This document shows, piece by piece, positions 1 to 64,000 of a stretch of DNA of 64,000 nt. Position numbers and translations under genes: made by a program. The notes under the pieces were generated by a model, which worked only from the letters and a program-made list of their open reading frames with translations, had not been told where the DNA came from and did no database searches. The stretch covers positions 62,001-126,000 of the forward strand of contig JAKVAZ010000002.1 in the NCBI GenBank assembly GCA_022447225.1, written 5' to 3'. Position 1 is the first letter of the stretch, and every line of letters starts with the position of its first letter. This stretch comes from Fuerstiella sp. (GTDB lineage: Bacteria; Planctomycetota; Planctomycetia; Planctomycetales; Planctomycetaceae).

Positions 1-30
1 CACTGCAGTTGCCTGAGTTCTTTTAGTTCC

Positions 31-1056
31 TCAAACTGTGGGTTTGGAAATGTCCTCGCGGCACAACTGCCCCTGTTCCGGGTTTGCATTGGGAATTCTC
101 TCCGGAACAGGTACACGCTTTCGAAAGATGACGATCAGCGGCGTGTTTGAGCGAACTTTCTTGGATGCAGTGACTGCCAATGTGGCTTCAGCGGCCTCTA
201 CGGGAGTGCTGCCGGCAACAACGTCTTGAGACTCCATCAATGCGATCGATTGTGTGGGCTGACCTACGTCTGAGGGTAACGTCTCCACGAAGAGTTTCAG
301 ATCTGATTCGTCAACCACATACATGGCGCCAAATACTTTGTCGGACTTTGTCGGCACCTTCATTGCCGCCAGAAACATGGCTCTGATTTCTTCCTGGCTG
401 CGACCATCAATGTTTTTAGGGTTCAACTCCAGTTGTTCCCGCTGATCGGCCAGCGAATCGAGGATGACCTGGGACGCGCTACCGGCAGTCAGCAGAAAGC
501 CGGCAGAATACTCAGCACCTCCATCAACCTGAGAATGCAGCGAAGTGATCTCTGCACCACGTTGTTCTGCGGCACCCAGCATCTCACGAATGCCCGCTTC
601 AACACCGGCGTCATCGGCAATGTTCACCACAACAAAGTAGCAACTTGCGGGATCCGGGCGAGCCCTGTTCAATTCACTCAGCGTTTTACTCAACTCCACG
701 ACGTTCACCGACCTGCGATCAGAATCAACGTCCTGTATCAGCTGAGGTGCGATGTACCAAAACGCGACGAGAATCGCGGCAACACCGGAGCCGACGGTCA
801 CCCACCCGTTCCAAGAAGTCCGGAATTGTCGCTGACTGAGAGATTTGGGTCGCGAAACCGATCCTAAGTCGTTGCGAACAGCCTTGACCAAATCGACGGA
901 CTTTACCGGTAAAGACTGAAGCTGTGTACGTACATCCGTCCACTCCTTTTCCCGTTTCGCTCTGAGTTCGGCCTGTATGTCCAAATTTCCGGAAAATTCA
1001 CCATCAAATTTGGCGGACAACAGTTCTTCAGGATTGTTTTGACTGTCTGAATGCAT
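31..1056 (-). CDS. Anti-sigma-factor-like single-pass membrane protein
   Basis: This 341-residue protein has no family I can name with certainty. Its first 20 residues (ELLSAKFDGE) resemble the opening of planctomycete anti-sigma factors, which usually read 'ELLSAYLDGEL'. A charged cytoplasmic segment to about residue 80 is followed by one clear membrane helix at about 85-105. The remaining 230 residues would then lie outside the cytoplasm and show no motif I recognise. A zinc-binding HxxxCxxC motif is not visible, so any anti-sigma role is inference. The gene is divergent from the phosphodiesterase gene at 1256, and the 200 bp between them probably hold both promoters. The only ECF sigma gene in the window is 11 kb away, so there is no adjacent partner on this side; a sigma gene could lie beyond the left edge only if the order were inverted. 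Confidence 0.6.
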   Translation of the reverse strand: MHSDSQNNPEELLSAKFDGEFSGNLDIQAELRAKREKEWTDVRTQLQSLPVKSVDLVKAVRNDLGSVSRPKSLSQRQFRTSWNGWVTVGSGVAAILVAFWYIAPQLIQDVDSDRRSVNVVELSKTLSELNRARPDPASCYFVVVNIADDAGVEAGIREMLGAAEQRGAEITSLHSQVDGGAEYSAGFLLTAGSASQVILDSLADQREQLELNPKNIDGRSQEEIRAMFLAAMKVPTKSDKVFGAMYVVDESDLKLFVETLPSDVGQPTQSIALMESQDVVAGSTPVEAAEATLAVTASKKVRSNTPLIVIFRKRVPVPERIPNANPEQGQLCREDISKPTV

Positions 1057-1255
1057 TTTTGTTCAGAAATTGTGGATGCTGGCGCACACAGGGGCCTCAG
1101 AAATTACAAGGATACAGAGTCTTGTGGTGGTCGTTGAGTTCCCGGATTTTTGTGATTTACAGACAAAACGCAAAATTCCGACAGTTGAGGGGAGGGCTTT
1201 CAACGACCTGTATTTCGGTTTGAGAATATCGCCTCCTGATTCAGGCAGATGACCT

Positions 1256-2065
1256 ATGACTGAATTTCGAATTCTGCAGCTGACCGATCTGCATCTGTTG
1301 AGTAATCCTGAATCCACCGTTATGGGAATTCCGACTCGCCTTACCCTGCAGGACGTTGTTGAGACGATTCTGCAACGCGAGAGTGAATTTGATCATGTTA
1401 TTGTTACAGGTGATCATACGCATGATGAACGTCCGGAAAGTTACGATGCGGTTCGACGGATTCTGAAACCCTGGCGTGATCGGCTGGCCGTTGTTCCAGG
1501 TAACCATGACGACCGCGATGTCATGAGAACCATGCTGGGAGACGTTATTGGTCAACAAAATCCCGGCGACATTGATGGCGATGACCGGATCACGTTCATG
1601 CTGCATTACGGATCCTGGCTGTTGGTAGGACTGGACACTCATGTTCCGGGGCAGGTTTCCGGTCGCTTGGGTGAAGCACAGGCCGCCTGGCTTCACGAAC
1701 GGCTTGCGGTTCATGGTGACCGGCCATGCATATTGTTTTGTCATCATCCGACTGTTGATGTTGGATCTGACTGGATGGATGCTATTGGACTGACCGACCG
1801 GGATCTGCTGGTCGATGTGGTGCGAGATCATCCTTCAGTCCGGTTGATTTGCTGCGGTCATGTGCATCATGAATTTGAAGGGTATTCCGGGAAAACGCGT
1901 GTTGTGACAACTCCTTCAACCGGACTTCAGTTTCGTCCGGAGGGAACACCATCGCGATTTGCTGATGATCCGCCGGGCTATCGCGTCATCGAGCTTTATG
2001 AAAATCAGCTGGAAACCTACGTTGCCAGACTTCCCCATGTCGAACACACTCCGCTTTGTGATTAG
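1256..2065 (+). CDS. cpdA: Calcineurin-like phosphodiesterase, CpdA/Icc type (3',5'-cAMP phosphodiesterase family)
   Basis: This 269-residue cytoplasmic metallophosphoesterase carries the full two-metal motif set: D11-x-H13, GD at 52-53, GNHD at 82-85, a CHH motif near residue 163 and GHVHH near residue 200. The length and the 'LQLTDLHL' opening match class III cyclic-nucleotide phosphodiesterases (CpdA/Icc), which hydrolyse cAMP or related phosphodiesters with Fe/Mn. The true substrate cannot be read from sequence. The ATG at 1256 is the first sensible start, and the protein begins immediately with the first beta strand of the fold. It is followed closely by the TauE/SafE gene on the same strand, so the two may share a transcript. 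Confidence 0.85.
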   Translation: MTEFRILQLTDLHLLSNPESTVMGIPTRLTLQDVVETILQRESEFDHVIVTGDHTHDERPESYDAVRRILKPWRDRLAVVPGNHDDRDVMRTMLGDVIGQQNPGDIDGDDRITFMLHYGSWLLVGLDTHVPGQVSGRLGEAQAAWLHERLAVHGDRPCILFCHHPTVDVGSDWMDAIGLTDRDLLVDVVRDHPSVRLICCGHVHHEFEGYSGKTRVVTTPSTGLQFRPEGTPSRFADDPPGYRVIELYENQLETYVARLPHVEHTPLCD

Positions 2066-2133
2066 AACGCAGTTCGATCCTGTCTGTGTTCGAATCGGAC
2101 GCTTTACTGAGTGAATCACCGACACGTTCTGCC

Positions 2134-3111
2134 ATGGCCGAACTTAATACATCAACGTTGCTGCTGAGTGCGATTGCAGGTGGCATTGTCGGAATTCTGT
2201 CGGGTTTGTTCGGCATTGGTGGCGGATTTCTGCTGGTTCCGCTGCTGAATACGCTTCTCGGAATTCCTTTGCCCGTTGCTGTCGGGTCGGCGACCTGTTA
2301 CGCACTTGGTCCGGCGACCACCGCTCTTCTCACCCGACGACCCACCCCGGGACTTGTGGAGTTGCCGCTGATTCTGGCAGGTGGCCTGTTCGCAGGTGTG
2401 TTCGCGGGGACCACTGCGTTAACGAATCTGGAATCTTTGCAGGACGTGAAACTATCCGGCCGGGCTGTCCCCGCAGTCGATCTGGTCGTGCTCAGTTGTT
2501 ATTCATTGCTGATGAGCGGAATTGCATTTTTCTCACTATGCAGTACTACCCGATCACAACAGGCATCGCACAGGTCTTCATCCGGCGTGTTTGCCGGCTG
2601 GTGCACTCGTCCGAAGGTAACTATCCCGGATTTGACCCCATCGCACTATTCCATTCCGCTGTTGGCGACGCTGGGATTTGGAGTTGGGTGTTTTTCGGGA
2701 TTTCTTGGCATGAGCGGTGGATTGATTCTGATTCCGGCGACCGTCTATCTGCTTGGCCTGAAAGTACGCGATGCAACAACAGTGACCGTCGCCATTGTCT
2801 GGATTGTTTCCTGTCAGGCCTGTGTTCTGCATGCGTTGCACCACCGGGTGAATCTGTGGCTTACGATTGCTCTGCTGGTGGCAGGACCAGTGGGCGCCCG
2901 CCTTGGGGCAGAATTAGGCATGCGTTTGCAGGGCCGGCAACTGCGGATCGGATTTGGCCTTATGGTTTTATGTGCATCGTTGCTCGTCTGGTTCAGACTG
3001 TGGAATCTTGTATTCTTTTCTCAGGAACTTCAAACTGCCCGGGAACTTTGCCCCTGGGAAACATTTGTAAATATGAGCATGTTACGAAACATTGGTCGCT
3101 TTGAAATCTAA
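2134..3111 (+). CDS. TauE/SafE family sulfite/sulfonate-type membrane transporter
   Basis: This polytopic inner-membrane protein has the TauE/SafE signature in both halves: an N-terminal glycine-rich segment (GLFGIGGGFLLVP) and the matching second-half motif (GFLGMSGGLILIP). That internal duplication is typical of the family, which exports sulfite, sulfoacetate or other organosulfur anions. The open frame extends upstream to a GTG at 2086. I prefer the ATG at 2134 because it places the first membrane helix at the usual distance from the N terminus; neither start has a convincing Shine-Dalgarno sequence. A loop of about 50 residues between the halves is longer than in many homologues. The C-terminal 25 residues after the last helix look unrelated to the family. 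Substrate unknown. Confidence 0.8.
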   Translation: MAELNTSTLLLSAIAGGIVGILSGLFGIGGGFLLVPLLNTLLGIPLPVAVGSATCYALGPATTALLTRRPTPGLVELPLILAGGLFAGVFAGTTALTNLESLQDVKLSGRAVPAVDLVVLSCYSLLMSGIAFFSLCSTTRSQQASHRSSSGVFAGWCTRPKVTIPDLTPSHYSIPLLATLGFGVGCFSGFLGMSGGLILIPATVYLLGLKVRDATTVTVAIVWIVSCQACVLHALHHRVNLWLTIALLVAGPVGARLGAELGMRLQGRQLRIGFGLMVLCASLLVWFRLWNLVFFSQELQTARELCPWETFVNMSMLRNIGRFEI

Positions 3112-3313
3112 AGCTCACTGGAGAATGCAGCATCAGTTTTTTCGAGTTGCTGACGCCGGTTGCCATCATGGCAAACTTAACGCGAGATGTCCTGCCGAAT
3201 GTTCAGCAGGCAGACAAAACCGTTCGGTGAACGCTTTGTTGTAATCATCTGACCGTGATCACACCCGCAATGATGTGGATAACCTGTCAACTGTAATGAC
3301 AGAGTGGGATTCT

Positions 3314-4282
3314 ATGACACCTCTGACTTTCGTACCGCTATTTAAGCGAATTCGCTGGGGAGGAAGACGCCTCGGAGAATTACTGGACAAAGACATCGGT
3401 CCTGAGACGGACTATGCGGAAAGCTGGGAGATTGCTGACCACGGAACGGATCAAAGTATTGTTGCGAATGGTCCTGAATCTGGAAAGACGTTGCGCCAGT
3501 TAATGTATGAGTCGGAGACCACGCTGCTTGGCCGCCACGCCGGGCTGGATCAGTTTCCGTTGTTAATCAAGTTTCTGGACGCCAATGACTGGTTGTCTTT
3601 GCAGGTTCATCCGAATGACGAACAGGCGAAGCATTACGGCTGTTCAGAACAAGGAAAAACGGAGGCATGGATTATTATAGACGCTCAACCGGACAGCCAA
3701 ATTTGTGCCGGACTCAAGTCAGGTGTTGGTCGAGATCAGCTTTCGCGACATCTGCAAAACGGTACGATCGAACAGTGTCTTAATCTGTTTCATGTCAGGG
3801 CAGGGGACTGTGTTTTTGTCCCGGCCGGTACGGTGCACGCTATCGGACCAGGCATTGTGCTGGCCGAAATTCAACAGCAAAGTGATCTCACGTTTCGTCT
3901 GCATGACTGGGGCCGTCGGGGCACAGACGGCAAGCCTCGAGAAATTCATGTGAAGCAGTCATTCTCCTGCACTGACTTCCGGCGCGGTCCGGTGAGGCCC
4001 GTGGTTCCCTCGATTCTTTCCAGCGGCGAACATGTCCACGAAGAACTTGTGCGCAACCACTACTTTGTGGTTCAGCGCCACATCACTGATCAGCAGTTCC
4101 GGATTCCGTTAAACAATCAATTCCACATTCTCATGGTGTTACACGGCAATGTTGGAATTGACTCATCCGATGCGGTCTGTTCCCTGGCACGTGGATCCAC
4201 TATGTTGATTCCGGCTGCGATTGACAGTGTCTTAATAAAGCCAGATGAACGTTCGACGATTCTGGACATCTTTCTGCCGTGA
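3314..4282 (+). CDS. manA: Mannose-6-phosphate isomerase (type I phosphomannose isomerase)
   Basis: This cupin-fold zinc enzyme interconverts mannose-6-phosphate and fructose-6-phosphate in the cytoplasm and feeds GDP-mannose or mannose catabolism. Zinc ligands are visible: QVHPND (Gln and His), KTEAW (Glu) and GTVHAIGPG (His), followed by the basic active-site segment QQQSDLTFRLHDWGR. The length of about 322 residues fits the short bacterial ManA form. The frame is open from a GTG at 3275, with ATGs at 3296 and 3314. I choose 3314 because it leaves the usual distance to the conserved IRWGGRRLGE segment and has a weak purine-rich stretch upstream. It stands alone and is convergent with the Bat operon downstream. 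Confidence 0.88.
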   Translation: MTPLTFVPLFKRIRWGGRRLGELLDKDIGPETDYAESWEIADHGTDQSIVANGPESGKTLRQLMYESETTLLGRHAGLDQFPLLIKFLDANDWLSLQVHPNDEQAKHYGCSEQGKTEAWIIIDAQPDSQICAGLKSGVGRDQLSRHLQNGTIEQCLNLFHVRAGDCVFVPAGTVHAIGPGIVLAEIQQQSDLTFRLHDWGRRGTDGKPREIHVKQSFSCTDFRRGPVRPVVPSILSSGEHVHEELVRNHYFVVQRHITDQQFRIPLNNQFHILMVLHGNVGIDSSDAVCSLARGSTMLIPAAIDSVLIKPDERSTILDIFLP

Positions 4283-4421
4283 TACCTTACAGGCAACTGA
4301 CCAGCGGCCCGGATCACCTCGTTTCGTAACAAATGTCCCTGCCCGCAGCTGCGCTCGTTGGTTTGGGCATTCACCTCACCGGATCCTGAGCTGATTTCCA
4401 GCCGGAATACTTTTGAAGGTG

Positions 4422-5228
4422 TTAATAGGTCACGGCTGCCCGAGCAGAAATCCACGCAGTACCCAGATTCGTGATGTGTACGTTGAGCCAGTCTGCCCGT
4501 TTTTCAAGTACGACGAATTCAGTCCCCTCGGTGAGTGGCTCCGTGAATGCACTTTCATACGATTCTGAGTTGCCCTTACGAGCGTGCACGCTGTCCTGGA
4601 TGATGACTCCGTTAATCGTTCGGTCATAACGATGCCAGTCCCAGGCCGCCGATACGGCAATCACGACAAACAGAAACCCGAAGATCAGTGCCGGCCGCCG
4701 TCGGATTCGGAGTCGGGAAAACAGTGTGCCCGGAACTGCTGCAGTGAATGTGGCGATCAGAAATACCGTTGACAGCAGGAATTTTTCGGGGTAGCTCAGC
4801 CAGTTTTGCCAAAACAATACATAACCGGCCAGGCCGGTCTCCCGGGTCACAGACGCCTGACTGTGGCAGGCAGTGATGGCGCTTTGCAGATTTGCCCTGA
4901 GATACGGATCGCGAGGCCGATATCGCTGGGACTGACGCCAGGAAGCAATTGCCCGGCCTGTTTTTCCTGCACGCATCCACGCATTGCCCTGATTGTACAA
5001 TACCACACCTGAAATGAAGCCATTGGCCAGGAGTTCTTGGTACTGGCCGGCGACTCGAGAGAATTCGTCCCTCGAAGAAGCCAGTGAGAACGCGGATTCG
5101 GCTGTCTGAAATCTTTGCACCGTCTCCGGTTCAGGATGACTTTCGCAACCCGCCGAGTACACCATCACCAAGCCAATGATCCTGATCGACGACGAACTTA
5201 GCCACTTTGTGTTTTGTACCGGCGTCAC
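4422..5228 (-). CDS. batE: BatE-like lipoprotein with TPR repeats and C-terminal SH3-like domain
   Basis: The N terminus is a lipoprotein signal with a lipobox (YSAGC, Cys28). Residues 70-135 form a TPR-like segment (ANGFISGVVLYNQGNAWMRAGKTGRA). Two membrane helices follow at about 147-167 and 180-200, and the last 60 residues look like a bacterial SH3 domain (EFVVLEKRADWLNVH). This order is the BatE plan from Bacteroides-type aerotolerance operons. The ATG overlaps the batD stop codon (ATGA at 5225-5228), so translation is likely coupled. The Bat proteins are thought to form an envelope complex, but their molecular role is poorly known. It is the last gene of the minus-strand Bat cluster and converges with manA. 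Confidence 0.78.
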   Translation of the reverse strand: MTPVQNTKWLSSSSIRIIGLVMVYSAGCESHPEPETVQRFQTAESAFSLASSRDEFSRVAGQYQELLANGFISGVVLYNQGNAWMRAGKTGRAIASWRQSQRYRPRDPYLRANLQSAITACHSQASVTRETGLAGYVLFWQNWLSYPEKFLLSTVFLIATFTAAVPGTLFSRLRIRRRPALIFGFLFVVIAVSAAWDWHRYDRTINGVIIQDSVHARKGNSESYESAFTEPLTEGTEFVVLEKRADWLNVHITNLGTAWISARAAVTY

Positions 5229-7153
5229 GATGAACCACTCCCTCGACGACCAAGTGCGTCGACAACCTGTCGGATTAGCTGTCTGGCTTCATCGACCAGG
5301 AGGGACACATCATCACTTGCTGCACCGTATCTTGCAGCGTCACAGTTCTCCAGTAATTTTCCGACCTGAGCCGTCACACCTGAATCCAGTCTCATACGGG
5401 TTAATTCAACTGCGGCATCACGAGCCGTGAGTCCTCCTTCAGGAAGATCGGCCCACGCCGCAACCACTCCCGTAATTGCCCGATGAATCGAATCGCAGCC
5501 ACGAACTGAATCTCCCTCCAGTAATTGAGACTCCGCTGTTCGCAAACCGGCTTCTGCTACTTCTGCTGCCCTCCTTCGTCGTTTTAAAGTCGGGTCACGG
5601 TACCGCTGCCGAACGTAACCGACCCCTGCCGTCATTCCAAGCCAGCTAAGCACCATGATGCCCCACGCGGCAAACCATTGTACCGGATCAACCTGTTCAT
5701 TACGCAGCGCGTTCGGATTCGACACGTTTGCAAACACTCCGCCGGCACGGCGTTGCGGTCCCGCGGATGAGGAAGTTCGAGATTCGGATGACGCGACAAT
5801 GTCTGTTTCAGACAGTGTTTCAGTTTCACTCACCACAATCGGAATCGTATCAGTCTGCAGGGTCACATACTGTTCAGTTTCTACGTCAAAATAAGACACT
5901 GGTATGGACGGAAATTCTGTCACAGTGGTGTGCAGCGGCCTGAGACTGTAGATAAATGTTCGCGTGTTTTCGGTGGACGTCAGTGTCGCATCGTAGGTGC
6001 GAAAGTTTTCAACAACACTCAACATCCCTGCGATCTTCGGCGGGTGCGTGTTTTCCAGAGAACCCTGACCGGACAGTTGAACCGTCAATGTTACGGGATC
6101 CCCCACCCGTACGGCAGAAGGAGCCAGATCTGCATTCACGGTCACGGTCCCCACAGCACCAATATATGACTCCGGTTGTCCGTTGACTGGAACGTCATTC
6201 ACTGTCACTGCAATGTTCTTTGCCACAGCATAGAACTCTGTACCTGTGATTCGGTCGTTTTGCAGCGAGTCTGCAAATGTACCCTTTAGGCTGACCGATC
6301 CCAGGTCAAACAGACCTGGACGCTGCGAAACAAACGTACGCTGAAACTTGTATTCCATATAATTCATGTCATTGTCGGAAAGATCTTTGCGGACTGCCTT
6401 TCGGGGAGACGGGTGAAAACCGGCCGCGCGGTTTTCGAAGAAAGAAAAAGCAGACGACGACCCGATATTATTGATTTGAAATCCGTGACCCCGCCGACTC
6501 ATGATCGGCTCGAGAATCTGCTGCCAGCGCTGCTGCGGCTGGAGATTTTCCGCCAGTTGATTGTCGTCCATCCATGGGATGCTGAGTACAGGGGGATCCT
6601 GTTGTACGGTAAGCGGATCACGGTCATTGAACGGATCGGGTAATTCCTTCACAGCGATCACCAGAGACACCGTGAACGGCTGCGTCGGATATACGTTCAA
6701 GCGATCGACGCTGTAGTCGAGAATCACGGTATCCTGTGCCTGGGGTGCCACAACGCGAACTTCAAGTTCACGGCCTTTCAGGGTTTTGCCACCGACGATG
6801 GCGACGGGTGCCGGAATCGTCAGCTCTCCGCTTTTCTTGGGAGTGAGTCGATAGCTGTACTGCTGCCCTCGGCGAATAATCTCACTTCTTCGCCCGTTGA
6901 TGATTGTGATGTGACTCGAATTCAGTGATCGCGTACCGAGTGACGTTACCTCGAATTCGCCAAAGCCCTCCAGGTCTGGTGCCGACGGATTCTCCACGTG
7001 ATTCAGTGTGACCTGATATAAGAATGATTCACCTTCAAAGATTTGTTGCCGATCTGTTTCTACAAGCAGTTCCGGTGACTGCGCCTGTACGGTTCCGAGG
7101 ATGGAAAAGACCACCACGGTTTGAATGACCGACTTGAGGGGAATCGTATTCAC
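5225..7153 (-). CDS. batD: BatD family protein (oxygen-tolerance operon)
   Basis: This 642-residue secreted, membrane-anchored protein begins with a signal peptide ending near residue 25 (GTVQAQ). The extracytoplasmic part contains the repeated Ig-like blocks of the BatD family: an early segment around 'IFEGESFLYQVTL', a YSYRLTPKKSGELTIPA block near residue 100 and a later copy beginning 'RVGDPVTLTVQLSGQG'. A single membrane helix (WFAAWGIMVLSWLGMTAGV) lies near residue 510, followed by a roughly 110-residue cytoplasmic tail. The family is established as part of Bat operons with VWA proteins. It overlaps batE by 4 nt and lies 180 nt downstream of the TPR gene, all on the same strand. Confidence 0.85.
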   Translation of the reverse strand: MNTIPLKSVIQTVVVFSILGTVQAQSPELLVETDRQQIFEGESFLYQVTLNHVENPSAPDLEGFGEFEVTSLGTRSLNSSHITIINGRRSEIIRRGQQYSYRLTPKKSGELTIPAPVAIVGGKTLKGRELEVRVVAPQAQDTVILDYSVDRLNVYPTQPFTVSLVIAVKELPDPFNDRDPLTVQQDPPVLSIPWMDDNQLAENLQPQQRWQQILEPIMSRRGHGFQINNIGSSSAFSFFENRAAGFHPSPRKAVRKDLSDNDMNYMEYKFQRTFVSQRPGLFDLGSVSLKGTFADSLQNDRITGTEFYAVAKNIAVTVNDVPVNGQPESYIGAVGTVTVNADLAPSAVRVGDPVTLTVQLSGQGSLENTHPPKIAGMLSVVENFRTYDATLTSTENTRTFIYSLRPLHTTVTEFPSIPVSYFDVETEQYVTLQTDTIPIVVSETETLSETDIVASSESRTSSSAGPQRRAGGVFANVSNPNALRNEQVDPVQWFAAWGIMVLSWLGMTAGVGYVRQRYRDPTLKRRRRAAEVAEAGLRTAESQLLEGDSVRGCDSIHRAITGVVAAWADLPEGGLTARDAAVELTRMRLDSGVTAQVGKLLENCDAARYGAASDDVSLLVDEARQLIRQVVDALGRRGSGSS

Positions 7154-7334
7154 TGGGAGACAAACGGGATTTCAGGACGAGATCGATGTCTGTTTGATGT
7201 ATGATTTACGAGTTGCCCTCAGGCCAGGTGAGGGCGGACGACTGACACAAAACTCTCTGATTAATCAGGTCAAATATTTGGTGGTGCGATCGTATTTACG
7301 CTGCACCGAATCTGTCGGTATGACAGGACGGTCG

Positions 7335-9065
7335 TTACCAGTCTCTCTCAACCCGAATAATGCTTCCGAGAATTTTTCGGAGCTCCTTTTCACGTTTTCG
7401 ATGTTCTCGTTCGCGTTCTCTGGCACGACGCAGTACGGATTCAGCCTGCTGTTGTGACGATTTACGCTGTTGTTCCTTCTGGTCGTTCTGCTGATCCTGC
7501 TGCGACTGATCTTTCTCCGCAGAATTCTGCTGCCGGTCGGGGTTGTCGTTGCTGTGATTTTGGTCATCCTGCTGCTCATCCTTTGAATCTTGATCGGCCA
7601 TCGGCCGGGCAATTTCCTTCAGGAGTCGCAGCGTTTCTTCCTGTTCCGTCAGGGCCGGATTTATGGTTCCGGAGACGAGATGTTCCTCCGCTTTAGTGGA
7701 GTGTTGTTCAACCTGCGGACCCAGATCAATTGCTTTTCTGAGCGATTTCATGAGCGATGTCAGCCGGGTCGAAGGATCGGTCAGAGGCGGTTGCTGCTGA
7801 GGATCATTGTCGGGGGCGGCTTTGAGTTTGTTAGATGTTTGAGCCTCTGTTTCCTTAATCTGAGCCTCAACCTGTGGCAACTCGACTTCTGCCTTGAGAC
7901 TTAGGAGCCGTCCCCAGTCCGAAATTCGTGATTGCTGCCAGGCGAATTCTTCAGCCTTGTCAGCAGCGATTTCTCGGGATTCACTCCGTTCGGCATCAGG
8001 GTTTGAATCGTTATTCCTGTCTGACAGGATCTGTGATTGGTCACTATGTGTCGATTCTGATGACTGGATGATTTCGTCAGATTTCTGAACCAGCTGTTCC
8101 TGAACATTTGTTGCCTGCTCAAGTATTTTGATGAACGGTGCCAGGACCATGTAGATCTCATTGAGCTGGTCCAGTGTGTCTCTTTGTGTTTGTTCTGATT
8201 TCTTCAAGCTGGCGATCTGCAGTTGATCTGCCGCCTTCAGCATGTTGTTTCCGGCGTTGTCTGCCATTTGATTCAGTACGTTTAATATCTGCTGGTGTTC
8301 GTTATCCTGGGAGGGTTGCGGACCTGACTGTTTCTGCAGTTCTGCTGCGAACTTTTGTTTCAGCGGTTCCGTTTCTTCCTGCAGCCGGCGTTGAGAGTCT
8401 GTTGTCTCTTTTATTGCCTGCCGTTTTCCTGGGGAATCATCTTCCTGATTCAGTATCCTGGTGACTGTTCGTAATCCAACCTGCTGCTGTTCTATCATCG
8501 CCAGAAATTCCAGTAAGTTCAGTTCCTTCCGTGCGGTTTCCCGGTCCCGTTGTTTCCACCGGGACCGGATGTGTTTGATGTACAGTCGAATCAGTTCGAG
8601 GTTGTGTCTGGCTTCCGCGTGAGTGAACTCCATCCGCAGACAATCCCGGTAGTGTCCAACGGCTGACAACAGACCGGAAATCACTTCGTCGCGAGTTTCC
8701 GGATTTACGTTGACAGGGTCATTACCCAGCATTTGCTTCGCATTCATCCCGGCCAGATTTCCGAGATTGTAGTGAGCGTCTGCAGACAATCCGGTTTCAC
8801 GCGCAAGTGCCGCCTGCTGAAACAGGTCCTTTGCCTCGTCAGATTTGCCCTGAGCAGTGAGGGTACATCCCTGATCGAAGGCAATCGTGGCGTTGTCGGG
8901 TTGAGATGAATCAGCCGCTTCAAATGCGTTTCCTGCCTCAGTGTATTCACCCGCTTTGAATAGTCGGATTCCTTCGCGGACTTTGCGGACTGCGACGGAA
9001 TCCCACACAGCACCCGAACTACCGGCCACCAAAAGGCAGATCAGAAAAATTTGGACCGGTTTCAT
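7335..9065 (-). CDS. TPR-repeat, coiled-coil protein of the Bat cluster (BatC-like)
   Basis: The N terminus from the ATG at 9065 is a signal peptide (IFLICLLVAGSSGAVWDS). The open frame reaches 9107, but that extension adds 14 residues before the signal and is unlikely. TPR-like repeats cover roughly the next 100 residues (FKAGEYTEAGNAFEAADSSQ, YNLGNLAG). The rest is highly charged and Gln/Glu/Lys rich, predicted helical, and ends in a Q/D/R-rich low-complexity tail. BatC proteins are short TPR proteins; this one is far longer (576 residues), so the long coiled-coil extension is unusual. It lies between the VWA gene and batD on the same strand, which is the expected BatC slot. Family membership rests on the TPRs and synteny. 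Confidence 0.7.
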   Translation of the reverse strand: MKPVQIFLICLLVAGSSGAVWDSVAVRKVREGIRLFKAGEYTEAGNAFEAADSSQPDNATIAFDQGCTLTAQGKSDEAKDLFQQAALARETGLSADAHYNLGNLAGMNAKQMLGNDPVNVNPETRDEVISGLLSAVGHYRDCLRMEFTHAEARHNLELIRLYIKHIRSRWKQRDRETARKELNLLEFLAMIEQQQVGLRTVTRILNQEDDSPGKRQAIKETTDSQRRLQEETEPLKQKFAAELQKQSGPQPSQDNEHQQILNVLNQMADNAGNNMLKAADQLQIASLKKSEQTQRDTLDQLNEIYMVLAPFIKILEQATNVQEQLVQKSDEIIQSSESTHSDQSQILSDRNNDSNPDAERSESREIAADKAEEFAWQQSRISDWGRLLSLKAEVELPQVEAQIKETEAQTSNKLKAAPDNDPQQQPPLTDPSTRLTSLMKSLRKAIDLGPQVEQHSTKAEEHLVSGTINPALTEQEETLRLLKEIARPMADQDSKDEQQDDQNHSNDNPDRQQNSAEKDQSQQDQQNDQKEQQRKSSQQQAESVLRRAREREREHRKREKELRKILGSIIRVERDW

Positions 9066-9335
9066 AGGAACATCAACTAAAAGGAAGGGCGAATATTCAG
9101 AAGCCATCCCGACTCACAGCGTATCTATGCTACGGACTTATGCAGAGACCGTGGTTATGTAAAACCTGTACTGCGGTACGTTAAGTGGTCTCGCTGCTAC
9201 AGTTGGTTGGTGAGAGTGTTGCCGCATCACAATGTATCCGGCGGTGATTTTTTGAGGCACGGGATCCGAATTCGTGAATCCGAACTTCGGGGTGTTCCAA
9301 ATACGTTTGGTCTGCTGAGAATAAAAACTGATGAC

Positions 9336-10343
9336 TCAGGCTTTTGACATCATACTTTCGGGAATCGTTTGCGCCACCATAAGCAGAATCAAACCCACGA
9401 TTCCGAACACCTGAAACTGTTCCTTAAATCTTCGGCGATGTGTTGACTGGAATTCGCCACGAACCAGTCCGGCCAGGTTGTCTTCGTAGATCTGCCCCAG
9501 ATCATACGCCCGGGTTCGGGCCGGAATCCAGGCTCCTGATGTTGTCGTTGCCATTTCTTTGAGCAGCGATTCATTCATTTTCGACCAGACCTCCTTTCCT
9601 TCATCCTGTGTGTAGGCGACTGAGCCGTCTTCATTTCGTCGAGGAATACGAGCTCCTTCATCCGTATCCCCCAACCCAATTGAAATGATACGAATACCAC
9701 GTTCACCTGCCTGTTTTGCGGCTTCGAGGGGAAATGATTTGTGATCTTCCCCGTCTGTGATCAGCACGATAACCTGATCACGATCGCCTCGTTCTTCCAG
9801 GGATTCCATACCCCGACGAATGGCATCCCCAATAAGGCTTCCGCCACGAGGTGCTGAACCTGGCTCGACGTCGTCGAGCGCCATACGAAAGAACCCCTGA
9901 TCTGTCGTCAGCGGTACCAGTTCGACAGGTGCACCGGCAAAAACGATCAGGCCAATCCGATCTCCTTCCAGTCTGGGCAGCAGGTCCAGAATATCGGACT
10001 TTGCTCGTTCCAGACGATTTGGTGCAACATCTTCAGCAAGCATGGAACGGGAAACATCGAGCAACACGAAGAGATCCGCGCCTCTTGCGGAGACCTGCTC
10101 CACCACAACTCCGAACTGTGGTCGTGCTGCGGCAACGATCAACAGGCCGGTTGCGAGCATCAGTAGTGTTGCACGAGTCACAAGACGTGTGGGCGATGAG
10201 CCGGGTATCAGGCGTTGAGCCATCGAAGGGGCAGCAAACTGCAATGCTGCCAGCCGTCGTTTTCTATGCGCATAAAACAGGACTGATCCGACGCAGGGAA
10301 CCAGCCATAACGCAAACAGAACATTCGGACTTCCCCAGGACAC
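9336..10343 (-). CDS. batA: VWA-domain membrane protein, BatA/BatB type
   Basis: This 335-residue protein has two N-terminal membrane helices (about 8-24 and 56-73), a von Willebrand A domain, and a C-terminal helix (VFGIVGLILLMVAQTI). The metal-ion-dependent adhesion site is intact: D96-V-S98-R-S100, a Thr in LTTDQG and the Asp in LITDGEDH. This matches BatA/BatB, the inner-membrane VWA subunits of Bat operons. Only one VWA gene is present here, whereas batA and batB often occur in tandem. The MoxR ATPase and DUF58 genes that usually precede them are not in the window. The gene upstream on the same strand is the ROK kinase, only 52 nt away, so the two may be co-transcribed. Confidence 0.85.
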   Translation of the reverse strand: MSWGSPNVLFALWLVPCVGSVLFYAHRKRRLAALQFAAPSMAQRLIPGSSPTRLVTRATLLMLATGLLIVAAARPQFGVVVEQVSARGADLFVLLDVSRSMLAEDVAPNRLERAKSDILDLLPRLEGDRIGLIVFAGAPVELVPLTTDQGFFRMALDDVEPGSAPRGGSLIGDAIRRGMESLEERGDRDQVIVLITDGEDHKSFPLEAAKQAGERGIRIISIGLGDTDEGARIPRRNEDGSVAYTQDEGKEVWSKMNESLLKEMATTTSGAWIPARTRAYDLGQIYEDNLAGLVRGEFQSTHRRRFKEQFQVFGIVGLILLMVAQTIPESMMSKA

Positions 10344-10395
10344 GTGAATTGTCTCTTTGTAGAACTAACAGACGGGAATTCGAATCGCCGACGGA

Positions 10396-11394
10396 CTAGC
10401 TTGACGGGAGATTACATTTTCGGCCCCAGGAAGCTGCACCGATTGCCGTTGCATAATCGCCCAGTGTTGCCGTTCGTATTTCACACGATTTCCACAGTGA
10501 CGGAAGTGCATTTCGTTTGATTCCTGCCGTTGTTTCTTCCAGATACAGGTTGGGCATTGCCTCAACCAGACCGCCACCAATGACAATAATATCCGGTGCC
10601 AGAACATTGACCAGTGATCCGGCACCGCGGCCGATTTGACGTGCAGCCCGACGTACGATTTTTTCGATCTCTGAATCGCCTGCGTCGATTGCACGTGAAA
10701 GTGTTCCACTCCGAATCTGCGTCAGATCACAGCCGGCTTCACGGGCAAGCGCTGGTGCTTTTCCACGATAGGCAGCTCGTGCAGCCTCACCTGCAATTGC
10801 TAACCGACTTCCAAGGGCTTCCAGTGTGCCCACCGGCCCCAGTCCGGCGGCCGGTCCCTCGGTTGCCATCTGGATGAAGCCTACTTCCATGCAGGACGTT
10901 GTTGCTCCGCAGAAGATTCGACCTTCGTATACGCAGCCACCGCCCACACCGGTTCCCGGAAACACGCCTAAAACACAACGTTTGTTCTGGGCGACTCCAT
11001 GGCTGAATTCACCGAAGACTCCAGCATCAACATCGTTACATATTGCGACGGTGCAGTGAAACTCTTCTGCCAGTTCCTCCTGCAGATGCAGGTTCTTCCA
11101 GCCGAGATTGGGCGCCTCCCATATCACACCGCGATCCATATCAACGGGACCCGGACAGCCGGCACCGATTGCATGTACAGCATCGGAAGGCACGTTTGCA
11201 TCGTTCAGGGCCATACGGATGGTCTCGGTGATTCGGGCGACCGGTACCGTACTCTGTCCTTTTTTTTCTCGTGTTTTGCGGCGTTTTTTGCCCAGTACAT
11301 TGAAATCACTGTCGTACACAACAGCCAGCATTTTTGTGCCACCAAGGTCGAATCCAACCCAGACACTCCTGTCCTTTTCGTTCGTCTTTGCCAT
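10396..11394 (-). CDS. ROK family sugar kinase / glucokinase-like protein lacking the zinc motif
   Basis: This cytoplasmic ATP-dependent hexose kinase candidate has 332 residues. The phosphate-binding loop DLGGT (16-20), the sugar-binding and catalytic NDVDAG segment (catalytic Asp121) and the GTGVGGG loop (147-153) are intact. The ROK consensus zinc site is not: the usual ExGH histidine is replaced (EVGF, 170-173), and where CxCGxxGCxE is expected the protein reads GPAAGLGPVGTLE. Loss of both parts together suggests a lineage without structural zinc rather than a sequencing error. Substrate is uncertain; glucose is the commonest in the family, and a transcription-regulator ROK is excluded because no N-terminal helix-turn-helix is present. 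It lies between the sigma factor and the VWA gene, same strand. Confidence 0.75.
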   Translation of the reverse strand: MAKTNEKDRSVWVGFDLGGTKMLAVVYDSDFNVLGKKRRKTREKKGQSTVPVARITETIRMALNDANVPSDAVHAIGAGCPGPVDMDRGVIWEAPNLGWKNLHLQEELAEEFHCTVAICNDVDAGVFGEFSHGVAQNKRCVLGVFPGTGVGGGCVYEGRIFCGATTSCMEVGFIQMATEGPAAGLGPVGTLEALGSRLAIAGEAARAAYRGKAPALAREAGCDLTQIRSGTLSRAIDAGDSEIEKIVRRAARQIGRGAGSLVNVLAPDIIVIGGGLVEAMPNLYLEETTAGIKRNALPSLWKSCEIRTATLGDYATAIGAASWGRKCNLPSS

Positions 11395-11520
11395 TTTTAA
11401 TCCGTTTTCAAATCAGACGACAACGAAACGACCGTCGAGATGGTCTCAAACACTCGGCGACCTTTTTCACAGGACGGTTAACTGAACACAATTTAAAGAT
11501 ACATGGTCGTTGCCAGCCTG

Positions 11521-12132
11521 TCAGGTGTATTTCTCCAGGGCACTTTTGAGTTTTTCTCGAGCACGGGCCAGCAGAGATTTTACGGCGACAGCATTCATGC
11601 TCATGACACTGCCGATATCTTCATAGCTCATGCCTTCGAACTTATGCAGGAGTACGGCCATCTTCTGACGCTCAGCAAGACCATCCAGAGCATCCCGTAC
11701 CTGTGACTGAAGCTCCTTGGACACCAGTAGCCGCGCGGGCATCAGGGCAGATCGTTCAGCCAGTACACGGTCTGCCAGCTTCACTTCCTGCGACCCTGAT
11801 TTTCCTGCTGCCAGAGAAACATTGCGTCGGTGCTTCGCCATGCCCCGAATCTGATTGCTTGCAAGGTTGTGGGCAATTCGAAATAACCAGGTCGAAAATT
11901 TGGCTGACGCCTTGTACCGTTCTCTGGCACGGTAGACTCGCAAAAAGGCATCCTGTGCAAGATCTTCTGAGACTGTACGGTCACCGAGAAGATGATAGAA
12001 AAAACCAATTAATCGATCCTCGTATCGGTCGACCAGCTGTTCAAATGCTCTGTGATCATTTGTCGCCACGCGCAGCATCAGCTGAACATCGGGATCAGCG
12101 AGATATTGGTTGGGAAGAGACTGTGATACCAC
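11521..12132 (-). CDS. ECF-type RNA polymerase sigma factor (RpoE/SigW family)
   Basis: This 203-residue sigma-70 family protein contains region 2 (FEQLVDRYEDRLIGFFYHLL through FSTWLFRIAHNLASNQIR) and region 4 (MSYEDIGSVMSMNAVAVKSLLARAREKL). It would direct RNA polymerase to a specific promoter set. The start is a GTG at 12132, supported by a GGAGG Shine-Dalgarno sequence about 8 nt upstream. No anti-sigma gene follows; the next gene on the strand is the ROK kinase, 126 nt away. It stands at the head of the ROK-Bat run, so it might control that run, but this is inference from position only. Confidence 0.9.
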   Translation of the reverse strand: MVSQSLPNQYLADPDVQLMLRVATNDHRAFEQLVDRYEDRLIGFFYHLLGDRTVSEDLAQDAFLRVYRARERYKASAKFSTWLFRIAHNLASNQIRGMAKHRRNVSLAAGKSGSQEVKLADRVLAERSALMPARLLVSKELQSQVRDALDGLAERQKMAVLLHKFEGMSYEDIGSVMSMNAVAVKSLLARAREKLKSALEKYT

Positions 12133-12378
12133 GGAGTGCCTCCGAAATATCTGCTGAAGACGGTTGTGACGACATTGACTTCACCACCGAGTCTAGCATT
12201 ATTCCATGCAAGCTCACGTGATTGAATAACACTGAAAGTGAGGAAGACTTCGAAGTCTGGACTGACCGGGTAAAAGTGGCCCTGACCACAGGTGTGTTTT
12301 GGCTTCCTTTCGATGGCAGGAGCCGATTTTACTTTGCTGAGAGTCGATTAGAATTTTGGTGAAAAAGGGTCAGCGCAC

Positions 12379-12413
12379 AAAAAAACCTCACCCTGATCTA
12401 TCACAGGTTGAGG
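12379..12413 (-). terminator. Rho-independent terminator downstream of tRNA-Glu
   Basis: On the minus strand a 10-bp hairpin with one mismatch (arms at 12386-12395 and 12404-12413, 8-nt loop) is followed by a run of T residues (12379-12385). It lies 9 nt past the tRNA 3' end, where a terminator for the tRNA transcript is expected. Confidence 0.7.
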
Positions 12414-12421
12414 CGAAACGA

Positions 12422-12496
<75 letters not shown>

Positions 12497-12582
12497 CTGT
12501 TAATCTGCAATGTCAATTGTCGGTTTGGCGTAGGAAAACACTTAAGACGAACGCGTACAACTGCAAATTTCTCTGCGAACTT

Positions 12583-12795
12583 CTATTGTTCGGCCTGAGA
12601 ATCATTCGCTTTGCCAGCGTCGGCCAATTCCTGCTCTCGAAGAATTGCGTCCAGCACTTCTTGGCGGTGTACAGGAATGTCTCTCGGAGCTTCAATCCCG
12701 AGGCGCACTTTGTCTCCACGTATATCTACGATGGTGACAACCACATCATCGTTGATCACGATGCTTTCGTTCTTTTTCCGTGACAAGACTAACAT
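12583..12795 (-). CDS. csrA: Carbon storage regulator CsrA (RNA-binding translational regulator)
   Basis: CsrA dimers bind GGA-containing hairpins in mRNA leaders and repress or stabilise translation. The protein opens with the family hallmark MLVLSRKKNESIVI and contains the RLGIEAPRDIPVHRQEV segment that forms the RNA-binding surface. The frame extends 18 nt upstream to a TTG, but the ATG at 12795 gives the canonical N terminus and has a GGAGG Shine-Dalgarno sequence about 8 nt before it. That leader, AGTGGAGG, itself contains a GGA, so autoregulation is possible (inference). The length of 70 residues includes a short charged tail. In many bacteria csrA sits in flagellar operons; here it is a single gene between tRNA-Glu and the HU gene. 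Confidence 0.95.
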   Translation of the reverse strand: MLVLSRKKNESIVINDDVVVTIVDIRGDKVRLGIEAPRDIPVHRQEVLDAILREQELADAGKANDSQAEQ

Positions 12796-13005
12796 GGCAG
12801 AACCTCCACTCAAACCGGTTCATTCAACAGAAAATCTGCTGAATGAACGGTTGTGCATCACTGCGTCTGCCAAATTCTAGGTGGGATAGACCTCTTCGTC
12901 AACCACTTGGAAGATCTGTGGCTTCTCGATTGTTTGAATGGGGATAATAGGAATAGTGCGGGGAGGGGCCAAGAGGACGCCTTCAACTGGTAGTAAATAA
13001 AGAAT

Positions 13006-13039
13006 TCAGTGTCTTCTACTACGACCTAGAAGACACTGA
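13006..13039 (-). terminator. Hairpin terminator of the HU-family gene
   Basis: A perfect 13-bp inverted repeat (13006-13018 and 13027-13039, 8-nt loop) lies 57 nt past the HU stop codon. On the minus strand it is followed by the T-rich sequence ATTCTTTATTTA. Position and shape fit a Rho-independent terminator with a weak T tract. Confidence 0.65.
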
Positions 13040-13095
13040 TTCGGCAAGACCAGTCAACGGCGCCCCAAAACTCATAAATGAGGGCCGAGTCTAAC

Positions 13096-13404
13096 CTAAA
13101 TCATTTCCTTGAGCTTTTTGAGAGCTCGTACTTTGACGACCTTGGACGCTGGCTTTGCAGCGATCATGATTTCTTCACCCGTGGCAGGGTTTCGGCCCGG
13201 TCGCTCCTTGGTTGCCGGCTTGTTGTGGACATAAATCTTCAGCATTCCTGGAAGATTGAAGGTTCCGCAACCTTTGGTAAGGTCCTTTTCAATCAATTCT
13301 TCAAGAGAATCGAGGACAGCCGAAACCTCTTTACGGTTTAGCTCAGTCATTTCCGCCAGTTCATTGAGGATATCAGACTTAGAACGTGGTTTGTCCTTTG
13401 CCAT
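13096..13404 (-). CDS. HU family nucleoid DNA-binding protein
   Basis: This 102-residue histone-like protein has the HU/IHF fold signature: an N-terminal helical part (ILNELAEMTELNRKEVSAVLDSLEELI), the GTFNLPGML strand, and the DNA-clamping arm with the conserved GRNPATGEEI motif followed by a Lys-rich C terminus. HU dimers bend and compact DNA. The extra 10 N-terminal residues (AKDKPRSKSD) are slightly longer than in E. coli HU. The ATG at 13404 is supported by an AAAGGAG Shine-Dalgarno sequence about 9 nt upstream. It has its own terminator downstream at 13006-13039, so it is probably monocistronic. Confidence 0.92.
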   Translation of the reverse strand: MAKDKPRSKSDILNELAEMTELNRKEVSAVLDSLEELIEKDLTKGCGTFNLPGMLKIYVHNKPATKERPGRNPATGEEIMIAAKPASKVVKVRALKKLKEMI

Positions 13405-13738
13405 CGTGACCAGACTCCTTTAATTGGTAATTGATCCGGAACGAACACCCGGACGTCTCATTCCAACGAATCGAACATGACCGGATAAGTGCTGAACTCA
13501 ATGTTGGCGAAGTTAATTGGGATTCGCCTCGACTGTCAACGGCCTGGAAACAGCAAATCTCACAAAAACCCCGTTTTCTTGCGGGGCAAAATTGAATCGT
13601 CTCCCTTGGCAGCAGACTCTATCGAGCGGATCAGGCAAAGTTTGAAGGCATAGGCGACGCTGACAAACTGTGTCAATTCGGCCGGGCATGATTTGAAACG
13701 CTGCCAGCCGCATAATTTCACAGATTGCAGAATGAGAT

Positions 13739-14362
13739 ATGAGTGTAAGGATTATCGGAGGGCAATTGCGTCGGCGTCAGCTCAGGACACCACAGGGTAT
13801 CCTGACTCGACCGTATACAGATCGAGTCAGGCAGGTGGTATTCGACCGTATCGTCAATGTTGTGCCGGAGGCGCGAGTGGCCGATATCTATTCGGGCATT
13901 GGTACAATGGGTCTGGAGTCCATCAGCCGTGGAGCAGCGTCGTGTGTGTTTTTGGAGGGAACACCGGTCGTCCATCGGAGTCTCAAAGAAAACGTTCGGG
14001 TTCTTGCCGGTGAATTTCCAACAGTCTGCTGGAAAACAGATGTTCGATATACGTCCTTTGTGCCGCGCGGGAGCGATGGAATGCTGCCTTACACGCTTGT
14101 GTTTTTTGATCCGCCGTATGCGGACTGTCCGGCAATGGAACCAGGTCGCGTGTTGAGCAGATCTTTGACCCGGCTGGCACGTCCTGCTGTGACGTCAGAG
14201 GACGCGGTGCTTTTGATTCGGACTCCAAAAATGTTTGAATTGCCGGTACCTGCCGGCTGGCAGCTGCAGGAATGCTGGCCGGTGTCCACTATGAAAATCT
14301 GGAATCTGGTAAAAGCCGGACCGGAGAGGTCTGAAGAAAATCCTACAGGTTCTGTCAGCTGA
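13739..14362 (+). CDS. rsmD: 16S rRNA (guanine(966)-N(2))-methyltransferase RsmD
   Basis: RsmD methylates N2 of G966 in 16S rRNA during 30S assembly using S-adenosylmethionine. The protein opens with the family sequence RIIGGQLRRRQL and has the TRPYTDRVRQVVFDRI block (usually RPTxDRVKE). The SAM-binding motif is ADIYSGIGTMGLESISRGA, and the catalytic motif is DPPY at 124-127. The length of 207 residues is normal. The ATG at 13739 is directly followed by the conserved start of the domain. The usual partner coaD is not adjacent; htpG follows 85 nt downstream with its own ribosome-binding site. Confidence 0.9.
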   Translation: MSVRIIGGQLRRRQLRTPQGILTRPYTDRVRQVVFDRIVNVVPEARVADIYSGIGTMGLESISRGAASCVFLEGTPVVHRSLKENVRVLAGEFPTVCWKTDVRYTSFVPRGSDGMLPYTLVFFDPPYADCPAMEPGRVLSRSLTRLARPAVTSEDAVLLIRTPKMFELPVPAGWQLQECWPVSTMKIWNLVKAGPERSEENPTGSVS

Positions 14363-14432
14363 AAATATTTCAATATCGTGCGTTGCTTTTGTTTGGTGAC
14401 GCTCAGTTCATTACAGAGATCAGTTCTCAATC

Positions 14433-14439
14433 AAAGGAG
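14433..14439 (+). promoter_or_regulatory. Strong Shine-Dalgarno sequence of htpG
   Basis: AAAGGAG lies 8 nt before the htpG ATG. It is one of the few strong ribosome-binding sites in the window and fixes the start codon. Confidence 0.8.
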
Positions 14440-14447
14440 TCATCGAA

Positions 14448-16361
14448 ATGACTGCAGATGTCACCAAGGAAAATTTCACATTTGAAGCTGAGATCAGTCG
14501 ACTGCTGCATCTGCTTTCAAAATCGCTTTATCAAAACCGTGAGATCACGATTCGTGAGCTCGTTTCCAATGCGTCTGACGCAATTGACAGGCGACGACAC
14601 GCATCACTTACAGATTCCGGTATCGATGCTGATGATTTGCGGATCACAATAACTCCGGATAAGGAAGCTCGGGTTCTGACGATCCGGGACAACGGAATTG
14701 GAATGACGCATGATGATCTCGTTCGAAACCTGGGAACGATTGCTCACAGTGGGTCTTTGGAATACCTGCAACAACTCGGGGAGTCATCTGATCAGTCAGC
14801 GGATGTGTCGCTGATCGGACAGTTTGGAGTCGGCTTCTATTCGTCATTCATGCTGGCAGACCGTGTTGAGCTCCGGACACGCAGCGTTCATGATGATTCG
14901 GGCTGGGTCTGGGAGTCATCAGGAGACGGAACATTCACGATCGAAGCTGCAGCCGCACAGATCGAAGCGGGAACCGAAATTCGGCTGCACCTGAAGGATG
15001 ATATGGAGGAATTTACAGAAGAGGCCCGGCTGAAGTACATCCTCCGTACATATTCCACCTTTGTGCCGCATCCGGTTTACCTTGGTGACGAACACATCAA
15101 CGATCAGCCACCAATATGGGTTGAGCCAAAGAATTCGCTGAGTGACGAGCAGTATCGGGGATTTTTTGAATACCTGACTCATCCCGGTCAGTCTGCCAAA
15201 TGGCATTTGCATCTGTCAGCAGACTCGCCGTTTCAGTTTTACAGTATTCTTTACTGTCCGGAAACGAATCTGGAACGTATGGGGTTCGGGCGGTCTGAAC
15301 ATGGCCTGCATTTGTGCGCTAAGCGAATTCTGGTCCAAAACGACAACCGCGACCTGTTGCCGGACTACCTGCGTTTTTTGCGTGGAATTGTGGATTCCGC
15401 GGATCTGCCGCTGAACGTGTCACGTGAAGCTCTGCAGGACAACACTGTGTTCACGAAGATGCGTCGCGTGATTACCAAAAGAGTACTCGATTACCTCGAC
15501 GGTCTTGCGGGGGACGACGCGACGAAGTATGCAGAGTTCTACCGTGAATTCGGGGCCGTTCTTCGTGAGGGCATTGGTGAAGACTTCGAAAATCGTGAAC
15601 GACTGGGGAAACTTCTGAGATTTCAGTCGACTGACACGACAGCAGAAGACGGGCTCGCGTCACTGGCCGGATACTGTGAAAGAGCTGGTGAAGATCAAAA
15701 GCAGATCTATTTTGTGACTTCAGCGGATCCAGCTGCCGCACTGCGCGACCCCAATCTTGAAATCTTCCGAAAACGGAATCTGGAAGTTCTTGTGCTGACA
15801 GATCCGGCGGATGAATATCTCCTGACGACGCTTGGAAGTTTTAACGGGCGTGATGTGACTTCCGTTGATTCGGCAGAACTTGAGTTGCCGACAGACGGTG
15901 CTTCAGACAGTGAGAATGAGGGAGCAGAAGGCGGAGAAAAAGACGACAGGGAAACCCGAACAGGTTTTGACCAGGTGCTCAAGCTGTTCAAAGACGCACT
16001 TGGCGACAGCGTCGAGGATATTCGTCGATCAGAACGACTGACCGAAAGTGCCTGTTGTCTTGTGAACGCGCAGGGGTCCATGAGTACGACGATGCAGAAA
16101 GTTCTGCAGATCAACACACCCGATTTTGAACTTTCAAAAATGATTCTGGAAATAAATCCTGATGCGCCACTTGTCGCGCGACTTTGTGAGATTGTGGCGA
16201 ATGAAGACAACGCTGAATTTATTCGTCACTGCGGGTGCCAGTTGCACGCAAACGCTATGATTCTGGCCGGACTGGCTCCTGACGGAAACCAACTGGCCGA
16301 TCGTACCCAGGATTTTATGCTGAACCTGGCCAGCGATCGGTCGTCTATTGTGGGAGTGTAA
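14448..16361 (+). CDS. htpG: Molecular chaperone HtpG (Hsp90 family)
   Basis: HtpG is the bacterial Hsp90, a cytoplasmic ATP-dependent chaperone acting as a dimer. The GHKL ATPase motifs are complete: ELVSNASDAID near residue 40 (ATP/Mg site), DNGIGM near residue 85 and GQFGVGFYSSF near residue 125. The middle domain carries the ILVQNDNRDLLPDYLRFLRG and VDSADLPLNVSRE segments, including the catalytic Arg region. The C-terminal dimerisation part is present, and the length of 637 residues is typical. The linker near residues 485-505 is unusually acidic (Asp/Glu/Ser rich). It follows rsmD on the same strand and converges with the TlpA-like gene; a GC-rich hairpin at 16364-16389 follows immediately. 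Confidence 0.97.
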   Translation: MTADVTKENFTFEAEISRLLHLLSKSLYQNREITIRELVSNASDAIDRRRHASLTDSGIDADDLRITITPDKEARVLTIRDNGIGMTHDDLVRNLGTIAHSGSLEYLQQLGESSDQSADVSLIGQFGVGFYSSFMLADRVELRTRSVHDDSGWVWESSGDGTFTIEAAAAQIEAGTEIRLHLKDDMEEFTEEARLKYILRTYSTFVPHPVYLGDEHINDQPPIWVEPKNSLSDEQYRGFFEYLTHPGQSAKWHLHLSADSPFQFYSILYCPETNLERMGFGRSEHGLHLCAKRILVQNDNRDLLPDYLRFLRGIVDSADLPLNVSREALQDNTVFTKMRRVITKRVLDYLDGLAGDDATKYAEFYREFGAVLREGIGEDFENRERLGKLLRFQSTDTTAEDGLASLAGYCERAGEDQKQIYFVTSADPAAALRDPNLEIFRKRNLEVLVLTDPADEYLLTTLGSFNGRDVTSVDSAELELPTDGASDSENEGAEGGEKDDRETRTGFDQVLKLFKDALGDSVEDIRRSERLTESACCLVNAQGSMSTTMQKVLQINTPDFELSKMILEINPDAPLVARLCEIVANEDNAEFIRHCGCQLHANAMILAGLAPDGNQLADRTQDFMLNLASDRSSIVGV

Positions 16362-16363
16362 TG

Positions 16364-16389
16364 CTGCCGCTGCAGTGCGTCTGCGGCAG
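16364..16389. terminator. GC-rich hairpin between the convergent htpG and TlpA-like genes
   Basis: A 7-bp perfect inverted repeat (CTGCCGC ... GCGGCAG, 12-nt loop) starts 2 nt after the htpG stop codon. There is no clear T tract, so it may be a weak or Rho-assisted terminator for htpG. Confidence 0.4.
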
Positions 16390-16418
16390 TACAACCCCGC
16401 TTTATCGACGTGGTTGAG

Positions 16419-18392
16419 TTAGTTCTTTGTTCGGGGAACTGCGGCCGCTCCAGGAGGTTGTGACGCATCACTCATGGTTTTGCCCTGGATCAGGTTTTGT
16501 ACGGCCTGGTCCAGATTCTCGGTGGTAATTCCGCCGGCAACGATGCCTTTTCTGTCAACAAGAAACATGGTCGGCATGGAAACAATGCCAAAGTCACGAG
16601 CCAGTTTTCCGTCCATTCCTCCCGCATCACGAATGTGGTTCCAGCGTCCACCGTACTTGTCGATGAATGGTTTGAGTGCGGCGGCGTTTGGATCGAGGTT
16701 CACCCCCAGAATTTCGAATCCGGCTTTACGATGCTTGGTGTAAACGGTTTCAATTGTCGGCAGGTCTTTGGCGTACGGCGTTGCCCAAGTGGCCCAAAAG
16801 ACGACCAGCAGAACACGACCCTGAAACTGAGACGCTGCGATATTCTGTCCGTTAAGTGACGGGCCGCTGAGTTCAAGTGTTTTTCCTGTGAGATCCAGTC
16901 GGCGTAATGCACCCCGAGCTCGAATTCCACCATTCGTACGAGGGTGATTGGCTGCCAGACGATTATACCATCCGCGCGCGTCATCAAGGCGACCCATGAT
17001 TTCCAGACTGATTGCCAGCTGAATTACTGCGTCGGCTGCGTCATCAGATTTTGGCCATTTTTTTGCATATTTTTCCAATTCGTTCAGCCACCACTCCTGA
17101 GTTGCTGCACGCTGTTCCTCTTCCCTGCTGTTCTGCAGGCGAACCGCATATTCCGCCAGTAAACGTCGATACCAGATGTATCCCTGAATTTGCGAATTCT
17201 TGTGCAACTGCTCCTGCAGTTTATTCAGGCGTTTCAGGCCATCCGGGTAGCCTCCTGTCTGAACAGCGGCGGCCAGACCGTCTGCGTACTGGCGAATCCA
17301 GTCGTTACGCAGTTTTTCACTCTTTACCAGTGGAATGATCTGTTCAATGATGTTGGCTCGTTTTCGGTTGTATTCGATCAGGTCTGTGGCCGTCGCATTC
17401 TGACCGGGCATGGAACTGTCGATCACTTCGAGCTTTTTGAGAAATTGCTGCATTTCCTTGGGCACTGAATCTGCCGCCGTGACCATCGACTGAGCGTTGG
17501 CCGGCTGCATGAGTATTCCACCAATTGAAATTTGAGAGTTCTTCTCATCGAGAGGTCGCGGCAGTTGGGTCAATTTCCAGACGTCCCCAACACGCACCAT
17601 CTCTCCGATTAAAACCAGGTTATCGGTTTCGGAAACGGACCGATTCCGAACGAAGGCCATCGCATTTTCGTAGACCATCAGGTCCGTTTTGAATCGTTTG
17701 CCATCTGCCGGTATCAGCCCCGGGACAGGGGGATCAAAACGCACCCATTCCGTGTTCTTGTTGATGGTTCGGGAAGAGGCCAGCAGCTGTTTTAGCTGCG
17801 CTGCCGGTCTGGCTACCGATTTGAGCATTTCTTGGGCCACACTCCTGTCAATGTTCAGCTGACGTATGTCGGAGGCATTGACAAGTACCGTTGTCAGGAT
17901 TTGTGCGTCGTTGCGTGTCATTGCTTCAACCGCCACCTGGGCGGCCTCGGGCGCGGAAATCATCTTCCATTCGTCTATTTTTCCATCTTCATTCGTATCC
18001 AGCCCCCAGCGCGCTCCTCCCAGGTTCATCCAGCGATACTGGTCCGGCTTTCTGTTGAAATTGCTGTCGATATCCCGGTAAACCTCAAGACCATGTCGGT
18101 AGTACCGAAAGACGTCGGGGTTCTGATCTCCGTTTGTGTCTGTGAATCGACGGAGGACCTGTCCTGCGGGACCATAGACAACAAATCCGGCGCTGCCGTT
18201 TTCGTGTTCAACTTCGACTCGACACCTGGCAAAATCGGCCGCTGGCGGAGTTTCATACTCGACGTCGTTCTGCAGCGGGCGATACGGTTGCAGAATCTGT
18301 TCCGCGGAGTATTTCTGCGCCCAGGCGGATTCCGTTCCGGTACACACCAGAACTAACAGAAAAAAACAACAAATTCGACATGTCGGCAGCAT
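16419..18392 (-). CDS. Secreted TlpA/redoxin-domain protein lacking the CxxC redox motif
   Basis: The protein starts with a signal peptide (CCFFLLVLVCTGTESAWAQ) when read from the ATG at 18392; the frame is open to 18455 but the added 21 residues precede the signal. About 500 residues of mostly helical, TPR-like or unassigned sequence follow. The last 150 residues form an AhpC/TSA-TlpA thioredoxin fold (GRVLLVVFWATWATPY through GIVSMPTMFLVDRKG with the cis-proline). TlpA proteins normally read WCxxC; here the two cysteines are Ala and Tyr (codons at 16773-16784). Thiol-disulfide exchange by this motif is therefore impossible. The domain may have become a binding module or may act through another residue. 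Long N-terminal extensions on TlpA domains are common in planctomycetes. Confidence 0.8.
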   Translation of the reverse strand: MLPTCRICCFFLLVLVCTGTESAWAQKYSAEQILQPYRPLQNDVEYETPPAADFARCRVEVEHENGSAGFVVYGPAGQVLRRFTDTNGDQNPDVFRYYRHGLEVYRDIDSNFNRKPDQYRWMNLGGARWGLDTNEDGKIDEWKMISAPEAAQVAVEAMTRNDAQILTTVLVNASDIRQLNIDRSVAQEMLKSVARPAAQLKQLLASSRTINKNTEWVRFDPPVPGLIPADGKRFKTDLMVYENAMAFVRNRSVSETDNLVLIGEMVRVGDVWKLTQLPRPLDEKNSQISIGGILMQPANAQSMVTAADSVPKEMQQFLKKLEVIDSSMPGQNATATDLIEYNRKRANIIEQIIPLVKSEKLRNDWIRQYADGLAAAVQTGGYPDGLKRLNKLQEQLHKNSQIQGYIWYRRLLAEYAVRLQNSREEEQRAATQEWWLNELEKYAKKWPKSDDAADAVIQLAISLEIMGRLDDARGWYNRLAANHPRTNGGIRARGALRRLDLTGKTLELSGPSLNGQNIAASQFQGRVLLVVFWATWATPYAKDLPTIETVYTKHRKAGFEILGVNLDPNAAALKPFIDKYGGRWNHIRDAGGMDGKLARDFGIVSMPTMFLVDRKGIVAGGITTENLDQAVQNLIQGKTMSDASQPPGAAAVPRTKN

Positions 18393-18455
18393 CCCTGCGA
18401 CTCCGGGCAATTTGAGTGACTGGCTGTTCAACCGCAGCGTCCGGACTTTTGTCAA

Positions 18456-19566
18456 AAATCGAAACCATGTGACACAGGTTGAAGCTGAGGGAACTGTTGA
18501 AGTGTACGGTAAAAGTGAATATTAAGTCACGGCTGATTTCGTGATTCATGACTCTCGCACCGAAAGCATAAGCCGGTGGCGGGGTAGATCGGCATCGTCA
18601 CTTGCCTGGAAATTCGTCAGGTGTGTCGTGGTTTCACCTCAACACGATTGATGTCTCGCGGCAGTTGCCGAATCTGTAATTGTCCTGACCGGTAATGAAT
18701 CAGTTCGAGAACCCCGTCTCCATTTTTTCTGTACGCTGCCTGTGAGTTATCACAAGGCATGCGACTTCTGGACTTCATTGAAACATGAGAATACGTGTTT
18801 GCGATATCGTTTCATCGTGAGAAGTTCATATTGGAATTTCAGCAGGTTAAAGAGGCGGGCAAGGGGGGGGCACGCAGTCCGGTCGGGACGGTTTGCAGGC
18901 GACCGAACCGTTGTGGCAATTTCGTCCGGATCTGCAGATTGTTTCCTGGGCTGTCTCATCCGGCTGTATCTGACGGACGAGGTCCTGAATTCACTATACC
19001 TGCGCTAATATTCAAACCGGGATGACGGTCCGACTTACTCGTGTGTTCGTACAGGACACGGGCAGTACTCCGTATCGGTTCTAAGTCAGACTGATCATTT
19101 GCTCTTGCAGGCTCCGCAATCCAGCCAGAGTTCGTTTTCAGTCAGCGGCTGAAAATGGCTTGTCAGCTGAACACACAACAAGATTACATCAGACGCGATG
19201 TCGGACACAGAGACAACAGTCCCAGGGAAGCCTTGTTGCATGACGTCACGCCGTTTTGGGTATTCAGGCGTATTGAACCGGTGTCCCAGCCACGGTCGAA
19301 TATTTGCATAATCCCGCAGCAAGATAGTTGAGAGTCTCAGATTCTTTCAGCACATCACCTCCCCATATGATTGCATGAAAAATAACTCCGTTGAGTTGAA
19401 TCTGACGCAGACTGATCGGGTGTGGAACGGGATTCAATCGGCATCCGGTCCGGCATGTCATGTCTCTGTGGTAATCGGCAGATTCCAGTTCGCCACCGAC
19501 CTCGAGGGACTCGGAATCAGTTCTGTCAAAACGAAGTCCGTCCGCAGCATCCGAATAACATTCAAG
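18456..19566. other. About 1.1 kb without a convincing gene
   Basis: This stretch lies between the starts/ends of two minus-strand genes. Short open frames occur on both strands, but none has a recognisable motif, a good ribosome-binding site and a plausible composition at once. A 53-codon minus-strand frame at 18617-18778 (containing GDGVLELIHYRSGQLQIRQL) has a protein-like composition but no Shine-Dalgarno sequence; it could be a small protein or the end of a decayed gene. A G-run sits near 18865. Confidence 0.4.
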
Positions 19567-21222
19567 CTAACGAAACATTGCAGTTCGTGTTCGTGAATGT
19601 GAATGTGAATCGGACATGTGATTCACTGCTGACGCCGAGTACTTGCGATCCACTGTGCCACGGGGTTTGAGGCGATACCCTGACGCTGAACGAGGCGAAC
19701 CTGCAGGGGGCTGTGCCTGTTGAGCATCAGTGGTCATGTTTGCTGTGGTGGCGACCTGCGACGTTTTGGAAGCGTTGCCGGTGAGGAGTTCGAGGAGCCA
19801 GGCACTTGGTCGTTTGATGACGACGACCTCTTTTGGACGTGAATCATCTTTGGTATCGACAATCACGGTGATTTCCGGCGGCAAGGTCCTGCCGGACGTC
19901 TGATTTTGTCTGGCGAGTATTGATTGATTACCGTCATCTCCGAACTTTGCCGGCTGAAAGTGTATTTTTCCGGAATCTGGCGACGGTCCCAATGATTCGG
20001 TTTCATCGGAGGCAACATCCACCACGGTATCATCATCGAAAATTGCTGAAATTAACTCATCATCGGACGAATCAGATTCAGGCGAGAATTCAGGCCTTGG
20101 GACGGAATCACGTCTCTCTGTCAGTAAGTCACTCAGACCTGCCTTCTCAAAGATACTTCGAGTCGGTTTACGCCCCATGTAAAGGCCTTCATGGTGATCT
20201 CGATCGGCACAACTGCATACGCCGATCAACTGGCCACTGTCGTTGAACAGTCCGCCTCCGGAACGACCGACAGCAGGGTCGACGGTACAGACGATATGCG
20301 GTGGAATATTGTAGCGATCGATGTCCACTACTTTGATTGGCATCGGTGTCGGTATTTGTCCGTTATCACAGCCCATACTGAATACGCTTTCTCCTGGCCG
20401 AACCGGAACAGCATCCGGAGCCAGTTCCACGCTTGGCAGGATAGAGTTGTTTCGAATCTGCAGGATTGCCAGTTCCATATCGTCGTTGCGAGCCACAATC
20501 TCCGCCGGGTATTTCAAGGTTCGTCCATCGTGGAATAATTCGACATCGATTGTTCCTCGACCGAGATCGTGAAACAAATGAGCGCAGGTCAGGATAGTGG
20601 ATGTGTTTGGTGTGCTGTGAACGATCGAACCTGTACCGATATCTTCTTCATTACCCTGCTTTGCCACGCGGATACGTACTGTAGCGGCCCTTGGCCCTGC
20701 GCCGGCGGTTTCCACAGGCAATGGTTCGGGACTCTGAGCGCGAAACGTGGGATGGAGAAAACCGGTATTTCGGCTGTGGCCACCAAAACCTTCGCGAATC
20801 CTGGCAAAAATTCCACGCAGGCCGCCAGGGTGGTGTTGCTGAGCAACTGTAATCGGTTCGTTCTGCGTTGGAGCTGTTGTTTCATCCGACCGACTTTGTG
20901 CACGCAGTGCGTCCCGTTCCTCAATCATCATTTGTCGCAGTTCAGCCGGTCTGCACTTTCCAACAATGCGTTTTTTCTCTGTCCCGTTGACCAGCAGGAT
21001 AAATGTAGGGATCTTCTCAACCTCAAACTGGCGGCTGATTTCGGGATGTTTGGTAATATCGACTTTGCGAATCGGATAATTCAGTTTCTGCATTTCCTGG
21101 ATTGCAGGAACCATTTCCTGACAGGGACCACAGTAACTGGCGGTGAAATCGAGCAGCACGACTTCGGGCAGGGGGGCGGCCAGCGGGTCAGCGGCCAGCA
21201 TGATCAGCGAGATCAGTGTCAT
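19567..21222 (-). CDS. Thioredoxin-trypsin fusion: N-terminal thioredoxin fold and serine protease domain
   Basis: The N terminus is short and hydrophobic, then a thioredoxin domain follows with the active-site CGPC (Cys31, Cys34) and the cis-Pro segment (KIPTFILLVNG). After a linker, residues about 180-340 form a trypsin-like protease: His215 in TCAHLF, Asp248 in NDDMELAIL and Ser321 in VGRSGGGLF, so the catalytic triad is intact. The final 200 residues are low-complexity and unassigned. The start at 21222 has an AAGGAAG ribosome-binding site about 6 nt upstream. Export is likely because trypsin-like domains in planctomycetes are extracytoplasmic, but the signal sequence is weak. It stands alone, with a 1.1-kb gap downstream. 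Function unknown; a redox-controlled protease is one possible reading. Confidence 0.85.
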   Translation of the reverse strand: MTLISLIMLAADPLAAPLPEVVLLDFTASYCGPCQEMVPAIQEMQKLNYPIRKVDITKHPEISRQFEVEKIPTFILLVNGTEKKRIVGKCRPAELRQMMIEERDALRAQSRSDETTAPTQNEPITVAQQHHPGGLRGIFARIREGFGGHSRNTGFLHPTFRAQSPEPLPVETAGAGPRAATVRIRVAKQGNEEDIGTGSIVHSTPNTSTILTCAHLFHDLGRGTIDVELFHDGRTLKYPAEIVARNDDMELAILQIRNNSILPSVELAPDAVPVRPGESVFSMGCDNGQIPTPMPIKVVDIDRYNIPPHIVCTVDPAVGRSGGGLFNDSGQLIGVCSCADRDHHEGLYMGRKPTRSIFEKAGLSDLLTERRDSVPRPEFSPESDSSDDELISAIFDDDTVVDVASDETESLGPSPDSGKIHFQPAKFGDDGNQSILARQNQTSGRTLPPEITVIVDTKDDSRPKEVVVIKRPSAWLLELLTGNASKTSQVATTANMTTDAQQAQPPAGSPRSASGYRLKPRGTVDRKYSASAVNHMSDSHSHSRTRTAMFR

Positions 21223-21587
21223 CGTGGCTTCCTTGCCAGAGTATTCTGATGAGAGAGTTAAATGTTGGAGTTGTCGGAGGGAGACTTACCTGACGGCGTG
21301 GATCCTGATGATGCAGTCTGACATCTCCGATTCAGACATTTGACAGCAGTGACCAGCAGTCGTTGGGGAAAAAGGATTGTAAGATTTGCCAGGCCAAACG
21401 TTGTAATTTGTGCAGGGAGGATGGCCGAAGGTAGCGAGAAGGCTGGTTTAACTTTCCATGCCGGATGGCAGAGGTCAGATTTTGGGGCGGAATCATAAGT
21501 CTCCGAATTGAGACATTGATGAGTCCGAATAGCGGATGCAGCAAATCAGATGCCATTTGGGTCCGGAGTCCGAAAAAAACAGTTCAG
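21223..21587. other. 365-bp intergenic stretch upstream of the thioredoxin-protease gene
   Basis: It holds the promoter region of the minus-strand fusion gene and the 3' flank of smpB, also minus strand. No gene, clear hairpin terminator or promoter consensus was found. Confidence 0.4.
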
Positions 21588-22082
21588 CTACCGTTGCTTT
21601 CGAATGGCGGAATCCATTTCGAGACGGTCGGCCTGCTTCTTGAGCCGATCGCGTTTGTCATGCAGTTTTCGCCCTCGACACAGTCCCAGCCTGACTTTCA
21701 CGAAACCTCGTTGAATCAGGATTGCGAGTGGAATGAGAGTCAGTCCCTGCTGTTCGCCGGACTCAGCGAACTTTCGAATTTCGCGGCGGTGGAGGAGAAG
21801 CTTGCGTTTGCGACGTCGATCATGATTCACGATCGTTGCCTGGGGATATTCGGCGATATCACAATTGACCAGCCAAACCTCATTACCCTCAATTCGACCG
21901 TATGCCTGATCGATTGATACTTTGTTATTACGGATGCTCTTAACCTCGCTGCCGTACAGTTGAATGCCGCAATCGATCTGATCCAGAACATCGTACTCGT
22001 GTCTTGCCTTACGATTCTGACACACCGTTCTGGAATTGGGATTTTCGATGACACCCTTTTTTTTTGAATTTTTGCCGGCCAT
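21588..22082 (-). CDS. smpB: SsrA-binding protein SmpB
   Basis: SmpB binds tmRNA and delivers it to stalled ribosomes for trans-translation. Conserved segments are ARHEYDVLDQIDCGIQLYGS, EVKSIRNNKVSIDQAYGRI, the GNEVWLVNCDIAEY block and the HDRRRKRKLLLHRREI basic stretch. The C-terminal tail is Lys/Arg rich, as needed for entering the mRNA channel. The length of 164 residues is normal. A run of nine A residues encodes Lys near codons 7-9, where replication or transcription slippage would shift the frame. No tmRNA gene was recognised in the flanking sequence, so ssrA lies elsewhere. A long palindrome lies about 100-155 nt upstream of the start. Confidence 0.95.
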   Translation of the reverse strand: MAGKNSKKKGVIENPNSRTVCQNRKARHEYDVLDQIDCGIQLYGSEVKSIRNNKVSIDQAYGRIEGNEVWLVNCDIAEYPQATIVNHDRRRKRKLLLHRREIRKFAESGEQQGLTLIPLAILIQRGFVKVRLGLCRGRKLHDKRDRLKKQADRLEMDSAIRKQR

Positions 22083-23090
22083 GGTTGATTTTCATCTTCA
22101 CAAAACAAGAGACGTTCGACGCAGTCCAAATGTATGATTTATCCTGTCGGAATGCCGTAATGACTTTGTCTGTTTGACTGAGCAATCTACAGTGTTCCTC
22201 ACGAACCGTTCACGGTTCGTGAGGAACACTGTAGATTAGAGGCTGAAGTTCGTCCGGCTATGGCACAAGATCTGCACGATTTAGAAAACGTGTCTGATTC
22301 CTAGTCGATTTTCATGGAATCAATCGGGAAATCCGGTTGAATTGAAGGTGCGAACCGGTTGACGAACGTGAGACTTCAGGCGAATAATCAGACGGTCAAC
22401 TGTGGGCAGGAGACCACAAGATACCGTCCATTCGCTCATGTCACAGCATGACCGTTCTGTTTTGACCTTCACGGGCTGAGGTGTCTAGGCAATCATCGCA
22501 TGTCGATTGAATAATGCTGTTGGCGAATCAGAATGACTCAAAGACTGGAATCCTGAAGGAGTCGGGGAACCGCTGTGATGGGGCACATTCGTTCAACTGA
22601 CCACAATGTTTTTCGATCGTTTGGCGGAGTGACGCGGTTGTCCCGGGGGCAAACAACAGCATCTTTGTTCCCTGTTCAGCCTCACCCCCCGTTTGACGGA
22701 CGAGCCGGTCCTGTGGCAACTTTCTCGCGGCGTCTGCCGGGCGAAAAGTCCCACGGATGGCAACGAAGTTGGCATGCATTGGTGTTCATGGACCGACTCA
22801 CCACCGATACTCGAAATTCGGTCTCCAGTGGATTGATTTTTTCCAAACCCCGGTATGCTGAGGATTCGCCTGTGTTCAATAACACACGGATTTAACAGAT
22901 CACTAAAGAGGTATTCAGGGACGAGTGTCTCACAGGGAGGCACAGACACTCATATTTGACAGGGCAACCGCCTTATCTAGGTAGCCTCCTGACGTTCTAT
23001 AGATCCAGCGGGACCTCGGTCCGACGGCATTTTGCTGATTGCTGGGTCTGCCTGACACCACACATGAGTATCAAAATAAAGGGGATTCGC
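22083..23090. other. About 1 kb between the divergent smpB and rpoD genes
   Basis: Apart from the 54-bp palindrome at 22184-22237 I see no gene. Several short open frames on both strands overlap each other (22575-22949) and none has a family motif. The stretch must contain both promoters. A TTGACA at 22956-22961 lacks a correctly spaced -10 box. The rpoD frame is open through the last 135 nt, but its start is placed at 23091. Confidence 0.4.
22184..22237. repeat. 54-bp near-perfect palindrome (26-bp arms, 2-nt loop)
   Basis: The arms at 22184-22209 and 22212-22237 are exact reverse complements, separated by two bases (TC). The left arm begins AATCTACAGTGTTCCTCACG. There is no T tract on either side that would make it a standard terminator. 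It lies upstream of both flanking genes (smpB on minus, rpoD on plus), so it ends neither of them. It could be an operator, an RNA hairpin in the smpB leader, an end of an unrecognised small RNA, or a short mobile palindromic element. Confidence 0.85.
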
Positions 23091-24800
23091 GTGCATCGTC
23101 TGGATTCAGGAATGAAGGCGATCATTCAGTCGGCCAGGGAACGAGGCTTCGTGACGATTCAGCAGGCACACGCCTGGTTGCCCGACGAAGGTGGCGACCC
23201 GGCCATGGTCGATGATTTGATCAAAGCAATGGATGTTGAACGTCTGGATTTTGTCGAAGATCCGGATATTCCTCTGGAACCGGAACCCATTGAGGAAGCC
23301 ATCAAGGAAGAACAGGCAGAAAAGGCCGCACGGGCACTATTGGGAGCTGAGACCTCGGCACTTTCTTCTCGCGATCCGATCCGAATGTATCTCAGTCAGA
23401 TGGGGAACATTCCGCTGCTTAGCCGCGATCGTGAAATTTTTCTTGCCAAGCAGATTGAAATTACTCGCAAACGAATGAGACGGCATGTTGTTGAGTCTGA
23501 CTTTGCGCTGCGAATTGCCGTTGAAACGATTGAAAAAGTTCAGCGTGGCGAATTGCCGTTTGAGCGGACTCTGCGAACCTCTGAAACTGAAGATGTTCGC
23601 AAGGAGCAGATTGAAGGTCGTATGGACACGAATCTGAATACGTTAAGGGTTTTGATGGCCGACAACGAATCAGATTTTTTGACTTGGCAGGATTTGTCTG
23701 ATGATGATCCGGCAAAGACAACACTTGATAACAAAATTCGTGATCGACGGGTCAAGATGTGTACGCTCTGTGAAGAATTGAGTGTCAGAACGCATCGGAT
23801 GCAGCCTGTTATGAAACGAATGCTGCAGATTGGCGACCGCATTGAGCAGCTGCAGGACGAAATTGCCTGTCTGAGTGGATTGCGAACCGCTGAATCTGAG
23901 CGTCTTTCGCTGGAACGTGAGTTGGAAGAATACGTTCGAATGGTGCTGGAAACACCGCGCCAGTATCTGGCCCGGTGTCGGGAAATTCGCAGTCGTATGG
24001 ATGCCTGGACCGATGCAAAGCAAAAACTGTCAGGCGGTAATCTGCGTCTTGTTGTGTCAATTGCTAAAAAGTACCGTAACCGCGGACTGAGTTTCCTGGA
24101 TCTGATTCAGGAAGGTAATGCGGGACTGATGCGTGGTGTTGAGAAGTACGAGTACCGTCGAGGTTACAAGTTTTCCACGTATGCAACATGGTGGATTCGT
24201 CAGGCGATTACTCGAGCCGTTGCTGATCACGCCCGGACGATCCGTATTCCTGTTCATATGTTTCAGAATATTTCGATGCTTAAGTCGAAGGCGGAAGAAA
24301 TTCGGCAGGCAACCGGACGTGAACCCAGTAATGAAGAGCTGGCTGAAGCGGTTGGAATGAGCATCGAGGAAACTGAACGTATTATGAAGACCTGGAAGCA
24401 TCCGATCAGTCTGGATACTCCGGTAGGTGAAAGTGAGGACAGCAGCTTTGGTGAGTTTCTGGAAGACTCGCACGAACAAAGTCCGGCCGAGTCCGCCGCG
24501 AAACAGATGCTTCGTGACAAGATCGATCATGTACTGAAGAGTCTTACGTATCGTGAGCGTGAAATTATCAAACTGCGATACGGTCTGGGTGACGGTTACA
24601 GTTATACGCTCGAAGAAACCGGTCGCATTTTTAAAGTAACGCGGGAGCGAATTCGTCAGATTGAAAGCAAGGCGCTCAAAAAACTGCAGCATCATACGCG
24701 TGCAGTTCATCTGAAAGGGTTCGTGGATCACATGGCCGACCTCGCTGCCGACGAACAGTCGGAGGATGTGCCGGAAAGCAGTGCTGTCGCTGTCAACTGA
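23091..24800 (+). CDS. rpoD: Primary RNA polymerase sigma factor RpoD (sigma-70)
   Basis: This is the housekeeping sigma factor. Region 1.2 is visible as [19 protein letters not shown]. Regions 2.1-2.4 run from [20 protein letters not shown] through the [18 protein letters not shown] segment. Region 3 follows ([15 protein letters not shown]), and region 4.2 reads [20 protein letters not shown]. The long region between 1.2 and 2 (about 200 residues) is the non-conserved insert. The frame is open from 22956 with ATGs at 23064 and 23112, but a GTG at 23091 is preceded by AAAGGGG at good spacing and gives VHRLDSGMK as the start. It converges with the HD/GGDEF gene. The protein would be 569 residues. 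Confidence 0.95.
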
Positions 24801-24889
24801 TTGGGCCTGCCCGGAAGAAATCTACAGAGATGCCGCAGCGAGCTTTGCTTGCTGCTGTTGATCGGAGTGTGTCGGGCAGTTACAGACCT

Positions 24890-27046
24890 TCAGGAACTCA
24901 GAAGATAGGCTCGCATTTCCTGAATCAGTCGGCTGCAGCGGAACTGGAAAAGTTCTGTGTCAGGTCGGCGGCCGACAGGCTGCATGGTGACCGAAACAAA
25001 GTGCACGGTCTTTTGTCTTCCTGACGTTGGGTCTGTTTGTCGCTGTGTTTCGAATTGAACCTCGATTTCGACCGGCTGACGATCAGGAGTAGACCCCCAG
25101 CGTCTGGAAAATCTGTTGCGACCTGCCTGTAGTTTGAGTGTTCCCCGGTCCTGTGACCTGATATCCATTCCGGTTTCTTTCAGGTATGCGTCAAGCTTGA
25201 TGGCGGTAATCTCCAGTGATGTCGAAACATCAATCGTGTCGCGGTACTGCAGATCTCCTTCAATGAGACTGACATTGGAGTTGCTGTCTTCCGACGATCC
25301 GGATTCACTGGCTGCCAGCGTTGGGTCATCTTCTTCTGCTTCTGAGCATGTTCTGTTTCGTCCGCTTTCTTTCGCTCGAAAAAGACTCATATCTGCACGT
25401 TCCAGAAGCGTCTGTGCAGAATCTCCCAAACGGGCTGTGGAAACGCCAAACGACGACGTGACACTCAACCCTGAGATACCACCTGCCGAAATCTTTTTTA
25501 CGGCGAGACGCAGCCGTTCTGCTCGTCGGACTGCGGACTGCAAATCGGTGTCCGGACATACCACGACGAATTCTTCGCCACCGTACCGGGCGATGATCTC
25601 TCCGGAATACGTCTCGTTCTGCAGCAACCGGGTCAAATCCACCAGAACCTGGTCACCTGCTTTATGGCCAAAGGTGTCGTTGATACTTTTGAACCGATCG
25701 ACATCCAGAAATACAACACTCAGATGGCGACCACCTTCGTGGTTGTGGTAGTCGTCGATCATATGCCGCAGCTGGGTTTCCAGCTGACCACGATTTGCCA
25801 CACCAGTCAGGGAGTCACGAGTTGCGGCCAGCTTGAGTTCCGCATATTCGTGTGTTTTTCGGCGTACGCCACCCTTGCAGCGGAACAGCTGAGCCGCACC
25901 GGTGACGTGTTGCTGCTGACCGGACACGGGCATGGTGTGGACGTCCACACTCAGCTGTTGCGATTCACTCACGTTACACACGTGACTGGCGAACTGAGCT
26001 GTTCCGTTCCGCAAAACCTTTGGAATGATTTCTTCGCAGGAAGCGGCTTCGTTTTCGTCCGTACGACTGGTCCGGGATAATCGGACGTCCGATGGCTGCC
26101 ACCGACGTCCGAGAATCGTTTCCACCGGTCGGCCGGTCAGTCCCGGCATGCCGTCTGACCAGACACAGTAATTGCCATCGGCGTTGGTGATGAAATACCC
26201 GTCATACAGGATCTGAAACTGGTACAGCATCTGTAAAATCTGAGTCAAAACGATGACTTCATCGCGTTGCTCCGCAGACATCAGTGGTGATTCGTGCCGT
26301 TCAAATGATTCTGTCCGGTCAAACAGAACCCCGGCTTCCAGTTCGTGCCAGCGTTCCATCGCGGAAACAACATTACCGTCGTAGCGTGTACCGGAATGAT
26401 CGCGAAGAATTTTCATGGCTTTTTCGTGAGGCATCCCTCGGCGAGATGCCTTAGGCGTACAGAGCGAGTCGTACGCATCCGCCACCGCCAGTATCCGGGA
26501 TCCCAGCGGCAGTTCCACTGTTACACCACCGTCGTTTTTTTCCACTCCGGCGGCATCAAAATTACACTGCATGAAAGTCAGCATCGTCACCAGACTACTG
26601 TCGGCCTTCAATGCCTGCAGCAGGCAAACCGCAGCCTGATGATATTGACTTACCAGATCGTACTCTTCTGAACTCAGTTTTCCGGGCTTCCCGATAATAT
26701 ATTCCGGTACACCCATCTTCCCGAGGTCGTGCAGCAGACCGGCGATTTCGAGGACGCGACGTTCGGCATTGTTCCAGCCAAGTAGTTCAGCCAGTCCACT
26801 GCCGATGGTTGCGATTCGCTGGCCGTGGGCGACAATGGCCGGACAGCGAAACTTCATCGTGCGCAGCAGCATCATCAGGACATTGCGAGGAATCACGGGT
26901 GGCTCAGAGCATGCTTCGTTTTCCAGCAGGGCCTGTTCGGCCAGAAGCAGCAGATGCGTGATGACAGCTGACGAATCCGTCGGGATTGCGGGTTCCGTTC
27001 TGCAGAACGGAGTGGTTGCTACAGTTGTTTCAGATACGCAGTTCAC
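24890..27046 (-). CDS. HD-type / PAS-like / GGDEF signalling protein (diguanylate cyclase with degenerate HD-GYP)
   Basis: Residues about 60-240 form an HD-GYP-like domain. H106-D107 and the GKMGVPEYIIGKPGKLSSEE block are intact, but the segment normally holding HHERxDGxGYP reads MQCNFDAAGVEKNDGG (159-174), so c-di-GMP hydrolysis is doubtful. Residues about 270-325 look like a PAS-type sensor (GYFITNADGNYCVW). A GGDEF domain follows at about 405-565 with the active GGEEF at 489-493, plus the DSLTGVANR and FLDVDRFKSINDTFGHKAGD motifs. The RxxD inhibitory site expected at 480-483 reads YSGE, so product inhibition is probably absent. The last 150 residues are unassigned (a PilZ role was considered, no RxxxR motif seen). 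The start is a GTG. It probably makes c-di-GMP. Confidence 0.85.
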   Translation of the reverse strand: MNCVSETTVATTPFCRTEPAIPTDSSAVITHLLLLAEQALLENEACSEPPVIPRNVLMMLLRTMKFRCPAIVAHGQRIATIGSGLAELLGWNNAERRVLEIAGLLHDLGKMGVPEYIIGKPGKLSSEEYDLVSQYHQAAVCLLQALKADSSLVTMLTFMQCNFDAAGVEKNDGGVTVELPLGSRILAVADAYDSLCTPKASRRGMPHEKAMKILRDHSGTRYDGNVVSAMERWHELEAGVLFDRTESFERHESPLMSAEQRDEVIVLTQILQMLYQFQILYDGYFITNADGNYCVWSDGMPGLTGRPVETILGRRWQPSDVRLSRTSRTDENEAASCEEIIPKVLRNGTAQFASHVCNVSESQQLSVDVHTMPVSGQQQHVTGAAQLFRCKGGVRRKTHEYAELKLAATRDSLTGVANRGQLETQLRHMIDDYHNHEGGRHLSVVFLDVDRFKSINDTFGHKAGDQVLVDLTRLLQNETYSGEIIARYGGEEFVVVCPDTDLQSAVRRAERLRLAVKKISAGGISGLSVTSSFGVSTARLGDSAQTLLERADMSLFRAKESGRNRTCSEAEEDDPTLAASESGSSEDSNSNVSLIEGDLQYRDTIDVSTSLEITAIKLDAYLKETGMDIRSQDRGTLKLQAGRNRFSRRWGSTPDRQPVEIEVQFETQRQTDPTSGRQKTVHFVSVTMQPVGRRPDTELFQFRCSRLIQEMRAYLLSS

Positions 27047-27342
27047 AGCTGATGTTCCAGAGCGATTCCGTTGACATTAACCTGAATGCACCGTCGTGCC
27101 TTGCTCAAGAATTGGCGCGGAGAGAGTCGGATCCGCGAATGTTCCACCAGGATGTCTGTGAAGATCACGTCCTGCGGCTGAGCAATGGAATGGGTGAGTG
27201 ACTGATTCACTCTAGGTCAGGAAAAGGCAATGGGCGCCTCAAGCCAATCAGCAGCAGCGAAATCAGAATACGCAGATGCGTTACAATCCGCATAACTGCG
27301 TCCAGGCGGTCCGGCAATGTCACTCACGACAGACTCACAGAA

Positions 27343-28164
27343 TTATTCTGTGATCAATTCGGATTCGGCCGCCTCCAGGATGTTCTGGACCTTCATCTCG
27401 CTGTTTATGGAACTGATCTGACGGAATTTAGTCCGCTCTTCCGTAGATCCCTTTAACTCCCGAACGACCCGCACAGACCATCCTGCGAGGCCAAACGGGA
27501 CGTCCTGACTCACCCAGAACTCGCCTGTGTTTGTTGAACGGGAATCCGGACGTTCTCGTATCGTTTCGCCCTTCATATGGCGACTATCGAAGTTTTCCTG
27601 ACCGCTAACACTGTCAACAGTTTCCGATTCTGAAATTTCTGTCGGTGATTCATAGTTTGCCAGCAGACACAACGTCGGGTAGACAACCAGCCCGTGACTG
27701 TTGATTTGTTCGACTTGTTCTTCGCCAAGTCGACGAAAGCCTTTTACGATCGGCAATACGGCGTTCGGAATTGATTCTCCGTCCACGGCGAGGCTCATGA
27801 CTTTGTTTTCAGGTACCAGAACCTTGTAAATTCGTGCTCCAACGGGGCCGGCATCGATTCCGGTGGCTCCTGATGTTCCCGTCACAACTTTAATCTCGAT
27901 CCAGCGGCATGGCTGGAGCTCTCCGTTATATTCAGTGTGTTCGCGTCCAACGGACTTGATGGACAACTCACGGCTCCACGTGAGTATTTCCCTGCCATCC
28001 TGCAGATCAGGACGCACCGTTTCCTGAATGACCGTGCCTTCGTATTCGACTCCGCTACCATCCTCGGGCAGGCTGAATATCAGTCCCTGTCCACAGCAGT
28101 GCGGCAGTCCCGTGATACAGAATGTAATGATGGTGAAAACAAAGGAACCAATTCGGCAATTCAT
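27343..28164 (-). CDS. Secreted protein of unknown function
   Basis: I do not recognise this family. From the ATG at 28164 the protein begins with a signal peptide (CRIGSFVFTIITFCITGLPHCCGQ); the frame is open to 28251 but the extra 29 residues would bury it. The mature part (about 250 residues) is mostly predicted beta strand in its first half (VEYEGTVIQETVRPDLQDGR, TEYNGELQPCRWIEIKVVTG), with no cysteine-rich or metal motif. Proteins with this look are frequent in planctomycete genomes and unassigned. It is upstream of the HD/GGDEF gene on the same strand with a gap of almost 300 bp, so it is probably a separate transcript. Confidence 0.65.
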   Translation of the reverse strand: MNCRIGSFVFTIITFCITGLPHCCGQGLIFSLPEDGSGVEYEGTVIQETVRPDLQDGREILTWSRELSIKSVGREHTEYNGELQPCRWIEIKVVTGTSGATGIDAGPVGARIYKVLVPENKVMSLAVDGESIPNAVLPIVKGFRRLGEEQVEQINSHGLVVYPTLCLLANYESPTEISESETVDSVSGQENFDSRHMKGETIRERPDSRSTNTGEFWVSQDVPFGLAGWSVRVVRELKGSTEERTKFRQISSINSEMKVQNILEAAESELITE

Positions 28165-28327
28165 GGCGGAAGCCTGAGATGCGTTGAATAAAGGGTGCAT
28201 TGACACTCGACACACAGTGTGCCAGACGATGGAATTCCGAAGCAAGAGCAATCGTTCACGGCGGGACAGAATCTGTACCGGAAGTCGGGCATTTTCCGGT
28301 CAATGTTGTTTTTGCAGCAGGTGATTC

Positions 28328-28456
28328 CCGTATGGTATGGGCCACACATTGCCTGCGGAACTTGACGGTTTCGACTGGAACTCCAGGACACCCGGCGATT
28401 TCCGTCGGATTCAGGCCATCTGCAAAGTTTAACAGCAGAATCATTCCCATGATCGT
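28328..28456 (-). pseudogene. Probable relic of an ECF sigma factor region 4
   Basis: On the minus strand a short frame reads ILLLNFADGLNPTEIAG followed by GVPVETVKFRRQ, closely matching the region-4 helix-turn-helix of ECF sigma factors ('LRFxEGLSxxEIAEVLGVPVGTVKSR'). Upstream in the same frame there is no region 2, and only about 90 codons are open. No start with a ribosome-binding site is evident. This looks like the last piece of a decayed sigma gene, though a chance match is possible. Confidence 0.4.
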
Positions 28457-28681
28457 CGCTGTGGTCTGCGGGAATATCAACGAATTTTCACAAGGATCCG
28501 GAACGACAGATTCCTGCCAGAGATTCAATTGAGGCTGTTGGAATCACCCAGTTGACCTTTGCCGTCTGCCGCAGGATGTCATCGATCTTCATCGTCTGCC
28601 GGTTGGTACTCAATCCATGAGACATCGCTGAAAACGGCACGGCTAACATTTTCCAGGCTGAGGTCAGCAATCAGGTCAGTT

Positions 28682-29443
28682 CTATTTGTCACCCTTGAAT
28701 GCGCCCTGAGCGCGTATGACATCCAGAGGAGACATTCCGGTCGTATCGACAGAGGGAGTGGCCGGGGGTGTCGGCGGTGGAGTCTCTTCAGCCGACTCAG
28801 AAACATCGGGTTCTGGCTTTGTGTCTGCGTCAGGAGCGGATACTTCCGGTGCGGCGGTCGCCTGAGCTCTAATTTTATCCAGAGGTGAATCGCCGCCGGA
28901 CGGCTTTGCTGCGCCGGTGGCCTGCGCCCGAATAGCATCCAGCGGAGATCCTCCTGCCGGTTTGGCTGTTGCCGGTTGTTCGCCGCCTGCCTGGGCTCTA
29001 ATTTTATCCAGAGGTGAATCGCCGCCGGACGGTTTTGCTGCGCCGGTGGCCTGCGCCCGAATAGCATCCAGCGGGGATCCTCCTGCCGGTTTGGCTGTTG
29101 CCGATTGTTCGCCGCCTGCCTGAGTTCTGATTTTATCCAGTGGGGAACCTTCAGCAGCGGATTTCGATACCGAGCTGGCAGCTGTAGTTTTTTCTTTGGG
29201 TTTTGTTTCCGGCTTCTCTTTGGGTTTTGGTGGATCCACAACCGTTAGTGCGCCGGGATCAATGTCATACCAGCTGATGTCTTCTACCCCGTTGAATTCC
29301 ACCAGAGCACGACAATTCATATTGACCGTTTTGACGCGTCCTGTGAGTTCTTCAAATCGACGGAGTTCGGAAATTCCAGGATTGACAACGACCCATTTGT
29401 CGGTCAGCTGTTTCTTGAGCTGCTCTGCACGTTCAATGGACAT
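28682..29443 (-). CDS. Protein with SH3-like N terminus and tandem SPLDxIRAQ repeats
   Basis: From the ATG at 29443 the first 70 residues look like a small beta-barrel or SH3-like domain (KWVVVNPGISELRRFEELTG, RVKTVNMNCRALVEFNG). The rest is a low-complexity Pro/Lys/Ala-rich linker carrying six copies of a short motif, SPLD(K/A/V)IRAQ, the last of them near the C terminus (SPLDVIRAQ). Four internal copies fall in a 43-residue tandem duplication. No signal peptide is visible, so it is probably cytoplasmic. I do not recognise the protein. The repeated amphipathic motif may be a binding peptide that recruits several copies of one partner, with the N-terminal domain binding another. That is inference. 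The frame extends upstream to 29479, but the earlier start adds only 12 residues. Confidence 0.75.
   Translation of the reverse strand: MSIERAEQLKKQLTDKWVVVNPGISELRRFEELTGRVKTVNMNCRALVEFNGVEDISWYDIDPGALTVVDPPKPKEKPETKPKEKTTAASSVSKSAAEGSPLDKIRTQAGGEQSATAKPAGGSPLDAIRAQATGAAKPSGGDSPLDKIRAQAGGEQPATAKPAGGSPLDAIRAQATGAAKPSGGDSPLDKIRAQATAAPEVSAPDADTKPEPDVSESAEETPPPTPPATPSVDTTGMSPLDVIRAQGAFKGDK
28861..29150. repeat. 129-bp in-frame tandem repeat inside the SPLDxIRAQ protein gene
   Basis: Matching sequence starts at 28861, 28990 and 29119, giving an exact period of 129 nt (43 codons): two full copies and a partial third. The copies differ at only a few bases, so the duplication is recent or is kept uniform by recombination. 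Because the period is a multiple of three, the frame is preserved. Confidence 0.85.
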
Positions 29444-29837
29444 TGGAATATGGTCAGAATTGAGAAAGGTAGAATACACTAATTTACAAGCGAGCAGACA
29501 TTTTGCGGCAACCGCCCTGTCGATTCAAGTTCAGCTCTTCTTCTGACCACCCGTTCTCCAGGAATACGGAACTTGCAACGATCCGGCCTTTCATGGGGGG
29601 GGCGTGGTAATGGGGGGACCGCTGCCTGGAGCTTAACGATGGCCGGTAACCGGTTTTGCCCTTTGCCATGGTATTGCCTGAGTGGAATTTGATATCGGGC
29701 AGGACGGCGCCGGCATTCACGCAACAGACTTATCACGCTTTAAACCTTTGGTGAATCTCAGGTATAACCCCGCCGCGAACAGTGAAAACCTGCTTCTGTT
29801 CGAAGTGTTGCGGAATATTGTCCAGATGGAAGGAAAA
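29444..29837. other. 394 bp between the repeat-protein gene and asnS
   Basis: This is a divergent intergenic stretch holding the promoters of both genes. Two overlapping minus-strand frames (29479-29736 and 29484-29720) are open but have no motif. A run of G residues lies near 29596-29617. The asnS frame is open from 29682, but that part has no domain similarity. Confidence 0.4.
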
Positions 29838-31229
29838 ATGGTCAACACGCGAATTGCTAACATCCTCAAACATATTTTGCCGGATGCCGCCATTACGGTC
29901 AGGGGATGGGTTCGTACTCGGCGCGACTCAAAGAAAGGGTTCTCATTCATCGAACTCAACGACGGCAGCTCACTGGCGAATCTGCAGATTATCGTTGATG
30001 CTACAATTCCAGACTATGATGAATCTATTCGGAGGGTCACCACGGGTGCGAGTGTGGCAATTGAGGGTGTGGTTCACGAATCTCCTGGAAAAGGTCAGCG
30101 CATTGAAGTTCACGCAACAACCCTGAAGATCATTGGAGACGCCGACCCTGCGTCATATCCGCTGCAAAAGAAAGGACACAGCTTCGAATTCCTCCGGGAA
30201 ATTGCTCACCTGCGCCCTCGCACAAATGCGATCGGTGCGGTTAGTCGTGTTCGCAACTGCCTGAGTGCATCCATTCACAATTTTTTCCAGTCACGAGACT
30301 TCCTGTATATCAATACTCCGATTATCACGACCAGTGACTGCGAAGGTGCGGGAGAGATGTTTCAGGTTACCACTCTGGATCTGCCTCGACTTGCGCAACT
30401 GCAAACCAGCATTGACTGGAATCAGGACTTCTTTGGCAAGTCGGCGGCTCTGACGGTGAGCGGCCAGCTGGAAGCCGAGATTTTTGCTACTTCCGTTGGG
30501 GAATGTTACACGTTCGGCCCGACATTCCGTGCAGAAAACAGTAACACCACACGGCACCTCGCAGAGTTCTGGATGGTCGAACCGGAAATGCCGTTTTATG
30601 ATCTCAGCGATAACATGGACCTGGCGGAAACCTTCATCAGGACGATTATCGGTGATGTACTGGAACAATGCCCCGAAGATATGGAATTTTTTAACCGGCG
30701 AATCGACAAAACTGTCCTTGAGACACTCGAAAATATTCGGAGCAGTGCGTTCATTCGCCTGTCGTATACGGAAGCTGTGGATCTTTTGTTGTCAGCCAAA
30801 AAATCATTTGATTATCCGGTGAAATGGGGAAGCGACCTGCAAAGTGAACACGAGCGGTTCCTGGCGGAGGATCACTTCAGGCAGCCCGTGATCCTTTATG
30901 ATTATCCGCGGAAAATTAAACCATTCTATATGCGATGTAATGACGATGGTACGACTGTCCGTGCAATGGACGTACTGGTGCCGCGCGTCGGAGAAATCAT
31001 CGGTGGCAGTCAGCGGGAAGAACGTTTGGACATCCTGGTTGGTCGCATTGAAGAATGCGGAATGAATCCCGATGATTACTGGTGGTACACCGATCTGCGT
31101 CGTTACGGCACTGTGCCGCACAGTGGTTTCGGTCTTGGGCTGGAACGCGCCGTACAACTGGTGACCGGGATGACCAACATTCGTGATGTCATTCCACTGC
31201 CAAGAACACCGGGACATGCGGAATTCTGA
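29838..31229 (+). CDS. asnS: Asparaginyl-tRNA synthetase
   Basis: This class IIb synthetase charges tRNA-Asn. The N-terminal OB-fold anticodon-binding domain is present ([20 protein letters not shown]), followed by the class II core: motif 1 region ([20 protein letters not shown]), motif 2 ([20 protein letters not shown]) and motif 3 ([15 protein letters not shown]). Asparagine versus aspartate specificity is supported by the overall AsnS-type sequence (for example the insert around [11 protein letters not shown]). The frame is open from 29682; I choose the ATG at 29838 because GGAAGGA lies a few bases upstream and the OB fold begins right after. The length of about 463 residues is standard. 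Monocistronic, followed by a 260-bp gap. Confidence 0.95.
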
Positions 31230-31491
31230 ATTGCTGCGAGATCTTGTCAGCAGCGAACGAGATTCGGCTCATTTCTGTAGATCAGTCGAGATCTTTGCCG
31301 GACGCAGACTGTTCTGCGGCCGGCAAGCAGCAAATCTGACGGTTCCGGCTGTACTTTTCGATTTACATGTCGTCGAACCGATTGTGATGATAGTTTTACT
31401 GTCGACATTAGACCCACCTACCTGCCCCGGGAATTCAACTCGTTGACAGCACGCCGTACACGCCAGCCAGTTTTGATTCTGTACAGAGACT

Positions 31492-31914
31492 ATGCTTTAT
31501 GTAAACCAGTCCATTCAGATACCTCGTACTGAACTGCACTTCTCCTACACACGCAGTAGCGGTCCGGGGGGACAGAATGTGAACAAGGTCAGTACAAAAG
31601 CGGTGCTGCGATGGAATGTTCGTCAAAGTCCGTCGCTGCCGACAGCTGTGCGGGAACGATTTGTCGACCGCTATGCCGCACGTCTGACTAAAGAAGGTCA
31701 TCTCATACTTCAGAGTCAGAAGTACAGAGATCAGCAGCGCAACATGGAAGACTGCCTCGAACGACTTAAGACACTGATACTTGAAGTCGCGTCAGCACCT
31801 GTTCAGCGGCGGCCGACGCGTCGTTCTCGAGGATCAACAGAACGACGACTGCAGAACAAGAAAGCAAATTCAGACCGCAAGAAAAATCGTCGTCGGCCCG
31901 CGTGCGACGACTGA
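31492..31914 (+). CDS. arfB: Alternative ribosome-rescue factor ArfB (RF-1 domain peptidyl-tRNA hydrolase)
   Basis: ArfB (YaeJ) hydrolyses peptidyl-tRNA on ribosomes stalled without a stop codon. The catalytic GGQ is at 26-28 within TRSSGPGGQNVNK, the RF-1 domain runs to about residue 105, and the C-terminal tail is rich in Arg and Lys, as required for insertion into the empty mRNA channel. The length of 140 residues matches ArfB rather than a release factor; it lacks the codon-recognition domain. Together with smpB this gives the cell two rescue routes. It ends 6 nt before the convergent SRPBCC gene. Confidence 0.9.
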   Translation: MLYVNQSIQIPRTELHFSYTRSSGPGGQNVNKVSTKAVLRWNVRQSPSLPTAVRERFVDRYAARLTKEGHLILQSQKYRDQQRNMEDCLERLKTLILEVASAPVQRRPTRRSRGSTERRLQNKKANSDRKKNRRRPACDD

Positions 31915-31920
31915 GCCATC

Positions 31921-32388
31921 TTACCGTTGTTGATGCATCATCCGAACACCGGTCCGGGTTGCATATGTTCTCCACATAAACAGCGTTTTCAAACTGGCGC
32001 GCGCAAACAAACAATGCGATCGAACGCCGCGCCAGCCGGGAAAATGTTCGTAGTCGATTCGGTCCACCACAGCTGTTTCAGAATCGGAGACACGTTCAAA
32101 ACTGTGACGATGTATCCATGATTTCATCGGTCCGGCCACCTGAGTATCTACGAAACCTGTATCGCGGATCTCACTGTGAACTGCCTTCCAATAGATCGGA
32201 AACGGGCCTAACCACATCGTAAACTCAACGATGGAAGCGTTCGCGAGAGGCTGCTGCAGATGAATCCGGACCCGTGGGCCTGGTGGAACCAGACGCAGAA
32301 AAGCATCATGGTGGTAGTGAAATGCAGCGACCTCAGATACCGGCGCCGGAACAATAAACAGATGTTCAAAGGTTTCGGGTCGGTTCAT
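31921..32388 (-). CDS. SRPBCC (START-like) family protein
   Basis: This protein of about 155 residues starts at ATG 32388 (the frame is open to 32418). It shows the Bet v1/START-like pattern seen in COG4276-type proteins: an N-terminal strand with 'FIVPAPVSEVAAFHYHHDAF', a central beta region (VEFTMWLGPFPIYWKAVHSE), then DRIDYEHFPG and a long C-terminal helix. Such proteins form a hydrophobic cavity that binds lipids or other small ligands. There is no cofactor motif. It is convergent with arfB with only 6 nt between stop codons, so the two 3' ends probably overlap. Confidence 0.75.
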   Translation of the reverse strand: MNRPETFEHLFIVPAPVSEVAAFHYHHDAFLRLVPPGPRVRIHLQQPLANASIVEFTMWLGPFPIYWKAVHSEIRDTGFVDTQVAGPMKSWIHRHSFERVSDSETAVVDRIDYEHFPGWRGVRSHCLFARASLKTLFMWRTYATRTGVRMMHQQR

Positions 32389-32418
32389 AGCAGTCGGAAT
32401 CTTGTTGGTGAATCCCAT

Positions 32419-32773
32419 AGAGGCCGTGGCTGTGGAGTTTCACCATTCTGCGAGGACATTTGGAGCGACGATCGGGAGTGTGTCTGAGTGTAGCCCGAAT
32501 TTGACGACGACACGCCTGCTGAGGTCAATCACGGGAACCGATCAGCGGATGTTTTTGTAAACTGCAAAAATTCGGTGTAAAATCAAACCAGGTTTTTCAC
32601 GTGTATTGCTGATTGTCATGTCAGCGAACCCGGCTTTTCGCTAGTACGTGTTTCCTTCATGAGCCTGTGCCTCCGCAGACATATGGTCGATCGAAACGGC
32701 AGCAAACACCGGTCGGTATCGCAATCTGCTATAGTAGAAGTAAGATTTACCGGCCGGGTTTTCGGATGTAACT
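32419..32773. other. 355 bp between the divergent SRPBCC and deoA genes
   Basis: No gene is seen. A TATAGT at about 32730 resembles a -10 box for deoA, but no matching -35 box could be placed. The sequence presumably holds both promoters. Confidence 0.35.
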
Positions 32774-34060
32774 GTGCTGCCTGTTCAAATTATCGCTGAG
32801 AAACGAGACGGTTGTGAACTCAGCGATGATGTGATTGCTGCTTTTGTTCGCGGGTATTCAGAGGGTCAGATTCCTGACTATCAGATGGCCGCATTTTCCA
32901 TGGCCGTGTTTCATAAAGGGATGACGTCGTCAGAGACGGCTGCGTTAACCGAGGCCATGCTGGCGTCCGGACAACGCCTGCAGTGGGCTAATGACGGGAT
33001 CCCGCGTGTTGACAAGCATTCCACAGGAGGAATCGGAGATAAGGTGTCACTGCCGCTGGTGCCTCTGCTCGCGGCCTGCGGCGTCGAAGTTCCAATGGTG
33101 TCGGGACGTGGACTGGGACCAACAGGAGGAACTCTGGATAAACTTGAGTCGATTCCCGGGTTTCGAACGGATCTTTCGTCGGATGAAATCCGGACAATTG
33201 TGAAGCAGACCGGATGCGTGATTACAGGAGCCTCTGCTGAACTGGCTCCCGTCGATCGTCGGCTGTATGCACTTCGGGATGTGACTGCGACCGTGCCGTC
33301 AATTCCGCTGATTACGGCCAGTATCATGAGTAAGAAACTGGCCGAATCTCCGGATGCACTTGTCATGGATGTCAAGTTTGGTTCCGGTGCGTTCATGAAA
33401 CAATACGACCAGGCGCTGAGTCTGGCGAGATCACTCGTGCAAACCGGTCAGCGCATGAATGTTGAGACCACGGCGCTGCTCACTGATATGAATCAACCTC
33501 TGGGCCGTTTGTGTGGCAACTCGGTCGAAGTTGAAGAATCGCTGGATGTTCTTCAGGGTCGTGGCCCGAAGGATGTTCGCGAACTTACTCTGGAACTGGC
33601 TGCGGAATTACTGGTCACGGCCGGCGTTTGCGGATGTAACCGGGATGCCAAACAGCTGACAATGCGGAAACTCGACGACGGATCGGCGATGGAACGATTT
33701 GAGATGCTGGTGTCAGCACAGGGTGGAGATCTGGGAATCAGGCGGCCGACCGCACCTGCTGCGGAAGTTACTTCTGAACAGTCCGGAACGGTGTCTGCGA
33801 TTAACGGGCAGTCTCTCGGCTGGTCCATCATTGCGATGGGTGGCGGAAGACAACAACTGTCCGATCAGATCGATCACTCAGTCGGGATCGAAATGCTGGT
33901 AAGAGTCGGCGATACCGTCACTTCGGGGCAGCCACTGATACGGATGTTCACACGAAATCCGGACCGGTTTCGAGCTGATCTGCGTCGAAGCATTACCCTC
34001 TCAGATTGCGCCGGTCCGCTGGAACTGATTGCCGATCGGATTACGGGAGACGCAACATGA
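32774..34060 (+). CDS. deoA: Thymidine/pyrimidine-nucleoside phosphorylase
   Basis: This cytoplasmic enzyme phosphorolyses thymidine (or uridine) to the base and sugar-1-phosphate in pyrimidine salvage. The family signature is unmistakable: KHSTGGIGDKVSLPLVPLLA, SGRGLGPTGGTLDKLESIPG and SIMSKKLAESPDALVMDVK, which include the phosphate-binding and substrate Lys/Ser/His residues. The C-terminal domain is present and the 428-residue length is typical. The start is a GTG at 32774; the only nearby ATG upstream is followed by a stop. Its stop codon overlaps the cdd start (ATGA at 34057-34060), so the two salvage genes form a coupled pair. Confidence 0.95.
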   Translation: MLPVQIIAEKRDGCELSDDVIAAFVRGYSEGQIPDYQMAAFSMAVFHKGMTSSETAALTEAMLASGQRLQWANDGIPRVDKHSTGGIGDKVSLPLVPLLAACGVEVPMVSGRGLGPTGGTLDKLESIPGFRTDLSSDEIRTIVKQTGCVITGASAELAPVDRRLYALRDVTATVPSIPLITASIMSKKLAESPDALVMDVKFGSGAFMKQYDQALSLARSLVQTGQRMNVETTALLTDMNQPLGRLCGNSVEVEESLDVLQGRGPKDVRELTLELAAELLVTAGVCGCNRDAKQLTMRKLDDGSAMERFEMLVSAQGGDLGIRRPTAPAAEVTSEQSGTVSAINGQSLGWSIIAMGGGRQQLSDQIDHSVGIEMLVRVGDTVTSGQPLIRMFTRNPDRFRADLRRSITLSDCAGPLELIADRITGDAT

Positions 34061-34476
34061 ATAAAAATCTACCGTTGCCGGACGACTGGAAACGACTTGT
34101 CAAAGCGGCACGTGAGGTTCGCTGTCGTGCGTATGCTCCTTACTCTTCATATACTGTTGGAGCAGCTCTGCGAACAGCGGATGGTCGGGTATTTACTGGA
34201 TGTAACGTAGAGAACGCATCATATGGCCTGACGATTTGCGCTGAGCGTGTTGCGATGTGCAGCGCGGTGGCCGCCGGCGCATCGCAGCCACTTGTCATCT
34301 GCGTTACCGTTACCGGTCCGCCGGCTCTGTGCGGCAGCTGCCGGCAGTTTCTGAATGAGTTCAATCCGGATTTGTGTATATTGCTGGATGACAGTACTAC
34401 CGACTGTCCTCCGGAGTACATGGTACTGAAAGATCTGCTGCCACACGCATTTTTTCTGAAGCCCGCTGGTCACTGA
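34057..34476 (+). CDS. cdd: Cytidine deaminase
   Basis: This zinc enzyme converts cytidine and deoxycytidine to uridine and deoxyuridine. The active site reads CAERVA (Cys and catalytic Glu) and CGSCRQ (two Cys), the three-cysteine arrangement of the tetrameric short-form enzymes. The substrate-binding GCNVENASYG is intact. The ATG at 34057 overlaps the deoA stop; the frame is open from 34006 but that part has no family similarity. Its coupling with deoA makes sense, since the deaminated product is a substrate for the phosphorylase. Confidence 0.95.
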   Translation: MNKNLPLPDDWKRLVKAAREVRCRAYAPYSSYTVGAALRTADGRVFTGCNVENASYGLTICAERVAMCSAVAAGASQPLVICVTVTGPPALCGSCRQFLNEFNPDLCILLDDSTTDCPPEYMVLKDLLPHAFFLKPAGH

Positions 34477-34534
34477 AGTCTGTTACCTGTCGTCTGACAG
34501 GGATCGGCTGCTGATCACGCTGAGGTCGGGTTTT

Positions 34535-35113
34535 GTGGGTATTCGCACCTTCATTGCATTCAGTGTCGATCCAGATCTGCAGCTGCGGCGAGTGATCGAT
34601 GAGCTGAGCCAGATCGGACCATCGGTCCGAATTTCCGGTTCATCCACACTGCATCTGACACTGAGGTTTCTGGGAGAGACCGCGGAAGAGTCAGTTTCAG
34701 AACTGATCCGGATCCTCAATGAAGTTGCTGCGGAATTCACTGCTGTTGATGCAGCAATGTCAGGGCTTGGTGTATTTCCCGACATGAAAAAACCGTCGGT
34801 GGTGTGGGTGGGTGTGAAGGAACTCCGAACACTGGTCACTCTGCAGACAGATCTTGAATCACGGCTGATCATGGCCGGCTGGAGTCCGGACAAACGTGTT
34901 TACCGTCCACACATTACAGTTGCCCGGGGCAACTTACGTCGCCGGCGCACACCCGATTTGCTGTTCGAACTGCTTGACCGACACACCACCACTGACTTTG
35001 GAACGGTTCACCTTGACCGGATCGTACTGTATCAGTCGGAGCTGAGTTCCGGCGGTGCGAGTTATACTTCACTGTATCAGTCCGTCCTTCACGGACCGGG
35101 CGTGAGAGAATGA
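34535..35113 (+). CDS. thpR: RNA 2',3'-cyclic phosphodiesterase (ThpR / 2'-5' RNA ligase family)
   Basis: This two-histidine phosphoesterase has both HxTx motifs: HLTL at 40-43 and HITV near residue 129. The family opens 2',3'-cyclic phosphates on RNA ends; an older name is 2'-5' RNA ligase. The start is a GTG followed by the family-like IRTFIAFSVD. The length of 192 residues is usual. It follows cdd by 58 nt on the same strand and may share its transcript. It converges with the RND pump gene after a 205-bp gap. Confidence 0.88.
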   Translation: MGIRTFIAFSVDPDLQLRRVIDELSQIGPSVRISGSSTLHLTLRFLGETAEESVSELIRILNEVAAEFTAVDAAMSGLGVFPDMKKPSVVWVGVKELRTLVTLQTDLESRLIMAGWSPDKRVYRPHITVARGNLRRRRTPDLLFELLDRHTTTDFGTVHLDRIVLYQSELSSGGASYTSLYQSVLHGPGVRE

Positions 35114-35318
35114 TCATCGAAGTGGAAAGGTCGGTATCACGGTTGACGCAACGGCCCTGAATCGGGATCTGGAAATGTCCGTGTTATACGTTTGTCCGCT
35201 GATCAATATTTGTGGTCGGGATCGGTTTTCTTTCCGTATCGAAAGGGTACGCATGTTACGGGATCGTGAACACACTCCGAAGGTGATGATCGGCTTGTCA
35301 ATCGCATCAGTTTCGGAG

Positions 35319-38300
35319 TCAGGCCGGTTTCCTGTCTGATTCAGTCAACACCACTTCGACGTGAGAATCACGGACCACTCGTTCGGCAGCTCGAATACCG
35401 AACAGCCAGAACAGGGCAGGGTGTACAAAGAAATCCAGCAGAGTCGAACTGATGAGTCCGCCGAGGATCACTGTCGCGACCGGATACAGGATTTCTTTTC
35501 CTGGCTCGCCGGCTGCCAGAACCAGCGGTACAAGTCCGATTCCGGAGGTGAGTGCTGTCATCAGAACAGGAGAGAGCCGTTCCAGGCCGGCACGCACGAT
35601 CATGTCTTTTGTCCAGCTCTCTCCTTCGTATTTCACCAGATGCAGATAATGGTTGAGCAGCAGAATGCCGTTGCGTGAAGCGATTCCTGCCAGCGAAATG
35701 AATCCAACGGTTGCGGCGATCGTCAGTGTTTGACCGGTGATCACCAGCGCCGCAACGGATCCGATAAACGCCATGGGAAGTGCGGCCATGACCTGTAGAG
35801 AGAGGTTGATCGATCGGAACATGCTGAACAGGACCAGAAACACACCGAGCATCGACACCGCGAATAAACCACCAATGATTCGGTTGGCCTGCTGCTGAGT
35901 TTCGAACTGCCCGCTGTATTCAACAAAGTAACCAGCAGGCAATGAGGCAATGACAGGCTTCATCCGCTCCTGAATTTCTTCAACGACATCCACCACACCT
36001 CGCCCCGACACATTTGCCTGTAGAATGATTCGTCGCCGGACATTCTCACGGTTGACGGTATTCGGTCCTCCGGATTCATAGATTTCAGCCACTGCCTCCA
36101 GTGGAATCCGTGCACCATCCGGTGTATCAATCGATAAGCGGCGGAGGGCGAGGAGGTCTTCCCGATAATCTTCTTTCAAACGGATCAGCAGGTCGAATGA
36201 ACGCTGACCAACCAGCACGTCCGAGACGACCTGTCCGTTCATCGATGTCTCAATAAATTCATTGACGTCTGCTGGTGTGAGTCCGTAAAGCAGAAGTTTG
36301 TCGCGATCGAGGCGGATTTGAAGTTGAGGAATGATTACCTGCGGTTCCACCAGCGGATCCGTGACGCCGTTGATGCTCTGCATCACAGTATGGATTTGCT
36401 GAGCTCTGCGACGCAGTTCGTCCAGATCGTCTCCGTACAACTTGATCCCGATTTGCGCTTTGACTCCGGAAATCATGTGCGAAATCAAATGAGCGATTGG
36501 CTGCTCCACGGCCGTTACAATTCCGGGAATCTCTGCCACCGTTTCCCGGATTTCCGCCAGTTGTTGCTCTCGTGTCCGTGGGGATCGGGGATCCAGCTCC
36601 AGGATATATTCACTCATGTGAACACCTTCCGCATGCTCGTCCAGCTCCGCGCGGCCGGTACGGCGAACGAACCTGATCACGTCCTGGACCTTCTTGATCC
36701 GGTTTTCAACCCGTCGATTGATTGCATCCGACTGGACAAGTGATGTACCAGGTGGCAAAACGACATTCAGCTGCATCGAACCTTCGTTGAACGGTGGCAG
36801 GGGATCACGTTCCAGATTCACGACAAAGAGTGCAGCAAGTCCGGCGGCTGCTGCGGTCATCAGGAGGTTCAGTTGCGGAAAACGCAGGCTAAATCGGATG
36901 ACTCTGTCGCCGACCCATTTGAGGCCGCGCAGGACAACGCCGTCTTTCTGGTGCTCTGTCAGCTTCGAGTTGCCCAGCAGCCAGTAGCACAGGACCGGGG
37001 TCACAGTCAGCGATACCACCAGCGATGACAAAATCGAAACGATGTATGCGATTCCAAGCGGTGCAAAAAGTCGTCCAACCATACCGGTGAGTGCGAACAG
37101 CGGAACAAACACAAGGATTACAATCATCGTGCCGAACACGATCGAATTACGGACTTCCACACTGGCCCGAAACACAACCAGCAGCGGGTGTTCAGGGCTG
37201 GCACGCCGGCGGTTTGTTTTGAGCCTGCGGAAGATGTTCTCGACGTCAACAATCGCATCGTCCACCAGTTCACCGATGGCGACAGCCAGACCTCCCAGGG
37301 TCATGGTATTGATCGACAGATCGAAAAACGCGAAGACGATGGCCGTCATGAGTATGGACAGCGGAATGGCGGTCAGGGTGATGAACGTAGTGCGAAAATT
37401 CATTAGAAACAGGAACAGGATCACGACAACCAGAATTCCACCGTCTCGCAGGGCCTGTTTTACGTTGTCAATCGCACGATCAATGAAAGATTTCTGCATG
37501 TACATCGGCTCAATATGCATTCCTTTGGGAAGAGACGGCTGGAGGTCTCTCACGGCAGCAAGACATTCGTCTGTAACGGTTCGTGTATCCGAACCCGGTT
37601 GTTTGTTGACTGTCAAAACCACAGCAGGGCCACCCAGAAATTTTTCGCTGTCGTCACGCTGGTACGCCGCGCTGTCACCACGTTTTACCTGAGCCCCTTC
37701 AACAACCTGAGCAATCTGTCCCAACGCAACCGGTCGACCATCACGAATGGTGACCGCGACCTTTTGAATATCTTCCACCGACTGCACACGACCAAGTGCC
37801 CGAACCAGCAGTTCGTTCGGTCCCTGCTGGTCGAGGTACCCGCCGGTTGCGTTCCGGCTGCTTTCCTGGACGGCGTGTCTAACCTGATTCAGTGTCACCC
37901 CAAATTGCAGCATCGCGTCCGGATCGACAAGAACCTGAAATTGCTTCCGCTCCCCACCCATCGCAAAGACCTGGGAAACTCCCTGAATAGTGAGCAACCG
38001 CTGCCGGATGACCCAGTCGGCAAGCGTTCGCAGTTCCATTGCGTCTGTTTTTGTATTTTCACTCCATATACCCAGCATCAGGATCTGCCCCATGATCGAT
38101 GAGACCGGTGCCAGCGTTGGTATCACTCCCTCGGGCATCCGGTCCTGGATCAGCTGGAGTCGCTCATTGACAATCTGGCGGTCGTCGTAAATATCAGTTC
38201 CCCAGTCGAATTCGACATAGACGACAGAGATTCCGACAGCGGATGAACTGCGAACGACCTGAACACCGCTGGCTCCGTTCATCGATGCTTCGATCGGGAA

Positions 38301-38498
38301 CGTGACAAGCGTTTCAATCTCTTCCGGAGCCAATCCGTGTGCTTCTGTCATAATCACGACACGGGGCCGGTTCAAATCAGGAAACACATCGACCTGTGCG
38401 TGTATGCCCTGCCACGCTCCGTAACCGCTGATCATCAGTGCCAGGGCCATGATCAGCAGCCTTTGACGAAGCGCAAACCGAATAACGGCATTCAACAT
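35319..38498 (-). CDS. Heavy-metal efflux RND pump, CusA/CzcA family
   Basis: This 1059-residue inner-membrane antiporter has 12 expected membrane helices and two large periplasmic loops. The HME-RND signature in helix 4 reads GGLAVAIGELVDDAIVDVEN, closer to CusA (IGAMVDAAIVMIEN) than to CzcA (DFGxxxDGA). The methionine expected near NEGSMQLNVV for copper or silver binding is not evident, so the transported metal is uncertain. The adaptor gene lies 119 nt upstream on the same strand, giving the order adaptor-pump; no outer-membrane TolC-type factor is in the window. It would expel monovalent or divalent metal ions from the periplasm using proton entry. Confidence 0.9.
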   Translation of the reverse strand: MLNAVIRFALRQRLLIMALALMISGYGAWQGIHAQVDVFPDLNRPRVVIMTEAHGLAPEEIETLVTFPIEASMNGASGVQVVRSSSAVGISVVYVEFDWGTDIYDDRQIVNERLQLIQDRMPEGVIPTLAPVSSIMGQILMLGIWSENTKTDAMELRTLADWVIRQRLLTIQGVSQVFAMGGERKQFQVLVDPDAMLQFGVTLNQVRHAVQESSRNATGGYLDQQGPNELLVRALGRVQSVEDIQKVAVTIRDGRPVALGQIAQVVEGAQVKRGDSAAYQRDDSEKFLGGPAVVLTVNKQPGSDTRTVTDECLAAVRDLQPSLPKGMHIEPMYMQKSFIDRAIDNVKQALRDGGILVVVILFLFLMNFRTTFITLTAIPLSILMTAIVFAFFDLSINTMTLGGLAVAIGELVDDAIVDVENIFRRLKTNRRRASPEHPLLVVFRASVEVRNSIVFGTMIVILVFVPLFALTGMVGRLFAPLGIAYIVSILSSLVVSLTVTPVLCYWLLGNSKLTEHQKDGVVLRGLKWVGDRVIRFSLRFPQLNLLMTAAAAGLAALFVVNLERDPLPPFNEGSMQLNVVLPPGTSLVQSDAINRRVENRIKKVQDVIRFVRRTGRAELDEHAEGVHMSEYILELDPRSPRTREQQLAEIRETVAEIPGIVTAVEQPIAHLISHMISGVKAQIGIKLYGDDLDELRRRAQQIHTVMQSINGVTDPLVEPQVIIPQLQIRLDRDKLLLYGLTPADVNEFIETSMNGQVVSDVLVGQRSFDLLIRLKEDYREDLLALRRLSIDTPDGARIPLEAVAEIYESGGPNTVNRENVRRRIILQANVSGRGVVDVVEEIQERMKPVIASLPAGYFVEYSGQFETQQQANRIIGGLFAVSMLGVFLVLFSMFRSINLSLQVMAALPMAFIGSVAALVITGQTLTIAATVGFISLAGIASRNGILLLNHYLHLVKYEGESWTKDMIVRAGLERLSPVLMTALTSGIGLVPLVLAAGEPGKEILYPVATVILGGLISSTLLDFFVHPALFWLFGIRAAERVVRDSHVEVVLTESDRKPA

Positions 38499-38617
38499 GA
38501 AATGGCTCTCCTGGCACGAATTTCAGTAAGCGGCTCCGTCACCGAACAGGGTTTGAGATGGTACCGCCACCGTTTCCCGGGTTTGTTCCATGTAGATGAC
38601 GCACTGGTGGAATTGTC

Positions 38618-40141
38618 CTAATGGCTGTGTCCGGCATGAGGATCAGGATTACCAGGTGCCTTGTTCTTCAGTGCCATTTGCATCTGATGTGCGCCTTTCA
38701 TTGCGACCAAATCACCGGGACGAAGCGTTGCGTCACCGGCGATGACAAATGAGTGCTGGTCGTGGTACTCCACGTGAACAGAGACGCGGTGGAAATCGTT
38801 TCCTTTTTTCTGAAAGACGAAGTATTCCGCCCCCTCCTGTGCGACCGCATCTACAGGTAACACAATTCGATCCGGCCATTCTTCCACCGGAACGTGTATC
38901 TGCAGACGCTGGCCGGCAAAATACATCCAGTCCACATAACGTCTTCCGCCTTGTTGTCTTTGGTGAAGAATATTATTCGGCAGCACAATGTAAAAATGCA
39001 AAGTGCGCCGTGCAGAGGAGATTTCGTTTGCCAGCCATGCAATTTGAAGCTCATCAATTCGACCGGAGGACTCGTCCTGTCGATTAAATACCGCGGAAAC
39101 CTTCCACCCGCGCTGCAACGCCTGTCGTAATACATGGACGTCGGATTCGAATGCAACGCCTTCGATATACAGATGGCGGAGATCTGTCAGGACACAAAGT
39201 GTTTCCCCCGCACCAACCGACTGTCCTTTTTGAACGTTGAGCTTCTGCAGTATCAGCGGGGCGGGCACAGTGTTCTGTTCACCGGTGTTCTGTTCACCGG
39301 TCGCTGACTTGTGATGTTGTGCGTGATCGACTTCGAATGCTACCGGCCTCAGAGGTTGTTCGGTCAGTCGAATTTCGTCATCCGAATGGTCGTCTGATGA
39401 CGGTGCGAACATGTGCAGGTCACCCAGCAGACGACGTGTTTTTGATATCTGTGAAACCTGTGAATCAGAAAGTCCATGCAGCCGCAATGACTCGCGCTGA
39501 GCCGTCAGCAGGGCTGTCAGTTTTTCTTTGGCGTATTTGCGTTCGAGCAGCAGTCGACCCGCCACAGCTCCGCTGTTCGGGATCTTCTGTAAACGAGCAA
39601 TTTCGTTTTCTTCGATTTGCAGGTCACCCACTGTCTTTACGAAATTTGTCTGAGCTTTCACAAGATCTTCGTGGGTAAGCTGGATCCTGAAGAGCAGCGT
39701 TCCGGGCTGCACAGCTTCACCTTCGACGGCATGGATGTGAGTAATCGCTCCGGTCATCGGTGTTGCCACCTGCACTCGTGTTCGGCCTGGCTGTTCCACG
39801 ACAACGGCGGGAACGGTGATGGATGTGCGAAACGACTGCAGACGGACGGGGAGAACTGTGTCTTTTGTCAGTCCCATGTTTTTGAGAGATTCCGCAGACA
39901 GCTTTGCGGACGTCGATTCAGTGTGGCCGGCATGTGTTTCATGATCATGTCCACCGGAATCCGTAACTGTGGGTTTGACGTGGCTATCAGATGCAGCATT
40001 GGCAGGGACTGCCCTGAATTTCGTGATGATTCTGCGGACTCCGCTGCGAGTTGAAGGGAACCATACACTGTGTGCCAACACACACACTGTAATCGCAGCT
40101 GTCAGCGATACCGGCCAGGCCCACCGGTTCGCATATTTCAT
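38618..40141 (-). CDS. RND efflux periplasmic adaptor with histidine-rich ends (CusB/CzcB-like)
   Basis: From the ATG at 40141 the protein starts with a membrane anchor (ANRWAWPVSLTAAITVCVLA); the frame is open to 40201. A His-rich stretch (GGHDHETHAGHTES) follows, then a lipoyl/barrel-sandwich segment (RVQVATPMTGAITHIHAVEG), a helical hairpin region and beta-barrel domains typical of membrane-fusion adaptors. The C terminus is also His-rich (DPHAGHSH). His clusters at both ends suggest metal capture and delivery to the pump. A 15-bp direct repeat at 39271-39300 encodes GEQNT twice. It is encoded upstream of, and presumably with, the CusA/CzcA pump. Confidence 0.87.
   Translation of the reverse strand: MKYANRWAWPVSLTAAITVCVLAHSVWFPSTRSGVRRIITKFRAVPANAASDSHVKPTVTDSGGHDHETHAGHTESTSAKLSAESLKNMGLTKDTVLPVRLQSFRTSITVPAVVVEQPGRTRVQVATPMTGAITHIHAVEGEAVQPGTLLFRIQLTHEDLVKAQTNFVKTVGDLQIEENEIARLQKIPNSGAVAGRLLLERKYAKEKLTALLTAQRESLRLHGLSDSQVSQISKTRRLLGDLHMFAPSSDDHSDDEIRLTEQPLRPVAFEVDHAQHHKSATGEQNTGEQNTVPAPLILQKLNVQKGQSVGAGETLCVLTDLRHLYIEGVAFESDVHVLRQALQRGWKVSAVFNRQDESSGRIDELQIAWLANEISSARRTLHFYIVLPNNILHQRQQGGRRYVDWMYFAGQRLQIHVPVEEWPDRIVLPVDAVAQEGAEYFVFQKKGNDFHRVSVHVEYHDQHSFVIAGDATLRPGDLVAMKGAHQMQMALKNKAPGNPDPHAGHSH
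39271..39300. repeat. 15-bp direct tandem repeat inside the adaptor gene
   Basis: TGTTCTGTTCACCGG occurs twice in a row. It encodes a repeated GEQNT in a linker next to the barrel domains and keeps the frame. Confidence 0.8.
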
Positions 40142-40287
40142 GAATCGAATCAATAAGTGACGCACGGCGACATCGACAGAATGCAACAGAAATTGTGACA
40201 CGGTGAACGCGAATTAACCGGCAACTGTAACAGTTTTCAGGAACGCGCCGGTCAATTTTACGTTTCAGCAGCGAGATCTGTGAGATT

Positions 40288-41061
40288 TCAGGAACCAGGC
40301 TGTGTCTGGACAGCTGACGCTCGACGCCACTCGTCCAGATTCTGCTCCGTGAGTGCTCCGGTATGCAGGGCGGAGGCGACAAGAACGCCGTCGATTCCGA
40401 TTGTGTGGAGCTGAACTAAATCGTTGATACTGCGGACTCCGCCCCCGGTGATAATTTCATCGTTAGGACGCAGACCGCGTACCTGACGGCACAGTTCTGC
40501 GGTTGGAACCCCCTGTGACTTACCCACGCCCGCCAAGTCAAGCACGATCCATCGGCGGAATCCTGCTTCGGCCAGGTTCTCCAGAACTTTCAGCGGTTCC
40601 ATTTGAACCCACGATTCGTCTCGGGTCAGTGGAACACCTGCCTTCAGATCAAGGCTGAGAATCAACGGTTCAGGTCCAAAGTGACGTATCAGTTTGCAGG
40701 CTGTATCCAAGTCCGGCAGCGATTCCAGCCCGACGATTACATTTCGGATTCCCAGATCCAGCAGGTCTTCTGCCTCTTCACAGGACTGAATACCTGCATC
40801 CACCATCAGGTTCAGGTTTAGTCGGGACAGCTCAGCCAGTGTACAGCGATTCGGTTGTTTGTTCAGAATTGCGTCCAGGTCTGCGATATAGGCGTTTTCT
40901 GACTTGCACACTTGATCGAGTTGCCGGAGGACAACACATGGATCTGTTGAATTTGTCAGACAGCTGCGGATCGGACGATACTCTTTCCTGCGACCTGCGA
41001 CCGCCTGCACCGTAATACCATTCAGCAGGTCCAGGACCGGGATCATCTGCATCTTATTCAC
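40288..41061 (-). CDS. HisA/HisF-related TIM-barrel protein
   Basis: This 257-residue protein has the HisA/HisF fold: the first catalytic Asp in [10 protein letters not shown], the second in [10 protein letters not shown] and the phosphate-binding [11 protein letters not shown] and [11 protein letters not shown] loops. It is not a standard HisA: the segment after strand 1 reads [20 protein letters not shown] followed by DP, the pattern of a HisA-related family known from methanogens and methylotrophs with tetrahydromethanopterin. Planctomycetes are known to carry such C1 genes, so a role in pterin-linked C1 metabolism is possible but unproven. Its start overlaps the ftsH stop (ATGA at 41058-41061). 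A histidine-biosynthesis neighbourhood is absent. Confidence 0.75.
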
Positions 41062-43070
41062 TCAGCCGCCTCGCGAGACACATCCGGCTCAACCACGTCG
41101 ATCGGAAGGTCTTCATCAGTGTGAGCAGCTGGTGGAGTCGTGCCTGGCGCAATTTTAGGACCATCCTTATATTCGTCGATGATTTCGTGCATCTCGTCTG
41201 CAGTGATCGTTTCTTTCTCAAACAGTTCCAGACTGAGACGCCGGAGGATTTTTTCCTGGGATTTAAGAATCTCATACGCTCGTCGATAGGATTCGTCGAC
41301 GATCCGTTTTACTTCCAGATCAATCTCTCGCAGCGTTTCTTCGCTGTGAATATTCTCCTGCATGATTGAGGGACCAACGGCTCCGATGAATGGCGATCTT
41401 TGAGACTCACTGTAGAACATACGTCCAAGTCGAGGACTCATGCCAAACTCGGTCACCATCCGGCGAGACATATCTGTTGCCCGCTGAAGATCGTTCTGAG
41501 CTCCGGTCGACGTTTCATCGTAGATGATCTGCTCAGCAGCAATTCCTCCCAGTAATACTGCGATGCGACCGTCAAGTTCCGACTGAGTCAGCAGCTCCCG
41601 TTCGTCCTCCGGAACCTGCAGCATATAGCCCAGAGCACCCATGCCACGCGGAATGATTGAAATCTTATGAACCGGATCCGTGTTGGGCAGGCTGGCGGCC
41701 ACCAGCGCATGTCCGGACTCGTGACCGGCAACACGTCGTTTCACTTCTTCCAGCACGATGCGTGACGTCTTTTCCAGACCCGCCATGACACGTTCCACAC
41801 CGTCTTCAAACGACTGCATGGTCACGCGGGTTTCACTGCGGCGGGCAGATAACAAAGCAGCCTCATTCACAAGGTTAGCCAGATCTGCTCCGACAAAACC
41901 GGGTGTTAGTCTGGCAATTTTCTGCAGGTTCACGTCGTCAGAAAGTTTTACTTTTTTGGCGTGCACATCCAGAATGTCTGCACGTCCCTTAATGTCGGGT
42001 CGATCCACAACGACGTGGCGGTCGAAACGACCAGGGCGACGCAGAGCCGGATCCAGTGTTTCAGGTCGGTTGGTTGCACCCATCACAATCACACTGTGGT
42101 CGGTACCGAAACCGTCCATCTCCACCAAAAGCGCATTGAGCGTTTGTTCGCGTTCGTCATGGCCGCCGGGTGCTCCACTGCCGCGAACTTTTCCCAGTGC
42201 ATCCAGCTCGTCGATAAAAATAATTGAAGGTGAACGCTGGAGTGCCTGCTGAAACATGTCACGCACCCGGGCTGCACCTACGCCGACATACATTTCCACA
42301 AAGTCCGAACCGGAAAGGCTGAAGAAGGGAACACCTGCTTCTCCTGCAACCGCTTTGGCGAGCAGAGTCTTACCAGTCCCCGGAGGTCCCACCAGCAGAA
42401 CTCCGCGTGGAATTCGTCCACCGAGTGACTGATATTTCTGAGGTGTTTTCAGGAACTCAACAATCTCCTTGAGCTCTTCGAGTGGTTCATTGATACCGGC
42501 AACGTCCTGGAATGTAATGCTGATGTCTTCCTGAGCGTAAAGCTTGCCTCGACTGCGGCCAAAGGACATTGCTGAACCGGCACCGCCCAGACGCCGAACC
42601 ATAAAGATCATCAACCCTACGAACAGTCCAATCAGCAGCAATGTCGGCAGGATGTCATTCCACGGCGACGGAGCCGTTTTGTAAGAGGCCTTGATCCCGT
42701 TTTCCTGCAGAAGTTCTTCCAGCTTTGTGCCGGCATCGTCACCCTGTCCCCACAGGCCGACTCGATAATATTTTACGTCGGCTTTTCGATTGTTCTTCAG
42801 GTAATCAATCGACTTCGACTGCCAGGTCAGTTCCGTCGGGCCAATCTTCAGTTCGTGGACTTCTTCCGGTGTCAGGACACCGTCCTCAATCTTCCTGACG
42901 AATTCACTGTACTCGATCAGTTCCCCGGCCGGGGTGTGCATCGTGGAGAACACAACCATTCCGACAAGGGTGAAGACGAGGGCATACCACAGGAAATTGG
43001 TCTGAGAACCACGATCCTTTTGAGGTCCCTTTTTGGGCATCTGATCGGGTTGTTTGGAGCTGTCGGACAT
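41058..43070 (-). CDS. ftsH: ATP-dependent zinc metalloprotease FtsH
   Basis: FtsH is a membrane-bound AAA+ protease that degrades misfolded and regulatory proteins. Two N-terminal helices (about 26-45 and 140-160) flank a periplasmic domain of about 95 residues. The AAA domain has Walker A GPPGTGKT, Walker [12 protein letters not shown] and the second region of homology ([20 protein letters not shown]). The protease site is HESGH followed by the distant Asp region. The length of 670 residues is typical. The stop codon overlaps the start of the HisA-like gene, so the two are translationally coupled. It is divergent from panB with 338 bp between. Confidence 0.97.
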
Positions 43071-43408
43071 TCTTGTTGCCTGGTACGCAGAGTGGAGTCG
43101 TTAACCACAGTCCATTGATGACAGTTCACCCGGTGCCGGTGATTTGACGAATCCTCCAACTTTACGGCTCATTCCACGCACGGTCAACTTCTGTCCGGCA
43201 CATCAACAGGTTCCTCTGCCGACCGAAACCTTTCTTTCCGGCGGAAACGGTGTAATCCACAGACTTCGCGTGTTACCAATTCTCAACTGACACAGCCGTG
43301 CAATACGGTGTTTGCACTGTAGACTCCACATAATCGCTGTAAAGCTGATCACCACTGAGGTGATTTTGGTAACTGAACGTTTCTGCTTCTGTCCGGGACA
43401 CCGCCAGC
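43071..43408. other. 338 bp between the divergent ftsH and panB genes
   Basis: This region should hold both promoters. No gene or clear hairpin was found. Confidence 0.35.
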
Positions 43409-44215
43409 GTGCCTTTCACCAAAAAACAACATGTCACAGTTCCCGATTTTCTTGCCGCAGTCGAAACGGACCACCGTATTTCCATGGTGACTGCTTATGA
43501 CTATTTGTGGGCTGGTATCATGGATGAAGCCGGAGTCGACAGCATTCTGGTAGGCGATACCCTTGGTATGGTTGTTCAGGGACACTCTACCACGCTGCCA
43601 GTGACTCTGGATGAAATCATTTACCATGGGAAACTTGTGTGTCGGGCCGTTCGGCGAGCATTGGTCATTGTCGATATGCCCTTTATGTCCTATCAGGAAT
43701 CACCTTTGCAGGCTGTCCGGAGTGCAGGGCGTATTATCAAGGAAACCGGCGCAGATGCTGTCAAACTGGAAGGAGGTCACATTCAGCAGTCGACGATCGA
43801 AGCGATTTGTCGAGCGGAAATTCCCGTAATGGCCCATGTCGGTATGAGGCCGCAGGCCATCCGTCGTCTGGGAGCCATGGGACGCATCCAGCGTGATGAA
43901 CAGGCACTGCTGGACGATGCCCGGGCTGCTGAGGACGCCGGAGCTTTTGGACTTGTACTGGAACTCGTACCTGGTGACATTGCACGGAAAATTACTGATG
44001 CCATTTCTATTCCGACGATCGGAATTGGTGCCGGTCCAAACTGCAGCGGGCAGGTATTGGTTGGGCCGGATATGCTGGGTCTGACACCGGGTTTTAATCC
44101 CCGATTTCTGAAAAAATTTGCCGAACTCAGAGACGTTGCTCTAGACGCTGTTCGGAACTACGTCAGTGAAGTTGAACAGGGGACGTTTCCCGGACCTGAG
44201 CACACGCACCGTTGA
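43409..44215 (+). CDS. panB: 3-methyl-2-oxobutanoate hydroxymethyltransferase (ketopantoate synthase)
   Basis: PanB adds a hydroxymethyl group from methylenetetrahydrofolate to alpha-ketoisovalerate, the first step of pantothenate and CoA synthesis. The family motifs are present: TAYDYLWAGIMDEAGVDSIL, VGDTLGMVVQGHSTTLPVT, the Mg ligands within these and in KLEGG, AHVGMRPQ, and TIGIGAGPNCSGQVLV. The length of 268 residues is normal. The start is a GTG at 43409. panC and panD are not adjacent. Converges with the GDPD-like gene, with 54 bp between stop codons. Confidence 0.95.
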   Translation: MPFTKKQHVTVPDFLAAVETDHRISMVTAYDYLWAGIMDEAGVDSILVGDTLGMVVQGHSTTLPVTLDEIIYHGKLVCRAVRRALVIVDMPFMSYQESPLQAVRSAGRIIKETGADAVKLEGGHIQQSTIEAICRAEIPVMAHVGMRPQAIRRLGAMGRIQRDEQALLDDARAAEDAGAFGLVLELVPGDIARKITDAISIPTIGIGAGPNCSGQVLVGPDMLGLTPGFNPRFLKKFAELRDVALDAVRNYVSEVEQGTFPGPEHTHR

Positions 44216-44269
44216 TGTTGTGAGGGGCAGTTGATGGGTCCTGTCACTCCGCGGAACGGAGTTCAGATG

Positions 44270-45316
44270 TCACTCCCTGCTTTTGCGAATCAACTGAAAT
44301 GGTCCGGTCCTGATCTTCGGTGACCTGGATGCGCGCCAGCTAAGAACTTTGTCCGGGCGATCACTGTAAATCCCGTCGGCCCCGGCGTCCTGAACAAGCC
44401 AGTCCAGCAGCTGATCGACTGATTTCGCAGATTTTTTCAGCTGGTCTGTAGGTGCGGTCCGGACATGTACCTGCATTGCATGCGCATGAGAGAGACGAAT
44501 CACGTCTGTGAAGACCGGCTCCGTGTTTTTTCCCTTGGTCATTCCGGAGATCACACCATCGACAGAGATCCCCAGTCCGTCTGCGACTCGAGCATACTCT
44601 CGAATCTTTTGTTCGGTTGGAGGGGTCCTGCAAAGCTGAATCAGCGGCAGGCGGCATTTGAGGTCAATTCGCAGTCGACGCAATTCTTTTTCGTCAAAAC
44701 ACTGCAGATAAATCAGATGATCCTCACCGGCCGAATCCGCTGCATTCAGAACTTTGAGTACGGAGCCGGCAACGTCAAACTGTTCAGCTCGATGGCGAGC
44801 AGGTTCTCTGAGTTCGATGCAGAGGCCGGTGGCAGTTCGTCGGGAATGGTCCAGACCACGAATGAGTTCCACGTGTTCCCGCAGGGTGGCAATCTGAAAA
44901 CGGCCCTGTCCTGCAGGGAATCCTGAAGAACCTGCGTGATGAGACTGCTTCCGCACATTCAGCCGGCGAAGTTCCTCAAGCGTGAAGTCAAACACGTACC
45001 ATCGACGGTCATCCCGCAGCCTGTCAGGAAACACGTCAGCTACATCAGTCACCGGATCAAGAGCGATATCACGGAGGACAACCGGCACGTTATCCTTCGA
45101 CAGCACGCACTTCAGTTCGATGTAGTCTGCTTTCAGGGCATGAGCATATGCAGCGGCTTCCGTGGTGTGTTCCGGCAAGTATCCTGAAGCACCTCCACGA
45201 GCAATCACAACCGGCCAGGAGCCGGCAGACTCAGTCGATACGGCCTTTGTTGACTGTCCGTAAGCAGAATTCAGAATAATCAGATATACAGAGACCAGCA
45301 GGTTAACCCTGTTCAT
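44270..45316 (-). CDS. GlpQ-like glycerophosphodiester phosphodiesterase homologue with substituted catalytic residues
   Basis: A signal peptide (LLVSVYLIILNSAYGQ) leads into a GDPD TIM barrel that follows E. coli GlpQ closely: GASGYLPEHTTEAAAYAHAL, then KADYIEL, SKDNVPVVL, DPVTDVADVFPDRLR and FDFTLEELRRL. The catalytic residues are changed. The first His-Arg (AHRG in GlpQ) reads ARGG; the metal-binding E-x-D reads E-L-K; the second catalytic His (VVLHD) reads VVLRD. All three changes hit the active site while the scaffold is kept, so this is probably a pseudoenzyme that binds rather than hydrolyses. The start at ATG 45316 overlaps the stop of the upstream CBM9-like gene. The frame is open to 45343. 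Periplasmic location expected. Confidence 0.85.
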   Translation of the reverse strand: MNRVNLLVSVYLIILNSAYGQSTKAVSTESAGSWPVVIARGGASGYLPEHTTEAAAYAHALKADYIELKCVLSKDNVPVVLRDIALDPVTDVADVFPDRLRDDRRWYVFDFTLEELRRLNVRKQSHHAGSSGFPAGQGRFQIATLREHVELIRGLDHSRRTATGLCIELREPARHRAEQFDVAGSVLKVLNAADSAGEDHLIYLQCFDEKELRRLRIDLKCRLPLIQLCRTPPTEQKIREYARVADGLGISVDGVISGMTKGKNTEPVFTDVIRLSHAHAMQVHVRTAPTDQLKKSAKSVDQLLDWLVQDAGADGIYSDRPDKVLSWRASRSPKIRTGPFQLIRKSRE

Positions 45317-45975
45317 TTGTCGGCTAACTCCAACTGAACCCACAATGACGGGTCCCAGGCGACGGGGAATTCTTCTGTTACCGTGAGTGGCTGTTCACCC
45401 AGTTCGGTGTCGTGGACGAGACAATAGAATCCTAATTGTCGTAGTTCATCAATCTCACGATAACCGTAGAGCTGGCTTTCCGGAATCCAGACTTCCATTT
45501 CATAACCGTCTTTACGGGCATGCACTCGAAGCTGAATATGGCGGATCTGTATGTCAGATTTGACTTCCCGCTGTTGCGGAATTGACATGGGGACCACCGT
45601 CGGTTCTCCGTCGGCTGAGAGGTTGCAGGGAAAACAGGCCAGTCGATGACAGTAGCCGGTTGCCCGGTGTACGTTACCGGTTGGTCGCGTGTCGATCCAC
45701 AGTTCCACACAGTCCGAGTCTGTCGGATGATTTGGTTCCCCTGCGAGCGGTCGGGTGCGTCCACAGACAATCACACGAATGCCCAGTCCCTTTGAATTCC
45801 AGCCAATATGAACTGTTGAAAAAGACGGGCTGCCGTCCATCATCGACACATTCGGGAGCTGTGCCGAATCGGTCAGTTTCAGCAGCCGCCCTGTTTTTTT
45901 CCGTGAGGGTGTCGGACATGCCGGCACTTTCATTCGATAATCAAACAGCAGACTTGACGGGATGATCCGGTTCAC
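45313..45975 (-). CDS. CBM9-like/DOMON-type carbohydrate-binding domain protein
   Basis: This 220-residue protein resembles the CBM9-like family found in planctomycetes and other bacteria: VHIGWNSKGLGIRVIV, the DSDCVELWIDTRPTGNVHRAT block, and the ARKDGYEMEVWIPESQLYGY block with the closing GFYCLVHDTELGEQ. These form the beta sandwich that binds sugar ends in characterised CBM9 modules. No signal peptide is evident, which is odd for a carbohydrate-binding domain. It overlaps the GDPD-like gene by 4 nt (ATGA), so the two are translated together. Its own ligand and partner are unknown. Confidence 0.75.
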   Translation of the reverse strand: MNRIIPSSLLFDYRMKVPACPTPSRKKTGRLLKLTDSAQLPNVSMMDGSPSFSTVHIGWNSKGLGIRVIVCGRTRPLAGEPNHPTDSDCVELWIDTRPTGNVHRATGYCHRLACFPCNLSADGEPTVVPMSIPQQREVKSDIQIRHIQLRVHARKDGYEMEVWIPESQLYGYREIDELRQLGFYCLVHDTELGEQPLTVTEEFPVAWDPSLWVQLELADK

Positions 45976-46177
45976 GATGAAGCGGCCTTCTGCAGCGGAG
46001 GTTCTGACTAAGTCCGGAATACAGGTTCTGAGGGTTTCCGATCAGTTCCTGAGGTACAAACATCACTACTCCCGGTGAGAATCAACACAAAACGAGCGGG
46101 CACCGCGAATGTCCTGCTGTCAGACAGAACAATCAGCAGGGGCCGTTCGCTGACCAGAGAGTCGCGCGGCGGTTGTC

Positions 46178-47626
46178 TCAGTGTGCAGGGGGCGGGCTGT
46201 TCTGAAATGCGCGACTTCGATAGAGGAAGTCAATGATGTTACCTTCGTGCGGCTGGAGCCAGTTGAGCTGGAGTGTTTTTACTTCCCCGATATTTAACCG
46301 ATCCACATTTCTGGCATCGAGCAGTTCGTCCATGAACGATTCATCTTCTGTAATCGCGGAACAGACGAGAGTGTAACCGCACTTTTTCAAAAACTGCTCC
46401 TGAGGACATTCGACCACGGATGCGAACGGAAACATATATTCCGTGTTCGCCATTGGATCATCCGGATCACTTACATGCAGCAGGGTTGGTCGAAGAAAAT
46501 CGCAGCGTTCACTGCACACCAGTCGATCACCATCACGGTACTGAGAAGTGACTTCCGTAACGGACGGGGACTCACAGCCCTCATCAATCTGGCTGTTCAT
46601 GGCTGCAGCTGCACCCGGCAGTGTGAACGCTGCAAGCCCGGATTCGGGATCATTCATTGGTCTGGGGGCGATAGGGCCGAGTCGCTGTGCGAGTGCCTCA
46701 GCAATTTTGTCCGCATGCCGCGACACCCAGATGCCGGAGCAGCTGATACAGCTGCGACCGCTGTTCACATAAATGCTGTCGAACATTAAATCGAGATATT
46801 TTTCCCATTCGTCTACTTTGTCATCACCCAGTACGATTTTGGAGAAGCCAGGGCCGTGAGCCTGAACCCGGGGGTTTCCGTGATACTGTTCGATAGTCGC
46901 AGTACCGCCAAAAATGACCGATCGTTCGCAGGATTCAAGAACCGCACCACCAAGCTCTGCCCCTTTGTCCTGACCACCCGGATAAAGGCAAAAGGCCTCT
47001 CGAGGAACGCCGGCTTGTGCGAACGCTTCATACATTCGATAGGGTGTCCATGGTTCCGCCGGTCCGGGTTTCATTACGAGTCCGATCTGCAGTGGAATCA
47101 CTGGTAACCAAAGTGTGTGTACACCGGGACTGTTGGACGGCAGTACCCAGCCCGAGGCGTTGCAGTTTGCCTGGTAGCTGACCATGACGCCGCGATCTTC
47201 TACACCGTATCCCTGCGTCAGAATGTCTAACGGCAGACCTCGAGTCAGGGCATCGAGGATTTGTCCCATGTTTTTAAGGACAAATGCGTTTTTCGTCATA
47301 TTGAATCGACACATGTGCTCCGGCAGTCCGGTAGTTGCCGACTGCATAGTGCAGAACTCGTCCGGCGACTGAGTTCCGTTTCCCAGCGGGAGGTCTGCTT
47401 CAACATAGAATTCTGCAGCCGCTTCGCACATTCGGACCAAATCATTCACCGAAAACGAACGCAGTATTTCACGCGCCTGACGTGACTTCCGCATATCCAT
47501 TTTGATGATGCCGCCGTTGGCTTCATGCACTTTGGCGAGGGTCTCACCGGTTTCAAAATGGACGACGTCCATTTGCTGCATGCTTTCATACGGCTTACCC
47601 CAGCGGATGACGGGAATTTCGATCAT
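46178..47626 (-). CDS. Aldehyde dehydrogenase superfamily protein, LuxC-like acyl reductase candidate
   Basis: The protein has about 482 residues from ATG 47626; the frame is open to 47818 but the extension is basic and unrelated. The NAD(P)-dependent aldehyde dehydrogenase fold is visible: the Rossmann segments GWVLPSNSPGVHTLWLPVIP and VIFGGTATIEQYHGNP, and the catalytic Cys in IYVNSGRSCISC (Cys293). The usual ELGG glutamate after the nucleotide site is missing (GFSKIVLGDD), as in acylating or acyl-CoA-reducing members rather than ordinary dehydrogenases. It is encoded 122 nt downstream of an acyl-adenylating, LuxE-like enzyme on the same strand, suggesting that a carboxylic acid is activated and then reduced to the aldehyde. 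The substrate is unknown. Confidence 0.8.
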   Translation of the reverse strand: MIEIPVIRWGKPYESMQQMDVVHFETGETLAKVHEANGGIIKMDMRKSRQAREILRSFSVNDLVRMCEAAAEFYVEADLPLGNGTQSPDEFCTMQSATTGLPEHMCRFNMTKNAFVLKNMGQILDALTRGLPLDILTQGYGVEDRGVMVSYQANCNASGWVLPSNSPGVHTLWLPVIPLQIGLVMKPGPAEPWTPYRMYEAFAQAGVPREAFCLYPGGQDKGAELGGAVLESCERSVIFGGTATIEQYHGNPRVQAHGPGFSKIVLGDDKVDEWEKYLDLMFDSIYVNSGRSCISCSGIWVSRHADKIAEALAQRLGPIAPRPMNDPESGLAAFTLPGAAAAMNSQIDEGCESPSVTEVTSQYRDGDRLVCSERCDFLRPTLLHVSDPDDPMANTEYMFPFASVVECPQEQFLKKCGYTLVCSAITEDESFMDELLDARNVDRLNIGEVKTLQLNWLQPHEGNIIDFLYRSRAFQNSPPPAH

Positions 47627-47748
47627 GTTCAGTTTTCTCTGGTATGTGGATTGTGCGACGGCGTGTTTCAGTGACCGATTGTCAGGTGACCCTGTTTGTG
47701 GCGATCTGGGAGGCCGGCGAAGACAGACGTTTCTTCCGGACTGTCGGC

Positions 47749-48840
47749 TCAGTACACGCCGACAGTCGTTGTTTTGGCAAATATGTGGTACGGCCGTACT
47801 CCGCTGACTCCATCCCACGGGTATTTTTCGTGCGGTTCTTCACGTTCACCTTCATCTCGCTCCAGAAAACCTGGAACAAACAGCTCTTTGGTCATGGTAT
47901 ACAGCTTCACACGGCCTGTCTGACCATAGTCGACCACTTTGGTGTGGTCGTCAAAATCAACCACCTCCACAACTGCCCGGGGCTGTGGAGCGTAATACGT
48001 GATCTTATAGTTGTCAGCCGGGTCAAACGGTTTTCCGCAGGCGAGTCCCATCAATGTGTTTCCGTATGTCGGAGTGATGTACACATTGGGGCCAAGCAGC
48101 TCTTCGCAGGCAAAGCGATACCACTGCGGAGTAAATTCTGTTCCGCCGCAGAAGATGCCTGTGATGCCCGCTTCTTCAATACTGCTGCCTTCATCCAGTA
48201 ATCTCATTGCCAAAGCTTCCAGAAGCTTCGGTGTGGTGAACATACACTGGATGTCATTGTCTGCTCCCAGGACAGCCATTGCCTGATCAATTACGTGGCT
48301 GCTGTATTCCTGAGCTTCCGCAACCTTTCCCTTCTTCAGCAGCTTGACGACCCATCGCGGATCCAGGTCCACACAAAAGCAAATGCCGCCGCGATGCTGA
48401 GCAAGATGTTCAACGGAGAGTCTCAAACGCCGAGGGCCGGACGGACCAAGCATGAGCCAGTTGGCTCCGCGTGGAAAGGATTCGTCGGGAATGGTATCGC
48501 TAAAAATTTCGTAGTCCGTCCAGTGATCTTCCACGACCACTCGGGATTTGGGTATGCCGGTTGTTCCGCCGGTCTCAAACACATAGATAGGTTTGTCCTG
48601 AAGCGGCTGAGGTAACCAGCGACGCATTGGTCCGCCGCGCAGCCAGTCATCCTCGAACAGCGGAAATTTCCTGAGATCCTGGAAACTGTTCACATCTGTG
48701 AGCGGGTCAAAATCGAATTCTTGCTTCTTTTTCAGCCAGAACTCGCTGCCGGTATCTTCACCGAAATGCCATTGAACGGTTTCTCTTGTGTGCTGGTCAA
48801 GTGCTTCACGGTGACTGGCTGCCACAGTACTCAGGTCCAC
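47749..48840 (-). CDS. Acyl-adenylating enzyme, LuxE / phenylacetate-CoA ligase-like
   Basis: This 363-residue member of the ANL adenylating superfamily has the phosphate loop ETGGTTGIPKS (89-99) and later motifs FCGGTEFTPQWYRFACEE and ITPTYGNTLMG. It ends without the usual C-terminal CoA-ligase domain, similar to LuxE acyl-protein synthetases, which form an acyl-AMP and pass the acyl group to a partner reductase. The gene order, with the LuxC-like reductase downstream, resembles luxEC without luciferase or transferase genes. The upstream 730 bp contain a two-stem hairpin at 48909-48950. Function is inferred from fold and neighbour; the acid substrate cannot be told. Confidence 0.78.
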   Translation of the reverse strand: MDLSTVAASHREALDQHTRETVQWHFGEDTGSEFWLKKKQEFDFDPLTDVNSFQDLRKFPLFEDDWLRGGPMRRWLPQPLQDKPIYVFETGGTTGIPKSRVVVEDHWTDYEIFSDTIPDESFPRGANWLMLGPSGPRRLRLSVEHLAQHRGGICFCVDLDPRWVVKLLKKGKVAEAQEYSSHVIDQAMAVLGADNDIQCMFTTPKLLEALAMRLLDEGSSIEEAGITGIFCGGTEFTPQWYRFACEELLGPNVYITPTYGNTLMGLACGKPFDPADNYKITYYAPQPRAVVEVVDFDDHTKVVDYGQTGRVKLYTMTKELFVPGFLERDEGEREEPHEKYPWDGVSGVRPYHIFAKTTTVGVY

Positions 48841-49570
48841 GGTGGCTCTTTCTGATGATCAATGGAGTGTGTTTAAAATACTCAGATCGATTCTGAGTAA
48901 CTCTGTATCGTGCGATCAGCACCTCCTGCATGAGGTGCAGCTGTCGCACGACAACGACTGCTGTAGATTTCACAGCCACTCTGACATACTAGAATTGTCG
49001 AATCAATTTTCCAGCCAGCACAGCCGGCATCGCGCCAGGGAAGCGGATTCGAGTCTCCGGGGGGTGGATTTGTGACGCAAATTCAAATCACAGGATTCCC
49101 GGCAGGCGAAACGGCAGCAAACGGGCGTGCTGACAGGCAGGAACTGTTTAGTGTCAGTCCGATCTGATGCTGATCGCGGATGTGTCAGTTGATTCGGACG
49201 AATTGGGAAAAAACAGGTCCGCCGACTGTACCAAATCCAGCTTCACGCTTTGATCCTTGTCGGTGAAGGTGTTCGCTGTCCCGATGGGACCGAACCTGTG
49301 CTGCGGAGAAATTGGACGCTCCGACCGACAATATTCGTTAAAGCGGAACTGTTGACGCTCCGACCGGACTTCTTTTCAGCAGTAGATTCGGCACAGTTTG
49401 TTTGCAGGAATCCGTGCCGATGCGTCATCCGAATTAGTGATTTTACATCCAAAAGACCGCCCATACTCAGCCCGGTGGCTGTGCTGTTCAGCCTGACCGG
49501 TGTTCCGGTTCACTTATCTTGGTGGTAAATCAATGAAACTGGTGACAGATTCAACTGCTGCCGTATGGTG
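48841..49570. other. 730-bp stretch without a gene, upstream of the LuxE-like gene
   Basis: No coding region was found. A hairpin structure lies at 48909-48950. A short sequence, TTGGACGCTCCGACCG, recurs as GTTGACGCTCCGACCG near 49313-49363. The stretch should hold the promoter of the LuxE-LuxC pair on the minus strand and the 3' end of folD. Confidence 0.4.
48909..48950. promoter_or_regulatory. Two-stem hairpin upstream of the LuxE-like gene
   Basis: An outer 7-bp inverted repeat (CGTGCGA at 48909-48915, TCGCACG at 48944-48950) encloses an inner one (GCACCTC at 48919-48925, GAGGTGC at 48932-48938), with small internal loops. It lies 70-110 nt before the LuxE-like start on the minus strand. 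It could be an operator or a leader-RNA structure. No known riboswitch is recognised. Confidence 0.35.
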
Positions 49571-50428
49571 TCAGCGGGTCTGCTGGCGGGCTGCCGTCAG
49601 CGTATTTCGCAGCAGCATGGCGATGGTCATTGGCCCAACTCCACCAGGAACCGGAGTAATCGCTGATGCCGTTTTTGAGGCCGATTCAAACTGGACGTCG
49701 CCGACCAGAAGATCATTCACGCGGTTAATACCCACATCGATTACCACCGCCCCCGGCCTGATCATGTCGCTCGTGACGAATTCGGGAATGCCCACTGCAG
49801 CAATCAGAATATCTGCCTGACTGGTGACTGCGGCAATGTCTTTCGTACGGCTGTGACAGGTCGTGACAGTTGCGTCAGCACCGCGCTGAATCAGCAGTGC
49901 TCCCATCGGTTTCCCGACAATATCGCTCCGCCCGATGATCACGGCATGTGCCCCCGCGGTCTCGACACGTTCATATTCAAGCATTCTTATAATTCCGTGA
50001 GGTGTGCAGGGCAGGAATCTCGGCCGGCCCTGCAGCATCAGTCCCACATTCTCCGGATGGAATCCGTCTACATCTTTAGCAGGTAGTATGGCATCCAATA
50101 CGGGGACAGCATCCAGGTGGTCGGGTAATGGCAGCTGAACCAGAATTCCGTGGACATCGGCATGCTCATTCAGTTGCTCTATAAGCTGCTGTAACTGCGA
50201 CTGCGTCGTTTCCTGCGGCAACCGGTGGAGTGTGCTTTTCAGTCCGCATTTCCGGCAGGCCCGTTCTTTATTGCGTACATAAACCTGACTCGCAGGATCA
50301 TCTCCCACGAGGACTGCTGCGAGTTGTGGGATGATTCCGGTCTGTCCGGAGAACTCAGCAGCATCAGCGGCAATCGCGGATCTTTCGACTGACGAGATTT
50401 GTTTTCCATCAATAATTCGTGCCGGCAT
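49571..50428 (-). CDS. folD: Bifunctional methylenetetrahydrofolate dehydrogenase/cyclohydrolase
   Basis: FolD interconverts methylene-, methenyl- and formyl-tetrahydrofolate using NADP. The catalytic YxxxK occurs as YVRNK, followed by HGILVQLPLPDH, the AKDVDGFHPENVG block and the dinucleotide-binding VIIGRSDIVGKPMGALL. The C-terminal PVPGGVGPMTIAMLL signature is present. The length of 285 residues is standard. It is divergent from recO with 354 bp between and is probably monocistronic. It supplies one-carbon units used by panB and others. Confidence 0.96.
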   Translation of the reverse strand: MPARIIDGKQISSVERSAIAADAAEFSGQTGIIPQLAAVLVGDDPASQVYVRNKERACRKCGLKSTLHRLPQETTQSQLQQLIEQLNEHADVHGILVQLPLPDHLDAVPVLDAILPAKDVDGFHPENVGLMLQGRPRFLPCTPHGIIRMLEYERVETAGAHAVIIGRSDIVGKPMGALLIQRGADATVTTCHSRTKDIAAVTSQADILIAAVGIPEFVTSDMIRPGAVVIDVGINRVNDLLVGDVQFESASKTASAITPVPGGVGPMTIAMLLRNTLTAARQQTR

Positions 50429-50782
50429 GATCAGGGTCCACGATCATCGATTGATCAGTTTGAGAGTAATGAGAACGAAACCGGGATTGATGACAACCAC
50501 GAGATTTACCGGAACAGGCCGGCCCGGTGTCTGAATTTTGGTCAGAAGAATGTGGCAGTTTGTTCCAAAACGCGGTAAAGATTGTACAGGCAAGGCATTT
50601 GGAGCCTTCAGGACCTTCTGCCTGGCAGGCACCTAGAGTCCAGGACGGTGTTCTCCTGATTTTCACGGTGGATTACAATTGCGGGAATCACCCGATCAGA
50701 CAGAAACACCTCAAAATACGTCAAAATAGGTTTTGGAACTGTTTGTCAGACTGTCAGACGATGTCCAGCCGGGGAAAACTGC
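50429..50782. other. 354 bp between the divergent folD and recO genes
   Basis: The region should carry both promoters. Short overlapping frames occur but no gene or clear regulatory hairpin was recognised. Confidence 0.35.
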
Positions 50783-51550
50783 GTGTCACTGGAAAAAGCA
50801 GAGGCTCTGGTTATCCGGCAGGCGGACTTCAGCGAAACCAGCCGAGTTATCACGCTGTTCAGCAAAGAATTCGGAAAATTCTCAGTGCTTGCGAAAGGTG
50901 TCAAAAGACTCAAAGGGCCTTTTGATGCTGGTATTGACCTGCTTTCCAGGTCTCGCGTAGTCTTCATCCGCAAGTCCTCCGGCAGCCTGGACCTCCTCAC
51001 CGAGGCCCGATTGGTTTCTCGTTTTGTGCCTCCGGGGTCGAACATCGACTCCCTTTACGGTGGCTATTACGTGGCTGATCTGCTTGAAGGGCTCACCGAA
51101 GAATATGATCCTGAGCCTGAGATCTACAACCTGGCAACGGACACGCTCACGAAACTCATGGCGACCGAACATCACTCACTGACATCGGTTGTCGAATTTG
51201 AACTGGGAATACTGCGAATTTCCGGGCTACTTGGCAGTTTGACGGAATGCATCGTCTGTGGGTCATCCGTCATGCAGTCCGGTCAGCTGTCATCCAAAAA
51301 TTTCGCTCACTGGATCAGCCAGGGAGGACTGTTGTGTGCCGATTGTCGACGACCGGAGTTTTCGGGGCGTTCGATTTCAGCCGGGTCCGTTGCTGCACTT
51401 CGCCAGTTGAGTTCCGGTGACTCGCAATTGTCCGGACGTCTACGCCTCACAAAACAGCAGATTATTGAGTGTCATCATTTTGCGGTGTCAACAATTACAA
51501 GCATCCTGGGACGTCGTCCGTCGACGCTGCGTTATCTGGATGGTGTCTGA
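50783..51550 (+). CDS. recO: DNA repair protein RecO
   Basis: RecO helps load RecA on gapped DNA with RecR and anneals single strands. The N-terminal OB fold is visible (EALVIRQADFSETSRVITLF, GKFSVLAKGVKRLKGPFDAG). A four-cysteine zinc motif appears as CIVC at about residue 151 and CADC at about residue 184. The length of 255 residues is typical. The start is a GTG at 50783, directly before the family N terminus. The BamD-like lipoprotein gene follows on the same strand with a 45-nt gap. Confidence 0.9.
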   Translation: MSLEKAEALVIRQADFSETSRVITLFSKEFGKFSVLAKGVKRLKGPFDAGIDLLSRSRVVFIRKSSGSLDLLTEARLVSRFVPPGSNIDSLYGGYYVADLLEGLTEEYDPEPEIYNLATDTLTKLMATEHHSLTSVVEFELGILRISGLLGSLTECIVCGSSVMQSGQLSSKNFAHWISQGGLLCADCRRPEFSGRSISAGSVAALRQLSSGDSQLSGRLRLTKQQIIECHHFAVSTITSILGRRPSTLRYLDGV

Positions 51551-51595
51551 CCTGTTGAACGATGTGCAGACGCACAAAGAAGAACGGTCCAGAGC

Positions 51596-52942
51596 ATGAA
51601 GCCTGTTTGCCGAATGGAATCGGCTGCGAAACGAATCCTCCGAGCTCGAGGTATATGGCAGCGCCGTTTTTTGTCATTCGTTTGGGTGGCTGCCGTCGGT
51701 TTCTGGAGCCTGACGGTTGTCGGTTGTCAGACGATGGCCGGTCAGAAAGAAGGCGGGGTCTTTGCATCGGCGACCGCACCGGTGGTGAAAGCTGTCAGGA
51801 ATCTTTGGAACGGTAGTGGCGACGATCGGGATAACAGCGCACTGGCCCGGGGAAGCAGGTTCAGTGAAGAAGGTCGCCAAAGTGTTCAGCAAACAAAGCA
51901 ACTGTTCGACAGTGGAGACTATGAGGGCGCCGCAAAGCAGTACGGGAAGCTTGCAGAGAAATACAAGGGAACATCTGCCGGTGAAGAAGCTCAGTTTCGG
52001 ATGGCCGAGTCATGGTATGCACTGGAGCGGTATCCGGTGGCACAGGACGGCTATGACCAGTTGTTTGTTGACTATCCGTCCACGCGATTTGTTCAGACGG
52101 CAACGAAACGGATGTATCGGATTGCTCAGGTTTGGCTCGATCTGGCAGATCCTTTAAATCGAAGCAGGATTCGAACTGTCAGTGCCGTCGAAGTTGAATA
52201 CGAACATCCAAACGATGCACCGCCTGTTCCGACCGCGCCATCCCTCAAATATCGAATTCTGCCCAATTTTGCAGACAGGAGTCGACCGGTCTTTGACACA
52301 CAGGGCCGTGCACTCAAAGCACTGAAGGGTATCTGGCTGAATGATCCGACCGGCCCACTGGCCGACGATGCCCTGTTCGCGACAGCCTCGTATTATCTTC
52401 GCCGGGAGGACTATGTTGAGGCAGATCGTTATTTCAACATTCTGCGTGACGAATATCCGGACAGTCCGCATATTAAGGATGCATTTCTGCTTGGGTCGCA
52501 TGTGAGGCTGATGTCGTACCAGGGTCCTTCCTATGACGGAACGTCGCTGGAAGGTGCCGGTCGGCTGACTGCACAGTCCCTGAAAATGTTTCCAGGTTCT
52601 TCCGAGCGTGCTCAACTGCGCAAGGATCTGCAAAAGATACATTTGCTGAAGGCTCAGCGCATCTGGGACCGTATTCAGTACTATGAAAAGAAAAATAACA
52701 GTGACCGAGCTGTGGGACTGACATGTGTGCAATTGATGAATGAGTTTCCCAATACACAGTTCGCCGATATGGCACGGGACAAATTGGCTACTCTGGATCG
52801 GAATGAACTCCAGGTTCTGCCGGGATTCGACAGAATTCTGGAGTCCCTCTCACCGGCACCGTTACCTGCCGAACGTCTCAATGGTCAGGTGAAGTCTGTG
52901 GGAGCAACTGCGGACGAGACTGCCGGAAGCGGCCAACTCTGA
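51596..52942 (+). CDS. BamD-like outer-membrane lipoprotein with TPR repeats
   Basis: The N terminus is a lipoprotein signal with lipobox TVVGC (Cys44), preceded by a long basic n-region. TPR-like repeats follow: FDSGDYEGAAKQYGKLAEKY with EAQFRMAESWYALERYPVAQ, then DDALFATASYYLRREDYVEA and a last pair near the C terminus. This is the BamD/YfiO arrangement, where BamD helps insert beta-barrel proteins in the outer membrane. At 448 residues it is longer than E. coli BamD (about 245), as in other planctomycetes. The start of lptE overlaps its stop codon (TGATG at 52940), so the two envelope-assembly lipoproteins are coupled. Confidence 0.8.
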   Translation: MKPVCRMESAAKRILRARGIWQRRFLSFVWVAAVGFWSLTVVGCQTMAGQKEGGVFASATAPVVKAVRNLWNGSGDDRDNSALARGSRFSEEGRQSVQQTKQLFDSGDYEGAAKQYGKLAEKYKGTSAGEEAQFRMAESWYALERYPVAQDGYDQLFVDYPSTRFVQTATKRMYRIAQVWLDLADPLNRSRIRTVSAVEVEYEHPNDAPPVPTAPSLKYRILPNFADRSRPVFDTQGRALKALKGIWLNDPTGPLADDALFATASYYLRREDYVEADRYFNILRDEYPDSPHIKDAFLLGSHVRLMSYQGPSYDGTSLEGAGRLTAQSLKMFPGSSERAQLRKDLQKIHLLKAQRIWDRIQYYEKKNNSDRAVGLTCVQLMNEFPNTQFADMARDKLATLDRNELQVLPGFDRILESLSPAPLPAERLNGQVKSVGATADETAGSGQL

Positions 52943-53484
52943 TGGAACTCCGACAGGTGCAGAAAATGACGCACCGAAGACAGACCGGTACGGTACTGCT
53001 GCTGATGGTTGCGGTCAGTGGCTGTGGTTATACATTCGGGCCGCAGCCGGTCCGAGGCGTACGGACCGTACATGTTCCCGTTGTTCAGACGGATTCCTTT
53101 CGTCGTAATCTTGACTATCTGCTGACGGAAGCTGTGCAGGCTGAAATTCGTACCCGTACAGTGTACCGCCTCGAAGAAGAACATGTCGCGGACACGATTC
53201 TCAACTTAAAAATTGTTGATTACCGTAAGGACCTGCTGAGTGAAACTCGGTTTGATGATGCGCGTGAGTTGCAGCTGACTCTGGGGGCGCAGATTTCGTG
53301 GATCGATCGTCGTAACGGTCGTGTATTACAGGAACGCATCTTTCCCATTAGTCAAGACCTGGCGCAGCGTGCAACGGACGTGAGCTTTGCTCCGGAACTG
53401 GGACATTCCATGGCAACTGCCCAGCAAAAGGCTGCCGAACGAATGGCGGCTCAAATCGTGGACATCATGGAATTGCCGTGGTGA
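52942..53484 (+). CDS. lptE: LptE family LPS-assembly lipoprotein
   Basis: LptE is the lipoprotein plug of the LptD translocon that places LPS in the outer leaflet. The protein has a signal with lipobox VSGCGY, followed by the family pattern YTFGPQPVRGVRTVHVPVVQ, and residues with mixed alpha/beta character up to 180. The ATG overlaps the upstream stop codon; an internal ATG at 52966 would give a shorter signal and is also possible. Its pairing with the BamD-like gene suggests a functional outer membrane with LPS-type lipid export, consistent with the diderm view of planctomycetes. Confidence 0.82.
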   Translation: MELRQVQKMTHRRQTGTVLLLMVAVSGCGYTFGPQPVRGVRTVHVPVVQTDSFRRNLDYLLTEAVQAEIRTRTVYRLEEEHVADTILNLKIVDYRKDLLSETRFDDARELQLTLGAQISWIDRRNGRVLQERIFPISQDLAQRATDVSFAPELGHSMATAQQKAAERMAAQIVDIMELPW

Positions 53485-54293
53485 TCGGCTTAGTGGGTCT
53501 GCTGACGAAACCTGCAGGTGTTGTTTGACTGCAGTCCCAGGCCACACGGCTGCCCATTCACCAGGTCCTGACTGATCTCACGGGATTTGAATTGAGCTGC
53601 TGAGTATCCTGCGTGGTCGGAAGTCCCGTCTGCCGTTTCTTCAGCAACTGGGCGTGAGTTTGTGCAGCAGCATCCGGACGCATCGGTCCCTTGATGTTAA
53701 TCGATGATCCGACAGATCGAGTGTCTGATTGATACGCCGTTCGCGCGTGCCCTGGAGATACATCAGGAATCGGGTACCAGGCGTGAGACACACGGAAACA
53801 ATGGATTTGGCCAACTGTGTCTGGTTGCTCTTCGGCCTTTGGAAACCGGTGTTCGTTTTTTGTTGCGATCCTGCAGAACGGCTGAGATACTCACATCAGA
53901 CAATCTGACCGTCACACTTCGGCTGTATGGGTGGGTTGATCAGCCATGGGCCACATTCATAGATGAATGAGCAGTCGGCGGAATTCTGCACGACACGATG
54001 ACGCTGTGGATTGGGGAATTTGGTCGGATTCCTGTCATCAACGCAAATGGCGGGTGGGATCATTTTCCTGGTATCACATCGGCTGCAATCGGTGGTGCGA
54101 GGCGGCAGATTCATCCGCAGGACGACAGGATCCGGACCTGAAATTGACGGCGAATCAGTCACTGACCCGATTTGTTTGCGATGATTCTGTTTCAGCGTTG
54201 GTGTAGATCCCGCCAAAGAATTCACGACCATATCTGGTAGTCCGGCAGCAGCGCCGGATTCCGGGGTTGTCCATTGTGGCTCCGCTGTAAATC

Positions 54294-54411
54294 CTGCCCG
54301 TCCCGGGTGTAAAGGGAATCAACACCGTTATCTCCGTTTTGGTCAATCCGTCTCAAAGAGTCCGTTTTTTTTCTGTTGAAGCAGCCGGACAAAGTCCTTG
54401 TTGCGTTCCGC
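54294..54411 (-). pseudogene. Possible frameshifted remnant of an EF-hand protein
   Basis: On the minus strand one frame reads NKDFVRLLQQKKNGLFETD and then stops. A neighbouring frame continues with RRIDQNGDNGVDSLYTRDGQ, where DQNGDNGVD fits an EF-hand calcium loop (DxNxDG). The two pieces in different frames suggest a frameshifted relic. The match is short, so this is tentative. Confidence 0.3.
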
Positions 54412-54470
54412 ACGGGGCAGCCGTCCGGATCGGAATTCAAAACGATCTCACTTCGATGAGAGGGTTCGGA

Positions 54471-54498
54471 GCTCCTGTGAAGAAGGCTTCACAGGAGC
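54471..54498. promoter_or_regulatory. 12-bp perfect hairpin upstream of the SGNH/propeller gene
   Basis: GCTCCTGTGAAG (54471-54482) and CTTCACAGGAGC (54487-54498) form a perfect inverted repeat with a 4-nt loop, about 180 nt before the start of the next plus-strand gene. There is no T tract. It may be an operator or a terminator without the U run. Confidence 0.45.
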
Positions 54499-54675
54499 GA
54501 TCGTTGGAGAGCCTCAGGCAGCGAACACCAGTCATGTCTGGTATTTGCTGGCAATTTCTGACTTCGTACGAGACACTTGGTATCCGTAGTAGACCTGATC
54601 GGACCGAGCCTCAGGTGTTCGGTTTATCAATTGCTTACACTGTTTGTTTGTGTTGAAACGGGATCGAATTATCCA

Positions 54676-57366
54676 ATGAAAATCGTTCTGTTTACTGTGC
54701 TGCTGACAGGAATGGCTGCTGCTGTTTCCCGTCCGCTGATTGCATCTCCACTGATCCTGAAAAAGGGTGATCATATTTGTCTGGTTGGCAACGAACTGGG
54801 TGAACGGATGCAGCATCACAACTACTGGGAGGCTCTGCTGCACCAGTCGTATCCGGATCTGGAACTGACTGTCCGAAATTTGTGTTTCCCAGGTGACGAA
54901 GCCTATGAGCGAATTCGGTCTCTGGATTTTGGAGATCCGGACAGTCATCTGACCCACAGCCGCGCCAGTGTCGTTATGTATTTTTTTGGCTTCAATGAAT
55001 CGTTTGCAGGCCAGGACGGGCTGCACGAGTTTACAGGTCAGATCACGAGGCTCGTGAAGGAAACCCAGGCACAGAACTACAATGGTACGGATCACCCGCG
55101 AATTGTTCTGGTTTCTCCGATCGCGTGTGAAGACACCGGTAACTTGAATCTGCCGGACGCGGATCAGCACAACCTCAGGCTGCTGCAATATACGGATGCT
55201 CTGAAGTCCGTGGCGGAAATGTCTGAAGTCTCATTCGCCGACATTTACACTCCTTCCAAACTGCTGTTTCAGGCTTCTGACGAACAACTGACTCTGAACG
55301 GCAGTCACCTGAACGAGGCAGGGTATCAGGCACTGGCGCCACTTTTGATGAAAGCGCTTGGACTGACTGTGACGGAGACCCCTCCCGCAGCATCACTCCG
55401 TTCAGAAATTGATGATAAGAATTTCCACTGGTGGCATCGCTATCGGTCCGTGAATGGCTATTCAATTTACGGCAAACGGGGTCTCGCCGGGACCGATGGT
55501 ACCTACAACAATCGCGACGTCATGGAACGTGAACGTGCCATCCTGGATCAAATGACAGTGAATCGGGATCAACGGATCTGGTCTGTTGTCCAGGGGATGT
55601 CGGTGTCTGATCAGTGCAACGACTCGAACACACTTCCGTTTCTGAAAGTCAGAACCAATGTTGGGGGTGAAGATGATCCAAATCGAAAGAAAGGCAAACT
55701 CGGCACCCTGGAGTATCTTCCTGCTGCTGAACAGAAAAAATTGTTCAGGATGGCTGATGGGTATGAGATTCAGTTGGTTGCTTCGGAGGAAGACTTTCCG
55801 GAACTCGCGAATCCGGTTGCACTGAACTTTGACAACCGCGGTCGGCTGTGGGTGACCACCATGCCGTCCTATCCGCACTGGCAGCCGAAACGCAGACTTG
55901 CAGACAAGGTATTGATTCTGACGGATGTTGATGCCGATGGTCGGGCGGATGACTGCACGGTATTTGCTGACGGATTACACCAGCCAACCGGATTTGAGCT
56001 TGGTTACGGAGGAGCGTTTGTAGCACAACAGCCCGATATTCTGTTTCTGCAGGATACCGATGGCGACGGTGTGGCTGATGTTCGCATTCGCAGGCTGGTG
56101 GGTTTTGATACAGCAGACTCGCATCATGGACTGGCGGCGTTTGAGTGGGGGCCCGGGGGATCTCTGTATTTCAATGAAGGCACCTTTAAATACTCGCAGG
56201 TCGAAAGCCCTTACGGTTTGACCCGTATGCATGAAGCAGGTGTCTGGCGTTACAATCCCCGGACGCATCATTTCAGGACGCATATTTCGTTGCCATTTGC
56301 CAATCCATGGGGACATGTATATGACCGATGGGGACAGGACTTTGTGTCCGATGCCTCTTCCGGTTTCAACTACTGGGGCACGCCGATCAGCGGTAAGGTG
56401 GTGTACCCTGCCAAGCACGCCGGTGGTGCTTTTAACGATACGGTCAACAACTTTAAGGATCCGGCTCTCCGTGGTCGGGATGTTTGTCAAAAATTCATCG
56501 AAAAGCGTACTCGTCCGTCTGCCGGCAGTGAAATCGTGTCAAGTCGACACTTCAAGCCTGAAGATCAGGGTGATTTCCTGCTGTGTAACGTCATTGGTGA
56601 TCGGTCTATTCTGCAGCATTCCATGAAAGAGATCGGCAGCGGGTTTGAAGGAACAGAGAAGACTCCGCTTGTCTTTTGTGAAGACGGAAATTTCAGGCCC
56701 ATCGATATCCAGTTTGCGCCTGACGGAACATTGTATATTTGTGACTGGCATAATGCCCTCATCGGACACCTGCAGCACAATCTGCGTGAGCCAAACCGTG
56801 ATCATCAACACGGTCGGATCTGGCGTGTGATCTGTACAGGACGTGATCTGGTTCAGTCGCCCGTTATTGCAGATCAATCTATTGCGGTTCTGCTGGATGC
56901 GCTGAAGGAATACGAAAACCGAACTCGCTACCGTGCCAGACGGGAGCTGGCGTCACGCCCGACTGCGGCTGTTGTTGCTGCTGTAAAAACCTGGACGGCG
57001 GCCCTCGACTCTATCGGAAAAAATTACGCTCATCAGATACTGGAGGCAAGCTGGGTACTGCAGTCACACAATGTGATCGATACCGACTTACTGAATACGG
57101 TACTGGACAGCGATGATTATCACTGTCGGGTGGCGGCAACTCGTCTTCTGTGTGACATGCGGGAGCACGTTCCGGATGCCATGAATCGAATCCGGGAACT
57201 TATTCGTGATGACCATCCTCGAGTTCGGCTGGAAGCCGTCAGATCATGCAGTTTTTTTGAAGGCGAAGATGCGATAGAAACGGCATTGGGAGTTTTGGAA
57301 AATGATGTCGATTCGTATCTTCAGTACACACTTGATGAAACAATGCGGCATCTTGAGAGTCAGTAA
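54676..57366 (+). CDS. Secreted SGNH hydrolase / PVC-type beta-propeller 'dehydrogenase' / HEAT-repeat protein
   Basis: From ATG 54676 the protein begins with a signal peptide (IVLFTVLLTGMAAAVSRPL). Residues up to about 235 form a GDSL/SGNH-like domain: KGDHICLVGNELGERM (block I), the FFGFNESF block (block III type) and GSHLNEAGY (block V, catalytic His). Residues about 360-740 are the PVC-type 'membrane-bound dehydrogenase' beta-propeller (FRMADGYEIQLVASEEDFPE, LTDVDADGRADDCTVFADGL, LQDTDGDGVADVR with calcium-like DxDxDG loops). The last 140 residues look like HEAT repeats. It is typical of planctomycetes. The usual C-terminal heme domain is missing here; the next gene encodes a separate plastocyanin/cytochrome c protein, which may take its place. 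The frame is open from 54577. The substrate is unknown. Confidence 0.88.
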   Translation: MKIVLFTVLLTGMAAAVSRPLIASPLILKKGDHICLVGNELGERMQHHNYWEALLHQSYPDLELTVRNLCFPGDEAYERIRSLDFGDPDSHLTHSRASVVMYFFGFNESFAGQDGLHEFTGQITRLVKETQAQNYNGTDHPRIVLVSPIACEDTGNLNLPDADQHNLRLLQYTDALKSVAEMSEVSFADIYTPSKLLFQASDEQLTLNGSHLNEAGYQALAPLLMKALGLTVTETPPAASLRSEIDDKNFHWWHRYRSVNGYSIYGKRGLAGTDGTYNNRDVMERERAILDQMTVNRDQRIWSVVQGMSVSDQCNDSNTLPFLKVRTNVGGEDDPNRKKGKLGTLEYLPAAEQKKLFRMADGYEIQLVASEEDFPELANPVALNFDNRGRLWVTTMPSYPHWQPKRRLADKVLILTDVDADGRADDCTVFADGLHQPTGFELGYGGAFVAQQPDILFLQDTDGDGVADVRIRRLVGFDTADSHHGLAAFEWGPGGSLYFNEGTFKYSQVESPYGLTRMHEAGVWRYNPRTHHFRTHISLPFANPWGHVYDRWGQDFVSDASSGFNYWGTPISGKVVYPAKHAGGAFNDTVNNFKDPALRGRDVCQKFIEKRTRPSAGSEIVSSRHFKPEDQGDFLLCNVIGDRSILQHSMKEIGSGFEGTEKTPLVFCEDGNFRPIDIQFAPDGTLYICDWHNALIGHLQHNLREPNRDHQHGRIWRVICTGRDLVQSPVIADQSIAVLLDALKEYENRTRYRARRELASRPTAAVVAAVKTWTAALDSIGKNYAHQILEASWVLQSHNVIDTDLLNTVLDSDDYHCRVAATRLLCDMREHVPDAMNRIRELIRDDHPRVRLEAVRSCSFFEGEDAIETALGVLENDVDSYLQYTLDETMRHLESQ

Positions 57367-57479
57367 TTCTTGAGAGTCTGTAAATACGGGCGGCACATGA
57401 CAGACACAAATGGTGAAATGCTGTCAGGATCAGAATTGCCGCACTGCCAGCCGTGTTATCGGGATGAATATTGGTTTGA

Positions 57480-59396
57480 ATGCCTGTCATGATTCAATAT
57501 GCGCTGCTGATTGTTTCTGTTCAGATTGTTGCGGCACAGAATCATCACCATGATCATGATGATGCCGTGGTGGTCAAACGGCCGAAAATTTTCCTGGACA
57601 AAAGTCCGCGAATTATTAACTACCAGTTGAAACGGCTGGACAACTCTCGACTGCTGCTGGTTGAAACCGCTGCAGACGATCCGATGTATGCTCCGGTGTT
57701 TCGGGCGATTCTGGTGCGGGCCGGCATGACTCGCAGGAATCGTGATGATGCTGTTAAGGCTCTTGCAGCTGTCAATCGTACGGATATCGTAACCGAGCTG
57801 ATCAGTGCGCTCGGATCACTGAACATTCATGATCGGAACCAGCGTCAGGTCGGTCGTCAGATCTCGGCAATGCTGCTCGGTCAGCCTGAGGAACTGCTGG
57901 CCGGTCATATTGAAGATTTCAAAACGGCTGGGTTTTCAGACAGCAGTATTCTGGGAGCCACCGCTCAGGCAGGGCTGATTGTCACAGGGCATGCGAATGA
58001 GGCGTGGAATCAGGCACAGCGAGATGAGCAATCCCGTTTGACGTGGCTGGCGGCTGTGTCTCTGGTCCCTGACGGCGGAATACGTCACAGCCTGCGGGAC
58101 GGCGTCGTCAGCCTGCTGGATTCAAGTTGGTCTCAGGCGGTGCGGACACACGCTGTTCAGGCACTGGGAACGATTGAAGTTCAGGCTGCTGACTCATTTC
58201 ATCGTCTTGCGTCATTTGTGCATACTGAAGAGTTTCGAACGGCCGCGGTGAGGAGCCTGTTGCGAATTCCGGCGGAAGTCCGGGATGCGGTCACATCAAA
58301 GCAAATCCTGAACGAACTTGTTGATCATGCGGAACGGACTCCCGCTGCACAGCGGACCACGGACGAATTCCTCGATGCTATGCAGCTGGCTGACGAATTG
58401 CTGAGTCGGGTATCAGTAACGGAATCGGAACACTATCACAGGCGGTTGCGCGAAGTGAGTGTGCGTGTCGTGCGTCTGAGAACAGTCGAAGAGGAAATGC
58501 GCTACGACAGGTCATATTTCGCTGTTGAAGCCGGGCGCCCGGTCCAGGTGGTTCTCGAAAACGATGATCTGATGCCTCATAATCTGGTCATCACTGCTCC
58601 GGGTCAGCTCAGAGCTGTTGCTCTGGCGGGTGCCGCACTGGGAACCACACCTGGGCCTGGCGGCAGACTGTATGTGCCGGACAGTTCTGACGTGCTGTTT
58701 GCCAGCGGTATGGTGAATGCGGGCGGTCGGGAGATTCTTACATTTCGAGCACCTTCAGAACCTGGTGAGTATCCTTATGTGTGTACGTTTCCCCGCCACT
58801 GGACGCGTATGTACGGTGTGATGCTGGTGGTTCCCGACCTGAATGAATGGCAGCGCAATCCTGTGCTGCCGAAAGATCCGTTGGGCAACAACCGATCCTT
58901 TGTCCGGACCTGGAAGATGACAGACTTTCCGGGTGACGGGCTGCCGAGCTCACTGCGGGGTCGAACTCCGGACATCGGCGCCCGGTTATTCAGGGAAGCA
59001 ACCTGTCTGGGTTGTCATAAAATGAATGGTGAAGGCGGAACCGTCGGGCCGGAGCTGACGGACGTGTTCAAACGCCATCACGGTGATTACCACGTTATCC
59101 TGCGGGAGATCCTGGAACCCGGTTACCGAATCGATCCGAAGTATGCGATCAAAGTCGTGGTTGAAGTTGATGGTAAGACAACGTCGGGAATTGTTACTGC
59201 CGAGGACGAATCCTCAATTTCTATTCTGGTCAACCCGGAGTCTCCAAATCCCAGCGTCATTCGGCGGGACAACATAGATGAGATCATTACTTCTGCGAAT
59301 TCAATGATGCCCAAAGCGCTGCTGGACAGGTTTACTCATGACGAGATCATGGAAATCCTCAGTTACATTACCGGCGGCAGACGTATCGCCCGATAG
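57480..59396 (+). CDS. HEAT-repeat, plastocyanin-domain and cytochrome c protein
   Basis: After a signal peptide (PVMIQYALLIVSVQIVAAQ) a His-rich segment (NHHHDHDD, 21-28) appears. Residues about 60-330 are helical repeats of HEAT type. A blue-copper domain follows at about 340-450, with ligands H367 (LMPHN), C435, H440 and M444 in the YVCTFPRHWTRM segment. A cytochrome c domain with CLGCH (509-513) follows at about 495-630; MM near residue 610 offers a distal Met. The protein would carry one copper and one heme, suited to moving electrons. It starts 114 nt after the SGNH/propeller gene and probably shares its transcript, acting as its electron acceptor (inference). Confidence 0.88.
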   Translation: MPVMIQYALLIVSVQIVAAQNHHHDHDDAVVVKRPKIFLDKSPRIINYQLKRLDNSRLLLVETAADDPMYAPVFRAILVRAGMTRRNRDDAVKALAAVNRTDIVTELISALGSLNIHDRNQRQVGRQISAMLLGQPEELLAGHIEDFKTAGFSDSSILGATAQAGLIVTGHANEAWNQAQRDEQSRLTWLAAVSLVPDGGIRHSLRDGVVSLLDSSWSQAVRTHAVQALGTIEVQAADSFHRLASFVHTEEFRTAAVRSLLRIPAEVRDAVTSKQILNELVDHAERTPAAQRTTDEFLDAMQLADELLSRVSVTESEHYHRRLREVSVRVVRLRTVEEEMRYDRSYFAVEAGRPVQVVLENDDLMPHNLVITAPGQLRAVALAGAALGTTPGPGGRLYVPDSSDVLFASGMVNAGGREILTFRAPSEPGEYPYVCTFPRHWTRMYGVMLVVPDLNEWQRNPVLPKDPLGNNRSFVRTWKMTDFPGDGLPSSLRGRTPDIGARLFREATCLGCHKMNGEGGTVGPELTDVFKRHHGDYHVILREILEPGYRIDPKYAIKVVVEVDGKTTSGIVTAEDESSISILVNPESPNPSVIRRDNIDEIITSANSMMPKALLDRFTHDEIMEILSYITGGRRIAR

Positions 59397-59826
59397 AACG
59401 CGGGAATTTTAGTCGGGGAGGCGTCATATGTCACCGAAATCGAATTGTCGTGAATTCTTTCGAACGCTGGCTGCTCTCGGTGCGACCGGAACCCGCTCGG
59501 CTGCTGGTTCTTGTTAGGTACAAAACCGTACATGCGATGTTTTCCCGTTACATTCCCGAATTGCCTGGCAGAATTTTCCGTCTGCGATCCCTTTTACGTG
59601 TCGGAGCTCCTGGTCCGGTACCAGGGTATCGGATCTCTGTTGTGAATGATTTTTGGGAGGAGGATAACTCCGGTGAGTTTGAGCGAATCTGGAATGAAAC
59701 AATGTCCGGTGCCTGCTGGCCCGGATGGGAATGATAAAACGATCCAATACTTTCGGTCTCGGGGGAATCGTTCGTTGGCACGCCGTCGACGGGGATAGTG
59801 CCGGGTGCCTTTTTACTGGTTTGTCG
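59397..59826. other. 430 bp with a Tat-leader relic and no intact gene
   Basis: A strong Shine-Dalgarno sequence and a short Tat-like leader frame (59428-59517) lie here, listed separately. An open plus-strand frame at 59450-59734 is rich in Arg and Pro and has no motif. The B3/B4 gene frame is open from 59725, but its start is placed at 59827. Confidence 0.4.
59428..59517 (+). pseudogene. Relic of a Tat-signal-type gene (29-codon leader then stop)
   Basis: An ATG at 59428 is preceded by a strong GGGGAGG ribosome-binding site. The short frame contains CREFFRTLAALGATG, nearly the planctomycete Tat leader 'RREFLRTLAALGA' but with Cys-Arg instead of twin Arg, and ends at a TAG (59515-59517). 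No continuation of a mature protein is evident in the other frames. It looks like the leftover leader of a lost exported protein, or a new short ORF. Confidence 0.6.
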
Positions 59827-60501
59827 ATGAACGCCTTTGTGGTCAGACAGGAATGTACAGACCTTGGTCTGCGTGCCCGCGGCATTGTGCTCTGTGATTT
59901 GAAGATCCGGCCCGCGTCCGGAGAACTGAGAGCTGCAATTGGTCATGAAGTGGATCGGATTACCCAGGAGTTCAGGAGTCCGGCTGAAATTCGGGCGATA
60001 CCGGAAGTTTTGCGAGTTCGTGAGATCATGCGCGCCGTTGGAGTGAAACCGAAGAATCACCCACCGTCGATACAGAAATTGCTGGAATTTTCCTGGAAGC
60101 GAAGGTCCCTGATGACGATCAACAATCTGGTGGACGTCTATAATCTGATGTCACTGCGGACGCGTTGCAGTATTGGGGCGCATGATCTTGGGACCTTAGA
60201 ACTGCCCGTGGAGCTGCGATTGTTTCAGGGAACGGAAATGTTTCGCCCTCTGGGTGCGGACGCGGACCGGGAAGTTAACCGGGGAGAGTTTGGGTATGTG
60301 GATGCGAAGGACCGAGTGGTTTGCAGGCTGGACTCAATGCAGGCGGACTTTAGTAAAATCACGCGGTCGACGACTAATGCCCTGCTGATCATCGAATCGA
60401 CTACCGAGCATTCGAACGACCAGTTGGATCAGCTGGTCAGTGAAACACTTTCAGCCATCACGCTTCACTGTCCGCAGGCAAGAGTGTTGTCTGAGCCCTG
60501 A
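59827..60501 (+). CDS. B3/B4 domain protein (phenylalanyl-tRNA synthetase beta-like editing fold)
   Basis: This protein of about 224 residues matches the free-standing B3/B4 domain family (COG3382 type). The central segment includes VDRITQEFRSPAEIRAIPEV, then LRVREIMRAVGVKPKNHPPS and TINNLVDVYNLMSL. In PheRS beta the B3/B4 domain edits Tyr-tRNA-Phe; free-standing forms have been suggested to act on mischarged tRNA or free amino acids, without firm proof. I choose ATG 59827 because the domain starts just after it; the frame is open from 59725. It is followed 17 nt later by the open frame of the quinone oxidoreductase, whose own start is placed at 60564. Confidence 0.75.
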   Translation: MNAFVVRQECTDLGLRARGIVLCDLKIRPASGELRAAIGHEVDRITQEFRSPAEIRAIPEVLRVREIMRAVGVKPKNHPPSIQKLLEFSWKRRSLMTINNLVDVYNLMSLRTRCSIGAHDLGTLELPVELRLFQGTEMFRPLGADADREVNRGEFGYVDAKDRVVCRLDSMQADFSKITRSTTNALLIIESTTEHSNDQLDQLVSETLSAITLHCPQARVLSEP

Positions 60502-60563
60502 CATATCAGAAGATTTCGTTGTCGATGTTGGGTCAGGTAGTGGAAGCAGCAGGATCAAGAGTG

Positions 60564-61532
60564 ATGCGGGCAATATGGGTTGAAGATGACGCACTGGTCT
60601 GGAGAGAGACTCCGACCCCGGTGGTCAGGGCGGGTGAAGTCCTGATTGATATTCATGCCAGTGCGGTGAACCGGGCCGACCTGATGCAGCGTCGCGGGCA
60701 TTATCCTCCACCACCGGGTGCCAGTCCCATACCTGGTCTGGAGTGTGCAGGGGTGGTGGCTGAGGTCGGTGACGGCGTCAGCCGACTGAAGATCGGTGAT
60801 TCCGTCTGCGCTTTGCTTGCTGGTGGTGGCTATGCTGAACAAACGGTTGTACCGGATGGTCAGGTGCTGCCGATTCCGGCCGGCTTCAGTTTTGAGCAGG
60901 CAGCAGCTGTACCGGAAGTGTTTGCCACGGCCTGGCTGAATTTGTTTATGGAAGCCGGGCTCCGGCAGGGGGAGCAGGTACTGATTCATGCGGGAGCCAG
61001 TGGTGTGGGCACTGCCGGCATTCAGCTGTGCAGGGTTTTTGGCAATCCCTGTTATGTGACGGTGGGGAATGCTGAAAAACTTCGAACGTGTATTCGGCTG
61101 GGGGCCAGTGGTGGCAGCATTCGTCACGATGGTCGGTTTGTGGAACAGGTCACGGCCTGGACCGGCGGCTCCGGCTTTGATGTTATTCTGGATCCGGTGG
61201 GTGCCGCGTACCTGTCCGACAACCTCAACAGTCTGTGTCTGAACGGTCGTTTGGTCGTTATCGGGCTTATGGGCGGAATGACAGCAAATCTTGATCTGCG
61301 GCTGCTGATGATGGAACGTTTAAGGGTGATTGGTTCCACACTGCGGTCACGCCCGGTTGCGATGAAAACGGCTGTGATGGACGCGTTACATCATCGGGTC
61401 TGGCCGTTACTGGAAAGCGGTGAGATTGTTCCGGTCATCGATCGCTGTTTTTCGGTGACTGAAGCTGACGCTGCTCATTCCCGCATGGCAGCGAATGCGA
61501 ATACCGGAAAACTGATACTCCGGATACGATAA
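60564..61532 (+). CDS. NAD(P)H:quinone oxidoreductase, zeta-crystallin/PIG3 type
   Basis: This is a medium-chain dehydrogenase/reductase without zinc ligands. Family motifs include the ASAVNRADLMQRRGHYPPPP segment, PIPGLECAGVVAEVG, and the nucleotide-binding IHAGASGVGTAGIQL. The PPPP-containing segment is typical of the PIG3/QOR2 type, which reduces quinones with NADPH. The length of 323 residues from ATG 60564 is normal; the frame is open from 60519. It follows the B3/B4 gene on the same strand and converges with the cytochrome peroxidase gene. Cytoplasmic; physiological substrate not known. Confidence 0.9.
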   Translation: MRAIWVEDDALVWRETPTPVVRAGEVLIDIHASAVNRADLMQRRGHYPPPPGASPIPGLECAGVVAEVGDGVSRLKIGDSVCALLAGGGYAEQTVVPDGQVLPIPAGFSFEQAAAVPEVFATAWLNLFMEAGLRQGEQVLIHAGASGVGTAGIQLCRVFGNPCYVTVGNAEKLRTCIRLGASGGSIRHDGRFVEQVTAWTGGSGFDVILDPVGAAYLSDNLNSLCLNGRLVVIGLMGGMTANLDLRLLMMERLRVIGSTLRSRPVAMKTAVMDALHHRVWPLLESGEIVPVIDRCFSVTEADAAHSRMAANANTGKLILRIR

Positions 61533-61663
61533 CCCTGCATCCCCCCGTGCAAACCAATTTAGAACTGACTTTTGAAGCCGAGGGGATCTGAAACTGAAAA
61601 TTGTCAGCTCCGGGCAGTAGTCAACTTACGTGTGCTCTCTGAGTTCGGAACCGCGACAGTCAC

Positions 61664-62737
61664 TTATGTTCCGGACAATTCGCTGCCGGATGGCGGGAAG
61701 TCGGCCGGGGGATCTATTTGCCATCCTTCACCACTGAGTGCCTTAAGAAACTCTACAAGATCTGCTTTTTCCTGTTTGCTCAGATTGAGAGGCTTCAGTC
61801 TGCTGTCGAGATTGGGATTGGGAATTCCTCCCTTGTCGTAATGCTCAATGACTTCCTCCAGTGTCTTAAAGCGTCCATCGTGCATATAGGGGGCAGTATG
61901 CTCGATTTCACGAAGAGTGGGTGTCTTAAAAGATCCTCTGTCTTCTTCGCGGTTAGTGACCAGATACCGACCTAGATCGGGCGATGGTTTGTCCATACCA
62001 ATCCCGATGTTCTCATAGGAACCATCTGTGAAATTAAATCCAAGATGACAGCTGTCGCAGGCTGTTTTCTTAAAGAAGATATTGCTCCCGCGCATCGCTG
62101 ATGCGGACATAGCGTCTTTGATACCGCTTCTGTAACGGTCGAACGGTGAGTTGCCGGAGACAACGGTGCGTTCGAACGTGGCAATCGCCTTACCCACATG
62201 CTCGATCGAAAAATCCTCAACGCCGTAGGCGAGGGCAAACCGAGACCTGTATTCCGGAACGTTATGTAGACGCTCAATGCATGTTTCATGGGCTCGGAAA
62301 GGATCTTTTTCATTCGTCATTTCGATTGGATTCGCGATTGGGCCGATCGCCTGGGCTTCCAGTGACGGAGCACGACCATCCCAGAACTGGGCTGTGCTGT
62401 AGCCCCGGTTGATTACCGTTGGCGCACTGCGTCCTCCCTTTTGACCATTGATTCCCGTGGAAACAGCTGCACCATCAGTGAAGCCGTTTTTGACACCGTG
62501 GCAGGTGCTGCAGGACACCGTACCGTCCGACGAGAGCCGTTTGTCGAAATAAAGCAGTTTGCCCAGATCGGCTCTGTCTTCGGAATAAAGATTGTCTTCC
62601 GGGTAGTAGACCGGCGGCAGTCCCAGGAGCGGTTCCGGCTCTTTGTCATTACCCAGGACAATGCTCGGACTGAGCACGAGGGTACAGAACATCAGACGGC
62701 CAACAGTATTCTTTGCGAATCGTCGACGCAGCATCAT
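61664..62737 (-). CDS. Diheme cytochrome c peroxidase (CcpA/MauG family)
   Basis: This periplasmic protein of 357 residues reduces hydrogen peroxide in typical family members. A signal peptide ends near residue 29 (VLSPSIVLGN). Two heme sites are present: CSTCH (76-80) and CDSCH (227-231). The conserved segment with the second-heme environment (GGRSAPTVINRGYSTAQFWD and HTAPYMHDGRFKTLEEVIEH) matches the family. Its ATG overlaps the stop of the upstream gene by 4 nt (ATGA at 62734-62737), so the upstream cysteine protein is translationally linked. It converges with the quinone oxidoreductase gene. Confidence 0.92.
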   Translation of the reverse strand: MMLRRRFAKNTVGRLMFCTLVLSPSIVLGNDKEPEPLLGLPPVYYPEDNLYSEDRADLGKLLYFDKRLSSDGTVSCSTCHGVKNGFTDGAAVSTGINGQKGGRSAPTVINRGYSTAQFWDGRAPSLEAQAIGPIANPIEMTNEKDPFRAHETCIERLHNVPEYRSRFALAYGVEDFSIEHVGKAIATFERTVVSGNSPFDRYRSGIKDAMSASAMRGSNIFFKKTACDSCHLGFNFTDGSYENIGIGMDKPSPDLGRYLVTNREEDRGSFKTPTLREIEHTAPYMHDGRFKTLEEVIEHYDKGGIPNPNLDSRLKPLNLSKQEKADLVEFLKALSGEGWQIDPPADFPPSGSELSGT

Positions 62738-63288
62738 CCGTTCCCACCTGCTGCCTTCAAATACCCCTGAACGTAGATTGCTTTCATTCCGTGAACTTCG
62801 GACAGCGATCCATTGACGGTCACGATGTGCGCCATGTGTTCGATTGCCTGTTTTCGGAACTCGGTCAGGCCATCGCGTCGAGAGTTGTGTTCCTCGTCGA
62901 TCAGCATATAGATCGTTCCGTCGGCTTCCAGAAGTCCGACCGGCTGTCCGTTAGCCACACACTTCTGGCCACATCCACGATGCTTGTCTCCATGCTTACC
63001 AACCTGGAGATAGCACGACAGGTCAATGATCTCACCCACGACCGATACGGGTTTCGCATCCAGTGGTTTGCCGTCAATGGCTGATGCAACCGTCTCAACG
63101 CTCCATGGTCGTCCCTTCGAAGCTTTCTTGCCAAGCTCTCCGGATGGCTTTTCGTAAGTTCCTGAAGTGGGGCCTGACCAGTCAGGAAACAGAACTTTGG
63201 GGGCGTTAACAGCCGCGATCGATACGCTGCCAACCAGCACAATGATGCCCAGAGTCTTAGGCACTGTCGCAATCCGGTGTGGATTCAT
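62734..63288 (-). CDS. Secreted protein with conserved Cys/His pattern, possible metal or redox carrier
   Basis: This protein of about 184 residues has a signal-anchor or signal peptide (LGIIVLVGSVSIAAVNAP). The mature part carries DLSCYLQVGKHGDKHRGC followed by GQKCVANGQPVGLLEADGTI, with C97, H108, C111 and C115 (numbered from the upstream ATG). This Cys-x10-His-x2-Cys-x3-Cys pattern followed by a strand-rich OB-fold-like end occurs in small planctomycete and acidobacterial secreted proteins that I cannot name. Copper or heme handling for the co-transcribed peroxidase is a reasonable guess, not shown. The ATG at 63288 has an AGGAA ribosome-binding site; the frame is open from 63303. Confidence 0.75.
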   Translation of the reverse strand: MNPHRIATVPKTLGIIVLVGSVSIAAVNAPKVLFPDWSGPTSGTYEKPSGELGKKASKGRPWSVETVASAIDGKPLDAKPVSVVGEIIDLSCYLQVGKHGDKHRGCGQKCVANGQPVGLLEADGTIYMLIDEEHNSRRDGLTEFRKQAIEHMAHIVTVNGSLSEVHGMKAIYVQGYLKAAGGNG

Positions 63289-63303
63289 AGTGGTGTTCCT
63301 CAT

Positions 63304-63789
63304 ATGCAGGATGTATTGGTACGTCGTGAAACGTGTTCATTTCATATTGCAAGTTATGTATATGAGGTAACATGTGCAAGGAATACGGCTGAGGAACTTT
63401 AGTCGGACTCGCTGACCGGTTGACTGTGTCAGGCAGATCCACTGAGCATCGAAGGCTCGCGGTATCTCTGACTACAACAGCATTGTGAGAGTGCGGCTGA
63501 CCAGTCGGGCTGTTTCGGACGGTTTCTCTAACGGGACGGAAAAGTCGGTGCTGCAGTTTAAACCAGACCAAATCCTAAGAACGAATGTTCCTCGTTCACA
63601 CGGTGATTTCGGGCACTAAGGTTGCGGACCCTGTTGTTTTGAGTCGGCCAGTGAATCTGCGTAGTAAGCATATCCTGCAGTGGTCAATCCCGTGATGAGG
63701 GTTTTGTCTCTCTTGGTCACCGGGCTTGCAAGTTCGGCCTGATCATTGAAACTGTTGGACTCATTTTCAATTTTGCGGGGCATCGTCGA
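63304..63789. other. 486 bp between the cytochrome peroxidase operon and the PQQ-propeller gene
   Basis: This divergent stretch should hold promoters for both directions. No gene was recognised, and only short frames are open. Confidence 0.35.
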
Positions 63790-64000
63790 ATGATTCTTCG
63801 TATCGGTTTTCCTGTTGTTCTGAGTTTTTATTTCATCTGTGCTGCAGCTGTGGCGCCGGCCGGTGACTGGCCTCAGATTTTAGGGACTCAACGTGATGGT
63901 GTTGCAGTCGATGAGAAATTACTGAGTCAGTGGCCAAAGTCCGGCCCCGAAGAAATATGGCGGGCGAAGGTCGGTCAGGGATTTGCCGGTGTTGCTGTGA
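63790..64000 (+). CDS. PQQ-like beta-propeller protein, 5' end only (cut by window end)
   Basis: The ATG at 63790 starts a signal peptide (IGFPVVLSFYFICAAAVAPA) followed by GDWPQILGTQRDGVAV and a WPKSGPEEIWRAKVGQGFAG segment. The 'DWPQxxGxxRDGxx...W...GP..xWxxxVGxGxxG' pattern opens planctomycete PQQ-binding-like beta-propeller proteins related to BamB. The frame is open to the last base of the window (70 codons); the rest is outside. The role is unknown; such proteins are secreted and often redox-related or structural. Confidence 0.75.
   Translation, partial: MILRIGFPVVLSFYFICAAAVAPAGDWPQILGTQRDGVAVDEKLLSQWPKSGPEEIWRAKVGQGFAGVAV

Follow-up and report, generated by a model that had tools for sequence, protein, structure and literature searches.

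Does a GlpQ-like barrel whose catalytic residues have been replaced still act as an enzyme, is it retained for another purpose, or is it being lost? The question is raised by a gene of the GDPD family which lies in the window, the whole stretch of 64,000 nucleotides of Fuerstiella sp. DNA that was analysed, and which overlaps an upstream gene with some likeness to the carbohydrate-binding module CBM9. The reading favored here, with a probability of about 0.6, is that the product would be a GDPD inactivated not long ago, with a barrel that stayed under constraint for most of the branch; it may now have a non-catalytic role or be in early decay. The features referred to below are the following.

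45313..45975, minus strand: "CBM9-like" gene, 220 aa, GTG start, without a signal-peptide-like start; widespread in the family (profile and alignment)
44270..45316, minus strand: GlpQ-type GDPD homologue, putative pseudoenzyme (catalytic motif lost), 348 aa from ATG 45316 (PF03009, 1ydy match, motif table)
45313..45316, minus strand: ATGA overlap of the CBM9-like stop and the GDPD start (sequence)
45257..45316, minus strand: hydrophobic, signal-peptide-like N-terminus of the GDPD, residues 1-20 (by eye; the starts of G100 and G099 are similar)
45194..45199, minus strand: first catalytic His and neighboring Arg lost, H40R and R41G (alignment, codons)
45110..45118, minus strand: ExD metal motif changed from EQD to ELK, with E67 kept, Q68L and D69K (alignment, codons)
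45071..45073, minus strand: second catalytic His lost, H82R (alignment, codons)
44807..44815, minus strand: third metal ligand E168 kept, K170R (alignment, codons)

The open frame of the GDPD gene is listed from GTG 45343, and the ATG at 45316 gives the 348-residue protein. Membership in the family is clear: PF03009 matches across the whole barrel with 100.4 bits (cut-off 23.6; profile positions 3-244 of 244), and the best PDB match is E. coli GlpQ (1ydy, E 2.6e-51), which bears out the GlpQ-like barrel of a preliminary description of this locus. The NCBIfam GlpQ equivalog PRK11143 is a near miss, at 252.1 bits for a cut-off of 254. E. coli GlpQ, a periplasmic glycerophosphodiester phosphodiesterase, shares with the window protein the segments GASGYLPEHT, VTDVAD.FPDR and DFTL.E, and both have a secretion-signal-like start. 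GlpQ is an enzyme, whereas the window protein should not be one.

The available text of PMC4926365 gives the family motif as HR(X)nEN(X)nExD(X)nHD, in which the two His residues act as acid and base and a Glu/Asp/Glu set binds the metal; Ala at any metal ligand inactivates ttGDPD, and a Lys contacts the substrate in docking. At these positions the window protein reads RG, EH, ELK and RD (E. coli GlpQ itself has EH where the motif gives EN). Aligned directly, GlpQ has HRG, EQD and HD against RGG, ELK and RD in the window. The replacements, numbered from the ATG and with the residue of the relatives first, are H40R, R41G, Q68L, D69K, H82R and K170R; numbers counted from the open frame are 26 higher. 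E67 and E168 are kept, and the Asp between them in the three-ligand set is replaced by Lys. The alignment thus confirms the three changes recorded earlier (His-Arg to Arg-Gly, second His to Arg, metal Asp to Lys) and adds two more, at the middle residue of ExD and at the usual Lys. With H, R, D and H replaced, the earlier statement that the protein is not an enzyme, in the sense of a catalytically dead GDPD, is well supported at the level of sequence, and there are strong grounds to expect that the protein does not hydrolyse glycerophosphodiesters.

An error of assembly or sequencing could in principle produce changes that are unique to one assembly, and nothing beyond this uniqueness was found in favor of it. 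The codons, compared with those of the same-genus genome G100, are CGT for CAT twice, GGA for CGA, CTG for CAG and AAG for GAT, that is, clean replacements (one of them of two bases) inside an intact frame with neither a frameshift nor a stop. The contig is 231 kb long and belongs to a 33-contig assembly that is 97% complete. Given this quality and the clean codon changes, an artefact was rejected as extremely unlikely.

The relatives were collected by a protein search of 170 genomes of the same family, sampled at one genome per species. A GDPD homologue at E 1e-15 or better was found in 64 of them, and the other 106 had no match to the window GDPD at that threshold. Each of these 64 genomes contributed one row to the alignment; L003, L069-L074 and L034 (which coincides with L041) are further loci of places already represented and were not included. 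The catalytic set H, R, E, D and H is kept in 62 of the 64, the exceptions being the window and G120. E168 is retained in every row, and the Lys at position 170 is present in 61, with Arg in the window and in G120 and Met in G100. G100 and G099, the only other genomes of the genus searched, both keep H/R/E/D/H; the G100 protein is 74% identical to that of the window (74.5% in the flank comparison). The flanks of the locus are collinear between window and G100, hence the two GDPDs are orthologues. The "conserved non-catalytic barrel" of the preliminary description fails on these counts, since the close homologues carry the catalytic His and do not share the substitutions. Judged on the sequences compared, the dead state is lineage-specific. 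A scan of genome contigs from other collections gave one relative, L034 (a Planctomicrobium MAG), and a plasmid tblastn gave 65 records, all below 60% identity, the eight matches listed being annotated as genes of glpQ type; neither search gave a relative closer than those among the 170 family genomes.

The losses are concentrated in the active site. Fifteen columns are invariant in the 62 intact homologues, and the window changes four of them, all active-site residues; G120 changes five, four of them in the active site, and G100, compared with the 61 other intact rows, changes one of 16. Four relatives agree at 127 columns; the window differs from them at 5 of the 7 that belong to the active site and at 9 of the remaining 120 (Fisher p=1.5e-4, or 9.5e-4 when the middle ExD residue is left out). 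Because E67, E168 and 11 of the 15 invariant columns are kept, residual or altered chemistry is a formal possibility. A re-engineered enzyme would use the two remaining acidic metal-site residues together with the new Arg and Lys for another reaction, and it is in keeping with this idea that the replacements are basic at three sites; however, both acid/base His residues and one metal ligand are gone, the new residue set is shared by no other of the 64 rows, and nothing positive points to such an activity, which makes this proposal highly improbable.

Whether the rest of the barrel is still under constraint was addressed with codon models. A first model with free branch times was unstable, with the sister omega at its bound, and it was replaced by one in which the two sister tips, window and G100, are given the same synonymous time; here the omega of the background branches hits its ceiling and carries little information. 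The window branch has an omega of 0.285 and the G100 branch one of 0.166. One shared value costs only 1.3 lnL units, and the two are therefore not significantly different. Fixing omega at 1 on the window branch is 20.2 lnL units worse; without the eight active-site codons the window-branch omega is 0.238 and omega=1 costs 23.8 lnL units. Assuming equal synonymous time, purifying selection is thus shown to have maintained, over most of the branch, the open frame, the start that resembles a secretion signal and the greater part of the barrel. The gene does not have the marks of a pseudogene, as its frame is intact and omega=1 is rejected, a test to which recent neutrality is invisible. The figure averages over the whole branch, and the losses may be of recent date in a gene that now evolves neutrally. 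By the pairwise NG86 method, dN/dS between the window and G100 copies is 0.196 in the GDPD gene and 0.091 in the CBM9-like gene.

Other measures fit some relaxation in the barrel. The tree tip of the window is about three times as long as that of its sister G100 (0.25 vs 0.077). Among the 12 genes for which window and G100 were compared, the GDPD has the lowest identity, 74.5%, followed by an HlyD-like gene at 75.3%, while the others lie at 79-96% (maximum 96.1%). Both the longer tip and the lower identity fit relaxation. Polarised replacements number 26 in the window and 12 in G100 (p=0.034), and 21 and 12 without the active site, which is not significant (p=0.16). Where at least 90% of the relatives agree, the window changes 17 of 73 columns, G100 7 of 74 and G120 16 of 73, against 0 of 73 in G014 and in G124 and 1 of 73 in G123; five of the 17 window changes are the motif residues H, R, Q, D and H and one is the Lys.

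These figures bear on the possibility that the enzyme became dispensable and that the active site went first, by chance or by catalytic cost, in a pseudogene in the making. The faster evolution of the window tip and its lowest identity among the 12 genes agree with early decay, and so do the loss of the Lys in G100 as well, the lack of a match in 106 of 170 family genomes, and L001, another GDPD of the same genome with an intact motif, which could make the window GDPD redundant. Against early decay stand the rejection of omega=1 even without the active-site codons, the intact frame and hydrophobic start, and the scaffold acceleration that is not significant by polarised counts. As the full account of the locus, early decay seems unlikely, and of the rivals it is the one that deserves to be taken most seriously.

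L001 is one of three PF03009 matches in the window genome; its motifs are intact and it has a long N-terminal part of membrane-like appearance by eye. Another lies on contig C8 (L002:1468-3168, minus strand), where a carbon-nitrogen hydrolase carries a fused GDPD domain that has Phe-Ala in place of HR and keeps ExD and HD. Its counterpart in G100 (L130) has the same Phe-Ala state and is 92% identical. The L002 protein is matched in 12 of 170 family genomes at E 1e-30, and a match over both domains is seen only in the window genome and G100.

The upstream gene was described earlier as a CBM9-like beta-sandwich. Its likeness to CBM9_1 (PF06452) is a weak profile resemblance that stays below the Pfam cut-off, with a score of 14.7 bits against 23.4 (Pfam E 0.03). 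Three of 22 aligned relatives match CBM9_1 at E 0.1, the best at E 0.012. Comparison by hhalign with four CBM9_1 domains of the window genome gives E 0.039 with a probability of 1.3% over 108 columns; the profile of the protein has no meaningful match in the PDB (best E 0.099), and a structure model from the single sequence, with pLDDT 31, is too poor to use. A distant relation to CBM9 is possible on this basis and is unproven. The conserved N-terminus (M..IVPPSLLF-like) lacks, by eye, a hydrophobic signal stretch. Five other CBM9_1 matches in the window genome, including a partial one, exceed the cut-off; the four domains compared are L161-L164 (contigs C10, C6, C6 and C16), three of which are 73-79% identical to the first.

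The distribution of the upstream protein is broad. With a profile built from 22 sequences it is detected in 159 of the 170 family genomes, with one match each among the candidates scored; over the phylum it is found in 14 of 199 sampled genomes, and 10 of these 14 belong to the family of the window. It is, then, a widespread gene in its own right. A rough look at its surroundings, based on a simple gene caller that overlooked one or the other gene, CBM9-like or GDPD, in several loci (e.g. L070, L086 and L087), revealed no constant neighbor, and gene order differs between genera. At the 24 columns where the other 21 sequences of the alignment do not vary, the window and G120 copies show no change either. 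These columns are kept while the GDPD loses its active site, which indicates that the two genes are constrained independently. Being near-universal in the family and having no confident family assignment, this protein probably deserves more attention than the GDPD.

The 4-nt overlap of the two genes reported earlier is real (ATGA at 45313..45316). The CBM9-like gene is the immediate upstream neighbor of the GDPD in 26 of the 64 loci, and all 26 fall within a single clade of 31 rows that is supported at 100/100; in the five remaining genomes of this clade the CBM9-like match is on another contig, and the 33 rows outside it have no CBM9-like gene in the 521 to 2985 bases read upstream. Sixteen of these 26 neighboring pairs have an NTG start that overlaps the CBM9-like stop by 4 nt. 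It is probable that the two genes of the window are co-transcribed and translationally coupled. Examples from the family are G100 and G014 (loci L005 and L007), which have the clade, the CBM9-like neighbor and the hydrophobic start in common with the window and differ from it in that H, R, E, D and H are intact in their GDPDs (with Met for the Lys in G100).

The preliminary description had gone further, proposing a conserved sensor or binder of glycerophosphodiesters or sugars in which a non-catalytic barrel, fused by translation to a carbohydrate-binding module, works with that module as its partner. The overlap part of this claim stands, with 16 of 26 pairs sharing the -4 start; the carbohydrate-binding part is not supported, as CBM9_1 remains below the cut-off. 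The ATGA overlap, the repeated adjacency and the fact that the dead state arose twice, each time beside a CBM9-like neighbor, speak for a sensor. However, H/R/E/D/H is kept in 24 of the 26 adjacent pairs, and the neighbor occurs in 159 of 170 genomes, mostly not beside this GDPD, so that it is no dedicated partner. A signal-peptide-like start is present on the GDPD only, and this, too, leaves a common complex unsupported. A conserved sensor pair was rejected, because most adjacent pairs retain the catalytic residues and the neighbor is a general gene of the family; the sensor model as a whole is very unlikely.

The second dead protein, that of G120, has Ala for the first His, Gly for Glu and Asp, and Gln for the second His, and its motifs read AR, GLG and QD; its locus (L120/L036) also has the CBM9-like neighbor, and its tree branch is long (1.14). 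In the GDPD tree the window is sister to G100 (100/100) and G120 groups with G124 and G123 (100/99). As the two dead tips fall in separate supported clades, two losses are indicated. The sites lost in both are the first His, the metal Asp and the second His, together with Lys to Arg and Gln to Leu. One may ask whether, in the clade that has the CBM9-like neighbor, the GlpQ barrel repeatedly turns from an enzyme into a secreted non-catalytic binder, the parallel losses on a preserved scaffold being adaptive repurposing. If this were true, the complete losses in the window and G120 and the Lys loss in G100 would be natural steps on the way from an active barrel to a dead one. The proposal is improbable.

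Recent inactivation of a constrained barrel, the preferred reading, would have proceeded as follows. The ancestor would have been an ordinary secreted GlpQ-like glycerophosphodiester phosphodiesterase, and in one clade of the family its gene would have come to lie, in most cases, directly behind the widespread CBM9-like gene. The Lys beside the third metal ligand would have been lost either in the common ancestor of window and G100 or in both lineages (Arg in the window, Met in G100). After the split from G100, both catalytic His residues, the adjacent Arg and one of three metal ligands would have been replaced in the window lineage. The present product would be a secreted, non-hydrolysing barrel; either an anionic ligand may bind in the old phosphate pocket, which has gained positive charge through Arg and Lys, or the barrel may simply not be eroded yet. 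The coupling of the two genes would stem from operon history at the level of the clade rather than from a sensor complex.

The value of the locus lies in the evolutionary bracket it offers: orthologues at one collinear locus, 74% identical, of which one is intact except for the Lys and the other appears dead. With the second, independent loss added, one can test in which order the active site was lost and whether a binding role has been retained.

GDPD-family pseudoenzymes are already known, and the kind is not new. In the available text of PMC3178575, MPN566 of Mycoplasma pneumoniae is reported as a GlpQ paralogue which has lost motif residues and is inactive in vitro, and whose disruption gives no mutant phenotype. 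MPN566 and the window protein are thus both GDPD homologues with lost motif residues. In M. pneumoniae, however, an active GlpQ exists beside the paralogue MPN566, and a similar pair is reported for M. genitalium; the window protein, by contrast, has same-genus orthologues that keep the motif, and the residues replaced differ. The portions available of the literature on GDPD/GlpQ catalysis and on GDPD and planctomycete pseudoenzymes contained no description of the window protein.

Further upstream, at 46178-48840 on the minus strand of the window, lie a gene resembling aldehyde dehydrogenases (PF00171) and another whose AMP-binding match falls below the cut-off. The two are 95-96% identical in G100 and may, at a guess, form a pair for acyl activation and reduction.
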